Positions 1 through 64,000 of a stretch of DNA of 64,000 bases are shown piece by piece (position 1 is the stretch's first letter; the number at the start of each line of letters is the position of its first letter). The stretch is from NCBI RefSeq assembly GCF_005503555.1, contig NZ_SCNG01000001.1:682001-746000 (forward strand), given 5' to 3'. The position numbers and the translations under genes are program-made. Below the pieces are notes generated by a model. The model was not told the origin of the DNA. It was given only the letters and a program-made list of their open reading frames with translations, and did not search any database. Origin of the DNA: Rudaea sp. 3F27F6. GTDB lineage: Bacteria > Pseudomonadota > Gammaproteobacteria > Xanthomonadales > Rhodanobacteraceae.

Positions 1-2370
1 TTATCGATTCATCCCTGGTCCGTCGTCGTCGATCCTTCGGGTGGGCACCTTTACGTCGGTCTCGATGGCGGACCCAGCGCCAATCCGCAGCCTCTCGTAG
101 CGACAATCGATACGACGACCAACCTGTCGAGCACGTTTCTCCCAAACCGCACCGCGGTTCGTGGCTTTGCCTTCAGCCAGGATGGTGCGCACCTGCTGCT
201 GACTCGAAACGTCTTCAACATCGTCGAAAGCGCCACGGTCCCCTCGGGCAGCGGAGGCAATTGGACGAACCAGCAAGAACCCGGTGCGTTCGGCATCGCG
301 GTGGACGCCAACAATCAGGCATTCTGGGTCGATCACAACTGCAACGGCATCGATACCTGCGGCAGTATCCGGACAAAAGCCGCCGGCGCCGGTCTCGGCG
401 CCAGCACGCCGCTGCTCACGAATGAAACCCATCCCACCTCGATCGCGGCGGATGCGAGCAGCCTGTACTGGACGACGAACGACAACCCCGGTACGGTGCG
501 CACGATGATCAAGACCGGCGGCGCGGCGACATCGCTCACGACCGGTCTCAACACCCCGCAAGCCATCGCCCTGGACTCGAACTACGTCTACGTCACCGAG
601 TCGGGCAACAACAGGCTGGTGCGGATTGCCAAAACCGGAGGGACTCCAACCTACCTTACGGTAGGCACCACACCGAATTCCTTCGGCAATTTCATCGGCA
701 ACAACGCCGGATTCGCCGACTCCAGCAATATCACGATCGGCGCGAATCCCGCCGCGTCGAGCTACGGCCAACCTGTCGTGCTGACCGCAACGATAGCGCC
801 CGGATTTTCCGGCGGCACGGTGAATTTCTGCGACGGCGGCCCTGCGAATGACGCGCGCTTCTGCAGCGGCGGTACGCCGCTATGCGGTGGACCGGTCAAC
901 GTCAGCGGCAACACGGCCACCTGCACCACGAGCACGCTCGCGCTCGGCACACATGCGATCACTGCGCGCTACAACGGTGCCGGCTTCACCTCCACCACCC
1001 CCTCCGCGGCGACCGAACAGGTCGCGGCGACGGCCACCACGACCGCGCTGACAAGCGATGCGAATCCCAGCGTCTTCGGTCAAACCGTAACGTTCACCGC
1101 GAGCGTAAGCGCGAATGCTCCCGGCACGGGCACGCCGTCCGGCACCGTGACCTTCCTCGACGGCACAACGACGCTGGCTTCGGTCACGCTCAATAGCGGC
1201 GGTCAGGCGGCGTTTTCGATCGGTTCCCTCGGCGTCGGATCCCATTCGATCAGCGCCAGCTATTCCGGCGACACGAATTTCAGCGCCGGCACCAGCGCCG
1301 CACTGAACCAGGTCGTAAACCAGGCTGGCACCACAACGACCCTCGCCAGCAGCGTCAATCCGAGCGCACCGGGGCAGACCGTGACGCTCACTGCAACCGT
1401 CAACGTCAATGCACCCGGCGCGGGTACGCCATCCGGCACGGTGACCTTCCTCGACGGCACGACGGTGCTTGCTTCGGTCACGCTCAATGCCGGCGGCCAG
1501 GCGACCTTTTCCACCGGCGCACTGAGCGCTGGGTCGCACGCCATCACCGCCAGCTACTCCGGCAGTACGAATTTTTCGGCCAGCAGCAGCTCTACGCTGA
1601 CGCAGGTCGTGAACCATGCGGCCAGCACGATGACGCTGAGCAGCGGCAGCAACCCGAGCACATTCGGACAAGCCGTAACCTTCACCGCCACTGTCAGCGG
1701 CTCATCCGGGCCGAGTACGCCGACAGGCACGGTCACCTTCGTTGATGGCACAACGACGCTCGGTACAGGAGCACTGAACAGTAGCGGCCAGGCAGTCTTT
1801 TCCACCAGCACGTTGCATGCGGGATCGCACACGATCAGCGCCAGCTACCCGGGCGATGCGAATTTCGCGGCCAGCAGCGGCACGCTGACACAGTCCGTAA
1901 ACCCGGCGACGACTTCGGTTGTTCTCAGCAGCAGCTCGAACCCCAGTACGTTCGGACAAGCCGTCACTTTCGGCGTGTCCGTGAACGCAGGGCAAGCGCC
2001 GACCTTCGCACGCACTGTCGGCGCACAAGCTATGCCGGCGGCAAAAATGGGGCTCGCGCTCGCGTCGGCAACCGGCATGCTGACCATCCTCGACGGAACG
2101 ACGACGCTGACAACAGTGGCGCTCGACAGCAACGGTCAGGCTAGCTATTCAACCAGCGCGCTTGTTGTCGGCACTCACGCCATCACGGTCAACTACTCCG
2201 GCGACAGCAATAATGCACCAAGCAGTGCGAGCATCAACCAGGTCGTCAATTCCGCCGTCGTCGGTACACCAGCGGTAGCGGCGCCGGCAGCGAATTCCGC
2301 ACTGCTCGGCCTGCTCGCTCTACTGCTCGCCGCGACGGCCATCGGCGCATTGCGCCGGCCTGGAAATTGA
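1..2370 (+). CDS. Exported protein with beta-propeller-like N-part, tandem Ig-like repeats and C-terminal membrane tail (5' truncated)
   Basis: The frame is open from the first base, so the gene starts upstream of the window; 789 codons are visible. Residues 1-240 look like beta-propeller/NHL blades, with recurring aspartate/serine-rich strands ending in YVTE- and LYWT-type segments. After that come about five bacterial Ig-like (Big_3-type) repeats of roughly 96 residues, each with a NPS.(F/G)GQ start, a GTVTF.DGTT core and a (S/A)YSGD.NF end. Repeat 1 carries an extra Cys-rich loop and repeat 5 an alanine-rich insertion. The C-terminus is a hydrophobic helix (SALLGLLALLLAATAIGAL) followed by RRPGN. 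That resembles the helix-plus-arginine end of IPTL/PEP-CTERM sorting tails, but no clear signature motif precedes it. The protein is probably surface-exposed. Its function is unknown; adhesion is one possibility. Confidence 0.8.
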   Translation, partial: LSIHPWSVVVDPSGGHLYVGLDGGPSANPQPLVATIDTTTNLSSTFLPNRTAVRGFAFSQDGAHLLLTRNVFNIVESATVPSGSGGNWTNQQEPGAFGIAVDANNQAFWVDHNCNGIDTCGSIRTKAAGAGLGASTPLLTNETHPTSIAADASSLYWTTNDNPGTVRTMIKTGGAATSLTTGLNTPQAIALDSNYVYVTESGNNRLVRIAKTGGTPTYLTVGTTPNSFGNFIGNNAGFADSSNITIGANPAASSYGQPVVLTATIAPGFSGGTVNFCDGGPANDARFCSGGTPLCGGPVNVSGNTATCTTSTLALGTHAITARYNGAGFTSTTPSAATEQVAATATTTALTSDANPSVFGQTVTFTASVSANAPGTGTPSGTVTFLDGTTTLASVTLNSGGQAAFSIGSLGVGSHSISASYSGDTNFSAGTSAALNQVVNQAGTTTTLASSVNPSAPGQTVTLTATVNVNAPGAGTPSGTVTFLDGTTVLASVTLNAGGQATFSTGALSAGSHAITASYSGSTNFSASSSSTLTQVVNHAASTMTLSSGSNPSTFGQAVTFTATVSGSSGPSTPTGTVTFVDGTTTLGTGALNSSGQAVFSTSTLHAGSHTISASYPGDANFAASSGTLTQSVNPATTSVVLSSSSNPSTFGQAVTFGVSVNAGQAPTFARTVGAQAMPAAKMGLALASATGMLTILDGTTTLTTVALDSNGQASYSTSALVVGTHAITVNYSGDSNNAPSSASINQVVNSAVVGTPAVAAPAANSALLGLLALLLAATAIGALRRPGN
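1033..2256 (+). repeat. Tandem in-frame ~290-bp repeats encoding Ig-like domains
   Basis: Four consecutive units begin near 1033, 1327, 1621 and 1906. The first two are highly similar at the nucleotide level, for example the GGCAC(C/G)GTGACCTTCCTCG blocks near 1141 and 1435. The later units have diverged more. Such direct repeats can change in number by recombination or slippage without breaking the frame. Confidence 0.7.
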
Positions 2371-2385
2371 TTCGTCTCTCAGGTT

Positions 2386-3993
2386 TTAGTGCGCGCGCAA
2401 ATCGCGCAGACGCATGCCGCCGGCATAAAGGGCGGCGATATAGACGCCGCCAGCGACAGAAATGATGGCGCCCAACCGCCAGGCGCGCTGAACCACGCCG
2501 GCCGTCGTCCATTCGGGCCAGATCGCCAGACCGGCGAGGATCACGCCGACCATCAGCACGCAGGCCACCGTCAGGCGCAGCAGATGCCGCCCCCAACCTG
2601 GCTCGTGCCGATAGATGGCCTCGCGGCGCAGCGCGCGCCAGAGCAGCAGCAAGTTGAGATAACTCGCCAGGCTCGAGGCCAAGGCCACACCCATATGCAG
2701 GCCGCGCACGTTGGCGATGCGCGCGAGCAGCCCTTCTCCGGGCATCTCCGCACCGCGCCAGAGCAGGTACAGCGCACCGACCAGGAGGATGTTGAGCGCC
2801 ATGTTCGCGACCATCGCGGCGATGCCCGCGCGCACCGGTGTTTTCGTGTCCTGGCGCGCGTAGAACGCCGGAACGAGCACTTTGACCAGAGCAAACGCCG
2901 GCAGGCCGAAGCTCAGCGCGGACAAGCTCAGCGCAACCATGTCCGCGTCGCCCGCGGTGAATTTGCCGTGCTGGAACAGCGTCGCGACGATCGGCTTGCC
3001 GAGCAGGACCAGACCGAGCATGGCCGGAACCGCGATCAGCAAGGTCGTGCGCAGACCCCAGTCGAGCGCGCGCGAGAACCCGGCATGGTCGGTGTTGACG
3101 TGATGACGCGACAGGCTCGGCAGGATCACAGTGCCGAGCGCGACGCCGAAGATACCGAGCGGCAGTTCGAGCAGGCGGTCGCCCGTCTGCAGCCAGGTCT
3201 GCGAGCCGGTGATCAACAGCGAGGCGATCACCGTGTCGAGCAAGAGGTTCACCTGCGCGACCGACGAACCGAACAGGGTCGGGATCATGAGCCGCATGAT
3301 CCGTCGCACTTCCGAATGCGCCCAGCCCCAACTCGGCCAGGCAAGCAGGTCGAGCCGGCGCAGCGCGGGGAACTGAAACAGCAATTGCAGGATGCCGGCG
3401 ATGAAGATCGACCAGGCCAGCGCCTTGATTGGCACCTGGAAATAGCGGCTCCACCACAGCGCGCCGACGATCATGCACAGGTTGAGGATGACCGGCGTCA
3501 ACGCCGGCAGGGCAAAGCGGTGGAAGCTGTTGAGCACACCGCCCGCGAGCGCGGTCAGGGAAACGAACAGCAGAAACGGGAAGGTGATGCGCAGCAGGTC
3601 GGAAGTCAGCTGCGCTTTTTCCGGCGTGTCGAGCGCGCCGAACGAGAACAGCGCGGCGACCTGGTCCGAACCGAGCACGCCAAGCGCAGTGACGACCAGC
3701 AGTACGCCGCCGAGCGTCCCGGCGGTCTTCGCCACGAGCGCCTTCAGCTCCGCATGCGAGCGCTTTTCCTTGACCTCGGTGAACACCGGCACGAAGGCCG
3801 TGCTGAACGAGCCTTCGGCAAACAGCCGGCGCAGGAAGTTCGGGATGCGGAAGGCGACCCAGAAGGCATCGGTCATCCAGCTCACGCCGAATGTCGCGCT
3901 GATCGACTGATCACGCACAAGGCCGAGCACGCGCGATATCATCGTCATCGCGCTGAACGAGAACATCGAACGCAGCAGGCTAGGCGGCTTCAT
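2386..3993 (-). CDS. murJ: Lipid II flippase MurJ (MviN)
   Basis: Encodes 535 residues, the usual length for MurJ of the MOP exporter superfamily, which moves lipid II to the outer face of the inner membrane for peptidoglycan synthesis. The N-terminus (SLLRSMFSFSAMTMISRVLG) and the following D..ATFG..W.TDAF stretch are typical of MviN/MurJ. The rest is a run of about 14 hydrophobic helices. It is divergent from rpsT, with about 100 bp between the start codons. In many gammaproteobacteria murJ is followed by ribF-ileS, but here the next gene downstream is the converging end of the Ig-repeat protein. Confidence 0.95.
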   Translation of the reverse strand: MKPPSLLRSMFSFSAMTMISRVLGLVRDQSISATFGVSWMTDAFWVAFRIPNFLRRLFAEGSFSTAFVPVFTEVKEKRSHAELKALVAKTAGTLGGVLLVVTALGVLGSDQVAALFSFGALDTPEKAQLTSDLLRITFPFLLFVSLTALAGGVLNSFHRFALPALTPVILNLCMIVGALWWSRYFQVPIKALAWSIFIAGILQLLFQFPALRRLDLLAWPSWGWAHSEVRRIMRLMIPTLFGSSVAQVNLLLDTVIASLLITGSQTWLQTGDRLLELPLGIFGVALGTVILPSLSRHHVNTDHAGFSRALDWGLRTTLLIAVPAMLGLVLLGKPIVATLFQHGKFTAGDADMVALSLSALSFGLPAFALVKVLVPAFYARQDTKTPVRAGIAAMVANMALNILLVGALYLLWRGAEMPGEGLLARIANVRGLHMGVALASSLASYLNLLLLWRALRREAIYRHEPGWGRHLLRLTVACVLMVGVILAGLAIWPEWTTAGVVQRAWRLGAIISVAGGVYIAALYAGGMRLRDLRAH

Positions 3994-4014
3994 GCGACGG
4001 AAACGCCGGCCAAG

Positions 4015-4043
4015 TTGACCAGACTTGACATAACCATTACAAT
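4015..4043 (+). promoter_or_regulatory. Probable sigma-70 promoter of rpsT
   Basis: A -35 TTGACC (4015-4020) and a -10 TACAAT (4038-4043) are separated by exactly 17 bp, about 50 bp upstream of the rpsT start codon. A second TTGACA at 4025-4030 is too close to the -10 to be used with it. Confidence 0.65.
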
Positions 4044-4094
4044 TCCGCCCCTTTTTCCACCCCCGATTTTCATTCTTTTTTCTGGAGTCATCCC

Positions 4095-4358
4095 TTGGCC
4101 AATATCAAATCTGCGAAGAAGCGTGCGCGTCAGGCCGTCAAGCGCAACGCCCGCAATTCCAGCGCGCGCTCGGCGCTGCGCACCTCGATCAAGAAAGTCG
4201 TCAACGCGATCGCCGCGAAAGACAAAGCCGGCGCCGAAGCCGCCTATAAGGCTGCTGAGCCGATCATGGACCGCTATTCGAGCCGCGGCCTGATCCACAA
4301 AAATAAGGCTGCCCGCCATAAGAGCCGCCTGAGCGCGCATATCAAAGCCCTGGCCTGA
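4095..4358 (+). CDS. rpsT: Small ribosomal subunit protein bS20
   Basis: Encodes 87 residues, lysine/arginine-rich, opening [12 protein letters not shown] after the initiator; this is bS20 over its full length. It binds 16S rRNA during 30S assembly. The start codon is TTG, preceded by a GGAG ribosome-binding site at 4084-4087. Escherichia coli rpsT also starts with UUG, and that weak start is linked to translational autoregulation by S20, so the same control is plausible here. The gene has its own promoter and a strong terminator, so it is a single-gene unit. Confidence 0.97.
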
Positions 4359-4382
4359 TTCTAGGCACTTCGCTTTGCCGAG

Positions 4383-4408
4383 AAAGCCGGCTGATGCCGG
4401 CTTTTTTG
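4383..4408 (+). terminator. Rho-independent terminator of rpsT
   Basis: AAAGCCGGC, a TGAT loop, then GCCGGCTTT followed by more T residues, starting 25 bp after the rpsT stop codon. The 9-bp stem and U-tract are canonical. Confidence 0.9.
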
Positions 4409-4564
4409 TTGGCTTTGTCTTTTCCGTCGGTCTCGCGCAGAGGCACGATTCGTTGCGTCCGGTTTCGGCTCCGATGGGCGCTTTGGTGCGCGCCGGAACG
4501 AAGGACAAAGCGGGCACGATTAACCACGCTCCGGCGAACGATTCCGGGCCAGCCGGAACTGCGC

Positions 4565-5734
<1,170 letters not shown>

Positions 5735-5743
5735 TTACTTCAC

Positions 5744-5774
5744 AGAAACGAAAAGCCCGGCACGAGGCCGGGCT
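5744..5774 (-). terminator. Rho-independent terminator downstream of rpmA
   Basis: Read on the minus strand, AGCCCGGC, a 5-nt loop and GCCGGGCT (5774-5754) run into a T-rich stretch. It lies 24 bp past the rpmA stop. It should end much rplU-rpmA transcription before obgE. Confidence 0.75.
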
Positions 5775-5797
5775 CTGTCGATTCGCTGGCGCGCGGA

Positions 5798-6058
5798 TCA
5801 GACCGCGGCAACCACGCTGACCGTGCGACGGTTCTTGATGCCCTTGGTGCGGAACTCGACGGTGCCGTCGACCAGCGCAAACAAGGTGTGATCGCGACCG
5901 AGGCCGACGCCGGCGCCCGGATGGAACTGGGTGCCGCGCTGGCGCACGATGATATTGCCGGCTTCGACGGCTTGGCCGCCGTAGATCTTCACGCCGAGGT
6001 ACTTCGGGTTCGAGTCGCGGCCGTTACGGGTACTGCCGCCTGCCTTTTTATGTGCCAT
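5798..6058 (-). CDS. rpmA: Large ribosomal subunit protein bL27
   Basis: Encodes 86 residues beginning [16 protein letters not shown], the conserved bL27 N-terminus that reaches the peptidyl-transferase centre, followed by the invariant G.(K/Q)...G.I..RQRGT segment. Length and sequence are complete. It lies 15 bp downstream of rplU in the conserved rplU-rpmA operon. There is no N-terminal cleavage extension of the Firmicutes type. Confidence 0.98.
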
Positions 6059-6073
6059 GACTGATTGCTCCTC

Positions 6074-6385
6074 TTAACCCGAAATGCCGGTGATTTCGAT
6101 TTCGGTGTAATGCTGCCGATGACCTTGCTGCTTCATGTGGTGCTTGCGGCGGCGGAATTTGATGATACGGATCTTGTCGAGACGGCCGTGCTTGACGACC
6201 TTGGCCACGACCGAGGCACCGCTGACGGTCGGCGCGCCGACCTTGATGCCTTCGCCGGAGCCGAGCAGCAAAACCTGGTCGAAATTGACCGCGGCGCCGA
6301 CGTCGGCCTCGATTTTTTCTACGCGCAGGGTTTCCCCCTGAGCGACGCGGTATTGCTTACCGCCGGTGACGATAACTGCGTACAT
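6074..6385 (-). CDS. rplU: Large ribosomal subunit protein bL21
   Basis: Encodes 103 residues starting [14 protein letters not shown], a hallmark of bL21, and ending with the basic [16 protein letters not shown] segment and an ITGI tail. It binds 23S rRNA together with bL20. It is the first gene of the rplU-rpmA transcript, with a good promoter 52-81 bp upstream and a GAGGAA-like ribosome-binding site. Confidence 0.98.
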
Positions 6386-6436
6386 TGGGCATTCCTCTGT
6401 AGTTATTTTGACAACTGCCGTTAAAAACAGCCGCTT

Positions 6437-6466
6437 ACTATAACCTTTTCAGGGAATTAACGTCAA
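6437..6466 (-). promoter_or_regulatory. Probable sigma-70 promoter of rplU-rpmA
   Basis: On the minus strand TTGACG (6466-6461) and TATAGT (6442-6437) are separated by 18 bp, placing a start site about 45 nt upstream of the rplU ATG. Confidence 0.65.
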
Positions 6467-6484
6467 CACGCGGCGCGTGGCGGT

Positions 6485-6769
6485 CTATTCGACCTCGATT
6501 TCGATGCCGCCGATCACGCCGGCGACGAGATTGTAGATGAATGCGCCGATCGCCCCACCGATGAATCCGAACACACCATAGAGAATCGGCAGGAAAATCA
6601 CTGCGCCGATGCCACCGATCAAGCCGGCCGCCGCCCCAGTGTCGCCGCTCATCCTGCCGATCATCGAGCCGAACAGCAGGACGAAGATGCCTGCGATGAG
6701 ACCGACGATCGCGGCCAAGACGGCCTGGAAAACCGCGAGCTTGATGACATTGACGCTCTTGATGACCAT
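6485..6769 (-). CDS. Small glycine-rich integral membrane protein of unknown function
   Basis: Encodes 94 residues from the ATG at 6769, chosen because GGGGA lies just upstream and the membrane protein begins there ([14 protein letters not shown]). Two long hydrophobic stretches are visible: residues 10-40, and 48-88 with many glycines ([21 protein letters not shown]). A short acidic tail, EIEVE, follows. I do not recognise a named family with certainty; similar small Gly-rich membrane proteins of unknown function occur in many bacteria. It ends about 20 bp from the rplU promoter and is divergent from uvrA. Base composition and codon use match the neighbours. Confidence 0.7.
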
Positions 6770-6847
6770 TTTTGTCCCCGGAGTGAGGCGGATGTCCGCC
6801 GGCGCGGCCACGGTAGCGCCTATCCCCTACCCTCGCAATCCGTTTCG

Positions 6848-6878
6848 AAGTCTGCTGACAAACTGCGTCAGCAGACTT
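6848..6878. promoter_or_regulatory. Perfect 12-bp inverted repeat between divergent genes
   Basis: AAGTCTGCTGAC (6848-6859), a 7-nt spacer, then its exact complement GTCAGCAGACTT (6867-6878). It lies between the start of the small membrane protein and uvrA. There is no U-tract on the plus side and no gene ends here, so an operator or a leader hairpin is more likely than a terminator. Confidence 0.6.
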
Positions 6879-7032
6879 GCCGTACCGCCTCCTTGAATCG
6901 TGCTCGGGCTGGCAATATTGATGAGGTACGCTGGCGCGTCTCGATCGCCGAGACAGCTTGGCGCTGAAATCCCCTCCGCCGCGACTTGACCGGCGCGTTA
7001 TAGTACTCAGTCGGCCCGAACCCCTTGCAGCT

Positions 7033-9885
7033 ATGGATACGATCCGCATCCGCGGTGCCCGCACGCACAATCTGAAAAACATCGACCTCGACCTGCCGCG
7101 CGACAGCCTGATCGTGATCACCGGCCTGTCGGGCTCGGGCAAGTCTTCGCTCGCCTTCGACACGATCTATGCCGAGGGCCAGCGCCGCTATGTCGAGTCG
7201 CTGTCCGCCTACGCGCGACAGTTTCTCTCGGTGATGGAGAAGCCCGACGTCGACCACATCGAGGGCCTTTCGCCCGCGATTTCGATCGAGCAGAAGTCGA
7301 CCTCGCACAACCCGCGCTCGACGGTCGGCACGATCACCGAGATTTACGACTACCTGCGCTTGCTGTTCGCACGCGTCGGCACGCCGCGCTGCCCGGACCA
7401 CGGCATTCCGCTCGAAGCGCAGACCGTCAGCCAGATGGTCGATGCGACCCTGGCGATGAATGCCGAGCGCCGCTACATGCTGCTCGCGCCGATCGTGCGC
7501 GAACGCAAGGGTGAGCACCTGCAGGTGTTCGAGCAGTTGCGCGCCCAGGGCTTCGTGCGTGCGCGCGTCGACGGCGTACTGCACGAACTCGACGCCGTGC
7601 CCGCGCTCGCCCTGCGCCAGAAACACACCATCGAAGCCGTCATCGACCGTTTCCGGCCGAACGACGAGATCAAGCAACGTCTCGCCGAATCGTTCGAGAC
7701 CGCGCTGCGCCTCGGCGACGGCATCGTCCTCGTGGTCGATCTCGACGACGAGAAATCGAATCCGACGATCTTTTCTTCGCGCTATTCCTGCCCGGTCTGC
7801 GACTACTCGCTGCCCGAACTCGAACCGCGCCTGTTCTCGTTTAACTCGCCGGTCGGCGCCTGCCCATCCTGCGACGGCCTCGGCGTGACCCAGGTGTTCG
7901 ACCCGACGCGCGTGGTCGTGCATCCGAACCTGTCGCTCGCCGCCGGCGCGGTGCGCGGCTGGGATCGGCGCAACATGTATTACTTCCAGATGATCATGTC
8001 GCTGGCCAAGCACTACGGCTTCGATATCGACGCACCGTGGGAGTCGCTGCCGGAATCGAGCCGCAAGGCCGTGCTGTTCGGTTCGGGCGACGAGCAAATC
8101 ACCTTCCGCTATCTCACCGAAACCGGTGCCGCGGTGACGCGCAAGCACAAGTTCGAAGGCATCGTGCCGAACCTGGAGCGGCGCTACAAGGAAACCGAAT
8201 CGCCCGCGGTGCGCGAGGAACTCTCCAAGTTCATCAGCGAACGGCCCTGCCCCGACTGCCACGGCCAGCGCCTCAATCGCAGCGCTCGCAACGTCTTCGT
8301 CGCCGACAGCAACCTGTCCGCGCTGACCGCGCTGCCGATCGACCGCTCGCAGGCGTTTTTCGACACACTCAAGCTCGCCGGCTGGCGCGGCGAGATCGCG
8401 GCGAAGATCGTCAAAGAGATCCGCGAACGGCTGAAATTCCTTGTCGACGTCGGCCTCGACTACCTGACCCTCGACCGCCAGGCCGATTCGCTTTCGGGCG
8501 GCGAAGCGCAGCGCATCCGCCTCGCCTCGCAGATCGGCGCCGGCCTGGTCGGCGTCATGTACGTACTCGACGAACCCTCGATCGGCCTGCATCAGCGCGA
8601 TAACGAACGTCTGCTCGGCACACTGACGCGCCTGCGCGACCTCGGCAACACGGTGATCGTCGTCGAACACGACGAGGACGCGATCCGTATCGCCGACCAC
8701 ATCGTCGACATCGGCCCCGGCGCGGGCGTGCACGGCGGCGAAGTCGTCGCCGAGGGCAAGCTCAAGAACGTACTCGAATCGAAGCGCTCGCTGACCGGCC
8801 AGTACCTTTCCGGCAAGCGCGGCATCGAAGTGCCGCGCAAGCGCCATCCTTTCGATCCGCAACTCGCGCTGCGCATCAAGGGCGCTTCGGGCAACAATCT
8901 GAAGAACGTCGATCTGGAAATCCCCGCGGGTCTGTTCGTCTGCGTGACTGGCGTTTCCGGCTCGGGCAAGTCCACGCTGATCAACGACACGCTGTTCCGC
9001 TACACCGCGGCCGAACTCAACGGCGCGAACGAGAAGCCGGCACCGTTCGAGAAAGTCGAAGGATTGGAGTTGTTCGACAAGGTCGTCGACATCGACCAAT
9101 CGCCGATCGGACGCACACCGCGATCGAATCCGGCGACGTATACCGGCCTGTTCACGCCGCTGCGCGAGCTTTACGCGCAGGTGCCCGAAGCGCGCGCGCG
9201 CGGCTACCAGCCGGGGCGCTTTTCGTTCAACGTCAAGGGCGGCCGCTGCGAAGCCTGCGAAGGCGACGGCATGATCAAGGTCGAGATGCACTTCCTGCCC
9301 GACGTCTACGTGCCGTGCGACGTCTGCCACGGCAAGCGCTACAACCGCGAGACGCTTGAGATCATGTACAAGGGCCACACGATTTCCGACGTGCTCGACA
9401 TGACTGTCGAGGACGCGCTGAAACTGTTCGAGCCCGTGCCCGCACTCGCGCGCAAGCTGGAGACGCTGGTCGACGTGGGCCTTTCGTATATCAAGCTCGG
9501 CCAGAGCGCGACGACCTTGTCGGGCGGCGAGGCACAGCGCGTCAAGCTCTCGCGCGAACTGTCCAAGCGCGACACCGGACGCACGCTCTACATCCTCGAT
9601 GAGCCGACTACCGGCCTGCATTTCCACGACATCGAGCAGTTGCTCAAGGTGCTGCACCGCCTGCGCAACGACGGCAACACCGTGGTCGTGATCGAACACA
9701 ATCTCGACGTGATCAAGACCGCGGACTGGGTCATCGATCTCGGCCCCGAAGGCGGCCACCGCGGCGGCCAGATCATCGCGACCGGCACGCCCGAAGACAT
9801 CGCCAAGAACGAGGCTTCGCACACCGGCCGCTTCCTTGCGCGCGTGCTCGGCACGAGCAACGGCAAGAAGAGGAAAGCAGCATGA
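7033..9885 (+). CDS. uvrA: Excinuclease ABC subunit UvrA
   Basis: Encodes 950 residues from the ATG at 7033 ([16 protein letters not shown]), the start that matches the family. It is the DNA-damage-recognition ATPase of nucleotide excision repair. Two ABC ATPase modules are visible, with Walker A motifs GLSGSGKSS (N-terminal) and GVSGSGKST (C-terminal), two LSGGEAQR signatures, and two zinc modules (CPVCDYS...CPSC and CEAC...CDVC). A TATAGT at 6999-7004 may be its -10. No convincing LexA operator was found upstream. The stop codon overlaps the next start (ATGA). Confidence 0.98.
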
Positions 9886-10307
9886 GCGAGACCACGACTT
9901 CCTCGGCACCGATGAGCAAGCTGTTCGAGCTGCGCATGCCGCTGCGCTGGGGCGACCATGACGCGCTCAACCACGTCAACAACGCCGCCTACCTGGTCTA
10001 TCTGCAGGAAGCGCGCGTGCAATGGCTGGCCGAGCACGTCGCCGACTGGGCAGCCCACGACAGCGCGCCGATCATGGCCGCGGTCCATGCCAACTATCGC
10101 CGCCCGATCACCTGGCCCGGCGAGATCGTCGTCCAGTTGTTCTGCGAACGACTCGGCACCAGCTCGATCACGATCGCGCACCGCATCGTCGATGCGAAAG
10201 ACGAATCCGTGCTCTATATGGACGGCAACGTCGTGATGGTGTGGATCAACCCGGCAACGGGCAAGTCGGTGCCGCTGCCCGAGCAGGTTCGCGCGGCCTG
10301 CGTGTAG
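9882..10307 (+). CDS. Acyl-CoA thioesterase, 4HBT hotdog family
   Basis: Encodes 141 residues. The N-terminal [12 protein letters not shown] motif is typical of 4-hydroxybenzoyl-CoA thioesterase-type hotdog enzymes (YbgC/FadM-like), with the catalytic aspartate in that segment. [15 protein letters not shown] strand follows, as in acyl-CoA thioester hydrolases. It probably hydrolyses acyl-CoA; the substrate cannot be told from sequence. The start codon overlaps the uvrA stop, so it is translationally coupled to uvrA although the functions are unrelated. Confidence 0.88.
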
Positions 10308-10410
10308 AGGCGCGTCCCGCGCACGTTCCGCGAGAAAAGTATTCAATACGTTCGAGTTCCGCTCTTGCACCCGTCTAGCGGATCGAGAGCGGACTCGATG
10401 AGTCGAATCC

Positions 10411-10842
10411 TTACGGCGCGGTGTCGCGCACGACGAAACCGGCCGTCGCGCCGTCGCCCGGCTTTGCTTCAATGTGGATTTTTATACTACCGCCGGGCTT
10501 GATCTCGCCCTTGGGCCGCATCAGCATCAAATGCTTGCCACCCGGCGCGAAAACGACGCTCGCGCCCGGAGCGATTTCCAGCGGGCCGAGCGCTTTCATA
10601 CGCGCCACGCCATCGACCTCGACACTCTCGTGCAGCGAGGCATCGCCGAACGTTTCGCTGCTTGCTCCGACCACCGTCAGCGGTGCGTCGCCGGTGTTGC
10701 GCAGAGTCGCGTAGCCGGCCAACATCATCGCGCCCGGCGGCGCGGTGCGAATCCAGGCGCGATCGATTTCGAGACGCCCGGCGGCCAGTGCGGTCTGGCT
10801 CAGCGTGAACACCAGCAAAAGCAGCGCAGTCAATCGGCGCAT
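10411..10842 (-). CDS. Periplasmic copper chaperone, PCu(A)C family
   Basis: Encodes 143 residues from the ATG at 10842, chosen because a signal peptide starts there (MRRLTALLLLVFTLSQTALA) after a GAGGAA site. The mature domain shows the PCu(A)C signature: a His in LHES, a Met about ten residues later (VARMK) and HLMLM near the end. These residues bind Cu(I) for delivery to cytochrome oxidase CuA/CuB centres. The C-terminus, GFVVRDTAP, ends a beta-sandwich. No oxidase assembly genes are adjacent. It is divergent from the DUF4139 gene with 67 bp between the starts. Confidence 0.9.
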   Translation of the reverse strand: MRRLTALLLLVFTLSQTALAAGRLEIDRAWIRTAPPGAMMLAGYATLRNTGDAPLTVVGASSETFGDASLHESVEVDGVARMKALGPLEIAPGASVVFAPGGKHLMLMRPKGEIKPGGSIKIHIEAKPGDGATAGFVVRDTAP

Positions 10843-10909
10843 CGAAACATTCCTCGCAAGGTTTCTGGCTATGATATCGCGCATGACCGACCCAGCACGG
10901 ACCGCGACC

Positions 10910-12397
10910 ATGCGCCGCACGATACTCGCCGCTTCCCTACTCGCCGGATTTTGCATGAGTACCAACGCCCAGACGCCGCCCTCGCGCTATGCGCTCTCGA
11001 TCTACAGTGCACAGGCGAACAACGGCGACGGCCTGTTTGAAACGAGCGATGCCGACAATGCGAACGCGGTCGGCGGCTACGCGGTGGTGCGCGACCGGCG
11101 CCAGTTCAATCTGAATCCGGGCAGCAACTCGCTCGAAGTGCGCGACGTCGCGCGCTATCTCGATCCGTCCGCGCTCAGTGCGCGCGTGGTCGATGCGGGC
11201 GACGCGACCATCGTCAGCCAGCGCTTCGACGATCAGACGCTGTCGTTCGACGCACTCGTGCAGCGCCAGATCGGCCATTCGGTCGAGATCGCCGGCAGCA
11301 GCGCGAATCCGAACGCGACGCCGATCACCGGCATCCTGTTGTCGAATAACGGCGGCCTCACCGTGCAACTGCCAGACGGCCGCGTGACGACGGTGACGGA
11401 CTACGGCCGCGTCACCTTCCCCGACCTGCCGCGCGGCATGTCGGCGACACCGGCCCTGCGCCTCGACGTCAACGCAAAGCAGGGCGGCACGCGCAATTTC
11501 GAGTTCGTCTATCCCACCCTGGGCCTGGCCTGGCGCGCGGAATATTCGGGCTGGATCGGTGCGGGCGGCGACTGCAAACTCAATCTCTCCGGTTGGGCGC
11601 TGATCGCCGACCGCAGCGGCACGAGCTATCGCGGCGCGCAGGTCAAGCTGATCGCTGGCGCGCCGAACCGCGTCGGCCGCACCCAGGCGCCACGGCCGAT
11701 GATGATGGCGAAAGCGGCCAGTGCCGATGTCGTCTCCGCCGCCGAAACCGGCACAGTCGGCGACTATCACGAATACACGATCGACACGCCGCTCGATATC
11801 GTCGACAACAGTCTGCAGCGCGTCGCGCTGTTCCCCGACCAGGCGGTCGCCTGTCAGCGCCAATACCTGTTCGAGGCGACGCACTATCGCGCCAACCCGG
11901 GCATGGCGCCGATCACCGATCGCAGTTACGGCGCGGGTACGCCGCCAGCCGTGCGCTCGACGCTCGCGTTCCGCATCGACCGCGCCCTGCCGGCCGGACG
12001 CGTGCGCCTGCTGCAGAATTCCAACGACGGCGCGCCCGAATTCATCGGCGAAGACCAGATCGGCCACACGCCGAAGAACGAGCCGATTGCACTCCAGCTC
12101 GGCGACGCCTTCGACTTGCGCGGCGAGCGCCGCCAGACCGATTTCCAGATCGACAAGGGCCAGCACAGCCTCAGCGAATCGTTCGCGCTGCGCATCAGCA
12201 ATGCAAGCGACGCACCGAAGAGCGTGGTCGTACGTGAGCACCTGTATCGCTGGACGCAATGGAACATCAGCCAGTCCTCGGCCAAGTACGAAAAGAAAAA
12301 TTCCGATACGGTCGAATTCAAGCTCGACGTGCCGGCGAACGGCGAGGCGACGGTGACGTACACCGTGCAATATCAGTGGACCGAGTCGTACAAGTGA
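10910..12397 (+). CDS. Exported DUF4139-family protein
   Basis: Encodes 495 residues from the ATG at 10910, which gives a signal peptide (MRRTILAASLLAGF...TNAQ). An in-frame ATG at 10883 is possible. The body has the features of DUF4139 proteins: an early SIYS segment, a WRAEYSGWI motif, and a long beta-rich C-terminal region ending in VTYTVQY. The family is periplasmic or exported and of unknown function. There is no transmembrane segment after the signal peptide. It shares a short divergent promoter region with the copper chaperone. Confidence 0.75.
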   Translation: MRRTILAASLLAGFCMSTNAQTPPSRYALSIYSAQANNGDGLFETSDADNANAVGGYAVVRDRRQFNLNPGSNSLEVRDVARYLDPSALSARVVDAGDATIVSQRFDDQTLSFDALVQRQIGHSVEIAGSSANPNATPITGILLSNNGGLTVQLPDGRVTTVTDYGRVTFPDLPRGMSATPALRLDVNAKQGGTRNFEFVYPTLGLAWRAEYSGWIGAGGDCKLNLSGWALIADRSGTSYRGAQVKLIAGAPNRVGRTQAPRPMMMAKAASADVVSAAETGTVGDYHEYTIDTPLDIVDNSLQRVALFPDQAVACQRQYLFEATHYRANPGMAPITDRSYGAGTPPAVRSTLAFRIDRALPAGRVRLLQNSNDGAPEFIGEDQIGHTPKNEPIALQLGDAFDLRGERRQTDFQIDKGQHSLSESFALRISNASDAPKSVVVREHLYRWTQWNISQSSAKYEKKNSDTVEFKLDVPANGEATVTYTVQYQWTESYK

Positions 12398-12567
12398 CTT
12401 GCGCGAAGCGCTTGGCGCTCCGACGCGGATCGATTGCATCGACGCATTGAGCTTCGCGACAGCTACGAGAGAGGCCGGCCTTCGCACAGCGAATGTCCGG
12501 CCGAGCACGCGGCAGGAGCCGCATGCCATCCAGACCGCAGGGACGCTTCAGCAAAAACGGGATTCCC
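12398..12567 (+). other. Intergenic spacer with imperfect hairpin
   Basis: Between the DUF4139 gene and the isomerase-like gene. GGCCGGCCTTCGC near 12474 can pair with GCGAATGTCCGGCC near 12490, giving a GC-rich imperfect stem without a U-tract. No ORF here looks real. It could act as a weak terminator or mRNA-stabilising hairpin. Confidence 0.4.
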
Positions 12568-13332
12568 ATGCTCGAACAGATTCGCCACGACGATATCCTT
12601 GAACTGCGCCTAGCGCGGCCGCCGGTAAATGCGCTGAATCCCGAGTTTGTCGCGACTTTGCGCGCCGCGGTCGAAGCCGCGCCCGCGCAAGGCGCGCGCG
12701 GTGTGATTCTGTCCGGCCAGCCGGGCATGTTCTCCGCCGGCCTCGATCTGCCCGCGCTGCTGCAGCTCGATGCACCGGCGATGAAATCGTTCTGGCACGA
12801 TTTCTTCGCCCTCTGCGCCGCGCTCGCGCGCTCGCCGGTACCGGTCGTCTCGGCGATCACCGGCCACAGCCCGGCGGGCGGCGCCGTGCTGGCGCTGTTT
12901 TCCGACTATCGCGTGATGGCGAGCGGGCCGTACAAAATCGGCCTCAACGAAGTGCAGGTCGGCATCGCTGTGCCCGAGGCGATCCAGCTCGCTCTGCGCC
13001 GCGTCGTCGGCGCCTATCGCGCCGAGCGCCTGCTCGTCGCCGGTGCGATGATCGATGCGGACGAAGCGCTGCGCGTCGGCTTCGTCGACGAGCTGGCCGA
13101 GCCCACGCACGTCGTCACGCGCTCACGCGAATGGCTCGCCGCCCTGCTCAAGCTGCCGCCGACCGCGATGAACCAGACGCGGCTAATCGCGCGCGGCGAT
13201 CTCGCCGCAGCCTTCGCGGATCTGAGCAAACTCGGTGTCGACGAATTCGTCGCCGGCTGGTTCTCCGCGGAAACGCAAACCACGATCAAGGCGCTCGTCG
13301 CCAAGCTCAGAGCGCCGAAAGCCGCGGCGTGA
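12568..13332 (+). CDS. Crotonase-family enzyme resembling delta3,delta2-enoyl-CoA isomerase
   Basis: Encodes 254 residues from the ATG at 12568 (MLEQIRHDD). The crotonase fold is shown by the FSAGLDL and GHSPAGGA oxyanion-hole segments. The GHSPAGGAVLALFSDYRVM and YKIGLNEVQVGI stretches resemble mitochondrial enoyl-CoA delta-isomerase 1 (ECI1, ASPAGG and IGLNE) more than classical hydratases. The glutamate in GLNE would be the catalytic base that shifts a 3-enoyl to a 2-enoyl double bond in unsaturated fatty acid beta-oxidation. It converges with the rhodanese gene. The isomerase assignment is inference from motif similarity. Confidence 0.78.
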   Translation: MLEQIRHDDILELRLARPPVNALNPEFVATLRAAVEAAPAQGARGVILSGQPGMFSAGLDLPALLQLDAPAMKSFWHDFFALCAALARSPVPVVSAITGHSPAGGAVLALFSDYRVMASGPYKIGLNEVQVGIAVPEAIQLALRRVVGAYRAERLLVAGAMIDADEALRVGFVDELAEPTHVVTRSREWLAALLKLPPTAMNQTRLIARGDLAAAFADLSKLGVDEFVAGWFSAETQTTIKALVAKLRAPKAAA

Positions 13333-13338
13333 GAGCGG

Positions 13339-14187
13339 TCAGCCGCGCTCGACCGGGTTGTCCGGATCGGCGATCCAGCCACTCCACGACGGCGCATAGA
13401 CGTGCGAACCGGCCAGCCCCGCCACCTCGAATGCCAACAGGTTCTGGCAGGCACTGACACCTGAGCCGCAACTGTGGATCACTTCGCCCGGCGCATGCGC
13501 GCCGATCGCGGCCTGAAGCTCAGCGCGCAGCTCGGCCGCCGGCTTGAAGCGTCCGTCCGCCTGCAGGTTCTCGGTGAACGGCCGATTGTGCGCACCGGGA
13601 ATATGGCCCGCAACCGGATCGATCGGTTCGACCTCGCCGCGGAAACGCTGAGCGCCGCGCGCGTCGAGCACGAGCGCCGATGGCACCGATCGCAAAGCAC
13701 GCAGTTCGTCGGTGTAGACGATTTCCTTTGTGGCAAATTCGAGCGAAACCTGCGTTGCAGTGCGCTTGGGTTGGCTCGCATCGACCGGCAACCCTGCGCG
13801 CTTCCACGCAGCCCAGCCGCCGTCGAGCACGGTGATATTTTCAGCACCGACCAGGCGCAACATCCACCATAGCCGCGCCGCCGCGAGCGCGCCACCCGCA
13901 TCGTCGTAGGCGACGACACGCGTTTGCGGCGTCCAGCCCCAACCGCCGAGCACGGCGGAAAACGCCGCCGCATCGGGCAGCGGATGACGGCCGAGCTTGG
14001 GCTTCGACAAATCGGACAAATCCCGATTGAGATCGGCGTAAACCGCGCCGGCGATATGCGCCTCGGCATAGTCGCGCGCACCGCGCTGCGGATCGGCCAG
14101 ATCGAAACGGCAGTCGACGACCAACAGGTTCTCGTCGCCGAGTCGCGCGGCGAGGTCGGCGGCCAAGATCAACGGCGAGGCATTCAT
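13339..14187 (-). CDS. sseA: 3-mercaptopyruvate/thiosulfate sulfurtransferase (two rhodanese domains)
   Basis: Encodes 282 residues. The N-terminal rhodanese-like domain (LVVDCRFDL, RGARDYAEAHIAGAVY) lacks a catalytic Cys; the C-terminal domain carries the active loop CGSGVSAC. The CGSGV(T/S) loop is characteristic of 3-mercaptopyruvate sulfurtransferases rather than thiosulfate-specific rhodaneses (CRKGV). The start codon overlaps the Nudix gene stop (ATGA), so it is the last gene of a DUF1289-Nudix-sseA operon. Confidence 0.9.
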   Translation of the reverse strand: MNASPLILAADLAARLGDENLLVVDCRFDLADPQRGARDYAEAHIAGAVYADLNRDLSDLSKPKLGRHPLPDAAAFSAVLGGWGWTPQTRVVAYDDAGGALAAARLWWMLRLVGAENITVLDGGWAAWKRAGLPVDASQPKRTATQVSLEFATKEIVYTDELRALRSVPSALVLDARGAQRFRGEVEPIDPVAGHIPGAHNRPFTENLQADGRFKPAAELRAELQAAIGAHAPGEVIHSCGSGVSACQNLLAFEVAGLAGSHVYAPSWSGWIADPDNPVERG

Positions 14188-14816
14188 GGCGAAGCAGTCT
14201 CCATCCGGTTCACGAAGTTCAGCAGCATGGCCGCGGTCGCGCCCCAGATGCGCTGGCCGCCATAGAAGAATTCATAGATCTCGCGCTCTTTGCCCAGATA
14301 ATTCATGCGCAACGTGTGCTTGTTCGCCGGATCGACAAAATACGCAAGCGGCACTTCGAAAATCTCGGCGACTTCGCGCGGGTTCGGCACCGGGTGATAA
14401 CCCGCATCGAGCCACGCGACGACGGGCGTGATGCGGTAACTCGAAATCGTCTCGAACGTGTCGAGATAGCCGATCGGCTCGATCAATCCGCTGTCCACGC
14501 CGATCTCTTCGTGCGTTTCGCGCAGCGCTGCGGCGATCGCATCGGCGTCGTCGGGCTCGATTCCTCCGCCCGGAAAGCTGACCTGCCCCGCGTGGTTGGC
14601 CAAGTCGTCGGTCCGGCGCGTCAGCAGCACGTTGAGATCATCGCCGCGGTCGACGAGGGCGAGCAGCACGGCCGCCGGGCGGCGCGGCCCTGTGCCGATC
14701 AGAAGACGCATATCGTCGTGGTTCCAGCCGGCGGCTGCCGGCTGCTCGCCGAGCGGACGTACGCTGCGCAGCACGCGTTCGCGCAAAACGGCCAGAGCGT
14801 CTCCTCCCGCGATCAT
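14184..14816 (-). CDS. Nudix hydrolase, probable CoA pyrophosphatase
   Basis: Encodes 210 residues. The start at 14816 (MIAGGDALAVL) is preferred over an upstream ATG because it overlaps the DUF1289 stop codon as ATGA. The Nudix box is recognisable (FPGGGIEPDD...AALRETHEEIGV), preceded by RRPAAVLLALVDR...LLTRRTDDLANHAGQVSFPGG split across a strand typical of the CoA-specific NudL/YeaB type (the H.GQ.SFPGG pattern). It probably cleaves CoA or acyl-CoA diphosphate bonds. It is coupled to its neighbours on both sides. Confidence 0.88.
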   Translation of the reverse strand: MIAGGDALAVLRERVLRSVRPLGEQPAAAGWNHDDMRLLIGTGPRRPAAVLLALVDRGDDLNVLLTRRTDDLANHAGQVSFPGGGIEPDDADAIAAALRETHEEIGVDSGLIEPIGYLDTFETISSYRITPVVAWLDAGYHPVPNPREVAEIFEVPLAYFVDPANKHTLRMNYLGKEREIYEFFYGGQRIWGATAAMLLNFVNRMETASP

Positions 14817-15013
14817 GCCGCCGGACTCGGCTCGCGTTGCGGCAGGACTTCGCTCATCAGGCGCGCACGTTCGCCATCGCTCATCGATCCCCATCGGGCA
14901 ATCTCGTCCACCGTGCGGTGGCAGCCCTTACACAGACCGGCCGCATCAAGTTCGCAGACGCCGATGCACGGCGTCAGGATCGGTTTCGGCGGCGGGCTTT
15001 TCCAGGAGAACAT
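14813..15013 (-). CDS. DUF1289 small Cys-containing protein
   Basis: Encodes 66 residues from the ATG at 15013 (MFSWKSPPPKP); in-frame sequence extends further upstream but does not fit the family. Four cysteines in the order TPCIGVCELD, LCKGCHRT, followed by EIARW, define DUF1289 (YdhL-like). The spacing suggests a metal or Fe-S site, but the function is unknown. It is the first gene of the operon with the Nudix hydrolase and sseA. Confidence 0.82.
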   Translation of the reverse strand: MFSWKSPPPKPILTPCIGVCELDAAGLCKGCHRTVDEIARWGSMSDGERARLMSEVLPQREPSPAA

Positions 15014-15156
15014 GCTTGACGGAGAAGTGCAGGCAGCAACGGCCGCTTTCGATTTCACAACCGCGGATGATCGCAAATATTGCGGCCGCATGCGGCGAGA
15101 AGCGGCGGCTTGTCGATTTGCATCAGCGTAAATGATGGCATTGAACCCGAAAACAT

Positions 15157-15181
15157 CAACGCCGCGACGAGCGCGGCGTTG
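15157..15181 (-). terminator. Hairpin terminator downstream of the FKBP gene
   Basis: CAACGCCGCG and CGCGGCGTTG form a perfect 10-bp stem around a 5-nt loop, followed on the minus strand by ATGTTTT. It lies 27 bp past the stop codon at 15208. The U-tract is interrupted, so efficiency is uncertain. Confidence 0.65.
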
Positions 15182-15207
15182 TGTGACTGCTTTACATCTG
15201 GACTTGC

Positions 15208-15963
15208 TTACGGCTTGACGTCCATGAGCTTCAGCTCGAACACCAGGGCCTCGTCCGGGCCGATGCGGCGGCCGTCGCCACGCTCGCCGTAGGCGAGATC
15301 GGACGGCACGTAGACGCGCCAGTAGTCGCCGATCTTCATCAGCGGCAGCACTTCCTGCCAGCCCTTGAGCACTTCGTTGACCTTGAACTTAAACGGCTCG
15401 CCGCGCGCGAACGAGGAATCGAGCTCCTGACCGTTAAGCAGCGACAGGCGGAAGTTCGCCGTCACTTCGCTCTGCAGGGTCGGGTGCTTGCTGCCCGAGC
15501 CTTCTTCGATCACGACGTACTGCACGCCGCTCGGCAGCGCCACGACGCCCTTCTTCGACTTGTTCTCGGCGAAGAAACGCTGCGCCTTCGACTTGTTCTC
15601 CGAAGAGACCTTGTCGTACTCGCTCTTGGCCTTGGTGTACTGCTCGTACTGGAAGCGGCCGAGCACGTCGCGCATCGTGTCGACGGTGACGGTCGGCTGG
15701 CGCTTGGCGTAGCCGTCCTGCAGCGCCTTGACGACCTGGTTGATGTCGATGTCGACCTTGCGACCGGCGAGATCGTCACCGATCTGGAAGCCGAGCGCGT
15801 AGGAGAGATTCGGCTTGTCCGCGGCGGTCAGCGGCGCGGGCGGCTTCTGCGCCTGTTGCTGCGCGGCGGCAGGAGCAGCGGCAGCCGACGACTTAGCGTC
15901 CTGAGCGGACACCGATCCGGCGGCGAGAACACCGGCCGCGATAAGACAAAAACGCAATTTCAT
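15208..15963 (-). CDS. FKBP-type peptidyl-prolyl isomerase (Mip/FkpA-like)
   Basis: Encodes 251 residues. A signal peptide (MKLRFCLIAAGVLAAGSVSA) precedes an Ala/Gln-rich linker and an FKBP N-terminal dimerisation domain (LSYALGFQIGDDL...D...V..ALQDGY). A C-terminal FKBP domain follows, with SGVQYVVIEEG, the VNEVLKGWQEVLP segment and an end of LVFELKLMDV. This is the layout of periplasmic Mip/FkpA foldases. The lysine/glutamate-rich coiled region around residues 115-140 joins the domains. TAGAAT at 16061-16056 on the minus strand may be the -10. Confidence 0.93.
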   Translation of the reverse strand: MKLRFCLIAAGVLAAGSVSAQDAKSSAAAAPAAAQQQAQKPPAPLTAADKPNLSYALGFQIGDDLAGRKVDIDINQVVKALQDGYAKRQPTVTVDTMRDVLGRFQYEQYTKAKSEYDKVSSENKSKAQRFFAENKSKKGVVALPSGVQYVVIEEGSGSKHPTLQSEVTANFRLSLLNGQELDSSFARGEPFKFKVNEVLKGWQEVLPLMKIGDYWRVYVPSDLAYGERGDGRRIGPDEALVFELKLMDVKP

Positions 15964-16268
15964 GCATACCTCCAGAGGGAAAATCCGTCGCCGGTCGCCC
16001 GGAAAATCGCGCGCCCGAGCCGCAAACTGGGTGAAAACCCGCGCGAAAGCCGCGCATTCTACCCCAAGCCTTCTAACCCCGGCCAGCGATACTACCGGCG
16101 GCGCCTGAACGGCGGCTGTTCAGGCGGTCCATATTTATGCCAGCGTTGGCGGATGCGACAATCGCCGCGAGGCCGCAGGCGGCCGCTGAGTCTAGCGTGC
16201 GTTCGTCTCCCAAACGCGAAATTCGCAAAACGGCCACATCCGGCCACACTTTTTCACAGAGAGCACCC
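15964..16268. other. Divergent intergenic region with a perfect hairpin
   Basis: These 305 bp separate the FKBP gene from an enoyl-CoA hydratase gene. CGCCTGAAC (16102-16110) and GTTCAGGCG (16118-16126) form a perfect 9-bp stem around a 7-nt loop. A TAGAAT hexamer (minus strand, 16061-16056) is a candidate -10 for the FKBP gene. No believable coding sequence or RNA gene was recognised. Confidence 0.5.
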
Positions 16269-17051
16269 ATGGCTTATCGCAATTTGCTCATCGAAGACCG
16301 CGGCACCGTGCGCCGCATCACGATCAACCGCCCCGACAAACTCAACGCGCTCAACCGTGAGACGATCAACGAACTCGCCATCGCCTTCGGCCAGGCCAAG
16401 GCCGACGATGCGGTGCGCGTCGTGATTCTCGGCGGCAGCGGCGAGAAAGCCTTCGTCGCCGGCGCCGACATTTCGGAACTGGCGACGTTGACCCCGATCC
16501 AGGCCCAGGAATTCGCGCGCCGCGGCCAGGCGATGATGCTCGGCGTCGAGCGCCTCGGCAAACCCGTGATTGCGCGCATCCAGGGCTTTGCCCTTGGCGG
16601 CGGCCTGGAACTGGCCATGTGCTGCCACCTGCGCATCGCGAGCGACAAGGCCAAGGTCGGCCAGCCGGAAATCAACCTCGGCCTGCTGCCGGGCTTCGGC
16701 GGGACGCAGCGCTTGTTACGCCTCGCCGGACGCAGCGCGGCGCTGGAACTCTGCCTGACCGGCGCGCCGATCGACGCGGCGCGCGCGCAGGCGCTCGGCG
16801 TGCTCACGCGCGTTATTGCGGCCGAACAGCTCGACGCGGAAATCGACAAGCTGGCCGATCAGCTCGCTGCCGGCGCGCCGCATGCGATCGCGGGCATCCT
16901 TGATGCTGTGCTGATCGGCGGCGAGTGCGGCATCGAGGCCGGATTGGACTACGAATCGCAGGCGTTCGGTCTCGCCTTCTCGACCGAAGACATGCGCGAA
17001 GGCACGCAGGCGTTCCTCGAACGGCGCAGGCCGAGTTTCAAAGGCGCGTAG
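16269..17051 (+). CDS. Enoyl-CoA hydratase
   Basis: Encodes 260 residues from the ATG at 16269 (MAYRNLLIEDRG). Both catalytic glutamates of classical crotonase are in place: ALGGGLELAM and GQPEINLGLLPG, the latter followed by GGTQRL. The oxyanion-hole segment AFVAGADISEL is also canonical. It hydrates trans-2-enoyl-CoA in beta-oxidation. No dehydrogenase or thiolase gene is adjacent, so its pathway partner must lie elsewhere. Confidence 0.9.
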   Translation: MAYRNLLIEDRGTVRRITINRPDKLNALNRETINELAIAFGQAKADDAVRVVILGGSGEKAFVAGADISELATLTPIQAQEFARRGQAMMLGVERLGKPVIARIQGFALGGGLELAMCCHLRIASDKAKVGQPEINLGLLPGFGGTQRLLRLAGRSAALELCLTGAPIDAARAQALGVLTRVIAAEQLDAEIDKLADQLAAGAPHAIAGILDAVLIGGECGIEAGLDYESQAFGLAFSTEDMREGTQAFLERRRPSFKGA

Positions 17052-17205
17052 GGGCTCGATTCGCCGAACCCGCGGCTCCGCGTTGCGGCGGAGAATGCAA
17101 AAACACATGCGGGAGTAATTTATTCCAGCCGCATATCGCGCATCAACCTAACGACAATTCTTGTAGCGGGAAGCACAGAAGCCGCCCGCAGCAAGCCACG
17201 GCGGC

Positions 17206-18111
17206 CTATTCGTGACCGCCGCGATACTTCTTCTCGCCCGCAGTCACGCGCACGTCGAGACGATTTTGCTGCGTCGGCAACGGGCAGGTCGCGTACGGCG
17301 TGAACGCACAAGGCGGGTTGTAAGCCTTGTTGAAATCGAGCAGCACCTTGCCGTCCTTCGGCGCAGCGGCGTACAGGAAACGCGCGGCACCGTAAGTTTC
17401 CTTGCCGCTGGTGCGGTCGGCGAAGACGAGGAACAGATCGGTGTCGCCGGGATTTTCGATGATGGGCTCGACGCGATACGTCTTGCCGTCGTGCTCGAAC
17501 ACGGCGGCGCCCGGCACCACGGCCTTTTCGATCTGGCCGAGAATGTTGCCCTGCTCGATCTCGTGCGGCGGATCGTAGGCCTCCCACTTCGCCTCGATGC
17601 GCCAGGAAGGATCGATGTCGAAATTGTCGATGCCGACGAAGTGCGTACGCGTCGGCGCCGCGGTGTCCTTGATGCGCAGGCCGAATTTGTCGTCGCGCTT
17701 GATCAAGTAGAAATTCGCGCTGCCGAAACTGACCGTCGTCGGCTTCTCCTGACTGTCGTCGACCAGTTCGGCGCCGGGCTTCGATTCGCCGTCGATCTTC
17801 GCATCGCGCGCGCGCGGGTCGAGCGATATCGTCGCGCGGCCGCGATCGAGAACCACCGTACCGAGGTGCGGCGGCGCCTTGGCGATCACGATCGCGTTGT
17901 CCTTGGCCGAGCCGATCGTGTTGGCACCTTCCTTCAGCCATTCCAGGCCGACCAGGCTGAGCCAGCCGTTCGGCGCCTTGAGCCGCTCGACGCGCTTGGC
18001 GCGCCAGTCGTCGATCTGTTTGCGATAGGCCGCGTCGTCTGCGGCTTTCGGCGTGGCGACTGCACCTGTTGCGAGCACGGCACCCAGTGCGGCGATGGCG
18101 AAATATTTCAT
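17206..18111 (-). CDS. DUF1684 family exported protein
   Basis: Encodes 301 residues from the ATG at 18111, preceded by GGGAA and followed by a signal peptide (MKYFAIAALGAVLATGAVA). DUF1684 hallmarks are visible: W...R...L....GWLSLVGLEWL near the start, and a C-terminal FNKAYNPPCAFTPYATCPLP segment with two cysteines, preceded by GKE.YGAARFL. The function of the family is not established. It lies 30 bp downstream of mutL on the same strand and may be read from the same transcript. Confidence 0.85.
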   Translation of the reverse strand: MKYFAIAALGAVLATGAVATPKAADDAAYRKQIDDWRAKRVERLKAPNGWLSLVGLEWLKEGANTIGSAKDNAIVIAKAPPHLGTVVLDRGRATISLDPRARDAKIDGESKPGAELVDDSQEKPTTVSFGSANFYLIKRDDKFGLRIKDTAAPTRTHFVGIDNFDIDPSWRIEAKWEAYDPPHEIEQGNILGQIEKAVVPGAAVFEHDGKTYRVEPIIENPGDTDLFLVFADRTSGKETYGAARFLYAAAPKDGKVLLDFNKAYNPPCAFTPYATCPLPTQQNRLDVRVTAGEKKYRGGHE

Positions 18112-18141
18112 ACGAGTTCCCGTTGAGCTCAGCAATCAGTA

Positions 18142-20028
18142 TCAGCGTCCGCGCAAAAACATGCGGTCCAGATCGGCAATCGAAAGCTGCACCCAGGTCG
18201 GGCGGCCGTGATTGCACTGGCCCGAACGCTCGGTCGCTTCCATGTCGCGCAACAATGCGTTCATTTCGGGCAGAGTCAAGCGTCGATGCGCGCGCACCGA
18301 GCCGTGGCAGGCCATCGTCGACAGCATATCGTTATGTACTTCCTGCATGCGCCGCGTGGTGCCGTGCGTCGATAGATCGCCGAGCACGTCGCGCACGAGT
18401 GCACCCACGTCCGCACCTTCGAGCAATCCCGGATAGCGCTTGATCGTCACGCTCTGCGGTCCCGAGCGCACGATCTCGAAGCCGAGCGCCACGAGTTCCT
18501 CGGCATGATCTTCGGCCACGGCGGCCTCGCGCGCGCTGACCGCGAGCGACAGCGGCACGAGCAATAGCTGCGCACGAATGCCGTCGGTCGCCTGCGCGGT
18601 TTTGAGCTTTTCGTAGGTGATGCGCTCATGCGCGGCGTGCATGTCGACGAGGATCAACCCTTGCGCATTTTCGGCGAGCACGTAAATACCGGCCAATTGC
18701 GCGAGCGCGTAACCGAGCGGCGGCACGTCGTCCTGCGCTGCAGGCAGCGCGACCGCGCTGGCCGTTATGACACCGTTCGCCGCTTCCGCGCCGTGAATCT
18801 TTTCTTCGCCGCCGCTGAGCAGCGCGAGGTAATCGACGCGCGATTCGCGCACGCCGAGATTGAGGCCCGCTTGGCCTCGCCAGACCGGCTGCGCGAGCGG
18901 CGCATAGTTCGCCGCAGTGGCGGCCTGCATCGCGCCGTCGAAATGCGAAGTTGCGGAATTCGACGCGGACAAGTTCTGTGCGTCCGGGATCGGCGACGTT
19001 CCCGCGATCACCGAAGTGACCGATCCGGCACGCGTCTGCGCAAGGGCTTCGTGCAAGGTGCGATAGAGAAAATCGTGGACGAGGCGGCTTTCGCGGAAAC
19101 GCACTTCGGACTTGGCCGGATGCACGTTCACGTCGACGATCGCCGGATCGAGTTCGAGGAACAGCACAAAGGCCGGATGGCGCCCGTGATAAAGCACGTC
19201 GGCATAAGCCTGGCGCACCGCATGCGTCACCACCTTGTCGCGCACGAGGCGGCCGTTGACGTAGAAATACTGCTGATCGGCCTGGCTGCGCGAGGCAGTC
19301 GGCAGGCCGACCCAGCCCGACAGCCGCAGGCCTGCGGCTTCGTGTTCGACGCGCAGGCTCTGCGCCGGAAAGTCCTCGCCGAGAATCTCGGCCAGACGCA
19401 GCGTCAGCGCCGCGTCGCTGTCGGCTGGCCGCATCAAGCGTGCCGGCTTGCCGTTGTTGCTCAGGCGAAATTCGATCCGCGGCCGCGCCAGCGCGAGCGA
19501 TTTGATCAGTTCGTCGATATGGCCGAACTCGGTGCGCTCCGCGCGCAGGAATTTGCGCCGCGCGGGCACGTTGTGAAACAGATCGCGCACTTCGATCGTC
19601 GTTCCGGCCGGGTGCTGCGCGGGCCGCGGCTTCGAGGTCTGTCCGGCTTCGATCTCAATGCGTGACGCCGCATCGGATTCGCGCGTACGTGAGGTCATTG
19701 CGAAACGCGAGACCGACGCGATCGACGGCAGCGCTTCGCCGCGGAAGCCGAGCGTGCGCACTTGTTCGAGATCGTCGAGCGAGGCGATCTTGCTCGTCGC
19801 ATGCGGCGACACCGCAAGCAGCAATTCGTCGGCCATGATGCCGCCGCCGTCGTCGCGCACGCGGATCAGGCGCGAGCCGCCGTCCTCGATGTCGATCTCG
19901 ACGCGCGTCGCGCCCGCGTCGAGGCTGTTCTCGACGAGTTCTTTGACGACCGAAGCGGGCCGCTCGATGACTTCGCCCGCGGCGATTTGATTGACGAGTT
20001 CCTGCGGAAGCTGACGTATGTGCGGCAT
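18142..20028 (-). CDS. mutL: DNA mismatch repair protein MutL, with endonuclease-type motif
   Basis: Encodes 628 residues. The N-terminal GHKL ATPase is clear: [23 protein letters not shown] and the [11 protein letters not shown] segment. The C-terminal dimerisation domain contains [12 protein letters not shown] near residue 460, matching the metal-binding motif DQHA(X)2E(X)4E of endonuclease-active MutL. The supporting ACHGSVRA and CNHGRPT segments lie near the end. This suggests a MutL that nicks DNA itself, as in bacteria without MutH, and unlike the Escherichia coli protein. It lies downstream of amiC in a conserved cluster. Confidence 0.96.
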
Positions 20029-20125
20029 GCGTCAATCATAACTCGGCGGTGCCGAGACTGCTCTTTCGTGGGAGTCAGACAAGGGTTCCAGGCCGTCCTC
20101 TGCCGATCAGGCAGGGCGACGGGAA

Positions 20126-21394
20126 TCAGCTGCGCGGCACACGCGCGAGAGCGACACCACCGCTGTCTTCGTCGTCCTCGTTCGCCGTCTTGCGCGAGGC
20201 GAGGCGTTCGGGCTTGTTCTTCTCGGCACCGATCGCAAACAGCGTGCCGGGCGGCGGCACCGACTGGAAGTAATTGCGCATGCCGTTCAAGATCGCCGTC
20301 GCCAACTGCTCGCGCTGCTCGGGACTGTTCAAGCGGCGCTCTTCTTCAGGATTGGTGATGAACGCGGTCTCGACGAGAATCGACGGCACGTCGGGCGAAC
20401 GCAGCACGACGAAGTTGGCCTTTTCCACGTAGCCGCGATGGGTCGGACCGAGCTTGCCGATCGCACGCAGCACCTGCAGTGCGACCGCGCCGCTCGCTTC
20501 GAGCGTCGAACTCTGGGAAAGATCGAGAAGGACGGCGGCGAGCGTGTTGTCTTTCTTGTCGAGCTTGACCCCGCCGACGAGGTCGGCGTTGTTCTCGCGG
20601 TCGGCGAGGAAGCGCGCCGCCTCGCTCGTCGCGCCGCGCGGCGAGAGCATCCACACCGACGAACCACGCGCGTCGCTCGACGTGAACGCATCGGCGTGGA
20701 TCGAGACAAACAGGTCGGCTTTGACTTCGCGTGCTTTGTGATAGCGCTCTTCGAGGTCGACGTAGTAATCGCCGTCGCGCGTCAGCACCGCACGCATGCC
20801 CGAGGTTTTTTCGATCTGGCGCTTGAGCTCGCGCGCGACCATCATGGTGATGTGCTTCTCCAGCGTACCCGCGCTGCCTTTCGCGCCCGGATCGTTACCG
20901 CCGTGGCCCGGGTCGATCATGATGACGACGTCGCGCGTCTTCACCGGCGCGACGCGCGCACTCTTGACCACTTCCGCCTTGGCGCCCTTGCCTTTCGGGT
21001 ACAGGTCGACGATCAGGCGATAGCCCTGGCCGCCTTCGGGCGGCATGAGAAAACTCTTTGGCCGCACGTCGGCGGCCAGATCAAGCACGACGCGCAGGTC
21101 GGTCTTGTTCTGCGCGCCGGTGCGCAACGACTTGAGCAACCCTTTGCCGGACGGCGTGGCGAAACCCGCGACGGCAGCGGAGTCGCGCATGTCGAGCACG
21201 ATGCGATCGGGATTGGCGATCTCGAACAGCTTGTAGTCGACCGGGCCGGCGAGATCGAGGAAGACGCGCGTGCGGTCGGGTTCGACCGAAATCTTGGCGT
21301 TCTTGAGTTCGGCCGCAAAGGAAAACGACGCCGTCGCCAGCAGCAGGCCGCCGGCGATCAAGTGATGCAAAGCATGGCGCGGTTTTCCCCACAT
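20126..21394 (-). CDS. amiC: N-acetylmuramoyl-L-alanine amidase AmiC
   Basis: Encodes 422 residues from the ATG at 21394 (MWGKPRHALHH), giving a signal sequence that ends ATASFSFAA. An AMIN domain follows (KNAKISVEPDRTRVFLDL...DRIVLDM), then an Amidase_3 domain with the zinc/catalytic motifs IDPGHGGNDPGA, SIHADAF and ILVETAFITNPEEE. It cleaves the amide between MurNAc and L-Ala of septal peptidoglycan during daughter-cell separation. There is a short hydrophilic tail (NEDDEDSGG). It sits between tsaE and mutL, the same order as amiB in enterobacteria. Confidence 0.94.
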   Translation of the reverse strand: MWGKPRHALHHLIAGGLLLATASFSFAAELKNAKISVEPDRTRVFLDLAGPVDYKLFEIANPDRIVLDMRDSAAVAGFATPSGKGLLKSLRTGAQNKTDLRVVLDLAADVRPKSFLMPPEGGQGYRLIVDLYPKGKGAKAEVVKSARVAPVKTRDVVIMIDPGHGGNDPGAKGSAGTLEKHITMMVARELKRQIEKTSGMRAVLTRDGDYYVDLEERYHKAREVKADLFVSIHADAFTSSDARGSSVWMLSPRGATSEAARFLADRENNADLVGGVKLDKKDNTLAAVLLDLSQSSTLEASGAVALQVLRAIGKLGPTHRGYVEKANFVVLRSPDVPSILVETAFITNPEEERRLNSPEQREQLATAILNGMRNYFQSVPPPGTLFAIGAEKNKPERLASRKTANEDDEDSGGVALARVPRS

Positions 21395-21492
21395 GCCGCG
21401 AATTGAAGCGCAGCGGACCGGGAAAATCAAGAGTTTTTCTTTATAAATCCGATATCTAGATCAGATACCTGAACAACCACTAGAGATTGTGT

Positions 21493-21962
21493 TTACGCTC
21501 TCATTTCACCACTAAGGATTCCGGCCCAGGCACCGCCGCGCGCCGTTCGGGAATCGAAGTGCAGTCGGCGCCGCTCCCCCGCATGGGCAAGATGCACGAC
21601 CAGATCGGGCACCGGCAGCGCATCGCCGCCGCGCTCCGGCCATTCGGCGAGCAACAGGAATCGGCCGGCGGCGAGATCCGAAAGTCCGAGGAATTCCAAC
21701 TCGTCGGGCGCGGCGATCCGGTACAGATCAAGATGGTGGATGAGCAGGCCGTTCGCTTCGTACGACTCGATCAGGCTGTACGTCGGACTCTTGATCCGTG
21801 CGCCGACGCCGAGCGCACCGAGCAGGGCGCGCGCAAACGTGGTCTTCCCGACACCGAGGTCGCCTTCGAGATAAATCACGCCGCCGTCGGCGACCCGGTC
21901 GGCGAGACGCCGCGCGAGCGCGACAAGCTCGGTCTCGTTCAATTCGAGTTCGTGTTGAGCTG

Positions 21963-21966
<4 letters not shown>
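21493..21966 (-). CDS. tsaE: tRNA threonylcarbamoyladenosine biosynthesis ATPase TsaE
   Basis: Encodes 157 residues from the ATG at 21966, which overlaps the nnr stop (ATGA). Walker A is GDLGVGKTT, followed by SPTYSLIE and HHLDLYRI.. and LAEWPERGG, all typical of TsaE. With TsaB and TsaD it makes t6A at position 37 of ANN-decoding tRNAs. The open frame continues far upstream inside nnr but that part is not coding. Confidence 0.95.
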
Positions 21967-23444
<1,478 letters not shown>

Positions 23445-23526
23445 GCAGAAAGTATAATTGTTGGGCTCGTTCGCATTCACCCTGAGCGCGAAACGAGCAA
23501 GCGACATTCCCGAGTCCCCGCATCCG

Positions 23527-24606
23527 ATGAACTATCCGCCGCCCGATTACACCTGGCTCGCCGCGCAGATCAAGCGCTGGGGCGGCGAACTCGGTTTTCA
23601 GCAGGTCGGCATCAGTTCGACCGAACTCGGCGCGGACGAGACCCATCTCGTCAATTGGCTGGCGGACGGCAGGCATGGCGAGATGGACTATATGCAGCGC
23701 CACGGCGTCAAACGCAGCCGTCCTGCTGACCTGCACGCCGGTACGCTGCGCGTCGTCTCGGTACGCATGGACTACGATCCGCCGCAGGCGCGCGATGCCT
23801 GGGAAGTGCTTGGCGATTCGACGCTCGCCTATGTTTCGCGTTATACCCTTGGCCGCGACTATCACAAGTTGCTGCGGGCGCGTCTGCAGAAGCTCGCTGA
23901 ACGCATCACCGCCGAGATCGGGCCGTTCGGTCATCGCGCCTTCGTCGATTCCGCGCCGGTGATGGAGAAGGCCCTCGCGCGCAACGCCGGCCTCGGCTGG
24001 ATCGGCAAGCACACCAATCTGATCAATCGCAACGCCGGCTCGTGGTTTTTTCTCGGCGAACTCTACACCGACCTGCCCTTACCTGTGGACGCGCCGGCCA
24101 GCGAACACTGCGGCACCTGCACGCGCTGCATCGACGTCTGCCCGACGCAGGCAATCGTCGCGCCGAATCAGCTCGACGCGCGCCGCTGCATTTCTTATCT
24201 GACGATCGAATTGCGCGGCTCCATTCCGATCGAATTCCGTTCGCAGCTCGGCAACCGCATCTACGGCTGCGACGACTGCCAGCTCGTCTGCCCGTGGAAC
24301 AAATTCGCCAGGAAAAGCGCCGAACCGGACTTCATCGCGCGTCACGGACTCGACAGCGCTTCGCTGATCGAACTGTTCGCGTGGAGCGAAGAAGAATTTC
24401 TCAAGCGCACCGAAGGCTCGGCGATCCGCCGCATCGGCTACGAATGCTGGCTGCGCAATATCGCGGTGGCGCTGGGCAATGCGCCGCATGGCGAGGAAGT
24501 GGTTGCCGCGCTGCGCGCGCGGGAAAATCATTCTTCCGCTCTGGTGCGCGAACATGTTGACTGGGCTTTGTCGGAACAACGCGACGGCGGTACGACAACC
24601 CGGTGA
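23527..24606 (+). CDS. queG: Epoxyqueuosine reductase QueG
   Basis: Encodes 359 residues from the ATG at 23527 (MNYPPPDYTW). Two ferredoxin-like 4Fe-4S clusters are visible, CGTCTRCIDVCP and CDDCQLVCPWN, after the cobalamin-binding DUF1730-type N-domain (SYALG-like SRYTLGRDYHK). HEAT-like helices form the C-terminus. It reduces epoxyqueuosine in tRNA to queuosine. A perfect TATAAT at 23453-23458 is a likely -10, placing the start site about 60 nt upstream of the ATG. Confidence 0.95.
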   Translation: MNYPPPDYTWLAAQIKRWGGELGFQQVGISSTELGADETHLVNWLADGRHGEMDYMQRHGVKRSRPADLHAGTLRVVSVRMDYDPPQARDAWEVLGDSTLAYVSRYTLGRDYHKLLRARLQKLAERITAEIGPFGHRAFVDSAPVMEKALARNAGLGWIGKHTNLINRNAGSWFFLGELYTDLPLPVDAPASEHCGTCTRCIDVCPTQAIVAPNQLDARRCISYLTIELRGSIPIEFRSQLGNRIYGCDDCQLVCPWNKFARKSAEPDFIARHGLDSASLIELFAWSEEEFLKRTEGSAIRRIGYECWLRNIAVALGNAPHGEEVVAALRARENHSSALVREHVDWALSEQRDGGTTTR

Positions 24607-24640
24607 TATCCGCAACCGTTATCGCGGCAAGCGCGGCCGA

Positions 24641-25036
24641 TCAGGCCGACGCGGACTTCGCCACTCGATACTGCCAATAGACAAACAACGGCGCACCGAC
24701 GATTTCCAGCGCGGTGAAACCGATGAACGGCAACGGCGGCAAGCCGGCAAACAGAATCGACAGCAGGCGGCCGATTCCGCCGAGAAACACAGCGCCCCAG
24801 ATCACGCGGAAAAGAACTGTCTGCCGCTCTATCGACGGAATCATCCAAAACAGCGCGATTCCGAGCGCGCACCAGACACCACCGAAAAAGCGCAGATTGC
24901 TGTCCAGCAGCGGGGACTGCGGCAATTGCATCGATGCGTACAACGGATCGCTCAATCCGAACATCGTGATGATGCCCGTGGCGAGCGGGATAAGGCCGAG
25001 CAGCGCCGTGAGAATCTGCAGCAGGCGTCTGCTCAC
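24641..25036 (-). CDS. DUF4345-type small membrane protein
   Basis: Encodes 131 residues from a GTG at 25036, chosen because AGGA lies just upstream and the first membrane helix follows (SRRLLQILTALLGLIPL). Four hydrophobic segments are seen, with the conserved-looking D.NLRFFGGVWCALG centre. This matches DUF4345, a family of small four-helix membrane proteins of unknown function. It lies 44 bp downstream of panD and is probably cotranscribed with it. Confidence 0.75.
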   Translation of the reverse strand: MSRRLLQILTALLGLIPLATGIITMFGLSDPLYASMQLPQSPLLDSNLRFFGGVWCALGIALFWMIPSIERQTVLFRVIWGAVFLGGIGRLLSILFAGLPPLPFIGFTALEIVGAPLFVYWQYRVAKSASA

Positions 25037-25080
25037 GGACAGTCCTCGCAGCGCGCTCGATACAGGCTCTTGCCGCTTGG

Positions 25081-25461
25081 CTACGCCGCCTGTTTCGGAA
25101 TCGAATTCTTCGTGTGGCTGAGCTGGTTCTGCCGATCGACGTAGACCAGGGTCGGCTTGAAGCTGGCGACCTCGGCCTCGCTCAGCACGCCATAGGCGCA
25201 GATGATGATGATGTCGCCCGGCGCGGCGCGGTGCGCTGCGGCGCCGTTGATCGAGATAATGCCCGAGCCTTCGTCCGCACGGATCGCATAGGTCGAGAAG
25301 CGCTCGCCGTTGTTGACGTTGTAGATATGGATTTGCTCGTACTCGCGGATGCCGGAGATATCGAGCAGGCGGCCGTCGATCGCACAGGAACCCTCGTAGT
25401 GCAGTTCCGCATGGGTCACCGTCGCGCGGTGGATCTTCGCCTTGAGCATATTGAGCTGCAT
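25081..25461 (-). CDS. panD: Aspartate 1-decarboxylase precursor PanD
   Basis: Encodes 126 residues from the ATG at 25461 ([18 protein letters not shown]). The self-cleavage site is present in [10 protein letters not shown]: cleavage between Gly and Ser makes the pyruvoyl group. The [14 protein letters not shown] segment is also conserved. The enzyme makes beta-alanine for pantothenate. It is separated from panC by about 420 bp containing a strong terminator, so it is not in the panB-panC transcript. Confidence 0.96.
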
Positions 25462-25674
25462 AACCATCACCGTTGCAAGAAAACAACAAAATGGCGATCA
25501 GATTTCGCCACCGCGACCGTCATCAGTCGGCCGTATTGCCACCGACCTTACGGACGGCAGCCAATGCCCGCGGCATAGCCATATGGCAGAGACGCATATT
25601 GTCTCGTGCTATTTGGCTGCATAGCAACATTCCGCGAGAGATTTCATAAATATCAATGAGTTACACATTACTCG

Positions 25675-25713
25675 CAGACAAAAAAAACCCTCGTCTGAAT
25701 CCAGCGAGGGTTT
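25675..25713 (-). terminator. Strong Rho-independent terminator
   Basis: On the minus strand AAACCCTCG (25713-25705), an 11-nt loop and CGAGGGTTT (25693-25685) are followed by a run of T residues. It lies about 170 bp past the panC stop codon. Confidence 0.88.
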
Positions 25714-25795
25714 GTAAGTCAGAGTGACGATTACCAAACATGCGCCCTGCGTGCACTGGGGCAACGAGCTCGCGTTGCGAAAATCCCAATGACGG
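25675..25795 (-). ncRNA. Candidate small RNA upstream of panD
   Basis: On the minus strand a possible -10 TAAAGT (25806-25801) is followed by about 115 nt without a reading frame of note, ending in a perfect terminator with an 8-T tract. The alternative is that this is simply the long 3' end of the panC transcript. The -35 is poor (TAGCAA), so this is a tentative call resting on length, position and terminator. Confidence 0.3.
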
Positions 25796-25882
25796 TGGTG
25801 ACTTTACCACAGGAAAAACTTTTTTGCTACAGGTTTGCAAGCAAAACTGCAAAGAAGCCGACTTTCGTCACAGGTTGCCGGT

Positions 25883-26725
25883 TCAGCAGAGCAAATTGTC
25901 GATCAATCGCGTCTTGCCGAGCCGTGCGGCAATCAGCGCGATCAGCCCATCGCGCTGATCGGGCAACGGTTCGAGCAGATCGTCGGCCCGGCGCAACGCC
26001 GCATAGTCCGGCACGAATCCTGCTTCGGCGAGCTGCTGTTGCGCGTGCTTCTCGATGTCCGCCGCGGCATCGCCCGCATGCAGGCGATCGCGCATGGCCT
26101 GCAGCGTGCGGTAGATCGTGCCAGCCTGCTCGCGCTCGTCCGCCGACAGGTACTGGTTGCGCGAGCTCATCGCGAGCCCGCTCGCCTCGCGCTTGGTCGG
26201 CGCAGGCAAGATGTCGATCGGCAAGCGCAGATCGCGCACGAGGCGCTCGATCACGAGCAATTGCTGATAGTCCTTGCGCCCGAACACGGCGAGGTCGGGC
26301 TGGACCAGATTGAACAGCTTGGTCACCACCGTCGCGACGCCGGCGAAGTGGCCCGGGCGCATCGCACCCTCAAGCGGCTCGCTGACCACGGGCACTTCGA
26401 CACGCGCGGTCGCGCCGGCGCCGAACGGATAGATTTCCTCGACCGTCGGTGCGAACAGCAGGTCGCAGCCGTTTGCGGCGAGGCCGGCCTGGTCCTGAGC
26501 CAGCGTGCGCGGATAGCGCGCGAAATCTTCGTTCGGTCCGAACTGGGTCGGATTGACGAAAACGCTGGCAATGACTCGATCAGCCTCGGTACGGCAAAGC
26601 GTGATCAGGGAGAAATGACCCTCGTGCAAATTCCCCATCGTCGGCACAAATCCGACGCGTTTGCCTTCGCGGCGCCAGGCGGCGACGCGCGCACGCAACT
26701 CGACTGCGGTCGTGACGGTATCCAT
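25883..26725 (-). CDS. panC: Pantothenate synthetase
   Basis: Encodes 280 residues from the ATG at 26725 (MDTVTTAVELRARV). Motifs of the family: FVPTMGNLHEGH (the HIGH-like ATP site), FVNPTQFGPNEDF, FGRKDYQQL and a KMSKS-like SSRNQYLS. It condenses pantoate with beta-alanine using ATP. It starts 5 bp after the panB stop, so the two are cotranscribed. Confidence 0.97.
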   Translation of the reverse strand: MDTVTTAVELRARVAAWRREGKRVGFVPTMGNLHEGHFSLITLCRTEADRVIASVFVNPTQFGPNEDFARYPRTLAQDQAGLAANGCDLLFAPTVEEIYPFGAGATARVEVPVVSEPLEGAMRPGHFAGVATVVTKLFNLVQPDLAVFGRKDYQQLLVIERLVRDLRLPIDILPAPTKREASGLAMSSRNQYLSADEREQAGTIYRTLQAMRDRLHAGDAAADIEKHAQQQLAEAGFVPDYAALRRADDLLEPLPDQRDGLIALIAARLGKTRLIDNLLC

Positions 26726-26730
26726 GGCGG

Positions 26731-27555
26731 TCAGAACGAGTGTTCCGCGGCGGGGAACACGCCGCCGCGCACGGCTTTCGCATAGGCCTTGATCGCGTCG
26801 AGGACCGAACCCGAGCCGGCGAGAAAATCCTTGGAAAATTTGGGCCGCTTGCCGGGCGTGACGCCGAGCATGTCGTAGAGCACGAGCACCTGTCCGTCGC
26901 AATCGACACCGGCGCCGATGCCGATCGTCGGGATGCGCAGTTCCTTGGTGATCGTCTTCGCGAGCCCCGCGGGCACGCACTCCAGTACGAGCAGGCTTGC
27001 GCCGGCCTCTTCGACGGCGTGGGCATCCGCGATCAAACGTTCTGCCGCCGACTTGGTCTTGCCCTGCACCCGATATCCGCCGAATTTGTGCACCGACTGC
27101 GGGGTCAACCCCAGATGCGCGCACACCGGCACTTGGCGACGGTCGAGCGCATTGATCACGTCGAGCACATAGTCGGCGCCTTCGAGCTTGACCATGGCCG
27201 CACCGCCCTCGGCGACCAAGCGCGCGGAAGAACGCAGCGCGGTATCGACGTCGCGGTAGGTCATAAACGGCAGATCGGCGATCAGCAGCGGCGTGGACAG
27301 GCCGCGCTTCACCGCGGCGGTGTGGTAGACCATGTCGTCGAGCGTCACCGGCAGCGTGCTTTCACGCCCCTGCACGACGTTGCCGAGCGAATCGCCGACG
27401 AGGACGACGTCCACGCCGGCCGCCTCGCACTGCGCGGCGAAGCCCGCGTCATAGCAGGTCAGCACGACGATCTTTTCGCCCGCCGCCTTCATGTCGATCA
27501 AGCGCGGCGCGGTGACGGGCGGCTTGGTCGCCGCGGACTTCAGATAGCCGGACAT
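26731..27555 (-). CDS. panB: 3-methyl-2-oxobutanoate hydroxymethyltransferase
   Basis: Encodes 274 residues. The KetoPantoate hydroxymethyltransferase barrel is evident from VLTCYDAGFA, VLVGDSLGNVVQG, ADLPFMTY, VKLEGA, CAHLGLTPQSVH and TIGIGAGVDCDGQVLV. It makes ketopantoate from 2-oxoisovalerate and methylene-THF. It lies in the pcnB-folK-panB-panC cluster. Confidence 0.97.
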   Translation of the reverse strand: MSGYLKSAATKPPVTAPRLIDMKAAGEKIVVLTCYDAGFAAQCEAAGVDVVLVGDSLGNVVQGRESTLPVTLDDMVYHTAAVKRGLSTPLLIADLPFMTYRDVDTALRSSARLVAEGGAAMVKLEGADYVLDVINALDRRQVPVCAHLGLTPQSVHKFGGYRVQGKTKSAAERLIADAHAVEEAGASLLVLECVPAGLAKTITKELRIPTIGIGAGVDCDGQVLVLYDMLGVTPGKRPKFSKDFLAGSGSVLDAIKAYAKAVRGGVFPAAEHSF

Positions 27556-27636
27556 CGTTCGTTCGCGCGAAAGTGGGCACCGTAGTGTACTGAATCGCCG
27601 AGATGTATGTTGCTATGCCGCAATTCAAGGCGCGCG

Positions 27637-28128
27637 TCAGGCGCCGACGGCCCGCATTACGCTTTCGACGGCTTCGACGCGGGCCAGCAGGCTGCGCACC
27701 GCCCCCTGCCCCGGCACGGCCAGATCGGGCGCGATTTCGGCCAGCGGCACGAGTACGAAAGCTCTCTCGTGCAGGCGCGGGTGCGGCACCTGCAGGTCGG
27801 CATCGGCAATCTGCGCATCGCCATAAAGCAGCAGGTCGAGATCGAGGACGCGCGGACCGTTGCGCTCGCCGTTACGACGGCGTCCGGCGCGGTATTCGAT
27901 GTCGAGCAGGGCGCGCATGAGATCGTGGGCATCGAGCCCGGTTGCCAATTCCGCGACCGCATTGATGAAATCGGGCTGCTCGACACCGCCCCAGGGTGCC
28001 GTGCGGTACAGCCGCGAACGCGCGACGAGCCGCGTCTGCGGCAACGCGTCCAGCTCGCGCAGTGCACGCTCTACCTGATCGCCCGGCGCAGCGAGATTGC
28101 TGCCGAGCCCCACGTAAGCGGAAACCAT
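27637..28128 (-). CDS. folK: 6-hydroxymethyl-7,8-dihydropterin pyrophosphokinase
   Basis: Encodes 163 residues from the ATG at 28128 (MVSAYVGLGSNL). HPPK motifs are complete: YVGLGSNL, SRLYRTAPWG..QPDFINAV, and GPRVLDLDLLLYGD followed by PHPRLHERAFVL. It makes the activated pterin for folate synthesis. It lies 10 bp after pcnB and 81 bp before panB. Confidence 0.96.
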   Translation of the reverse strand: MVSAYVGLGSNLAAPGDQVERALRELDALPQTRLVARSRLYRTAPWGGVEQPDFINAVAELATGLDAHDLMRALLDIEYRAGRRRNGERNGPRVLDLDLLLYGDAQIADADLQVPHPRLHERAFVLVPLAEIAPDLAVPGQGAVRSLLARVEAVESVMRAVGA

Positions 28129-28138
28129 GCTCGCGAAT

Positions 28139-29533
28139 CTACTCGACGGACGAATCCGGCGCTGCGCTCGCTGCAGCGGACGGACGTTTGCGGCGACGGC
28201 GTGGACGCTTCTTCGGCGCGGGGCTGTCGGAATCGCCGTCGTCCTTCTCGGCAACGGCAGGCGCCGGCGTCGCATTCAATTTCGCCGCCAGTTCGTCGTG
28301 CTGCAGGTTCTGCGCCTGCGTCCACCATTCGCCCAATTCGGCGATTTCGGGGCTTTCGCCCGCGCGCAGCAGAAGAAAATCGTAGGCGGCGCGAAAACGC
28401 GGATGGGTCATCAGGCGGAACACGCGCTTTTTCTGCCGCTGCTCGAAGCGCGGTTGCAGCGACCAGATTTCCTCGATCGCGATGCCGAAGCGGCGTGGGA
28501 TCGCGACATGCTTAGCCTGCTCGTTCATGACCACATGACCGATACGCGTCCATGCCAGCGCCATGTCGGTGCCGCGCGCCAGCTCTTTCTCGACCTGCGC
28601 GCGCACCGGCCCCCAAAGCAGAATCGCGAACAGAAAGGCCGGCGTCACCGGCTTGCCCTCGGCGATGCGCGCATCGGTACTCGCCATACCCTGCTCGATC
28701 ATCGCGCGAAATGCGCCGCCGCCGCGATGGGCGAGAGCGCGCGCGGTCAGCGGGTAAACGTCGGCCAGCAGGCCCGAAGCATCGAGCGCGCGAAAACTCC
28801 CGAGGCCGTTGCCGGCCATGAACATCTTGAGCGACTCGTCGAACAATCGCGCGGGCGGCGCCTGCAGCAGCAGCTCGCCGAGTTCGTCGAACGGCGCGCG
28901 CGCTTCGGGCGCAATCGCGAATTCGAGCTTGGCGGCCAAACGCACGGCACGCAGCATGCGCACCGGATCTTCGCGGTAGCGCAGCACCGGATCGCCGATC
29001 AGGCGCAATTCGCGCCGCAACAGATCTTCATAGCCGCCGACATAGTCGCGCACCGAGAAATCGGAGATGTCGTAGTAGAGCGCGTTGACGGTGAAGTCGC
29101 GGCGCACCGCGTCCTCTTCGATCGTGCCGTAGACGTTGTCACGCACGATGCGGCCGTCGACGACATGGCGGTCGCCGCTACCGTCGTCGCTCGATCCGCG
29201 AAACGTGGCGACTTCGACGATCTCGTTGCCGAACACGACATGGGCGAGACGGAATCGCCGCCCGATCAGGCGGCAATTGCGGAACAGGCGCTTGACGTCT
29301 TCGGGCGTCGCGTTCGTGGCGACGTCGAAATCCTTCGGCCTTCCGCCGAGCAACAGATCGCGTACGGCGCCGCCGACGAGGAAAGCGGTGAAGCCGGCTT
29401 CGTTGAGCCGGTAGAGCACACGCAATGCACCCGAGGAAATGTTCTTGCGCGAGATCGTGTGCTGTTCGCGCGGGATAACGCGCAAGGTCACCTGCATGGC
29501 GACATTGGAAGCGGGCTGGGCGGCATCGGTCAT
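28139..29533 (-). CDS. pcnB: Poly(A) polymerase I
   Basis: Encodes 464 residues. The class II nucleotidyltransferase core is clear: FLVGGAVRDLLLG, RPKDFDVATNATPE with the catalytic aspartates, then RRDFTVNALYYD. The N-terminal segment PREQHTISRKNIS is the poly(A) polymerase signature that separates PcnB from CCA-adding enzymes. The C-terminal tail is basic and rich in Pro/Lys/Arg (APKKRPRRRRKRP), as in other PcnB. It adds 3' poly(A) tails that promote RNA decay. Confidence 0.95.
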   Translation of the reverse strand: MTDAAQPASNVAMQVTLRVIPREQHTISRKNISSGALRVLYRLNEAGFTAFLVGGAVRDLLLGGRPKDFDVATNATPEDVKRLFRNCRLIGRRFRLAHVVFGNEIVEVATFRGSSDDGSGDRHVVDGRIVRDNVYGTIEEDAVRRDFTVNALYYDISDFSVRDYVGGYEDLLRRELRLIGDPVLRYREDPVRMLRAVRLAAKLEFAIAPEARAPFDELGELLLQAPPARLFDESLKMFMAGNGLGSFRALDASGLLADVYPLTARALAHRGGGAFRAMIEQGMASTDARIAEGKPVTPAFLFAILLWGPVRAQVEKELARGTDMALAWTRIGHVVMNEQAKHVAIPRRFGIAIEEIWSLQPRFEQRQKKRVFRLMTHPRFRAAYDFLLLRAGESPEIAELGEWWTQAQNLQHDELAAKLNATPAPAVAEKDDGDSDSPAPKKRPRRRRKRPSAAASAAPDSSVE

Positions 29534-29603
29534 TCGTTGTCGTTTTTCATCCTGCGGACAGCAGCGGGCGGCCGGACATCTATGTTGCGGCCGATCAAAA
29601 CGA

Positions 29604-29609
29604 TATACT
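29604..29609 (+). promoter_or_regulatory. Probable -10 box of the tRNA-Glu gene
   Basis: TATACT lies 28 nt upstream of the mature tRNA 5' end and is followed by a GC-rich discriminator, typical of stable-RNA promoters under stringent control. No good -35 was seen at ideal spacing. Confidence 0.5.
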
Positions 29610-29636
29610 AACGCGCTTGCGCCACAGACCCAATGC

Positions 29637-29712
29637 GCTCCCTTCGTCTAGAGGCCTAGGACGGGGCCCTCTCAAGGCCTAAACAGGGGTTCGAATCCCC
29701 TAGGGAGCGCCA
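29637..29712 (+). tRNA. tRNA-Glu (anticodon CTC)
   Basis: The 76 nt fold as a cloverleaf: acceptor GCTCCCT pairs with AGGGAGC, discriminator G and an encoded CCA. The D-arm has TAGAGGCCTAGGA. The anticodon stem GGGCC/GGCCT holds the loop CTCTCAA, giving anticodon CTC. The T-arm GGGG-TTCGAAT-CCCC is perfect. It decodes GAG. No second tRNA gene is adjacent. Confidence 0.97.
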
Positions 29713-29813
29713 ATTTCGGCCTTAGCTGCCGCGTTCGGATCGGCGGTGCAATGACCCCCAGCTCGCCGGCGTCGAAAGGCTGCCGGAAGCAGCGCCGCTC
29801 AACAAGAAAGCTT

Positions 29814-30137
29814 ATGCCCTTCGTCGTCACCGAAAACTGCATCAAGTGCAAATACACCGACTGCGTGGAAGTCTGCCCGGTCGATTGTTTCCACGAGGGG
29901 CCGAACTTTTTGGTGATCGACCCCGAGGAGTGCATCGACTGCACGCTCTGCGAACCGGAATGTCCGGCGAACGCGATCTACCCGGAAGACGACGTGCCGG
30001 CAGGCCAGGAACACTTCGTCCAGCTCAACGCGGAACTGGCTAAGGATTGGCCGGTGCTGACCGTGCGCAAAGACGCGCCGGCCGATGCGAAGGAATGGGA
30101 CGGCAAGCCGGATAAGCTCCCGCTGCTGGAGCGCTGA
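29814..30137 (+). CDS. fdxA: Seven-iron ferredoxin FdxA
   Basis: Encodes 107 residues from the ATG at 29814 ([17 protein letters not shown]). Two Fe-S binding runs are visible: [16 protein letters not shown], typical of the 3Fe-4S/4Fe-4S arrangement, and [12 protein letters not shown]. The C-terminal extension after residue 70 is normal for Azotobacter-type FdI homologues. It is a low-potential electron carrier. It follows the tRNA gene by about 100 bp. Confidence 0.95.
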
Positions 30138-30273
30138 GGCTGCATCGGGCGGGCTGCTTGCCGCCTTAGAGAGAATCGCCTCAGAGATATGCCGCAACGC
30201 GGATTCGCCCTAGCGAACCCGGATTTCCCCAGATCAAAAAGAATCGGGCGCGACAAACCGCGCCCTCGATCCC

Positions 30274-30924
30274 TTACGACAGGCGCTCGCGCAATACGGC
30301 GAGCACGCGCTGAGCCGCCGCTTCGCCCGACTTGTCGCCCGGCGCCGGCACGACGCTGACACGCGAACCGCCCGCATCTTCGCTGACGTTGACGCGCAGC
30401 GAAGCCTTGACGTTCTGAGTTTCCGCCTTGTCGCCACCGCCGCCGAACGGATGCAGGATGCGCGAATACCAATGATGTTCCTGCGGCTGCGCGGGCTTCG
30501 TCGTGATCGCGCCGTCGAAATCGAAGGCGTAGCTGCGCGAAGCGTCATCCTTGCTGGCCACCTTGCCGAGCTGCGCGCGTTCGAGCGCAAGACCGACGCG
30601 CTGGTAGGCGTTGTCGACCGCGTCGACGACGTGCAGATCGGTCGCGCCGGAAGCCGCACCACCGGTCACGCTCGGCGGCACACTGCTAACGCTGGACGCG
30701 GCGGCACCGCCAGCCGAGGCGGCGCGCGGCGCTGAGCCGGGAACGACCAGTTCGCGCGTCGTCGCCGGGGCGTCGAGATCGGGCGGCACTTCGAGCGGGC
30801 GCGACTCCTGCGCACTCTTGTAGTAATCGACGCGATCACGATGGAACCAGCCGCAACCGCTCAAAAAAGCCGTAGCAACGATCAGCGTCGGGACAGACAG
30901 GCGAACAAAGGAATGGCGCGTCAC
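30274..30924 (-). CDS. bamC: Outer membrane assembly lipoprotein BamC
   Basis: Encodes 216 residues from a GTG at 30924, preceded by AGGA. A lipoprotein signal ends in the lipobox LSGC. The mature N-terminus (YYKSAQESRPLEVPPDL) is the conserved BamC segment that binds BamD. It is shorter than Escherichia coli BamC (about 344 residues) and has an Ala/Ser-rich linker, with one helix-grip-like domain recognisable at the C-terminus. It lies 31 bp downstream of dapA, the same arrangement as dapA-bamC in enterobacteria. Confidence 0.87.
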   Translation of the reverse strand: MTRHSFVRLSVPTLIVATAFLSGCGWFHRDRVDYYKSAQESRPLEVPPDLDAPATTRELVVPGSAPRAASAGGAAASSVSSVPPSVTGGAASGATDLHVVDAVDNAYQRVGLALERAQLGKVASKDDASRSYAFDFDGAITTKPAQPQEHHWYSRILHPFGGGGDKAETQNVKASLRVNVSEDAGGSRVSVVPAPGDKSGEAAAQRVLAVLRERLS

Positions 30925-30955
30925 GGTTGCATCCTGGGCAAAAGAAGAAACAAGT

Positions 30956-31870
30956 TTAAGCGGCGCTGCTGTGCCGCGGCTGAATCGAGACGGCCAGCCG
31001 GGTCGCGGCATCGAGTGCTCGAGCCACGCGTTCGTGGTAGGCGTCCGCAAGCGGCGTCAGCGGCAGGCGCAGCTCGCCCGCGCTGATGCCGAGGCGCGCA
31101 AGAGCCCATTTTAGCGGGATCGGATTCGACTCCGCGCCAAGCGCGTCGAACAGCGGCGTCAGTTCGTCGTGCAGGCTTTGCGCGTATGCGCGATCGCCCG
31201 TACGCGCCGCATCGCAAAGCGCACGAAACGGCCTCGGCGCGACATTGGCTGTTACCGAAATGACGCCTTCGGCACCAGCCAATATCGCTGCCATGCCGGT
31301 CGGATCGTCGCCGCTGAGAAAGGAAAATTCTGGACCTTTGAGTGCCGTCAGGGCGGCAACACGCTCGCCATCTCCGACCGCCTCCTTGATACCAACGATA
31401 CGCTCGTGCAAGGCGAGCTTTGCCACCGTTTCAGGCTTGAGATCGCAGCCGGTGCGGCCCGGCACGTTGTAGAGCATGACCGGCAGGCCGCCGTGATCGG
31501 CGACTTCGGTGTAGTGACGCAACAGACCTTCCTGGGTCGGACGCACATAGTAAGGCGTCACCACCAGGGCAGCGTCGGCACCGAGTCCTTGTGCACGCCG
31601 GGTTTGTTCGATCGTCTTGCGCGTGCTCGCGGTGCCGGTGCCGGCGAGAATCGGCACACGGCCGCCGACGCGCTGCACTGCATGGCGCAGCAATTGATCG
31701 TATTCGGCTTGGTCGAGGGCGTGCGCCTCACCGGTCGAACCGGCCACGACGAGCGCCTGAGTACCGCCGTCGAGTTGAAAATCGATCAGCCTGGAGAATG
31801 CGTCGAGATCGAGCGCGCCTCCGCGAAACGGAGTGGCCAGGGCGCAAATGCTGCCGACGATTCTCTTCAA
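30956..31870 (-). CDS. dapA: 4-hydroxy-tetrahydrodipicolinate synthase
   Basis: Encodes 304 residues. DapA signatures: TPF near the start, GSTGEAHAL, the catalytic tyrosine Y134 in YNVPGRTG and the Schiff-base lysine K162 in GIKEA. It condenses pyruvate with aspartate semialdehyde, the first step to lysine and meso-diaminopimelate. It probably heads a dapA-bamC operon and diverges from gcvR. Confidence 0.96.
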   Translation of the reverse strand: MKRIVGSICALATPFRGGALDLDAFSRLIDFQLDGGTQALVVAGSTGEAHALDQAEYDQLLRHAVQRVGGRVPILAGTGTASTRKTIEQTRRAQGLGADAALVVTPYYVRPTQEGLLRHYTEVADHGGLPVMLYNVPGRTGCDLKPETVAKLALHERIVGIKEAVGDGERVAALTALKGPEFSFLSGDDPTGMAAILAGAEGVISVTANVAPRPFRALCDAARTGDRAYAQSLHDELTPLFDALGAESNPIPLKWALARLGISAGELRLPLTPLADAYHERVARALDAATRLAVSIQPRHSSAA

Positions 31871-32042
31871 GGCAAACTCGTTTCGGACATAGGGAATTCT
31901 TGGGGAGCCGCGATGTTACTTGCGGGTACGGGGCGTGGCAAGTATTCTTCCGGACGGTAATACAGGCGCGGCAGCACGCCGCCGCTTCAGGTTTGCAGAG
32001 TGCGGCCACCGAAGGCCGTTTTTTCGCTTTTCGCGATCAAGG

Positions 32043-32633
32043 ATGATTGCAAAATTATCGGACGGCCTTGCCTTGACCGACGCTGCGCAACGTCCCACCG
32101 CGAACGAAAATTATCTGCTGATCAGCGCGTTCGCCGAATACGCCAAATCACCTTTGATCGCCATCGCCAAACGCATCGCGGACTGCAGCTGCAGCCTCGC
32201 CGAGTCGCGCGTGGCGGTGCTCGGCCAGGACGTGACGGTGCTCGTTCTCGCCCAGGGCCCTTGGGACGCGATCGCAAAACTCGAATCCGCGCTGACCCGG
32301 CTCGAACGCGACGACAGGCTGCGCCTGACCTTCTCGCGCACCGGCGCGAAGGCCGTGCAGACGAATCTTCTGCCGTATATCGTCGAAGTCGTCGCGGCCG
32401 AGAAGCCAGGCATCCTTTATCAGCTCGCCGATTTCTTCCAGCGCCATCAGATCAGCATCGAGCAGCTGCAGTCGACGCGCTATCGCGCGATGCAGACCGG
32501 CGCGGACATGTTCTCGGCGCAGATCACGATCGGCATTCCGTCCGACACGCACATCGCCGGACTGCGCGACGACTTCCTTGAGTTCTGCGACGGGCTCAAT
32601 CTCGACGCAATCATGGATCCAATGAAATTTTGA
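32043..32633 (+). CDS. gcvR: GcvR-like ACT-domain regulator
   Basis: Encodes 196 residues from the ATG at 32043. Two ACT-like domains are seen: residues about 20-90 (NYLLISAFAEYAKSP...) and about 105-185 (YIVEVVAAEKPGILYQLADFF). This is the layout of the glycine cleavage system repressor protein GcvR, which works through protein contacts, not DNA binding. No gcv genes are nearby. In Escherichia coli gcvR also sits between dapA and bcp, which supports the assignment. Confidence 0.88.
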   Translation: MIAKLSDGLALTDAAQRPTANENYLLISAFAEYAKSPLIAIAKRIADCSCSLAESRVAVLGQDVTVLVLAQGPWDAIAKLESALTRLERDDRLRLTFSRTGAKAVQTNLLPYIVEVVAAEKPGILYQLADFFQRHQISIEQLQSTRYRAMQTGADMFSAQITIGIPSDTHIAGLRDDFLEFCDGLNLDAIMDPMKF

Positions 32634-32649
32634 GTAACGGCCATTGCTC

Positions 32650-33114
32650 ATGAAAATCGGCGATAAAGTTCCAGACCTGCGCGGCGCCGTCGGCGACGAA
32701 ACCGAGATTCGCCTGCGCGACCTCAAGGGCCGATACGTCGTCGTCTACTTCTACCCGAAGGACGCCACACCGGGCTGTACCCTCGAAGCGCAGGACTTTC
32801 GCGATCGGCAGAAGGATTTCGCCAAACGCGATGCCCTCGTCCTCGGCGTGTCGCGCGATTCGCTTGCCTCGCATGGCAAATTCAAGCAGAAGCAGGCACT
32901 CAATTTCGAGCTCGTTTCCGACACCGACGAGACCTGGTGCAAGGCGTTCGACGTAATCCACGAAAAGGTGCTGTACGGCAAGCGCCACATGGGTGTCGTG
33001 CGCTCGACCTTCCTGGTCGGACCCGACGGCAAGCTCAAACACGAATGGCGCGGGGTCAAAGTCAAAGACCACGCCAAGGCCGTTCTCGACGCGTTGGACG
33101 CCGAGCGCAAGTGA
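32650..33114 (+). CDS. bcp: Thioredoxin-dependent thiol peroxidase (Bcp/PrxQ)
   Basis: Encodes 154 residues from the ATG at 32650. The peroxidatic cysteine C43 lies in TPGCTLEA, after FYPKDA. The usual resolving cysteine five residues further on is replaced (AQDF). The only other cysteine is C97 in ETWCKAF, which may act as resolving residue or not at all. It reduces peroxides. It lies 16 bp after gcvR, the conserved gcvR-bcp order. Confidence 0.93.
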   Translation: MKIGDKVPDLRGAVGDETEIRLRDLKGRYVVVYFYPKDATPGCTLEAQDFRDRQKDFAKRDALVLGVSRDSLASHGKFKQKQALNFELVSDTDETWCKAFDVIHEKVLYGKRHMGVVRSTFLVGPDGKLKHEWRGVKVKDHAKAVLDALDAERK

Positions 33115-33204
33115 GCCGAGCCCACATACGCTCTGCTGTCACATTCCTGCCGCATTCTGCGGCGCTGCCGTTCATTCCGAACGATCGACGAGGGTGACTA
33201 CCGC

Positions 33205-34605
33205 ATGACCCGAGGCAAGCGCATCTACGTACTCGACACCAATGTGCTGATGCACGATCCCACCGCCCTGTTCCGCTTCGAGGAACACGACGTGTTCCTG
33301 CCGATGACGGTGCTCGAGGAGCTCGATGCGGCGAAAAAAGGTGCCTCGGAAGTCTCGCGCAACGTCCGCCAAGTCAGCCGTTTCATCAACGAACTGATCG
33401 AACTGGGCAACAGCAAATCGATCGAGCAGGGCCTCGAACTGCGCCTGCCGAAGACGCTGCAATTGAAGCGCGGCGCGCAAGTCGGCCGCCTCTACTTCCA
33501 GACGCAGAACTTCACTCCGCTCAACGGCGCAGCGGCGAAGAAGAAAGGCATACCGGACAACCTGATTCTCGCCTCGATCGTCGATCTGCGCGAGCAGCGG
33601 CCTGATGTGCCCGTCGTGCTGGTGTCGAAAGACATCAATCTGCGCATCAAGGCTTCGATCTACGGCATCACCGCCGAGGATTACGAGAACGACCGCGCGC
33701 TCGACGATTTCAGCCTGCTCTACACCGGTCACAACGAGCTGCCGACGAACTTCTGGGAGAAGCATCCCGAGGTGCGCTCGTGGTCGGAGCGCGGCCACAC
33801 ATTCTACGAAATCAAGCTGAAGAAGGACGAAGCCTGGGTCGCCCAGGAGTTCGTCTACCTGCCCGGCGAAGACGAAATCGAAATGCGCGTGCTGCGCGTC
33901 GTTGACGGCAAGGCGACTCTGCAGATCATCGACGACTATCGCGGCTCGCACGCGGTCTGGGGCGTGCATGCACGCAATCGCGAGCAGAATTTCGCGCTCA
34001 ACGCGCTGATGGACCCGGAAATCGATTTCGTCACCCTGCTCGGCACGGCCGGAACAGGCAAGACCTTGCTCGCCCTCGCTGCGGGCCTAGCGCAAACCAT
34101 GGATCAGCAACGCTATCGCGAGATCATCATGACGCGCGCGACCGTATCGGTCGGCGAGGACATCGGCTTTCTGCCCGGCACCGAGGAAGAAAAGATGACG
34201 CCGTGGATGGGGGCGCTGACCGACAACCTCGAAGTGCTCGCGACGCCGCAGGAAGGCGGCGCCTGGGGCCGCGCGGCGACGAACGATCTGCTCGCCTCGC
34301 GCATCAAGATTCGCGCGATGAACTTCATGCGCGGCCGTACTTTCCTGAGCCGCTACTTGATCATCGACGAGGCGCAGAATCTCACTTCAAAGCAGATGAA
34401 GACGCTGATCACGCGCGCCGGCCCCGGCACGAAGATCGTCTGCCTCGGCAACGTCGAGCAAATCGATACGCCCTACCTTACCGAGACGACTTCGGGCCTG
34501 ACCTACGCTGTTGATCGATTCAAGGGCTGGCAGCATTCCGCCCATGTCACCCTGCGTCGCGGCGAACGCTCGCGGCTCGCCGACTACGCGTCGGAAATGC
34601 TGTAA
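33205..34605 (+). CDS. PhoH-family ATPase with N-terminal PIN domain
   Basis: Encodes 466 residues. The N-terminal PIN nuclease domain (YVLDTNVLMHDP, EELD..KKG, ASIVDLR, LVSKDINLR) carries the acidic residues of the active site. A PhoH domain follows, with Walker A GTAGTGKT and Walker B YLIIDEAQN, plus the T..VGEDIGFLPG segment. This is the PhoH2/YlaK architecture, an ATPase with predicted RNA helicase/nuclease activity. No antitoxin-like small gene precedes it. Confidence 0.93.
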   Translation: MTRGKRIYVLDTNVLMHDPTALFRFEEHDVFLPMTVLEELDAAKKGASEVSRNVRQVSRFINELIELGNSKSIEQGLELRLPKTLQLKRGAQVGRLYFQTQNFTPLNGAAAKKKGIPDNLILASIVDLREQRPDVPVVLVSKDINLRIKASIYGITAEDYENDRALDDFSLLYTGHNELPTNFWEKHPEVRSWSERGHTFYEIKLKKDEAWVAQEFVYLPGEDEIEMRVLRVVDGKATLQIIDDYRGSHAVWGVHARNREQNFALNALMDPEIDFVTLLGTAGTGKTLLALAAGLAQTMDQQRYREIIMTRATVSVGEDIGFLPGTEEEKMTPWMGALTDNLEVLATPQEGGAWGRAATNDLLASRIKIRAMNFMRGRTFLSRYLIIDEAQNLTSKQMKTLITRAGPGTKIVCLGNVEQIDTPYLTETTSGLTYAVDRFKGWQHSAHVTLRRGERSRLADYASEML

Positions 34606-34627
34606 GTCTCGCGCCACAGCCTCACAA

Positions 34628-34657
34628 AAAAACGGCCGCTTCGAGCGGCCGTTTTTA
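34628..34657. terminator. Bidirectional Rho-independent terminator
   Basis: ACGGCCGCT, loop TCG, AGCGGCCGT, flanked by A and T runs on the two sides. It serves the PhoH-family gene (plus) and the propeller gene ending at 34662 (minus). Confidence 0.92.
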
Positions 34658-34661
34658 TTCG

Positions 34662-36632
34662 TTATTGACAACCTGTTGGTGGTTGCCCCAGCCGCACAAG
34701 ATTCAAGGTACCACCGAGCCCCTTGTTGGCGCCGGCGGTAAAGCTATAGGTCAACGTCATCGTCGTGCAAGTGGGGAAAGTGACGGTCGCCGTGCCAACC
34801 TGGGTCGTCGTCACCGCCAGCGGATTCACGAAGATTCCGCCGCTACCCGCATTGATATTCACCGTGTAGGAATTGCCTACCGCAGGCTGCGTAGAAGGCG
34901 ACTGCAACGAGAACCAGTTCTGGCTCGCGCCGCCGCCGGTCTGCTGTCCGTTTTGGGCGTACGTGAACCAGCCGCCGAACAAGAATGATCCCTGCGCGGT
35001 GGAATAGGTGTTCAACACCAGCCCCTGCCCGCTTGTATCGGGGTTGTACCAGCTGCCCGAATATTGATCGCCGGCGGCCGGCGATCCGCTATCCCCCGTA
35101 GGAGTACAAGTCGCGCCACCCGTCAAACGATTCAGAGTGGTAAAGCCTTGACGACCATCGTTGAACGTATAGCTAAGAATTCCATGCGTGCAGTCGACAA
35201 ACCGCAGCTTGGCCTGGCCCACCGCAACGGGCGACACAACCGGGCCGGCATTGAAGTTGCCGCCGGTTCCGGCATAGATCGTCAGATTGGCGACGAGATC
35301 CGTGCTGGTCACGTCCCCTTGCAGCGAATACCAGCGCTGACCGCCGGCGGCCGTCACGTCGTAGGTGAACCAGCCGCCGAACAGCGTCCCGTTGCCGGCG
35401 CCTTTGACGTCGGGCATGGATTCCAAAAGGATGCCTTGGCCGCTCGCGCTCTGGTTGTACCAGGAGCCGGTCAGGCCGCGCTGGTCGAGATTCACCGTCA
35501 TATTGGCCGAACTCGTCGTTACGCTGTAGAGCGGCGTCTGACCAACGCCGATCGGCCCGCGCGCGACATTGACCGACAGATCGACGATCGCGACCGACCC
35601 ACCGCCAGCGATACTGACGTACGCATAGGTTCCGGTTGAGTCGAGCGATATGCCCGAAGGATTGATACCGATCCCCACCAAAGCAGTGACGGCTTTGGTC
35701 GCGGTGCTGATGAGGGAAAGGGTGCCGTCGTAGTAATTGGCTACGTATACAGTCACGCCGTCGGACGAGATCGCGATAGCGTTCGGCCCCGCGCCGACCG
35801 GAATGGCCGTTGTTTCGACCCCAGCAGCCAGGTCGATGACCGAAACCGCGCCTTTTTGTCCGTAATCGCCAAATGCATAGTCACTGACGTAAGCAAATTT
35901 GCCAGCCGGGTCGATGACGATCCCAATCGGATTGCTGTAGCTCAAGGCAATCGTACTGAGTGCCGCATTGTTCACTGCATCGATCACCGCAACGCGGCTT
36001 TTATCCGCGAGCGTCACATAGGCCTTGGTTCCGTCCGGAGTAAACGCGACACCGACCGGATAGCCGCCCACCTTGATCGTCGCGGTAACTGTATTCGTCG
36101 CCAAATTGATCGCCGAGAGGGTGTTGTCGACGGTATTGGTAACGTAAGCGGTCGTGCCCGCAGGATTGATTGCAATTATCTGCGGTCGGATGCCGACCGT
36201 TATCGTCGTGACTATCGCCGGGTTCGCCGCAGCGGGATTGGTGGAATCGATCACCGAAACCGTTCCCGGTGTTTTCGTATCCGTGCTGTCGCCGAAGTTG
36301 ACTACGTAAACACGCGTCCCGGCAGGGTTGATCGCAATACCGACAGGATTCACACCAATGCCGGGCTTTGCCGGATCGGTCGTCGTCGCCGCAACCCGCG
36401 TCGGGACGGTCGTCACTACCTTGTTCGTCGACTGATCGATCACCGACACGGTACTGTCGGTGTAATTGACGACATAGCTGTAGGGGGCAGCGAACGCAGT
36501 TCCTACGCTGAACCAGATGCCCAGTGCCGCCATCAGGAAACGCTTCGCGCCCCAGATTTTCTCGAGAGTATGGGCGACACGGGACGGACCCAGCGCCTCC
36601 CTCAGCCAATGCGCGCCGGACGCGTTGCTCAT
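34662..36632 (-). CDS. Exported YVTN beta-propeller protein with two C-terminal G-x-WY modules
   Basis: Encodes 656 residues. A hydrophobic export signal (MAALGIWFSVGTAFAA) ends near residue 50, after an unusually long N-region; an internal start is possible. Residues about 50-370 are YVTN/LVIVD-type repeats (YVVNYTDSTVSVID, AYVTNTVDNTLSAI, VYVANYYDGTLSLI). The C-terminal half contains two copies of a module: GSWYNQSASGQGI and GSWYNPDTSGQGL, each followed by FGGWFTY and ending in a (T/S)L..L.RL strand. The modules are not a family I can name. The protein is probably surface or secreted; function unknown. A 16-bp palindrome lies just upstream of the start. Confidence 0.8.
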   Translation of the reverse strand: MSNASGAHWLREALGPSRVAHTLEKIWGAKRFLMAALGIWFSVGTAFAAPYSYVVNYTDSTVSVIDQSTNKVVTTVPTRVAATTTDPAKPGIGVNPVGIAINPAGTRVYVVNFGDSTDTKTPGTVSVIDSTNPAAANPAIVTTITVGIRPQIIAINPAGTTAYVTNTVDNTLSAINLATNTVTATIKVGGYPVGVAFTPDGTKAYVTLADKSRVAVIDAVNNAALSTIALSYSNPIGIVIDPAGKFAYVSDYAFGDYGQKGAVSVIDLAAGVETTAIPVGAGPNAIAISSDGVTVYVANYYDGTLSLISTATKAVTALVGIGINPSGISLDSTGTYAYVSIAGGGSVAIVDLSVNVARGPIGVGQTPLYSVTTSSANMTVNLDQRGLTGSWYNQSASGQGILLESMPDVKGAGNGTLFGGWFTYDVTAAGGQRWYSLQGDVTSTDLVANLTIYAGTGGNFNAGPVVSPVAVGQAKLRFVDCTHGILSYTFNDGRQGFTTLNRLTGGATCTPTGDSGSPAAGDQYSGSWYNPDTSGQGLVLNTYSTAQGSFLFGGWFTYAQNGQQTGGGASQNWFSLQSPSTQPAVGNSYTVNINAGSGGIFVNPLAVTTTQVGTATVTFPTCTTMTLTYSFTAGANKGLGGTLNLVRLGQPPTGCQ

Positions 36633-36645
36633 GCTTGCACCTGAT

Positions 36646-36661
36646 GTTCGTAACTACGAAC
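36646..36661. promoter_or_regulatory. Perfect 16-bp palindrome upstream of the propeller gene
   Basis: GTTCGTA-AC-TACGAAC, 14 bp upstream of the start codon at 36632. A possible -10 TATCAT (minus strand, 36672-36667) lies just before it, so a bound protein would cover the transcription start. Candidate operator. Confidence 0.5.
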
Positions 36662-36773
36662 GCGGAATGATACGTCAAAAACCACTGATCACGCGCACTG
36701 AAACGCATTGGCACAAAGGGCGTTCAGTTCGCATTGTTGTCGCGCGGGCTATGCGAGCCGCGAAAGCAGGCGC

Positions 36774-37721
36774 TCAGTGACTCCGCTGCCGCCTATACGC
36801 AATACCGGCACCGGCGAGCAAAGAAAGTACGAGGGTGCCGAGCCCAGCCAAAGACAACGACGGCGCTCCGACCGCAGGGGGCGGTGGATCGACGCCTCCC
36901 GAAGAGCACGAGGGCGACGAAATGGCCAGGCCGCTCATCGGCGTCGGAAATAAAGGCTTCGTCTGAGGTTCAGCAATCGTGCCGACCGTGTTCATCGCGC
37001 CGCTCTTGGGATTGATCTGCCCGAGAGAGTTGAGCTGGTTCGGCAGTCCGTTGTTGAGGTTTCCGTTGAAATTGCGCAGCAGACTCCAGAGCGTTCCGGA
37101 GCCGTCGAAAGAAGCATCGATCGGATTCGGCACGTTGACTCCGTAGCCCCCGCCGATGGCCGTCGCTTTCGCGGTGTCGGTGGCGATCGTGTAGAGATTT
37201 CCGTTGCCGGCGCCGCCTATTCCGTAAAGCACTTTGTCGCGAAAAGCCAATCCGGTGATCTTGACGCCGAGATTGCCCACCGAACGCGCATCCCCGCTCC
37301 CCGGCGTGATCTGCCAGAGATTGTTGCTGCTCGAAGAAGCCATCCAGAGATTGCCGTCGCAGTCGAAAGACATCGACAGGTTCGGCGCCGTGGCCGCATC
37401 GATGCCGCGAAGCTGGGAGACAAAGCTCGCTTTTCCGTTGAGGGTATTCAGCGTCAGAAGCGAAGCACCCCCCCCCGTCCCGGTAACCGCGTATAACGCC
37501 TTGTCGGTACCGATCGTCAGCCCGCTGACGGCCGTAATCGGAGTTCCGTTCAACGACCCGACAGAGCCGATCGGAGTGGCGGTCCGCGCAGACAAATTAA
37601 GCAGATAGATCGCTTGAGTGCCGTCCGCGGCAGGGCCGCCGGCCGTATAGGCAGATCCTTGCGCGCGGCACAAACCGGCGACAACAAGGAAACTCGCGGC
37701 GATGAAAGCACGCAAAGCCAT
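36774..37721 (-). CDS. Exported propeller-like protein with C-terminal sorting-like tail
   Basis: Encodes 315 residues. A signal peptide (MALRAFIAASFLVVAGLCRAQ) is followed by a domain resembling DUF4394-like/NHL propellers (IYLLNLSARTATPIGSVG, LYAVTGTGGG, LYGIGGAGNGNLYTI). Near the end a Pro-rich stretch (DPPPPAVGAPSLS) leads into a hydrophobic helix (LGTLVLSLLAGAGIA) and YRRQRSH. The signature-helix-basic tail order resembles IPTL/PEP-CTERM-type sorting signals. Function unknown. A TAGAAT lies only about 13 nt upstream of the ATG and no ribosome-binding site is apparent. Confidence 0.75.
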   Translation of the reverse strand: MALRAFIAASFLVVAGLCRAQGSAYTAGGPAADGTQAIYLLNLSARTATPIGSVGSLNGTPITAVSGLTIGTDKALYAVTGTGGGASLLTLNTLNGKASFVSQLRGIDAATAPNLSMSFDCDGNLWMASSSSNNLWQITPGSGDARSVGNLGVKITGLAFRDKVLYGIGGAGNGNLYTIATDTAKATAIGGGYGVNVPNPIDASFDGSGTLWSLLRNFNGNLNNGLPNQLNSLGQINPKSGAMNTVGTIAEPQTKPLFPTPMSGLAISSPSCSSGGVDPPPPAVGAPSLSLAGLGTLVLSLLAGAGIAYRRQRSH

Positions 37722-37865
37722 CTGACTTTAGATTCTATTGTTATAGTAGTTTTGGTAATCGTCTGCCCGCGCAAACCTATTGCAGGCTACCGGAGCCTAG
37801 CACAATGATTGCGGAAAACAAGAGGTTAGCGCGGACGGTGTAGATGACCGCGGCGCGAGACGGCT

Positions 37866-39116
37866 CTAGAAAGTCGTAGTCAACAACGCCTCGTAGCGCA
37901 TGCGATTGGCGCCGAAGTTGTTATCCGCAGTGTAGTTCGGAATACCGAACATTTGCAGCGGAGCATAAGCGGCCCTGAAACGAAACGTCGCACGATCGCC
38001 GAAAGCCCTGGCGTAGTCGAACTCCCAATCGTGGGACGAAAGACCATTCAAGAGAAGCAGTTGCTTCAAGGCAAGCATGGCAGGCAGCGGCTGCTCGCGC
38101 GTGCTGTAGCGAACGGCAAACTCACCCAGGATCGCATTGCGCCAAGCCGCCGAAACCGAATAAACGCTCAAATCTTCCCAAGCCGGGGCACGCGTGGACT
38201 GAACGATGAAATATCGCACCTCCGCAGGCAGTGAGTAACCGACAAACGGAGTGATCTGCGAATACATGACGCGCTCGGCTTCGGCGCTCACGCGCAAACT
38301 GCGCTCAGGCACCCAATCCAAGCCGAAATTGGCGCTCGCCGGTATGTCGAAACTGCCCGGCTGTCCGAACAGCCCGCGATAAGTGTAGAAATTATCCATC
38401 GCGACGCGCGTCTGGTATCCCGCACGCCAGTTCAGACCGAGTTTGGTAACGAGGCTGCCGCCCAGATCGAAACGCGTACCGAAGCCCGCGGAATTTTCCT
38501 TATAGCGCAAGGCCGACGGGTTCTCCATCCATGCCCAGCCATTCTGCCCGAAAGCGGACGACGAACTCTGCATGGGGGCGAACAAGCTGAAGCGCTGATA
38601 GGCCAGGATCAGCGAAAACCGCATATAGCCGAAATTTTCTAGCGGTTGCGTGAACGACGGCGCGACGATCGTGCGCCGCAGCCCGGGCGACTGATCGGCA
38701 AGAAGGTTGCCCGCATCGGTCACCGCCGCATGAATCGGCGAATCGGAAATGCGCGCCGACTGCATAGCCACATGAAACGGTTTCGCATCCTCGACCGAAG
38801 TGCCGGGAAAGCGTGACGCCGGCGTGCGCGCCCAGCTTGAACGTGAGCGCGTGAAAATCGTCGGCGGCTCGACTGTCTCGCCCGGCTCGCTGGCCCACGA
38901 GAAACCCGACTTCAGACTGTTGAGCGCGTAGTCGCCCCAGCTCTCGGCGAGATCGCCCGAAGCCGCCATCTCCTCCAGTGCGGAAGTTCGCACCGCATCG
39001 GCGACGTTTTTGAATTTGCCCGCGGGTTGAGCGGCGAACGACAATGCAGCAGGCAGCGTCAACGCTGCGCCGATCAGCGCAGCGAGAAAACGTTGCTTGA
39101 TAGCTGTTGACAGCAT
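37866..39116 (-). CDS. Predicted outer-membrane beta-barrel protein of unknown function
   Basis: Encodes 416 residues from the ATG at 39116. Signal peptide: IKQRFLAALIGAALTLPAA..FAAQ. The mature part is rich in alternating aromatic/polar strands (YMRFSLILAYQRFSLFAP, SLRVSAEAERVMYSQ, FRFRAAYAPLQMFG) and ends in LLTTTF, a C-terminal phenylalanine as used by Bam-dependent barrels. I do not recognise the family. It lies between the two propeller genes and thiD, divergent from the latter. Confidence 0.7.
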   Translation of the reverse strand: MLSTAIKQRFLAALIGAALTLPAALSFAAQPAGKFKNVADAVRTSALEEMAASGDLAESWGDYALNSLKSGFSWASEPGETVEPPTIFTRSRSSWARTPASRFPGTSVEDAKPFHVAMQSARISDSPIHAAVTDAGNLLADQSPGLRRTIVAPSFTQPLENFGYMRFSLILAYQRFSLFAPMQSSSSAFGQNGWAWMENPSALRYKENSAGFGTRFDLGGSLVTKLGLNWRAGYQTRVAMDNFYTYRGLFGQPGSFDIPASANFGLDWVPERSLRVSAEAERVMYSQITPFVGYSLPAEVRYFIVQSTRAPAWEDLSVYSVSAAWRNAILGEFAVRYSTREQPLPAMLALKQLLLLNGLSSHDWEFDYARAFGDRATFRFRAAYAPLQMFGIPNYTADNNFGANRMRYEALLTTTF

Positions 39117-39269
39117 AAGGTCCAGACGCACGTCCAGATCGCTCCCCGAATTGGCGCAGATATTGGCGAAAAAACCACATCACGTCAAGGTGTTTTAACA
39201 ATTTCGGCCTTTGCCGATGCGGTTTCTTGCCACTTATTCCAATCCCACCATTGCTTTCGTGACCTTATC

Positions 39270-39287
39270 TGTTGCGCACACGCAACA
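39270..39287. promoter_or_regulatory. Short perfect hairpin in the thiD leader
   Basis: TGTTGCG-CACA-CGCAACA, ending 14 bp before the proposed GTG start of thiD. It could be an operator or a leader stem. It is too short and lacks the conserved core to be a TPP riboswitch. Confidence 0.4.
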
Positions 39288-39301
39288 TATCGGATTTCAT
39301 C

Positions 39302-40108
39302 GTGCTTCGATCCCAGCTTCCCCCCTGCGTTTTGACCATCGCCGGTTCGGACTCGGCCGCGGCGGCCGGCATTCAGGCCGATCTGAAAACGTTCTCCGCG
39401 TACGGGGTGCACGGATTGACCGCAATCGCCGCGGTGACGGCTCAAAACACCCATAGTACGAGTGCGATCCAAGTGTTGCCGCCGCGCATTCTGCTCGCCC
39501 AGCTCGAAGCACTGCGCAACGACTTCCGTATCGCCGCCGTGAAGATCGGCATGCTCGGCAGCGCGGCGAATATCCGCCTGACCGCGCAATGGCTACGCGA
39601 GCACCAGATGCCAAACGTGGTTCTCGACCCGGTATTGGTCGCCAGCAGCGGACGCAATCTGCTGCCGGCCAACGCACTATCGATTCTGCGCAGGCATCTG
39701 TTGCCGCTCGCGCAAGTGCTGACGCCGAACTTGCCGGAAGCTGCGGCGCTGCTTTCGCGACCGATCCGTACGCATGACGAAATGCAGAGCGCAGCGAGCG
39801 AGTTGCGCGATTTAGGCGCGGACACCGTGTTGATCAAAGGCGGACATCTCGATGCGCGCGGAGTGCGCGACTACTTCGTCGACAATCGCGGCGTAGTGGA
39901 ATACGCCCACCAGCGGCGCAGCTATGCCGTGCGCGGCACTGGCTGCAGCTTGTCTTCGGCAATTGCCGCCGGTCTGGCCCTGGGTCTGTCGGCGCGCGCC
40001 GCGGTGGAACGCGCCGAGCGCTATCTACAGAACACATTCCGCAACGCACGCCGAATCGGTCGCGGCCCGTCGCGCATCCTGCAACACAACGCCCCTCACG
40101 GCGATTGA
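39302..40108 (+). CDS. thiD: Hydroxymethylpyrimidine/phosphomethylpyrimidine kinase
   Basis: Encodes 268 residues if the GTG at 39302 is used; an in-frame TTG at 39272 lies within a hairpin and is less likely. Motifs: VLTIAGSDSAAAAGIQADLKTF, VKIGMLGS, VLDPVLVASSG, LTPNLPEAAALL, VLIKGGHL and the GTGCSLSSAIAA anion hole. It phosphorylates HMP and HMP-P for thiamine synthesis. One variation is AAAAG where GGGAG is more usual. No thiE is adjacent. Confidence 0.93.
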   Translation: MLRSQLPPCVLTIAGSDSAAAAGIQADLKTFSAYGVHGLTAIAAVTAQNTHSTSAIQVLPPRILLAQLEALRNDFRIAAVKIGMLGSAANIRLTAQWLREHQMPNVVLDPVLVASSGRNLLPANALSILRRHLLPLAQVLTPNLPEAAALLSRPIRTHDEMQSAASELRDLGADTVLIKGGHLDARGVRDYFVDNRGVVEYAHQRRSYAVRGTGCSLSSAIAAGLALGLSARAAVERAERYLQNTFRNARRIGRGPSRILQHNAPHGD

Positions 40109-40199
40109 CGAACCGAATTGCGCTCTCGCGCATTTGCGGCTAAAACGCAGACGCACCCACGCCGATGCCATCCTGGTATCGGCTCACACGGAGGTTGTC

Positions 40200-40487
40200 A
40201 TGAGGACGATGTTGTTTCTGACTGCGGCGCTGGCCGCAAACGCATCCGCTGCCGAGACGACGGCGACGCCGCAAGCCCAGCCGCTTGCTGAACCGCTCGC
40301 AGCGACGCCGGGCATCGCAAGCATCAAGGCAAAAGCGGAAAGCCAGACCGCCACCAGCCCGAAAATTCACGAGATCGTCGCAACACGCAATGCCGACGGC
40401 ACGCTCGAAATCGGCTGCGCCGAACGCCCGAATCCGACAGCGCACAAGCCGCCTCTCAACACGATCTCGCCGGAGCCGCAGCAATGA
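40200..40487 (+). CDS. Small exported protein translationally coupled to the metalloprotease
   Basis: Encodes 95 residues with an excellent GGAGG ribosome-binding site and a signal peptide (MRTMLFLTAALAANASAAET). The mature part is Ala/Pro/Thr-rich at first and then holds a compact segment, EIVATRNADGTLEIGCAERPNP, with a single cysteine. I do not recognise the family with confidence. Its stop codon overlaps the start of the metalloprotease gene (ATGA). The coupling suggests an exported partner, inhibitor or folding aid for the protease; this is inference. Confidence 0.75.
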   Translation: MRTMLFLTAALAANASAAETTATPQAQPLAEPLAATPGIASIKAKAESQTATSPKIHEIVATRNADGTLEIGCAERPNPTAHKPPLNTISPEPQQ

Positions 40488-42883
40488 GCGCGCGCAAGCC
40501 CTGGGTCCGCGCCCTCCTCTTCGCAAGCACGGCCTTGTGTTCGTCGGCCGCATTCGCAGACGCGCCGCTCGCGGCCGCCGGCGCGACCAATCTGACGTTC
40601 AATCCCTATTCGCTCTATACGAACCTGTACATCGACATCGATGCTAGCGCGCAGCAGCTCAACGTCAACTTGACCGGCACCGGCGGCGACGTCGACCTGT
40701 ATCTGCGCTACGGCTCGCCATTCCCCGACTGCAGCGCGACGCGCTGCAGCGACGACATGATCCTGCGCTACGCGCAGTATCACTCGATGAGTTCGTCATC
40801 GAACGAGTCGATCGTCGTCACCAACGCGAGCACGATTCCGCTCAAGGCCGGGCGCTGGTACATCGCCGCACTCAACGGCTCGAGCGCGAGCGCGACGGCG
40901 ACGCTCTACGTGACCACCTCGGCCACCGTGCAAGCCGCGAATATCCAACTCGATTTCGGCAACCCGCGCAGCAGCTCGAGCGACCCAAAGAACAACTGCG
41001 ACGTCGCCCCATGGTCCGATACGACGGCGGCTACGCCGGTCGGCGGCAATGCCGGCACAACGCTCGGCGACCAGCGTAAAAATGCGCTGCAATACGCCGT
41101 GCAACAGCTGGCGCAGCAGATCCAGTCGCCGGTGCCGATCAACGTCCATGCTTGCTGGGCCCACCTCGGCGGCGACAAGAACCGCGCCACGCTCGCACAC
41201 GCATCGTCGACCAGTTTCGCCTTCAGCGACACGAGCTTCCCGATGCCGTGGCTGGTGAAAAAGTATACCTGGTACACGAACACGCAAATCGCGCGCATGG
41301 GCGGCGTGAGCAACTGCGGAGCCCTCGGCGGCGACTGCAGCGGCGTACGCAACGACGTCATCGAAATCACCTTCAATTCGGACATCGGCACGCCGAACGT
41401 CATCGGCGGCAGCCCGTTCTATCTCGGCTACACGGCGGGTGCGAACTCGAATTCGTCCGACTTCATCGCCGTCGCGATGCACGAGATCACGCACGGCCTC
41501 GGCTTCCTCGGCCTCGCCAACGTGGATCCAAGCTCGGGCCCGATCGGTGCGCGTGCCGGCATCACCACCGGCGCCTCATCGATCAGCTATCAGAACTACG
41601 ATCAAGGCCCGTGGGACGACATCTTCGGCGACAATATCGTCAAGGTCGCAAGCGACAGGCAGAACTACACGCCGTTTTACGGCTATGAACTGACCAGCCA
41701 GCCGGGCAACGCGGCGCGCGCTGCGGCGATGACCTCGGGCAATACCGTCACCGCGACAGACCTCGGCGCGCTCTACACCCCGACTCTGCTGCGCTGGTCC
41801 GATCCGCTCGCTGTGAATTCTTCGGCGAATCAAGCCACCGGCAATCCACCGGACAACTTCCCCAGCCTCTACGCACCCTGCGATCTCACTCAGACCGCGA
41901 CGTGCAGCACGTCGAGCGGCTCGACGCTTTCGCACACCGTGCAGCAAGGCGACCTGATGAACGCCTTCATCAATCGCGGGCAGGTACGCCAAATGGGCCT
42001 CGCCGCGCCGATGCTCGCCGCGATGGGCTGGTCGACCTCGCCCGCTGCGGCACCGGTCTACGCCAAGCCGTTCACCGGAATCTGGTACGACCGCACGCAC
42101 AGCGGCCACGGCATCGATTTCCGTCTCGTTCGCCACGATGCGAACTACGGCGATGCCTATCTCCTGGCCTTCTACACCTACGACGCAACCGGCTCAGTGG
42201 AAATCTTTCAGGCCCAGGGCAACATCGTCGATGGTGTCTTCGTCCCCATCATCATCGGCCCTGACGACAGCACGCTGACACGCTTTCAGTACGACCCCGT
42301 TGCCAAGACGATCAAACCGGTCGCCAATACCGGCGGTCGTGTCGTCGTCGACTTCAATCAGGCCGCCAACTCTCCCGCGTGCCGGAACATCGACCGCAGC
42401 GCTGCGCCCTTGCTCGGCGTCATGAGCTGGTCGTTCGCTGACACGACCGGGAAAATCACCGAACAAAGCGACTGGTGCCTGGAGCCGCTGACCACACTCG
42501 CACAAAATGCGTCGCCCGATCACGGCGGCCTGTACTACGGTGGTTCGGGCGATACCGGCTGGGGAATCTCCGTGCTCGATATCAACCGCGGCGCTGCGGG
42601 CGAACAGCTGTGGATCGATTTCTATTATCCGGACGCCAACGGCAAACCAATCTGGGCGGTCGCCAACGCGCAGCCGTACGTCAACGGCCAGACGATTCCT
42701 CTGATCCAGAATGCCGCGGGTTACTGCCGCACCTGCAAGCCGGTGGCGCAGAACCAGGTGCAGGTCGGCACGATCACGCTGAACTTCGGCACGCCGACGA
42801 CCGCAACGATCGTCGCGAATTATACCGGCGGTTCGTTCATGCGAACGAACGTACCGCTGGTCAATCTCGGGGTCGCGCAGTAA
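40484..42883 (+). CDS. Secreted zinc metalloprotease with N-terminal PPC-like domain and C-terminal G-x-WY modules
   Basis: Encodes 799 residues with a signal peptide ending SAAFADA. Residues about 40-145 resemble a pre-peptidase C-terminal (PPC) domain (DVDLYLRYGSPF, WYIAALNG), placed here at the N-terminus. The protease domain has H333EITH337GLGF with a following glycine, a metzincin-like zinc site, and ends with MLAAMGWS, as in secreted HExxHGLGF proteases. Residues about 530-799 hold two modules: GIWYDRTHSGHGI...FYTYDATG, and GLYYGGSGDTGWGI...FYYPDANGKPIW. These resemble the modules of the propeller protein at 34662-36632. Many cysteines suggest disulfides. Confidence 0.85.
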   Translation: MSARKPWVRALLFASTALCSSAAFADAPLAAAGATNLTFNPYSLYTNLYIDIDASAQQLNVNLTGTGGDVDLYLRYGSPFPDCSATRCSDDMILRYAQYHSMSSSSNESIVVTNASTIPLKAGRWYIAALNGSSASATATLYVTTSATVQAANIQLDFGNPRSSSSDPKNNCDVAPWSDTTAATPVGGNAGTTLGDQRKNALQYAVQQLAQQIQSPVPINVHACWAHLGGDKNRATLAHASSTSFAFSDTSFPMPWLVKKYTWYTNTQIARMGGVSNCGALGGDCSGVRNDVIEITFNSDIGTPNVIGGSPFYLGYTAGANSNSSDFIAVAMHEITHGLGFLGLANVDPSSGPIGARAGITTGASSISYQNYDQGPWDDIFGDNIVKVASDRQNYTPFYGYELTSQPGNAARAAAMTSGNTVTATDLGALYTPTLLRWSDPLAVNSSANQATGNPPDNFPSLYAPCDLTQTATCSTSSGSTLSHTVQQGDLMNAFINRGQVRQMGLAAPMLAAMGWSTSPAAAPVYAKPFTGIWYDRTHSGHGIDFRLVRHDANYGDAYLLAFYTYDATGSVEIFQAQGNIVDGVFVPIIIGPDDSTLTRFQYDPVAKTIKPVANTGGRVVVDFNQAANSPACRNIDRSAAPLLGVMSWSFADTTGKITEQSDWCLEPLTTLAQNASPDHGGLYYGGSGDTGWGISVLDINRGAAGEQLWIDFYYPDANGKPIWAVANAQPYVNGQTIPLIQNAAGYCRTCKPVAQNQVQVGTITLNFGTPTTATIVANYTGGSFMRTNVPLVNLGVAQ

Positions 42884-42897
42884 GCGCGGAAACGTGC

Positions 42898-42929
42898 AAA
42901 AAAAGCCCGGCTCAAGCCGGGCTTTTTTT
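42898..42929. terminator. Bidirectional Rho-independent terminator
   Basis: A7-GCCCGGC, loop TCAA, GCCGGGC-T7. It lies 14 bp after the metalloprotease stop and directly before the end of the convergent isocitrate dehydrogenase gene. Confidence 0.94.
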
Positions 42930-42931
42930 AT

Positions 42932-43939
42932 TCAGCGCAGACGTTCGATCAAGGCGTCCGCGAAGGTCTCGGTCGTGCCCGCACCGCCGAGGTCGGGCGT
43001 GACGCGGTCCTTCGCCGCGATCGTCGTACGGATCGCACCGCGCAGACGCGTCGCTTCGGCCTCGAAACCGAGATGGCCGAGCATCTGGCAGGCGCCGAGG
43101 AGCAGGGCGCACGGATTGGCAATGCCCTTGCCCGCAATGTCGGGCGCGGAACCGTGCACCGCCTCGAAGATCGCCACATCCGCGCCGATGTTCGCGCCCG
43201 GTGCGAGACCGAGTCCGCCGACAAGACCCGCACACAGATCGGAGAGAATGTCGCCGAACAAGTTCGTCGTCACGATCACGTCGAACTGCCACGGATTCAT
43301 CACGAGCTGCATGCAAGTGTTGTCGACGATCATCTCGTTGTGCTCGATGTCGGGATACTGCGCCGACACTTCGCGCGCGACCTTGAGAAACAAGCCCGAG
43401 GTCGACTTGAGGATGTTCGCCTTGTGTACGATCGTCACCTTCTTGCGCCCGGCCTGGCGCGCCAACTCGAACGCGTAGCGCACGATGCGCTCGGAACCCT
43501 TGCGCGTGATCTTCTGGGTTAAGGTCGCCGTATCGCCGTCGGCAGAAACCTGCTGGCCTTCGCCGATGTACGCACCTTCGGTGTTCTCGCGCACAGTGAG
43601 GACATCGATGTTCTCGTAGCGCGACTTGGTGCCTGGAAACGAGATCGCCGGACGCACATTCGCGTACAGGTCGAACTTCTTACGCAGAGTGACGTTGATC
43701 GACGTGAAGCCTTCGCCGACCGGCGTGGTCAACGGGCTCTTCAGCGCGACCTTGTGCTTGGCGATCGCGTCGAGCGTCGCCTGCGGCAGCAGGTCGCCGA
43801 ATTTGTTCTGCGCGGCGAGGCCGGCCTCGACGAAGTCGTATTTGAGATCGAGGCCGAGCGCGTCGATCACGCGCAGCGTCGCCTGCATGATCTCCGGGCC
43901 GATGCCGTCGCCGGGGATCACTGCAATGGTGGTGGTCAT
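42932..43939 (-). CDS. NAD-type isocitrate dehydrogenase
   Basis: Encodes 335 residues from the ATG at 43939 (MTTTIAVIPGDGIGPE); a GTG 12 bp upstream is also in frame. The beta-decarboxylating dehydrogenase fold is clear. The substrate motif SINVTLRK, followed by FDLYANVRP, matches the SxNxxLRK of isocitrate enzymes rather than that of isopropylmalate dehydrogenase. HGSAPDIAGKGIANP fits NAD-binding members. It converts isocitrate to 2-oxoglutarate in the TCA cycle. The homoisocitrate activity of some relatives cannot be excluded. Confidence 0.9.
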   Translation of the reverse strand: MTTTIAVIPGDGIGPEIMQATLRVIDALGLDLKYDFVEAGLAAQNKFGDLLPQATLDAIAKHKVALKSPLTTPVGEGFTSINVTLRKKFDLYANVRPAISFPGTKSRYENIDVLTVRENTEGAYIGEGQQVSADGDTATLTQKITRKGSERIVRYAFELARQAGRKKVTIVHKANILKSTSGLFLKVAREVSAQYPDIEHNEMIVDNTCMQLVMNPWQFDVIVTTNLFGDILSDLCAGLVGGLGLAPGANIGADVAIFEAVHGSAPDIAGKGIANPCALLLGACQMLGHLGFEAEATRLRGAIRTTIAAKDRVTPDLGGAGTTETFADALIERLR

Positions 43940-44009
43940 GGTTTTTCTCACAGCTTCTTTGATTTGAAGCCGCCTATTATCGCAAAGGCAGAGGTAAAAA
44001 GAATGTCAG

Positions 44010-44444
44010 CTATGCCGGCGCGGTTTCGATCTGATCGAGAAAATCCACCGCCCGGCGCAGATGCGGGATCACGATCGAGCCGCCGACCACGAGGCCGACA
44101 CTGAACGCCTCGAAGAACTCGTCGCGGTTCACGCCGGCATCGCGGCACTGGGCGATGTGATAGCTGATGCAGTCGTCGCAGCGCAGAACCATCGAGGCGA
44201 CGAGGCCAAGTAGTTCCTTCGTTTTCAGATCGAGTGCACCAGCTTTGTAAGTCTGTGTGTCGAGAGCGAAGAAACGCCGCACGACCTGATTGTCGTGCTC
44301 GAGGATGCGCTCGTTCATGCGCCGGCGGAATTCGCCGAATTCTTTGACCCGATCCGGCGCTTTAGCCGCAGGCTTGGCCGAAGCGCGTTTCGTCGCAACC
44401 TTCTTCGTCGCAGCCGCGCGCGCGGGACGCTTGCCCGCGCTCAT
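44010..44444 (-). CDS. Carboxymuconolactone decarboxylase/AhpD-like protein with basic N-terminal tail
   Basis: Encodes 144 residues. The AhpD-like helical core has a redox CxxC followed by His: LRCDDCISYHIAQC. An Ala/Lys/Arg-rich leader of about 30 residues (KRPARAAATKKVATKRASAK) resembles histone H1-like tails and is not part of the enzyme fold. The start overlaps the grxC stop (ATGA). A thiol-peroxidase or redox role is likely from the CxxC and the partner gene, but the substrate is unknown. Confidence 0.85.
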   Translation of the reverse strand: MSAGKRPARAAATKKVATKRASAKPAAKAPDRVKEFGEFRRRMNERILEHDNQVVRRFFALDTQTYKAGALDLKTKELLGLVASMVLRCDDCISYHIAQCRDAGVNRDEFFEAFSVGLVVGGSIVIPHLRRAVDFLDQIETAPA

Positions 44445-44707
44445 GCGCCGGCACCGATCAGTTGCGCGAGCTTGCCGCTGCGGTCCGCCGCGGCGAGATC
44501 GTCGAACCCGCCGACATGCTCGCCGTTGATGAAAATCTGCGGCACCGTGCGGCGGTTCGCCGAGCGCGTGAGCATCTCGTCGCGACGCACGGGATCGAGG
44601 TCGATGCGGAACTCTTCATAATCGAGCCCCTTCGACTTGAGCAAATTCTTCGCCGCCACGCAGTAGGCGCAGTTGGCACCGGTGAAAATTTCGACTTTTG
44701 CACTCAT
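44441..44707 (-). CDS. grxC: Glutaredoxin 3
   Basis: Encodes 88 residues. The active site is CAYC (GANCAYCVAAKNLL), followed by the cis-proline segment RTVPQIFINGEHVGGFDDL, which binds glutathione. It is a dithiol glutaredoxin of normal length. It is translationally coupled to the AhpD-like gene downstream, giving a two-gene thiol-redox unit. Confidence 0.94.
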   Translation of the reverse strand: MSAKVEIFTGANCAYCVAAKNLLKSKGLDYEEFRIDLDPVRRDEMLTRSANRRTVPQIFINGEHVGGFDDLAAADRSGKLAQLIGAGA

Positions 44708-44907
44708 TTTGAGATTTTCCTGACACGGTTTCAGGCACGCAAGCAGTTTGGGGGCTGTGAACCCGAATTTCCAGGGCTGTCTGCACGCCGTCCGGGCTTG
44801 AACATGGCCTGAGCGGATGCGTGATAGAAGCCCGCAACGGTAGATACGGAACCTGCGCAGGAGTAAGGTAGTCGAAGCGTCCGTCTAGCTTTCGTGTCAC
44901 CTCCGCC

Positions 44908-46911
44908 ATGTTCATCAAGCGCCTTCCACTCGCCTCCCTCGTCGCCACCATCGCCGTACTGACCAGCTACGGGTATGCGGCGGATACCCGCCTGCCCAAC
45001 CTCGGCAGTTCGGCGGGCAAGATTGCCTCGCCCGAGGAGCAGCGCCAATACGGTTTCTATGTGCTGCACGAGCTGCGCAATCAGAACGGCGTTTTGGACG
45101 ATGCGCTGCTGGCGGATTACCTGAATACCCTCGGCTACCGCCTCGTTTCCTATAGCCCGCAGCCGGACCAGCCGTTCACTTTTTTCATCGTGCGCGACAA
45201 CGACATCAACGCCTTTGCCCTGCCGGGTGGTTTTGTCGGTGTCAATGCGGGCCTGTTCACCACCACCGAGAGCGAAGGCGAACTTGCTGCGGTGCTCGCG
45301 CATGAAGTCTCGCACGTCACTCAGAATCACCTGATTCGTGCCGTCGAAGCCGAGCAGAAAATGACTCCGTTCATGCTGCTCGCAATGCTCGGCGCGATCG
45401 CCGCCGCGTCGAAATCGAGCCCCTACAGCACGAGCAACGCCGATGTCGGCGCGATTGCCACTGTGCAGGGCCTGTTCGCCCAGATGCAGATCAACTTCAC
45501 ACGCGCCGACGAATCCGAAGCCGACCGCGTCGGCATCACGACCCTGGCCAAAGCCGGTTTCGATCCCGACGCGATGGCCGGATTCTTCGAGCGCATGCAG
45601 CGCGCGCTGCGTCCGGGCTTCGACGAGAACGACGTGCCCGCATTGCTGATGGACCACCCGGTCACGACGACGCGCATCAGCGAATCGAAGGCGCGTGCGG
45701 AGCAGATCAAGAAGGAATACCAGCCGGTCGTCACCGTGGGCAACGTCGAGGCGGCGCCGAAGGAACTTGCCGGCGTACCCAATGCCCAGCCGGCCGTCGG
45801 CACCGACGCCAAGAGCGACGCAAAGACCGCGGCCAAGCCAGCGACGCCGGGCAGTGCCTCCAGCCCAGCGACGCCTATTTCCATCCCGCCGTCTTCGTTG
45901 CTCGCCTCGATCAATCCGAGCGCACGCCCGAATCTGAGCAGTCTGCGTCCGATCCAGCCGACCGCCGAGCAGCGCGCCCGCTCGCAGGCGTACTACGAGT
46001 TGATGCGCGAGCGCGTGCGCGTGCTCAGCGGCAAGCGTCCGCAGGAAATGATCACCTACTACGCCGACAATCTGCGCGATCACAAGGAATTCGACACGCC
46101 GGCGAATCACTACGGCTATGCCCTCGCGCTGATCCAAGGCGGCAAGGCGAAGCAGGCGCTCGAACCGTTGCAGAAACTCGCCTCGAACGACCCGGAAAAC
46201 CTCGTCTACCAGATCGCGCTCGGCGATGCAGAACTGCATTCCAGCCAGCGCGAGGCCGCACTGCAGCGCTACGTGCGCATGGAGAAATCGTTCCCGAACA
46301 ATCGCGCGCTCGCACTTGCGCATGCCGACGCGCTGCTCGCCTTCGGCGACAAGAAAGCCGGCAAGGAAGCACAGGAACTGCTGCGCCCGCAGATCGCCAA
46401 GGACGACGAAGACCCGGCCCTGCAGACCATGTTCGGCCGTGCCTGCGAACTCGCCGGCGACTCCGTGCGCGCAGGCGAGGCCTATGCGACCGCGGCCTAT
46501 CTCAACGGCCGCGCCGAAGACGCGCTCAACCAGTTGAAGGACATTTCCAAGCGCGGCGACCTCGACTACTACCAGCGCACACGCGTCGAAGCGCTGATCG
46601 CGGCAATGACCCCGCTCGTACTCGACCTGCGCCGGCACAAGATTCGCCCGGAGGATCAGGGCAAGCTCGCCGCGACGGGAAACTGTCTGAAGAAGTCCTC
46701 CGGCTTGAGTTTCAGCGTGCACAGCGACTCCGCTTCTGCGCAAAACAACCCGTTTGCGCGCACGGACGACACGACGAGCGGCCCCGGCGACCCGCGCTTC
46801 AGCTCGGCGTTCGGTGCCTCACGCATGCCGTCGCGCCTCAATGAGACGGCGCAAAACGACAAGGATTCCAGGCCCGACTGCACCGCGCCGTCATTCAACC
46901 GTAACAATTGA
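44908..46911 (+). CDS. BepA-like periplasmic M48 metalloprotease/chaperone with TPR domain
   Basis: Encodes 667 residues. Signal peptide: LPLASLVATIAVLTSYGYAA. The M48 zinc site is H132EVSH136, within LAAVLAHEVSHVTQNH, and the third ligand is probably in RADESEADRVG. An Ala/Pro/Ser linker (about residues 280-335) leads into TPR repeats (ITYYADNLRDHKEFDTPANHYG). BepA of Escherichia coli (487 residues) assists LptD and BAM maturation. This protein is longer because of the linker and a hydrophilic Ser/Asn/Asp-rich tail of roughly 85 residues after RRHKIRPEDQ. Confidence 0.9.
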   Translation: MFIKRLPLASLVATIAVLTSYGYAADTRLPNLGSSAGKIASPEEQRQYGFYVLHELRNQNGVLDDALLADYLNTLGYRLVSYSPQPDQPFTFFIVRDNDINAFALPGGFVGVNAGLFTTTESEGELAAVLAHEVSHVTQNHLIRAVEAEQKMTPFMLLAMLGAIAAASKSSPYSTSNADVGAIATVQGLFAQMQINFTRADESEADRVGITTLAKAGFDPDAMAGFFERMQRALRPGFDENDVPALLMDHPVTTTRISESKARAEQIKKEYQPVVTVGNVEAAPKELAGVPNAQPAVGTDAKSDAKTAAKPATPGSASSPATPISIPPSSLLASINPSARPNLSSLRPIQPTAEQRARSQAYYELMRERVRVLSGKRPQEMITYYADNLRDHKEFDTPANHYGYALALIQGGKAKQALEPLQKLASNDPENLVYQIALGDAELHSSQREAALQRYVRMEKSFPNNRALALAHADALLAFGDKKAGKEAQELLRPQIAKDDEDPALQTMFGRACELAGDSVRAGEAYATAAYLNGRAEDALNQLKDISKRGDLDYYQRTRVEALIAAMTPLVLDLRRHKIRPEDQGKLAATGNCLKKSSGLSFSVHSDSASAQNNPFARTDDTTSGPGDPRFSSAFGASRMPSRLNETAQNDKDSRPDCTAPSFNRNN

Positions 46912-46929
46912 CGTTTGAAATACAGCAAT

Positions 46930-46947
46930 CTGTCATAAAGCGTCCGC
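46930..46947 (+). promoter_or_regulatory. Candidate Pho box upstream of phoB
   Basis: CTGTCAT (46930-46936), a 4-nt AT-rich spacer, then CGTCCGC. The first half is a perfect PhoB half-site; the second is poor. Autoregulation of phoB makes it plausible. Confidence 0.4.
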
Positions 46948-46971
46948 CGGACGTTGCTACGGGTTGACCAC

Positions 46972-47667
46972 GTGCAAAAAAACATTCTGATCGTCGAAGA
47001 CGAACCCGCGATCCGCGACATGGTCGCCTTCGCCCTGCGCAAGGCCGGCATGGAGCCCGCCCACGCGGCGGACGCGCGGGCCGCCCAGACCATGATCGTC
47101 GAGCGCGTACCCGACCTGATCCTGCTCGACTGGATGCTTCCGGGCATGAGCGGCCTCGATCTCGCCCGCCGCCTGCGCAAGGAAGAGCTGACCCGCGACG
47201 TGCCGATCATCATGCTGACCGCGCGCGGCGAGGAGACCGATCGCGTCGGCGGCCTCGAAGCTGGCGTCGACGACTATGTCGTCAAACCTTTTTCGCCGCG
47301 CGAGCTGATCGCGCGCATCAACGCCGTCATGCGCCGCACCCACGGCGTCGATACCGACGGCGTGATCGAAATCGGCCCGCTCAAGATCGACAGCGCCGCG
47401 CACCGCGTCTATGCGGGCGAAGACAGCGTATCGATCGGTCCGACCGAATACCGTCTGCTGCATTTCTTCATGACCCATCCCGAGCGCGTCTACTCGCGCA
47501 GCCAGCTACTCGATTACGTTTGGGGCGGCAGTGTCTACGTGGAAGAACGCACGGTCGACGTGCATATCCGCCGCCTGCGCAAGACCCTGGAGCCGCACCG
47601 CTGCGACGAACTCGTGCAGACCGTGCGCGGCGCCGGCTATCGGTTTTCGACGACGCCGGTCGCTTGA
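46972..47667 (+). CDS. phoB: Phosphate regulon response regulator PhoB
   Basis: Encodes 231 residues from a GTG at 46972 (then [11 protein letters not shown]). The receiver domain has the acid pair E9-D10, the phospho-acceptor D53 in LLDWMLPG and K in [10 protein letters not shown]. The C-terminal OmpR-type winged helix is typical of PhoB ([39 protein letters not shown]). It activates phosphate-starvation genes. A 232-bp gap with a dispersed repeat separates it from phoR. Confidence 0.96.
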
Positions 47668-47810
47668 ATTTCTTCCCTTCCTCCCCTGGGAGAAGGTGGC
47701 CGGAAGGCAGATGAGGGAAAAGCCGAGCACTGCCGGTTTTTATTGATTCGTCGGTGCGTTTCTCCCTCATCCGGCGCTACCGCGCCATGCTTTCTTGAGA
47801 AATGTGGCCA
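47668..47810. repeat. Dispersed palindromic intergenic repeat, copy 1 (phoB-phoR)
   Basis: Contains the blocks CTGGGAGAAGGTGGCC and GATGAGGGAAAAGC (47710-47723), and an inverted copy of the second block with one mismatch region, TTTCTCCCTCATC (ending 47771). The same blocks occur in the element at 57838-57980. The transcript could fold into a long hairpin between phoB and phoR. No reading frame here looks coding. Confidence 0.7.
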
Positions 47811-47899
47811 GGATGGCTACTTCTTGACTCTCGCGATCAGGGACGAACGCAAAAGCAAGGCTACAATTGTGCATTACCGCACTTCTGCTTATTTAGCCG

Positions 47900-49228
47900 A
47901 TGCAGCTGCAATTTCTGCAAAGCCACGCATGGCAAGTCTCGCTGGGACGCTTCGTCGTCCTGCTGGCGGTCGCGCTCGCGCTCGGCTGGTGCTTCGGCAT
48001 CGCCGACTATGCGTTGCTCGCCGCCTTGTTCGGGTACTCCCTGTATTCGCTGTTCGAGCTCCATCAACTGCAATCCTGGCTGCGTTCGCGCCGGCGTCTG
48101 CCGCCGCCGGAAGATCGTGGCGTGTGGTCGGACATCTCCGTGTATATGCATACCAAACTGCACGCTGAGCGCTCGCGCAAGCGCCGCCTGATCACCCTGC
48201 TGCGCGCTTTCCGCGAAGGTGCCGCCGCGCTGCCGGACGGCGTCGTCGTGCTCGACCGCGGCCGCAGCGTGGTCTGGTTCAACGAGGCCGCGGAGCGCCT
48301 GCTCGGCATGGCCGCGCCGCGCGACCGAGGTGCGCACATCGACGACTTCCTGCCGCTGTCGGCGAAATCGTGGTTCGAGGAAGACCCGACGCGCGAGCCG
48401 CTGCGCGAGGTTGCCTCGAACATGGACGAAGCCACGCGCCTGTCGTTCCGTTTGATCCCCTATTCCTATGATCACAGCCTGCTCGTCGTGCGCGACATCA
48501 CTCCGCTCGCGCGCCTGGAACAGGTTCGTCGCGATTTCGTCGCCAACGTGTCACACGAGCTGCGTACACCGTTGACCGTGCTGCACGGATATCTCGAGAT
48601 GCTCGAACCCGAAGTCATGCCCCAGCTCGCCCCCGTGCTCGCCGATTTGCGCGGCCAGTCGCGGCGCATGACGCAGATCGTCGAGGACCTGCTGACGCTT
48701 TCGCGCCTCGAGGCACAGCAGCAGATCAACGACAACGAACGCGTATCGATGCGCGCCCTGCTGTCGACGCTGAAGCGCGAAGCGGACGGGCTCTCCCAAG
48801 GCCGCCACCGCGTCGATGTGGTGCTCGGCTGCGAGGCCGACCTGCGCGGATCGACCGACTATCTGCACAGCGCGTTCTCCAATCTCGTCTCCAACGCCGT
48901 GCGCTACACGCCCGAAGGCGGCCGCATCGAAATGTCGTGGCAGTCCACGGCCAACGGCGGCGCGCGCTTCGCCGTCGCCGACACCGGCTACGGCATCCCG
49001 GCCGAGCACCTGCCGCGCATCACCGAGCGTTTCTACCGGGTTTCCACGAGCCGTTCGCGCGAATCGGGCGGCACCGGCCTCGGCCTGTCGATCGTCAAGC
49101 ACGTGCTGCAGTTGCATCAGGCGCGGCTCGAGATCGAGAGCGAGCTCGGCGTCGGCAGCACGTTCTCCTGCGTCTTCGCGCGCGAGCGCCTGCTGGCGTT
49201 CGAGCCATTGTCCGAGGAAGTCCAATGA
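47900..49228 (+). CDS. phoR: Phosphate regulon sensor histidine kinase PhoR
   Basis: Encodes 442 residues. Two N-terminal membrane helices (FVVLLAVALALGWCF and IADYALLAALFGYSLYSL) with almost no periplasmic loop are typical of PhoR. A PAS domain follows (LPDGVVVLDRGRSVVWFNEAAERLLG), then HisKA with H219 in FVANVSHELRTPL, and HATPase_c with N (SNLVSNAVRYTPEGG), DTGYGIP and GGTGLGLSIVK boxes. It phosphorylates PhoB when phosphate is low. Its stop overlaps the ppk start (ATGA). Confidence 0.96.
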   Translation: MQLQFLQSHAWQVSLGRFVVLLAVALALGWCFGIADYALLAALFGYSLYSLFELHQLQSWLRSRRRLPPPEDRGVWSDISVYMHTKLHAERSRKRRLITLLRAFREGAAALPDGVVVLDRGRSVVWFNEAAERLLGMAAPRDRGAHIDDFLPLSAKSWFEEDPTREPLREVASNMDEATRLSFRLIPYSYDHSLLVVRDITPLARLEQVRRDFVANVSHELRTPLTVLHGYLEMLEPEVMPQLAPVLADLRGQSRRMTQIVEDLLTLSRLEAQQQINDNERVSMRALLSTLKREADGLSQGRHRVDVVLGCEADLRGSTDYLHSAFSNLVSNAVRYTPEGGRIEMSWQSTANGGARFAVADTGYGIPAEHLPRITERFYRVSTSRSRESGGTGLGLSIVKHVLQLHQARLEIESELGVGSTFSCVFARERLLAFEPLSEEVQ

Positions 49229-51390
49229 GTGCCGAAGAATCCGCCGTCACCGCGCAGACCGTGCGCCGCGCCAACGGCAAGGCGCGCGCCGCCGCGCCCG
49301 CCGAGGTGCACTCGGAGATTCATGCCGAACCGCGCAACCTGCGCGATCCCGCGCTCTACCTCAACCGCGAACTCGCCCAACTCGAATTCAATTTCCGCGT
49401 GCTCGCGCAGGCGCAGGACGCATCGGTGCCGCTGCTCGAGCGCATGCGCTTCCTCTGCATCTCGAATTCCAACCTCGACGAATTCTTCGAAGTCCAGGTC
49501 GCCGTGCTGCGCCATCACGTCGCCTTCGGCGACGCCAAGGCCGGCCCGGACGGCACGTCGCCGGCCGAACTGCTCGCGCGCATCCGCGCGCGCGTGCTCG
49601 ATCTGGTCAGCGCGCAATACACGTTCTGGAACGACACGCTGCTGCCCGAACTCGACCGCGAAGGCATCCGCTTCATCGCGCGCGACAAGTGGACGTCGAA
49701 GCAGACCCGCTGGCTGCAGGGTTACTTCCAGAACGAAGTGATGCCGGTGCTGTCGCCGCTCGGCCTCGATCCGGCGCACCCGTTTCCGCGCATCCTCAAC
49801 AAGAGCCTCAACTTCGCGGTTTCGCTGGAAGGCCGCGACGCATTCGGGCGCGAAGGCCACATGGCCCTGCTGCGTGCGCCGCGCTCGCTGCCGCGCATCG
49901 TGCGCCTGCCCGACGAAGTCGCCGAGAAACCGTACGACTTCGTCTTCCTGTCGAGCATCCTGCACCAGTTCGTCGATGAGCTGTTCCCCGGCATGCGCGT
50001 GACCGGCGCCTATCAGTTCCGCGTCACCCGCAACAGCGAACTGTTCGTCGATGAGGAAGACGTCGAAAATCTCGCGCTCGCACTGCGTGACGAATTGCGC
50101 GGGCGCGGTTTCGCGCGCGCGGTGCGCATCGAAATCGCCGACACCTGCCCGAAGCCGGTCGCCGATTACCTGATGCACAATTTCGAGCTCAACGAATCGG
50201 ACGTGTATCGCCTGCCCGGACCGGTCAACGTGCACCGGATCAACGCGATTTACGATCAGGTCGAGCGGCCCGATCTGAAGTTCCCGAAATTCAAGCAGCG
50301 CCCGATCCCGCCGCTCGTCGCCGAGCGCAGTCTGTTCGAAGCGATCGCCGAACGCGACATCCTGCTGCACCACCCTTACGAGTCGTTCAGCGCGGTCACC
50401 GAACTGGTGAAGGAAGCCGCGGCCGACCCCAACGTCCTCGCGATCAAGCAGACCCTGTACCGCACCGGCAACGATTCGCCGCTGGTCAATTCGCTGATCG
50501 ATGCGGCGCGTGCGGGCAAGGACGTCACCGTCGTCGTCGAGCTGCGCGCGCGCTTCGACGAAGAAGCGAATATTTCACTCGCCAACCGCCTGCAGGAAGC
50601 CGGCGTGCAGGTCGTCTACGGCGTGGTCGGCTACAAGACGCACGCCAAGGTGCTGCTGATCGTGCGCCGCGAGAAAACCGGCTTGCGCCGCTACGTGCAC
50701 TTGTCGACCGGCAACTATCACACGGTCACCTCGCGCATCTATACCGACTTCGGCCTGATGACCGCGGACCGGGACATCGGCGAGGACGCGCACAAATTGT
50801 TCCAGCAGCTTTCCGGCCTGGGCCCGGTGATCAAACTCAAGCGCTTGCTGCAGTCGCCGTTCACCCTGCACAAGGGCGTGATGGAGAGGATCGAGCGCGA
50901 GATCGCCCACGCCCAGGCGGGCAAGCCGGCGCGCATCATCGCCAAGATGAACGCGCTCAACGAACCGAGCGTGATCGAACTGCTCTACAAAGCCTCGATC
51001 GCCGGCGTCTCGATCGACCTGATCGTGCGTGGCGCATGCACGCTCAAGCCCGGTCTGCCGGGCGTCTCGGACAATATCCGCGTGCGCTCGATCGTCGGCC
51101 GCTTCCTTGAGCACAGCCGCGTCTACTGGTTCGCCAATGACGACGCGCCGGAAATCTACTGCTCCAGTGCAGACTGGATGGAGCGCAACCTTCTGCGCCG
51201 CATCGAAACCTGTTTCCCGATCCTCGACGCCGATCTCGCCAAGCGCGTATTCGACGAAGGCCTCGCCAACTACCTCGCCGACAACACCCAGGCCTGGGTG
51301 CTGCAGGAAAACGGCCACTATCATCGGCTGACGCCCGACGGCGACAAGCCGCATTCGGCGCAACAGGCGCTGCTCGCCAAGATTTGCTGA
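49225..51390 (+). CDS. ppk1: Polyphosphate kinase 1
   Basis: Encodes 721 residues from the ATG at 49225, overlapping the phoR stop. The family landmarks are LYLNRELAQLEFNFRVL, RMRFLCISNSNLDEFFEVQ, the phospho-acceptor His in YKTHAKVLLI and the second His in FLEHSRVYWF, with DWM.RNL near the end. It makes inorganic polyphosphate from ATP reversibly. The coupling to phoR puts it directly under Pho control. No ppx follows. Confidence 0.97.
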   Translation: MSAEESAVTAQTVRRANGKARAAAPAEVHSEIHAEPRNLRDPALYLNRELAQLEFNFRVLAQAQDASVPLLERMRFLCISNSNLDEFFEVQVAVLRHHVAFGDAKAGPDGTSPAELLARIRARVLDLVSAQYTFWNDTLLPELDREGIRFIARDKWTSKQTRWLQGYFQNEVMPVLSPLGLDPAHPFPRILNKSLNFAVSLEGRDAFGREGHMALLRAPRSLPRIVRLPDEVAEKPYDFVFLSSILHQFVDELFPGMRVTGAYQFRVTRNSELFVDEEDVENLALALRDELRGRGFARAVRIEIADTCPKPVADYLMHNFELNESDVYRLPGPVNVHRINAIYDQVERPDLKFPKFKQRPIPPLVAERSLFEAIAERDILLHHPYESFSAVTELVKEAAADPNVLAIKQTLYRTGNDSPLVNSLIDAARAGKDVTVVVELRARFDEEANISLANRLQEAGVQVVYGVVGYKTHAKVLLIVRREKTGLRRYVHLSTGNYHTVTSRIYTDFGLMTADRDIGEDAHKLFQQLSGLGPVIKLKRLLQSPFTLHKGVMERIEREIAHAQAGKPARIIAKMNALNEPSVIELLYKASIAGVSIDLIVRGACTLKPGLPGVSDNIRVRSIVGRFLEHSRVYWFANDDAPEIYCSSADWMERNLLRRIETCFPILDADLAKRVFDEGLANYLADNTQAWVLQENGHYHRLTPDGDKPHSAQQALLAKIC

Positions 51391-51394
51391 CACG

Positions 51395-51423
51395 AAACGC
51401 CGGAGACTTCGCCGGCGTTTTCC
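51395..51423 (+). terminator. Probable terminator of phoR-ppk1
   Basis: AAACGCCGG, an 8-nt loop, CCGGCGTTT and one more T, 4 bp after the ppk1 stop. The stem is good; the U-tract is short. Confidence 0.7.
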
Positions 51424-51560
51424 GCTGAGCGGCGCAGCTAGACGGAGCACGTCTTCCGCCCCGGTTCGCAGCCCCCACGGGCGCGGCCTGCGCGCGGCGG
51501 CGCAGCTTGCGCTCTGTCACATTGCTGTTACGCTCCGCGCAACCCATGGGGAGTGACAGA

Positions 51561-52910
51561 ATGAGTCTCAAGCTGCGCCTGATCGCGATGAATTTCCTCC
51601 AGTTCTTCATCTGGGGGGCTTGGCTGATCTCGATCGGCGCGTACTGGTTCCAGAACAAGCAATGGTCGGGTACGCAGTTCGGCGCGATCTTCTCGACGAT
51701 GGGCATCGCCTCGCTGTTCATGCCGACGATCGCGGGCATTCTTGCCGATCGCTGGATCAATGCCGAGCGCCTTTACGGCATCCTCCATCTCGTCGGCGCG
51801 GCGATGCTGTTCGTGCTGCCGACGATCGACAATCCTGGCACCTTCTTCTGGGCCATCTTGCTGACCATGATGTGCTACATGCCGACGATCGCGCTCGCGA
51901 TCGCGGTGTCGTACAACGCGCTCAAGCAGCGCGGCGAGGACATCGTGCAGGTGTATCCGCCGATCCGCGTCTGGGGCACCGTCGGCTTCGTCGTCGCGCT
52001 GTGGGTGATCGCGCTGCTCCACCTCGGCAAGTCGGCTGGCCAGTTCTATGTCGCCGCCGCGGCCGCCGCCGTGCTCGGCCTGTACGCATTCACCCTGCCG
52101 CCGTGCCCGCCGAAGCTCGGCCGCAAGCAGGAAGGCATCGTCGGCGATCCGGAGCAGCTCGACGCGAGCGCCCTCGACGCGCTCGGCAAGCAGCATCGCT
52201 ACGCCCTGCTCGCCGACACGCTCGGCCTGCGTGCGTTCACCCTGTTCAAGAATCCGAAGCTCGCGGTGTTCTTCCTCTTCGCCATGCTGCTCGGCGCGGC
52301 ACTGCAGCTGACCAACGCCTACGGCGACACCTTCCTCCACGACTTCGCCAAGCTCGACGTCTATAAAGACGACTTCGCCGTGCGCTACCCCGAGTTCATC
52401 ATGTCGATCTCGCAGATCTCGGAAACCTTGTGCATCCTGCTGATCCCGTTCTTCCTCAAGCGCTTCGGCATCAAGACCGTGATGCTGCTAAGCATGATCG
52501 CCTGGGCGCTACGTTTCGGCCTGTTCGCCGTCGGCGATCCCGGATCGGGGCTGTGGATGATCCTGCTGTCGTGCCTGGTCTACGGGCTCGCCTTCGACTT
52601 CTTCAACATCTCCGGCTCGCTGTTCGTCGAAGGTCAGAGCGACGAAAAAATCCGCGCGAGCGCGCAGGGCCTGTTCATGCTGATGACCAACGGCATCGGC
52701 GCGGTGCTCGGCAGCACCATCTCAGGCTACGTCATCGACCGCTTCTTCACCGACCACGCCTGCAACGACGCGGTCGCCATTTGCAAGAACTGGCCCGGCA
52801 TCTGGACCTCGTTCGCCCTGTACGCCCTGATCACGGGCATCGCCTTCGCCTTGCTGTTCAAGCACAAGCACGATCCGGCGACGGCGATCAAGGCGCGGGC
52901 GGCGCATTGA
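51561..52910 (+). CDS. MFS nucleoside permease (NupG/XapB-like)
   Basis: Encodes 449 residues from the ATG at 51561, with GGGGAG upstream. Twelve membrane helices are visible. The N-terminal NFLQFFIWGAWLISIGAYW and the AGILADRWINAERL loop, with PPIRVWGTVGF later, match the nucleoside:H+ symporter family. The long cytoplasmic middle loop and FFNISGSLFVEGQSD also fit. It probably imports purine or pyrimidine nucleosides, which could feed the uracil pathway near 58000, but the two loci are not adjacent. Confidence 0.9.
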   Translation: MSLKLRLIAMNFLQFFIWGAWLISIGAYWFQNKQWSGTQFGAIFSTMGIASLFMPTIAGILADRWINAERLYGILHLVGAAMLFVLPTIDNPGTFFWAILLTMMCYMPTIALAIAVSYNALKQRGEDIVQVYPPIRVWGTVGFVVALWVIALLHLGKSAGQFYVAAAAAAVLGLYAFTLPPCPPKLGRKQEGIVGDPEQLDASALDALGKQHRYALLADTLGLRAFTLFKNPKLAVFFLFAMLLGAALQLTNAYGDTFLHDFAKLDVYKDDFAVRYPEFIMSISQISETLCILLIPFFLKRFGIKTVMLLSMIAWALRFGLFAVGDPGSGLWMILLSCLVYGLAFDFFNISGSLFVEGQSDEKIRASAQGLFMLMTNGIGAVLGSTISGYVIDRFFTDHACNDAVAICKNWPGIWTSFALYALITGIAFALLFKHKHDPATAIKARAAH

Positions 52911-52921
52911 GCTGGGCCACG

Positions 52922-52935
52922 GTGAGCGGTGAGCG
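52922..52935. repeat. Two tandem copies of the heptamer GTGAGCG
   Basis: GTGAGCGGTGAGCG lies 11 bp after the permease stop. It is identical to units of the array at 5632-5687. Confidence 0.9.
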
Positions 52936-53005
52936 GAAAGAACTTCGGTCGAATTCGATTTTCCGCTCATTTCTCGCAGTTCGCCTTGCCGAAAAAAGAA
53001 GCAAG

Positions 53006-53011
53006 TACAAT
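53006..53011 (+). promoter_or_regulatory. Possible -10 box giving a leaderless dusB transcript
   Basis: TACAAT ends 6 nt before the dusB ATG, so a normal start site would fall on the A of the ATG. No ribosome-binding site is seen. A good -35 at 17 bp is lacking (TTGCCG is at 14 bp), so this is tentative. Confidence 0.35.
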
Positions 53012-53017
53012 ACGCGG

Positions 53018-54001
53018 ATGCAGATCGGTCCTTACCGCATCGACCCTCCGCTCGGACTCGCGCCAATGGCGGGCGTCACCGACAAACCGTTTCGCCAGCT
53101 GTGCAAGCGGCTCGGTGCGGGCCTTGCCACGTCCGAAATGACCACGAGCGATCCGCGCCTATGGATGACGCGCAAATCGCTCAAGCGCATGGATCATGCC
53201 GGCGAACCCGATCCGGTCAGCGTGCAGATCGCCGGCTATGATCCGGCGATGCTCGCCGATGCCGCACGCTACAACGTCGACCATGGCGCCCAGATCATTG
53301 ACATCAACATGGGCTGCCCGGCGAAAAAGGTGTGCAATGTATACGCGGGCTCCGCCCTGCTCCAGGACGAGGCGCTGGTCGCACGCATCTGCACGGCGAC
53401 GGCGCGCGCGGTCGCCGTGCCGGTGACGCTGAAAATCCGCACCGGCTGGAATCGCGACAACCGCAACGGCATCCGCATCGCGCAGATCGCACAGGAATCG
53501 GGCATCGCCGCACTCGCCGTGCACGGCCGCACGCGCGCCGACCTCTACAACGGCGAGGCCGAATACGACACGATTGCCGCGATCAAAGCCTCGGTGTCGA
53601 TCCCGGTGCTCGCCAACGGCGACATCGACACCCCACAGAAAGCGCGCGACATACTCGCCCATACGAAGTGTGACGGCCTGCTGATCGGCCGTGCCGCCCA
53701 GGGCCGGCCTTGGATCTTTCGCGAGATCGCGCATTTCCTCGCTACCGGCGAAACCCTGCCCGCGCCGTCGGCGCAGGAAGTTTGCGCAATCCTGATCGAG
53801 CATCTGGAAAATCTCTACGCCTTCTACGGCGAGCGCCAGGGCGTGCGCATCGCGCGCAAGCACCTCGGCTGGTACGCAAAGGATCGCGAAGAGAACGCCG
53901 CTTTTCGCCGCGTCGCCAATCAGGCCGAAACCGCCGCCGAGCAGTTGCTCCTTACCCGCGAGTATTTCGGCGGGAACGCGGCGTTCGCCCAGGCGGCTTG
54001 A
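53018..54001 (+). CDS. dusB: tRNA-dihydrouridine synthase DusB
   Basis: Encodes 327 residues from the ATG at 53018 (MQIGPYRIDPPLGLAPMAGVTD). The FMN-binding TIM barrel has INMGCPAKKVCN with the catalytic Cys, TLKIRTGW, AVHGRTR, PVLANGDID and IGRAAQGRPWIF. It reduces uridines in tRNA D-loops. In many gammaproteobacteria dusB is followed by fis; here the next gene is a convergent LysR regulator overlapping the 3' end by 50 bp. Confidence 0.95.
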   Translation: MQIGPYRIDPPLGLAPMAGVTDKPFRQLCKRLGAGLATSEMTTSDPRLWMTRKSLKRMDHAGEPDPVSVQIAGYDPAMLADAARYNVDHGAQIIDINMGCPAKKVCNVYAGSALLQDEALVARICTATARAVAVPVTLKIRTGWNRDNRNGIRIAQIAQESGIAALAVHGRTRADLYNGEAEYDTIAAIKASVSIPVLANGDIDTPQKARDILAHTKCDGLLIGRAAQGRPWIFREIAHFLATGETLPAPSAQEVCAILIEHLENLYAFYGERQGVRIARKHLGWYAKDREENAAFRRVANQAETAAEQLLLTREYFGGNAAFAQAA

Positions 54002-54896
54002 GCGCCGCCATATCGCTGCGCGTGGCGCTGTCGAGAAACGCGCCGACCAGCGCGCCGTGATAGCGCGAGCGGCGCAGAATCCACGACAACCTGCGGCGCA
54101 GATCGAGAAACGGCGTAGGCAGCGCGACGAGACGCTGCGCCTTGACCGCGTCGCCGACCGCGATTGCCGGCAGCACCGCAATACCGAGCCCGGCGATCAC
54201 CGCCTGCTTGATCGCCTCGCTCTGGCCTAACTCGAGCACGGTCTGGCCCGGCGGCAGCGAGGCGAGGATGCGCTCGGTCATCGCACGCGTGCCCGAGCCG
54301 TCTTCGCGCAGAATCCAGCGCGCGCCGGCGAAGTCGCGCGCAGCGAGGCGTTTGCGCCGGGCGAGCGCGTGATCGGGCCGTGCGCAGATCACCAGTTCGT
54401 CGTCGCGCCACGGCCGTACTTCGATGTCGGCGTGAACGACGGCGCCCTCGACGCAGCCGAGATCCAGCGCGTGGTCGAGCACCCCCTTCACGATCGCATC
54501 GGTATTGCCGACGGCCAGGCGAATCGAAACCTGCGGATGCGCGGCGGCGAAGGCGCCGAGCAGGTCGCCGACGAGATAGTTGCCGATGGTATTGCTCGCA
54601 CCGAGGCGCAGCTCGCCGTCGAGCACGTCGCTGCGCCCCTGCGCGCTGCGCTTGAGTTCGACCGTGCGCTCGAGGATTTCCTGCGCCAGCGGCAGCGCCT
54701 CGCGTCCGCGCTCGCTCAGATACAGACGGCCGCGTTGCCGGTCGAACAAGGTCACGCCGAGCTGTGCTTCGAGTTCGGCCAGCGCCATGCTCAGCGCAGG
54801 CTGCGACAGATGCAGCTTGCCCGCGGCCGCGCGCACGCTGCCCTCGCCGGCGACGGCGGCGAACACTTCGAGCTGGCGCAGGGAAATGCCGATCAT
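53952..54896 (-). CDS. LysR-family regulator, probable regulator of yeiH
   Basis: Encodes 314 residues. The N-terminal winged helix (SLRQLEVFAAVAGEGSVRAAAGKLHLSQ..LS split by a helix turn, LGVTLFDR) is typical of LysR. The effector domain starts near residue 90 (GELRLGASNTIGNYLVGDLL), similar to YeiE/CysB-like members. It is divergent from yeiH, the same pairing as yeiE-yeiH in enterobacteria. The last 50 bp overlap the 3' end of dusB on the opposite strand, and the C-terminal tail is basic and may be an extension. Confidence 0.9.
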   Translation of the reverse strand: MIGISLRQLEVFAAVAGEGSVRAAAGKLHLSQPALSMALAELEAQLGVTLFDRQRGRLYLSERGREALPLAQEILERTVELKRSAQGRSDVLDGELRLGASNTIGNYLVGDLLGAFAAAHPQVSIRLAVGNTDAIVKGVLDHALDLGCVEGAVVHADIEVRPWRDDELVICARPDHALARRKRLAARDFAGARWILREDGSGTRAMTERILASLPPGQTVLELGQSEAIKQAVIAGLGIAVLPAIAVGDAVKAQRLVALPTPFLDLRRRLSWILRRSRYHGALVGAFLDSATRSDMAALKPPGRTPRSRRNTRG

Positions 54897-54905
54897 CAGA
54901 AAATC

Positions 54906-54920
54906 TTATTCCTCCGATAA
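54906..54920. promoter_or_regulatory. LysR-type operator (T-N11-A)
   Basis: TTATTCCTCCGATAA, a TTAT-N7-ATAA dyad fitting the T-N11-A consensus, in the divergent region 10 bp from the regulator's start codon. Confidence 0.55.
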
Positions 54921-54926
54921 AGAGTT

Positions 54927-54944
54927 TTCAATTTTCTTATTGAA
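54927..54944. promoter_or_regulatory. Second palindrome in the LysR/yeiH spacer
   Basis: TTCAAT-N6-ATTGAA, a perfect 18-bp dyad, spaced 21 bp centre to centre from the first (two helical turns). Two phased sites are usual for LysR regulators. Confidence 0.5.
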
Positions 54945-54960
54945 TCCGTGCGCGGAAAAT

Positions 54961-56034
54961 ATGCTCACTTCCTGCGGATTTCCGACCGTGAACACGCATA
55001 TTCTCGCTGCCCCTTCTTCCAAGCCCGAAGGCAATATCGTCCGCCGCCATCTTCCGGGCCTCGCGCTCGCCGTCACGCTCGGCGTCGCCGGCCTGCTGCT
55101 CGCCGGCTGGGCACCGTTGCAGCGCGCGCAGATCAGTGCGCTGACGATCGCGATCGTTCTCGGCATGGTCGTCGGCAACGCCTTCGGCAAGCAGTTGCCC
55201 GTGGTGTTCGCGCCGGGCGTGCTGACCGCGCAGCAAAAGCTGCTGCGCCTCGGCGTCATACTCTACGGCCTGCGCCTGTCGTTCGGCCAGATCGCCGCGA
55301 TCGGACCTGCGGGCCTCGCCATCGACGCGATCGTCGTCGTCGCCACGCTCGCGCTCGCGTCCGTGCTCGGCCGGCGCGTGTTCGGACTCGACCGCGACAG
55401 CGCCCTGCTGACCGGTGTCGGCAGCGCGATCTGCGGCGCGGCCGCGGTGCTCGCGCTCGAACGCGTGCTCAAGCCCGATCCGGCCAAGGTCGCGATCGCG
55501 GTCGCCACGGTCGTGCTGTTCGGCACGCTCGATATTTTTCTCTACCCCGTTCTCTATCCGCATCTCGGCATGGACGCAGCGCATTTCGGTTTGTATACCG
55601 GCGCGACCGTGCACGAAGTTGCACAGGTCATCGCGGTCGGCAGCGCCGTCGACCCGGCGACAGCGGACTCCGCCGTCGTGGTCAAACTGACGCGCGTGAT
55701 GCTGCTCGTGCCCGTGCTGTTCTTCTTCGGCTGGCGCCAAGCGAAGTTCGCTCAGGCGAGCGGCGCGGCCAAGACGAAAGTGCCGCTGCCGTGGTTCGCG
55801 CTGGCCTTCGTCGCGGTCAGCGCGATCAATTCGCTGATCACGTTCCCGCACGAAATCAAAGGGCCGCTGCTGACCCTCGACACCTTGCTGCTTGCCGCCG
55901 CGATGGCCGCACTCGGCCTGGAAACGCGCATCGCCAAGCTGCGTGCGCTCGGTCCGAAGCCGCTGCTGCTTGCTGCGCTGCTCTGGCTCTGGCTGATCGG
56001 CGGCGGCGCGCTGCTCGTGCATTTTTTCGCCTGA
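54961..56034 (+). CDS. yeiH: YeiH-family (UPF0324) membrane protein
   Basis: Encodes 357 residues from the ATG at 54961; a GTG at 54988 is an alternative. About ten membrane helices are visible. UPF0324 landmarks: LGVILYGLRLSFGQI, SAICGAAAVLA, GLYTGATVHEVAQVIAVG and the acidic/basic pair in VVVKLTRVMLLVPV. The family is a putative sulfonate or small-anion transporter/channel; the substrate is not established. It is controlled probably by the divergent LysR protein. Confidence 0.9.
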   Translation: MLTSCGFPTVNTHILAAPSSKPEGNIVRRHLPGLALAVTLGVAGLLLAGWAPLQRAQISALTIAIVLGMVVGNAFGKQLPVVFAPGVLTAQQKLLRLGVILYGLRLSFGQIAAIGPAGLAIDAIVVVATLALASVLGRRVFGLDRDSALLTGVGSAICGAAAVLALERVLKPDPAKVAIAVATVVLFGTLDIFLYPVLYPHLGMDAAHFGLYTGATVHEVAQVIAVGSAVDPATADSAVVVKLTRVMLLVPVLFFFGWRQAKFAQASGAAKTKVPLPWFALAFVAVSAINSLITFPHEIKGPLLTLDTLLLAAAMAALGLETRIAKLRALGPKPLLLAALLWLWLIGGGALLVHFFA

Positions 56035-56094
56035 CGAGTTGAAAGCTGCGGCGCCCGGCGGCGTTCTTCTTCGCACGATCCTTAGGAAAACGTC

Positions 56095-57075
56095 ATGAAG
56101 AATTTCACCGCCGCGCTGCTCGCTGTCGCCGTCGCATTGCCCGCGGCGAGCCACGCCTCCGATCCGAACGTCAACGTGCAGATCGTCGATGCACTGCAGA
56201 AGCGCTACGGCGCGCATCCCGGCTATCGCGCCAATCACGCCAAGGGCGTCGTCGTCGAAGGCAGCTTCACGCCGTCGGCCGAGGCCACGCCGCTCACGCG
56301 CTCACCGATCTATGCCGGCGCGACGTTGCCGGTGACCGCGCGCTTCTCCGACGCAGGCGGCCTGCCCGACCTGCACGATGCCGCGCCCGAGGCGAACCCG
56401 CACGGCATTGCAATCAAGTTCCATCTGCCGAACGGCGTGGACAGCGACATTGTCGCAAATTCGTTCAAGTTCTTTCCCGTCGCCACGCCCGAGGATTTCC
56501 GTGATCTGCAGCTCGCCGCCGCGTCGAGCGCGCCCGGCGCACCGAAATCGGCGCAGCTCGATGCGTTCCTCAAAGCGCACCCGAGCGTCGGCAAAGCGGT
56601 CGCCACACTCGGAACGCCGGCGAGCTTCGCCGACGAGGAGTACTACGGCATCGACGCGTTCGTGTTCGCGAACAAGGACGGCACGAAGCAGGCATTCCGC
56701 TACGTCATCGCGCCCGCCAAAGTGGTGCATCTGCCGAAAGCCGAGGCAGCGAAGAAGTCGGCGAACTACTTGTTCGACAATCTGCCGCAGCGTCTCGCGA
56801 AAGGACCGGTGACTTTCCACATCAAGGCTCAGCTCGCCACGCCGGGCGACCAGACCAAGGATCCGACGCAACCGTGGCCGGCCGACCGCAAAATCGTCGA
56901 TCTCGGCGTACTGACGATCACCAAGGTCGTCGCCGACAGCGACGCCGCGCAAAAGAAGCTCCTGTTCATCCCGGGCCGATTGACCGACGGCATCGCACCC
57001 TCGGACGATCCGCTCATCCCGGCGCGCGACGGCTCGTACGCGGTCTCGTTCGGGCGGCGTAGCGCGGGCTCGTAA
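56095..57075 (+). CDS. Periplasmic catalase-related peroxidase (SrpA-like)
   Basis: Encodes 326 residues with AGGA upstream and a signal peptide (MKNFTAALLAVAVALPAASHA). The catalase-like core is reduced compared with full catalases (about 480 residues or more). The distal His lies in YRANHAKGVVVEGSF; the conserved NPHGIAIKFH follows; the proximal Tyr is likely in RDGSYAVSFGRR. Such small heme proteins act as peroxidases rather than efficient catalases. No cytochrome b561 gene, a common partner, is adjacent. Confidence 0.87.
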   Translation: MKNFTAALLAVAVALPAASHASDPNVNVQIVDALQKRYGAHPGYRANHAKGVVVEGSFTPSAEATPLTRSPIYAGATLPVTARFSDAGGLPDLHDAAPEANPHGIAIKFHLPNGVDSDIVANSFKFFPVATPEDFRDLQLAAASSAPGAPKSAQLDAFLKAHPSVGKAVATLGTPASFADEEYYGIDAFVFANKDGTKQAFRYVIAPAKVVHLPKAEAAKKSANYLFDNLPQRLAKGPVTFHIKAQLATPGDQTKDPTQPWPADRKIVDLGVLTITKVVADSDAAQKKLLFIPGRLTDGIAPSDDPLIPARDGSYAVSFGRRSAGS

Positions 57076-57178
57076 GCAGTCGTCCGCCGTGGCGGGACGC
57101 GCACCTCTCTAGCGGCACATCGGTGCAGGTGTGCGAATTCCGTTCGCACACCGCTCTCGCGGATCGGAAAACTGCGGC

Positions 57179-57808
57179 CTATTTGGTGCCGAACAAGCGG
57201 TCGCCCGCGTCGCCGAGACCCGGCACGATGTAGCCGTGGTCGTTGAGATGGCTGTCGATCGCCGCCGTGTAGATCGGCACTTCGGGATGCGCGTCCTGCA
57301 AGACCTTGATGCCCTCGGGCGCGGCGACGAGGCAGACGAATTTGATCGCCTGCGCACCGCGTTCTTTGATCCGGTCGAGCGCGGCGACGGCGGAATGTCC
57401 CGTTGCGAGCATCGGATCGAGCACGACGGCAAGGCGCTCGCCGATGTCGAGCGGCAGCTTGCAGTAGTACTCGACCGCTTCGAGCGTGTGCGGGTCGCGA
57501 TACAGGCCGACATGGCCGACGCGCGCCGACGGAATGATGTCGAGCATGCCGTCGAGCAAGCCGTTGCCGGCACGCAGGATCGAGATCAGGCAGAGCTTCT
57601 TCGACGACAGAGTTGGCGCGTCGATGGTCGCCAACGGCGTTTCGATCTGCATCGTCTCGAGCAGCAGATCGCGCGTCACCTCGTAGGCCATCAACGTGCC
57701 GATTTCCGAAAGCAGTTGACGGAACTCCGCAGTCGACGCCTGCTTGCGCCGCATCAGGGTCAGTTTGTGTTGGACCAGCGGATGATCTATGACGACGACG
57801 TTGGACAT
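57179..57808 (-). CDS. upp: Uracil phosphoribosyltransferase (URC6-type role)
   Basis: Encodes 209 residues from the ATG at 57808 ([16 protein letters not shown]), with GAGGTT upstream. The PRPP-binding loop is [10 protein letters not shown] and the uracil-binding end is [16 protein letters not shown]. It makes UMP from uracil and PRPP. It is the third gene on this strand after the GTP-cyclohydrolase-II-like and DUF1688 genes. In the URC uracil-degradation pathway of Lachancea kluyveri, a uracil phosphoribosyltransferase (URC6) supplies the pathway. A palindromic repeat lies between it and the DUF1688 gene. Confidence 0.96.
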
Positions 57809-57837
57809 ATTCGCAACCTCACGGATTGATAAAGCGC

Positions 57838-57980
57838 CTGCCTCCCTTCTCCCCGCGGGAGAAGGTGGCGCGGCAGCGCCGGATGAGGGAAAAGCACCCC
57901 GGTTTCGCAATGCGTCGCAAATTGAGATGCTTTTCCCTCATCTGCCCCCGGGCGTTTTCTTCCGAAGGGCGAAGGGAAGA
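57838..57980. repeat. Dispersed palindromic intergenic repeat, copy 2 (inside the URC operon)
   Basis: Blocks GCGGGAGAAGGTGGCG and GATGAGGGAAAAGC (57882-57895), and an exact inverted copy GCTTTTCCCTCATC (57929-57942). Outer CCTTCTCC and GAAGGGCGAAGGGAAG sequences can extend the stem. It shares the core with the copy at 47668-47810. Confidence 0.75.
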
Positions 57981-59255
57981 TTAAAAAACGGTTCCGTCAC
58001 TGACGATATTCAAAGGCGGCGCGCCGCCCGGCCGCTTCTCCGCGGCGATCTTGCGCCCGGCTGTCCAAGTGCCGCCTTCGAGCACGCGCACGAGCGGCAG
58101 GCTGTCGGCATCGAGGCCGAGCTTGACACGGATGCGCTCGGCGACGCGATCGAGGCCGATTACGGTCAGCGCACGCCACTCGACGATCGCCGGATGGTCC
58201 ACGCTGAGCGCCTGAGTATACAAATTCGCATCGCGCGACCGGATCACGTCGAAATCGAGCAGAAGGCCGCCGTTGCGGTACTCAGGCAGGCCGGTCAGCC
58301 GGTCGAGGCCCGTGACTTCGAGGCCGCCGTCGGCGAGTGGCTCCAGCAGCGAATAAGCGAGCCACTGGGTCAGCTTGTGGAACGGTACGAGCCCGTCGGT
58401 CGGATCGTTCGCGTCGGCCGCCGCACTCGGATGCTTCCAGCAATCGCCGAGATCGACGCCGCCGATTTCGAGGCGCCCCGGCCAGACCGGGCCGAGCGCG
58501 TGCAACAGGGTTTCGAGCAACAGGCTCGCCGGAATCTTCCCATCGACGGCGCGCGCCGCCAGATAGTCGTAGAGATGACCAAGCCGTGCCGGCGCGCCGA
58601 ACACCGCCGCGTTGGTGCGAGCCGCCGCACCGAGCCGGCGCAGCAGGTTCGTGCGCCCCGGCACGCCGACCAGCGGATTGTTGGCGTCGACCTGAAAGCC
58701 GCGCTCGATATCGTCATCGGCGAGCTGCATCAGCGCGGCCGCATCACTGCGCAGCGGCGTGGTCTTGTCGGCCGAGAACGCGCCGGCGACGAACATGTCG
58801 AAGCTCGCCACGCCGAGGCCTTCCGAGCGCGAAAAGCCTTTGTGATTCGCACCGTCGTAGTATTCCCACGACGCGCCCGCGCCGGCGTCGAGCAGGACGC
58901 TCGGAATGGTCAGATCGATGCCGATGCGCGCGCGTTCCGCCGCATGCTCCGGCCCGGACAATCCCTGCTGCTCGACCAGCCTACCCCAGCGGTCGATGCC
59001 GCCCGCCTCGAAATGGCGGCGGCGGCTGTGGATCGGCACCTTCAGATCGGGAAAGCGCTTGCGCATCACGCCGAGCACGTAGTCGGCGCAGGCGTCGAGC
59101 TTGTCCTCGTGCCAGGTGAAATGCGGCGTCTTGCCCGCTTCCGCGGCGGCCATAATGCGGCTGCAGCGCTCGCGCACCGCGTCGGCGCTCAGCAGCTTCA
59201 GCGCGGCCTGCTTTTCCTTGCTCTGCGCCTGCTCACTGCCCCCTGGGTTATTCAT
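57981..59255 (-). CDS. DUF1688 protein, Urc4 homologue
   Basis: Encodes 424 residues. Recognised as DUF1688 by overall length and segments such as VPIHSRRRHFEAGGIDRWG, SVLLDAGAGASWEYYD, RSEGLGVASFDMF and FHKLTQWLAYSLLEPL. No catalytic mechanism is known. In Lachancea kluyveri the DUF1688 protein Urc4 is required for uracil catabolism, and bacterial homologues cluster with a GTP cyclohydrolase II-like gene. Here the start codon overlaps the end of that gene by 8 bp, and upp follows. Cytosolic: no signal peptide. Confidence 0.9.
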   Translation of the reverse strand: MNNPGGSEQAQSKEKQAALKLLSADAVRERCSRIMAAAEAGKTPHFTWHEDKLDACADYVLGVMRKRFPDLKVPIHSRRRHFEAGGIDRWGRLVEQQGLSGPEHAAERARIGIDLTIPSVLLDAGAGASWEYYDGANHKGFSRSEGLGVASFDMFVAGAFSADKTTPLRSDAAALMQLADDDIERGFQVDANNPLVGVPGRTNLLRRLGAAARTNAAVFGAPARLGHLYDYLAARAVDGKIPASLLLETLLHALGPVWPGRLEIGGVDLGDCWKHPSAAADANDPTDGLVPFHKLTQWLAYSLLEPLADGGLEVTGLDRLTGLPEYRNGGLLLDFDVIRSRDANLYTQALSVDHPAIVEWRALTVIGLDRVAERIRVKLGLDADSLPLVRVLEGGTWTAGRKIAAEKRPGGAPPLNIVSDGTVF

Positions 59256-60504
59256 TCAGTCCTCGTCCTTTTGCCTGTGCGAGCACGTCCGCCGTCGGTG
59301 CGGCTTCGGTGCTGAAGTAGCCCGCCGCGACTTTCGCGTCCATTTCCACGCGCGCATCCTGCGGAATCAGTTCGTCGGGAATCGCCACGCGTTCGACCAC
59401 GTCGATGCCCTGCTCGACGAGCGCGCCGTGCTTCATATTGCTCATCGAGGCCCAGCGGTCGATGCGCCTGATGCCGAGCCAGTGGAACACGTCGGGCATA
59501 AGTTCCTGGAAGCGCATGTCCTGCACGCCGGCGACGCATTCGGTGCGCGCAAAATACGTTTCGGCGCGGTCGCCGCCTTGCTGGCGCTTGCGCGCGTTGT
59601 AGACAAGGAACTTGGTCACCTCGCCGAGCGCGCGGCCTTCCTTGCGGTTGTAGACGACGAGACCGACACCGCCCTGCTGTGCCATTTCAATGCAGACCTC
59701 GATGCCGTGGGCGAGATACGGGCGGCAGGTACAGATGTCCGAACCGAACACGTCGGAGCCGTTGCATTCGTCGTGCACGCGGCAGGCGACCTTGGTTTCG
59801 TCTTTGCCGAGCTGGGTCGTATCGCCGAAGAAGTACAGGGTCATGCCGCCGATCGGCGGCAGGAAGACGTGCAGGTCGGAGCGCGTGACCAGTTCGGGGA
59901 ACATGCCGCCGGTCTGCTCGAACAGGCCGCGGCGCAAGTCCGACTCCTTGATGCCGAAACGCTGCGCAATACCGGGCAGATACCAGACCGGATCGACCGC
60001 GGCCTTGGTCACTTTCACGTCGCCGTTCGCGTGAAGGATGTGCCCGTCGGCCTTGAGCCTGCCCGCTTCGATCGCGTCCTTGAGCTCGGGCATATTGATG
60101 TGCGCGCGCGTCACCGCGATCGTCGGCCGGATATCGGCACCGGCAGCAATGTCGTCGGCGAACGCCGTCGCGACCATATGGCCCCAGGGATCGAGCGAAA
60201 CGATCTTGTCGTTGCCGGCCGCGTTCTTCTCCGACCACTGCGCATGCGGGCCTAACGGATCGGCCGGCGCGGTATTGGTCAGATCGGGCCGATGCCCGCG
60301 GTCGAGGCGGCCGGCGGCGATCGCCAGGGCGCGGTATACGGCGTAGGCACCCGAGTGCGTGCCGATGACGTTGCGTTTGGCGGAATCGGTCAGCGAAGCG
60401 ATAATCGGCCCGCGTTCTTTCGGCGTGGGTGCGCCCCAGTGAATCGGTGCCGCCTGACTGCGGCTGTCGGGGTGTGACGTCAGGACGATGTGGCGTGAAC
60501 TCAT
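59248..60504 (-). CDS. GTP cyclohydrolase II-like protein, Urc1 homologue
   Basis: Encodes 418 residues, about twice the length of RibA; the first ~200 residues are an extension. The GTP cyclohydrolase II domain keeps the three zinc cysteines (C247, C258, C260) in CRVHDECNG...DICTCR, and YNRKEGRALG. The RibA nucleotide-site motifs downstream (DTVEAN..LG..D.R) are altered: GGDRAETYFARTE and GVQDMRF. This divergence, and the DUF1688-upp neighbours, fit Urc1, thought to open a pyrimidine ring rather than make riboflavin precursors. No other rib gene is near. Confidence 0.9.
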   Translation of the reverse strand: MSSRHIVLTSHPDSRSQAAPIHWGAPTPKERGPIIASLTDSAKRNVIGTHSGAYAVYRALAIAAGRLDRGHRPDLTNTAPADPLGPHAQWSEKNAAGNDKIVSLDPWGHMVATAFADDIAAGADIRPTIAVTRAHINMPELKDAIEAGRLKADGHILHANGDVKVTKAAVDPVWYLPGIAQRFGIKESDLRRGLFEQTGGMFPELVTRSDLHVFLPPIGGMTLYFFGDTTQLGKDETKVACRVHDECNGSDVFGSDICTCRPYLAHGIEVCIEMAQQGGVGLVVYNRKEGRALGEVTKFLVYNARKRQQGGDRAETYFARTECVAGVQDMRFQELMPDVFHWLGIRRIDRWASMSNMKHGALVEQGIDVVERVAIPDELIPQDARVEMDAKVAAGYFSTEAAPTADVLAQAKGRGLNE

Positions 60505-60528
60505 GTCTTTAGGCGGTCACAAAAATGC

Positions 60529-60556
60529 AGCATACCGAGTTTTAAGGACGTGTAAA
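60529..60556 (-). promoter_or_regulatory. Probable promoter of the URC operon
   Basis: On the minus strand TTTACA (60556-60551), a 16-bp spacer and TATGCT (60534-60529). The start site would be about 20 nt upstream of the first start codon at 60504. Confidence 0.65.
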
Positions 60557-60825
60557 GTAGATTGAAAAAGCGCGCTGTAACGTGATTCCGGCGCGCGCCG
60601 AGTGTTGAACGAACTCAGTACCTGCAGTCGAATTTTCGCCTCGGGGTGTTGTTGAACGGTTTTACGCGACGGAATAGGACAAAGGTGAAGATCGAGAAAT
60701 GGAGTTGCGCTCGAACTGGAGTGACGAACGAATGAATCCGCCATCTTCGACCGAATGGATAAATAGCCGTCTAAACGTCCAAATAACCCGCCGCTGAACA
60801 CCCTGCCTCTTTCCACGCCTGCAAG

Positions 60826-60854
60826 CTGCAAAGCCACCTCGATCCGTGTATGAT
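60826..60854 (+). promoter_or_regulatory. Probable promoter of metK
   Basis: CTGCAA (60826-60831), a 17-bp spacer and TATGAT (60849-60854), about 45 bp upstream of the metK ATG. Confidence 0.55.
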
Positions 60855-60899
60855 GCGCGGTTTCCATCTTTCCATCCGAATTAAAGGATATATACCGAA

Positions 60900-62093
60900 A
60901 TGAGCAACTATCTCTTCACCTCCGAATCGGTGTCCGAAGGCCATCCGGACAAGGTTGCCGACCAGATCTCCGACGCCGTGCTCGACGCCATCCTCGTGCA
61001 GGACAAGCGTGCGCGCGTCGCCTGCGAAACGCTGGTGAAGACAGGCGTTGCGATCGTCGCGGGCGAAGTCACGACGAGTGCGTGGATCGACCTCGAAGCG
61101 CTGACCCGCAAGGTGATCCTCGACATCGGCTACAACTCGTCCGACGTCGGCTTCGACGGCGCCACCTGCGGCGTGCTCAACCTGATCGGCAAGCAGTCGC
61201 CCGACATCAACCAGGGCGTCGACCGCAAGTCGCCGGAAGAACAGGGCGCGGGCGACCAGGGCCTGATGTTCGGCTACGCGACCAACGAAACGCGCGACTA
61301 CATGCCGGCCGCGATCTACTACTCGCACCGTCTCGTCGAACAGCAGGCCAAGGTGCGCAAGAAGGGCAAGCTCAAGTGGCTGCGCCCCGATGCGAAGTCG
61401 CAGGTCACCCTGCGCTACGAGGACGGCAAGGCCGTCGCGATCGATGCCGTCGTGCTCTCTACCCAGCACGATCCGGGCATCAAGCAGAAGGATCTCGTCG
61501 CCGGCGTGCGCGAGGAAATCCTCAACCCGGTGCTGCCGGCCAAGTGGCTGCACAAGGGCACCAAGTTCCACATCAATCCGACCGGCAAGTTCGTCATCGG
61601 CGGCCCGGTCGGCGACTGCGGCCTGACCGGCCGCAAGATCATCGTCGACACCTACGGCGGCTGGGCCCGTCACGGCGGCGGCGCGTTCTCGGGCAAGGAT
61701 CCGTCCAAGGTCGACCGCTCGGCCGCTTACGCGGCGCGCTACGTGGCGAAGAACATCGTTGCGGCCGGCATCGCCGACCGTTGCGAAATCCAGGTCAGCT
61801 ACGCGATCGGCGTGGCCGAACCGACCTCGATCTCGGTGACCACGTTCGGCACCGGCAAGATTCCGGACGCGCAGATCGAAAAGCTGATCCGCAAGCACTT
61901 CGACCTGCGTCCGTACGGCATCATCAAGATGCTCGACCTGATCCACCCGATGTACCAGCAGACCGCCGCCTACGGCCATTTCGGCCGCACCCCGCAGCAG
62001 GTCAAGCTGGCCAACGGCGAAACCTACACCACGTTCTCGTGGGAGAAGACGGACAAGGCCGAGCAACTGCGCGCGGATGCGAAGCTGAAGTAA
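60900..62093 (+). CDS. metK: S-adenosylmethionine synthetase
   Basis: Encodes 397 residues. Signatures: [36 protein letters not shown], and [19 protein letters not shown] split by the loop, with [18 protein letters not shown] at the end. It makes SAM from methionine and ATP. AAAGGA lies 14 nt upstream of the ATG. It is a single-gene unit with its own promoter and terminator. Confidence 0.98.
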
Positions 62094-62115
62094 GCCACCC
62101 GCGTCATCGATTCGC

Positions 62116-62143
62116 AAAAAAGGCCGCGATTGCGGCCTTTTTT
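62116..62143 (+). terminator. Rho-independent terminator of metK
   Basis: A6-GGCCGC, loop GATT, GCGGCC-T6, 22 bp after the stop codon. Symmetric, so it can also act on the minus strand. Confidence 0.93.
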
Positions 62144-62212
62144 GTGCGCGGCGGATTTGCCCCGCGCGAACAACGGTGCGAGTCCCTGTCTGGACTCAGC
62201 CGAAGCGGCGCT

Positions 62213-63568
62213 CTAGGGATTCGGCTTGTTGCCCGTCTCGACCCAGCCGATCACGTCGTTGACCGCGGCGACGATCTGCTCCGAGGTGAATCCGCAGTGT
62301 GCGAGACCCGGCGTATCCGAGCCGAGCACGTGGGGGTCTTCCTTCTGCGGCACCTGGCGGTCGACGAAGTTCGCGCCGTTGCCGGCCTGCGCGATCGCCT
62401 CGCGCAACATCGGCTCATGGACGTCGGTCGGCACGAGCGGATCGACGGCGTTGTAGATCGAGATCAACTTGGCGTCGAAGCGGCCGGTCGGCTTGTACCA
62501 CGCGTTAGCCTTCGCCACGGCCGCGGGATCGGCATGCACGCGTTCGATGTCGCGGTTCAAGGCCGCGTTCTCGGCTTCCGACAGATGCGGGCTCGAATAG
62601 GTCTTCGCCGAATTGTCGTAGATCGGGCCGCCGAAGGTCGCGTTGATGTCGTCCTGGCCCAGTGCGAGCGTCGCTAGCGGCACGGCAAACGCCGCCGGGT
62701 CCTTCACCGTGCCGGCGACGGCGACGATGTTGTCGATGATGCGGTCCTCGGCGCCGCCCGGATGCGCCTTGGCGACCGCAAACAGCGCGAGCATAGGCGC
62801 GCGCACGCGCAATATCTGCACGGCGAGCGTGGCCGGCGCGACGTAGTTGAGCGGCCCGGACGGGAAGCTCGCGAGCGCCGAACGCGCGATGCTCTTGTCG
62901 CCCGGTAGTTCGTAGGCCGTGCCGCGCGTAAAATAGTTGTAGGCCGCGCGGATATCGATCATCCAGCCAATCTGACGCGGCCAGTCGCCGACCACGCCGC
63001 AGGCGGCGATCGCGCCGGCAAATTCGTGCGGATATTTCTCGATGAGTCCCATCGTGATGTTGCCGCCCATCGAGCCGCCGAACATGTAGGCGCGCGTCGA
63101 ACCGAGCCGGTCGGTGAACTGTTTTAGCCGATAGGTGTTTTCGATCGCGCTCTCGACCGCGACGCCCGACTTGTCGTAAGCGCTTTCGCCGACGGCGAAG
63201 CCGCGCGCATACGGCGTGCGCACGACGCCCAATGCATCGCGATCGAGCGGATTGGCTGCCACGCCGAGATTGTTCCAGGCTCCGGGCGGGCTGTAGCCGT
63301 TGGCCCAGAGCACGACTTGCTTGTTCCAGCGCCACGGCACGGCGAGATTGAACGGATGTCCTTCGAGATATCCCTTGAAGCGCAGGCCGCCGTCATCCGT
63401 GCGGGTGACGCCGAGCGAGGTCGCGCCGGCTTTCTCCGCAAGTTCGACGAGGGCTTTCTGCTCGTCGTCGAAGCTGCCCGCGCTGCGACTGATGAACCAA
63501 CTGCCGCCGACGCCGAGCGCAACGACAAGCGCGAGCAGCACGACGACGAAAAGTATAATTTTTCTCAT
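62213..63568 (-). CDS. Membrane-anchored alpha/beta hydrolase
   Basis: Encodes 451 residues. An N-terminal hydrophobic helix (IILFVVVLLALVVALGVGG) is an anchor or uncleaved signal, so the enzyme faces the periplasm. The nucleophile elbow is GGSMGG (S156), the acid is probably in YNAVDPLVP, and the histidine is in LAHCGF near the end. The substrate is unknown; an esterase or peptidase role is possible. It lies about 50 bp downstream of a TonB-dependent receptor gene on the same strand, hinting at use of an imported compound. Confidence 0.85.
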   Translation of the reverse strand: MRKIILFVVVLLALVVALGVGGSWFISRSAGSFDDEQKALVELAEKAGATSLGVTRTDDGGLRFKGYLEGHPFNLAVPWRWNKQVVLWANGYSPPGAWNNLGVAANPLDRDALGVVRTPYARGFAVGESAYDKSGVAVESAIENTYRLKQFTDRLGSTRAYMFGGSMGGNITMGLIEKYPHEFAGAIAACGVVGDWPRQIGWMIDIRAAYNYFTRGTAYELPGDKSIARSALASFPSGPLNYVAPATLAVQILRVRAPMLALFAVAKAHPGGAEDRIIDNIVAVAGTVKDPAAFAVPLATLALGQDDINATFGGPIYDNSAKTYSSPHLSEAENAALNRDIERVHADPAAVAKANAWYKPTGRFDAKLISIYNAVDPLVPTDVHEPMLREAIAQAGNGANFVDRQVPQKEDPHVLGSDTPGLAHCGFTSEQIVAAVNDVIGWVETGNKPNP

Positions 63569-63619
63569 GATCTTCCCCTGCTTCGATTGCCGCCGTCGCG
63601 GCGCTGGCCCTGCAGCCGC

Positions 63620-64000
63620 TCAATAACTTCCGGACAACCGCAGCATCCAGGTGCGCGGCTGGATATAGGTGACTTCATGCCAAGGATATGCCGGGCCGCC
63701 GGAGTAGGCCGTGGTGATGCCACGCCGGTCGAATGCGTTGTTCAAGCTCAGCGAGATCTCCGGAGACGTCGGCAGTGTGGAGAATCCGACGCGCAACTGC
63801 GCATCGACTTCGCTGTAACCGAACACCGTATCGGGCTGGTTGATGCCGTAGGTCGCGCGGCCGATGTAAGCATCGGTAAGATAACCACCCCAGTACCACG
63901 AACCCATGCTGCGCTGATAGTCGAGTGTCGCCGCGCCCTGCCATTTCGGCGACAGCGGCCACGCCGTGCCCTTCGGCACCAGCGGCTGTGTCGATACGGC
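63620..64000 (-). CDS. TonB-dependent receptor, C-terminal part (truncated by window end)
   Basis: About 126 codons are open to the end of the window, so the start lies outside. The LSPKWQGAATLDYQ, YGEVD-like YSEVDAQLRVGF, LSLNNAFDRRG and terminal WMLRLSGSY pattern is that of the last strands of a TonB-dependent outer-membrane receptor barrel, with a C-terminal aromatic residue. The plug domain and ligand cannot be judged. Confidence 0.85.
   Translation of the reverse strand, partial: AVSTQPLVPKGTAWPLSPKWQGAATLDYQRSMGSWYWGGYLTDAYIGRATYGINQPDTVFGYSEVDAQLRVGFSTLPTSPEISLSLNNAFDRRGITTAYSGGPAYPWHEVTYIQPRTWMLRLSGSY

Follow-up and report, generated by a model that had tools for sequence, protein, structure and literature searches.

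The stretch of DNA analysed here (the window, 64,000 nucleotides from Rudaea sp. 3F27F6) carries two genes for unrelated, apparently exported proteins, a beta-propeller protein and a metalloprotease, and both end in two copies of the same module (Table 1). Both open reading frames lie where the sequence-only reading had described them, the true bounds of the four copies fall within about 50 bases of those it gave, and the landmarks it had listed are present: G-x-W(Y), SGxG, an aromatic W(F/Y)T(Y/F) strand and L-x-RL. The propeller of the first protein matches the NCBIfam model TIGR02276 (E 1.5e-36) and its closest solved sequence is the surface layer protein 1l0q (E 9.7e-47), this match covering the propeller only. 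In the metalloprotease the PPC domain comprises residues 49-128 (Pfam PF04151, E 1.8e-7), the sequence HEITH (HExxH) can be read directly, and the NCBIfam model NF038122 reaches 39 bits, which is under its cut-off of 80. The Pfam and NCBIfam matches found with hmmscan in both host proteins are confined to the parts outside the modules.

Table 1. Host genes and module copies, with positions in the window.
Feature	Position	Strand	Description and evidence
Host protein 1	34662..36632	-	656 aa; signal-peptide-like N-terminus, YVTN-type beta-propeller, then P1 and P2
Module copy P1 (first of the propeller-protein pair)	35064..35477	-	profile searches; AlphaFold2 model residues 7-144
Module copy P2 (second of the propeller-protein pair)	34665..35063	-	profile searches; AlphaFold2 model
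Host protein 2	40484..42883	+	799 aa; signal-peptide-like N-terminus, PPC domain, zincin-like metalloprotease region, then M1 and M2
Diverged module copy M1 of the metalloprotease	42071..42520	+	held-out HMM 29.2 bits; model of middling confidence
Diverged module copy M2 of the metalloprotease	42521..42880	+	held-out HMM 21.6 bits; genome profile search; model

Adjoining the propeller gene is a gene (36774-37721, minus strand) for a DUF4394-like protein that scores 27.0 bits against a cut-off of 29.6. Its product has a C-terminal hydrophobic stretch followed by RRQR, resembling a CTERM sorting tail, and reaches only 14 bits with the NCBIfam model PVV-CTERM (cut-off 27). A 421-residue open reading frame between the host genes (37866-39131, minus strand) is matched by no model of Pfam or NCBIfam at E 10. 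In another genome of the same genus (G008, C1:170057-178421) a stretch of about 8.4 kb holds a close match of the propeller module pair together with the metalloprotease; the spacing is much as in the window and therefore the neighbourhood seems to be kept in the genus.

The recurrence of the module in both proteins, as claimed from the letters, goes beyond chance. P1 and P2 share 39% identity in the alignment. An HMM trained on 21 further copies of this genome, with the metalloprotease copies excluded from the realignment, gives M1 29.2 bits and M2 21.6 bits, well above the best of 2000 shuffled M1/M2 sequences (7.5 bits). The search rounds that supplied these 21 training copies did eventually take in M1 and M2; the first round, seeded by P1 and P2 alone, already returned 18 domains. 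A genome-wide profile, with M1 and M2 included in it, recovers all four copies of the window among 31.

None of these 31 copies has an E above 1.1e-4, and they are distributed over 19 open reading frames in the 16 contigs (5.7 Mb) of the genome from which the window comes; the description of a module in two unrelated exported proteins was correct for these two but far too modest for the genome. Of 21 genomes, this one and 20 relatives, 20 contain the module, and the copy number in a positive genome ranges from 7 to 70. The tandem profile at 1e-5 detects it in 139 of 200 genomes of the order, and an even draw from the phylum yielded two positive genomes in 299, namely the window's own and one of the same family; at most 12 (order) or 14 (phylum) candidates were scored per genome and thus the copy numbers from these two surveys are lower bounds. 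Given this distribution across relatives, order and phylum, the module is a lineage-bound, strongly expanded domain. The 66 loci from named records, which were found via the pattern WY[ND]xx[TA]SGQG, include Rudaea cellulosilytica, Rhodanobacter, Pseudolysobacter and Marinicella and, from metagenomes, Lysobacterales, Chromatiales, Woeseiaceae, Alcanivoracaceae, Oceanospirillales, Betaproteobacteria and Burkholderiales. A related propeller protein bearing the pair occurs in R. cellulosilytica (L055). In plasmid records the module was not found.

No already named domain was credibly matched. When 19 single modules were compared with Pfam, nothing credible appeared (five families with one member each, best E 0.051), NCBIfam gave no match, and seven PHROGs families were matched; one of them, phrog_8848 (unknown function), was matched by 3 of the 19 modules with a best E of 0.0048. 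The module profile found two solved-structure sequences, neither of them credible (best E 0.39). A named domain as the identity of the module finds no support in these searches, and the statement that it could not be assigned to a named family holds for Pfam, NCBIfam and the solved sequences, none of which gives a match covering the module. Motif and literature searches in open-access papers returned no paper on the module, which is not proof of its being unpublished. The module seems to represent a new, as yet unnamed family whose fold is of a known kind. At up to 70 copies in a genome it would rank among the larger unannotated components of the exported proteins of these bacteria.

To which proteins the module is attached can be seen from 87 open reading frames taken from the own-genome stretches and the named loci, some of them cut by contig ends. 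Two copies are present in 57 and a single copy in 30. In 78 of the 87 the frame ends no more than 25 residues from the module; in the other nine the module is N-terminal or internal, and one of these (L059) may be a disrupted frame. Of the 86 partner regions 80 were scanned, six short ones being left out; they match 47 Pfam models at E 1e-5, several of which overlap on the same propellers, and some partners are close relatives of each other. Among the matches listed (25 of the 47) are subtilases, lactonase propellers, cyclophilins, MauG peroxidases, trypsins, GDSL lipases, plastocyanins, Ig-like and leucine-rich repeats, intradiol dioxygenases and kumamolisin propeptides. The proposal of a mobile C-terminal domain is borne out in its mobility onto unrelated partners and in the predominant position, but not as a strict rule.

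A hydrophobic N-terminal segment is found in 71 of the 83 module frames with untruncated N-termini and in 45 of 171 other frames, the latter drawn from the own-genome stretches with a minimum length of 250 aa and perhaps including many that are not genes. A lipobox is present in 2 of the 71, both features being scored by a crude test that used no trained predictor.

Two arrangements recur among these proteins. In L070, L078, L079, L082 and L083 the pair precedes a region of ~200 residues, which in L070 shows a weak match to intradiol dioxygenases; PF00775 is matched in 7 of the 80 partner regions. L111 and L114 are cyclophilin-type proteins that bear a signal peptide and a single module at their end, and PF00160 is matched by L111 and, overall, by 4 of the 80 partner regions.

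How the module has spread is indicated by a tree built for 51 of the 57 two-copy frames (102 modules); the window's metalloprotease is among the six left out (score under 40), and 44 of the 99 inner branches lack resolution. For 96 of the 102 modules the closest neighbour on the tree occupies the same place in its pair, first or second, and for 4 it is the partner copy of the same protein; the position label changes 9 times on the tree versus 34.5 times when shuffled. This predominance of same-position neighbours indicates that the duplication of the module is old and that unrelated partners have mostly acquired the two copies together. The module is thus mobile as had been supposed, but the usual mobile unit appears to be the pair rather than the single copy. 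Among the 30 best loci for the catalytic region of the metalloprotease, the window's included, none lacks the module and 29 carry two copies, at a threshold of 0.01 per domain at which several copies reach only 8-14 bits. The metalloprotease line has kept its pair.

The Gly-X-Trp start and the L-x-R end had suggested a calycin from the letters, before any folding. AlphaFold2, supplied with 41 aligned tandem sequences, predicts the propeller pair with a pLDDT of 88.7 and a pTM of 0.88 and gives each module eight strands, which in P1 lie between residues 10 and 123 and in P2 form a like set. The metalloprotease pair is predicted less well (pLDDT 69.6, pTM 0.63). The folded alignments used 39 of 43 tandem stretches, leaving out both of L073 (one with masked letters), L057, whose pair is 91% identical to that of L056, and L107, whose pair is 96% identical to that of L105. 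With VIA-align, where a Z under 8 is common, P1 is closest to the designed barrel 6czj (Z 10.1, 2.7 A, 102 aligned), P2 to streptavidin 3wzo (Z 9.4, 3.4 A, 106 aligned), M2 to 6czj (Z 8.3) and M1 to 8ah9 (Z 7.6). Designed barrels and avidins rank first, avidins reach up to Z 8.9, and the alignments to them cover nearly the whole module. The eight-stranded barrel typical of calycins is accordingly a prediction for P1 and P2 (VIA-align Z up to 10.1) and a weaker one for M1 and M2. The copies might have been predicted as structures of different kinds; instead both tandem models are beta-barrels that match the same kind of solved barrels, with middling confidence for that of the metalloprotease.

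According to PMC3367933, the calycin signature combines a Gly-X-Trp in strand A with an Arg in strand H. In 110 modules the Trp is present in 110 and the Arg in 101, with Lys in 3; this set, and with it the conservation of the WY..SGQG stretch, is partly selected because the named loci were found via that pattern. Among the 31 own-genome copies 27 have the Trp and 22 an Arg or Lys, with 5 gaps. In the P1 model Trp12 lies in the strand 10-13 and Arg123 at the end of the strand 116-123. The metalloprotease copies had been called diverged and indeed depart from the signature, as M2 has Gly-X-Tyr and the final Arg is absent from both M1 and M2. Two cysteine positions are also conserved, each with Cys in 109 of the 110 modules and with Cys in 25 and 20 of the 31 own-genome copies (10 gaps at the second position); this pair probably forms a disulfide.

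The structural likeness could be a mere common arrangement of small barrels, the module then being an unrelated new beta-barrel without ligand or calycin ancestry. The absence of a sequence-level link to avidin or lipocalin fits this possibility, as does Foldseek, in which no match reached E 0.001 (best 6.5e-3). Its top rows have TM-scores near 0.2 across the full two-barrel model, and the streptavidin tandem dimers, second and third in rank, stay under 0.2. Nevertheless, we regard it as unlikely, as VIA-align of the propeller pair reached a Z of at least 8 in 30 of 992 aligned chains and the Gly-X-Trp and the Arg sit on the first and the last strand of the model.

The main rivals to an adaptor role are sorting and oligomerisation. 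In the first case the module would be a secretion or sorting signal, with an outer-membrane machine recognising the barrel as in type 11 systems, whose cargo (fHbp, TbpB, HphA) has a C-terminal eight-stranded barrel behind varied N-terminal domains, as set out in PMC12282271. Chains of fHbp, HphA and HpuA are among the structural matches and the position of the module near the end of most frames would suit such a signal. On the contrary, the T11SS porin family SlipAM occurs in 6 of the 139 module-positive versus 10 of the 61 module-negative genomes of the order, and the window's genome has no SlipAM match at E 1e-5, a search in which 14 control genomes were silent too. Type 11 secretion is thus disfavoured, and the nine N-terminal or internal modules likewise disfavour a strictly C-terminal sorting signal of the PEP-CTERM or T9SS type. 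The type II component GspG is almost universal (189 of 200 genomes; missing in 8 of 139 module-positive and 3 of 61 module-negative) and therefore does not discriminate. Taken as a whole a sorting signal appears improbable to us, though a type II secretion role is possible.

Within family f1, outside the window's genus, 4 of 32 genomes are module-positive (G173, G336, G413, G453), and these are exactly the four with a GspG E below 1e-50; this pattern, uncorrected for kinship, is at most suggestive. An exception is the window's genus, which has modules and weaker GspG matches (4.8e-26, 5.0e-29), and family f2 contains several genomes with a strong GspG and no module, for example G364 (4.2e-54).

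Avidin barrels tetramerise, and avidins are the best natural structural matches of the module. The lipocalin-like domain of Pab87 is a precedent in a protease, being linked to oligomerisation and driving assembly of the enzyme (PMC3367933). That the module is an oligomerisation or assembly domain of this type, for which the prediction of the pair as one rigid unit would also be suitable, is nonetheless quite unlikely, as the very diverse partners and the coexistence of double and single forms reveal no common assembly need.

We therefore read the module as a new calycin-like family that serves as a non-catalytic adaptor on exported proteins, with ligand binding and retention as inferred functions. 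We put the probability at roughly 60% that the pair is an adaptor of predicted calycin-like barrels which would hold exported proteins via a common ligand. This reading builds on observations: the copies are homologous, their partners are unrelated, and the pair has spread as such and expanded throughout the lineage. The module would be a self-contained, extracytoplasmic eight-stranded barrel of about 120-135 residues (150 in M1), often part of a rigid pair of barrels and usually appended to the C-terminus. The host protein is predicted to be exported, after which the barrels would fold and be locked by the disulfide. The folded barrels may then bind their common ligand, either a component of the surface or matrix or a small molecule inside the barrel, as the fold and the breadth of partners suggest. 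The enzyme or binding protein would in this way stay at the surface, in the matrix or on its substrate, the pair acting as a passive adaptor. Surface retention or substrate binding, which had been offered as possible roles at the outset, is plausible.

A bolder version of the adaptor reading, in which the calycin-type pair is a universal address tag of the order and tethers dozens of unrelated secreted enzymes per genome, with up to about 70 barrel copies, to one ligand of the envelope or matrix, is possible but doubtful. If true, it would be a Gram-negative parallel to carbohydrate-binding modules and surface anchors, built on the avidin/lipocalin fold. The calycin reading leads to a testable question, namely what the ligand of the barrel is and whether the exported enzymes are held at the cell, and a ligand-binding tag might become a tool for protein display.

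How does the module compare with known barrels? Streptavidin carries a biotin-binding aspartate on strand H, for which the module has no evident counterpart by eye. With the avidin/streptavidin family (PF01382) the module shares the predicted eight-stranded barrel, a similar length, a first strand of the form G-x-W(Y)N and a VIA-align Z up to 9.4; unlike these proteins it forms a covalent tandem pair appended to other domains and gives no Pfam or profile-profile signal. In the profile comparison, for which the avidin family found in 12 of 398 genomes of the phylum was used (0 of 185 in the class, where controls were silent too), the module scores 14.5 against avidins and 17.7 against bacterial lipocalins, both within the column shuffles (top 15.9 and 18.1; 60 shuffles). 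The reversed module profile reaches 16.1 against avidin, above the real score, the PPC control 10.4, and avidin against lipocalin 11.8, no signal either. In addition, none of 19 module members matches PF01382 or PF08212 at E 10 in Pfam. Homology to avidin or lipocalin at the level of sequence profiles is not supported by these scores and the module is therefore filed in neither family. With Lipocalin_2 (PF08212) it has in common the barrel and the Gly-X-Trp/Arg signature (PMC3367933), but its profile has about 130 positions versus 146, and it has paired cysteines, many fusion partners and no sequence signal. The cargo of type 11 systems resembles it in the C-terminal eight-stranded barrel and differs in that SlipAM and the module do not go together across the 200 genomes. 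The module profile did not retrieve AimA of Aeromonas (6b7l) from the solved sequences at E 10. AimA differs from the module pair as a free two-domain protein, reported by its authors within Aeromonas only (PMC6219842), yet it is likewise secreted and has two calycin-like domains in tandem, with a Z of 8.6.
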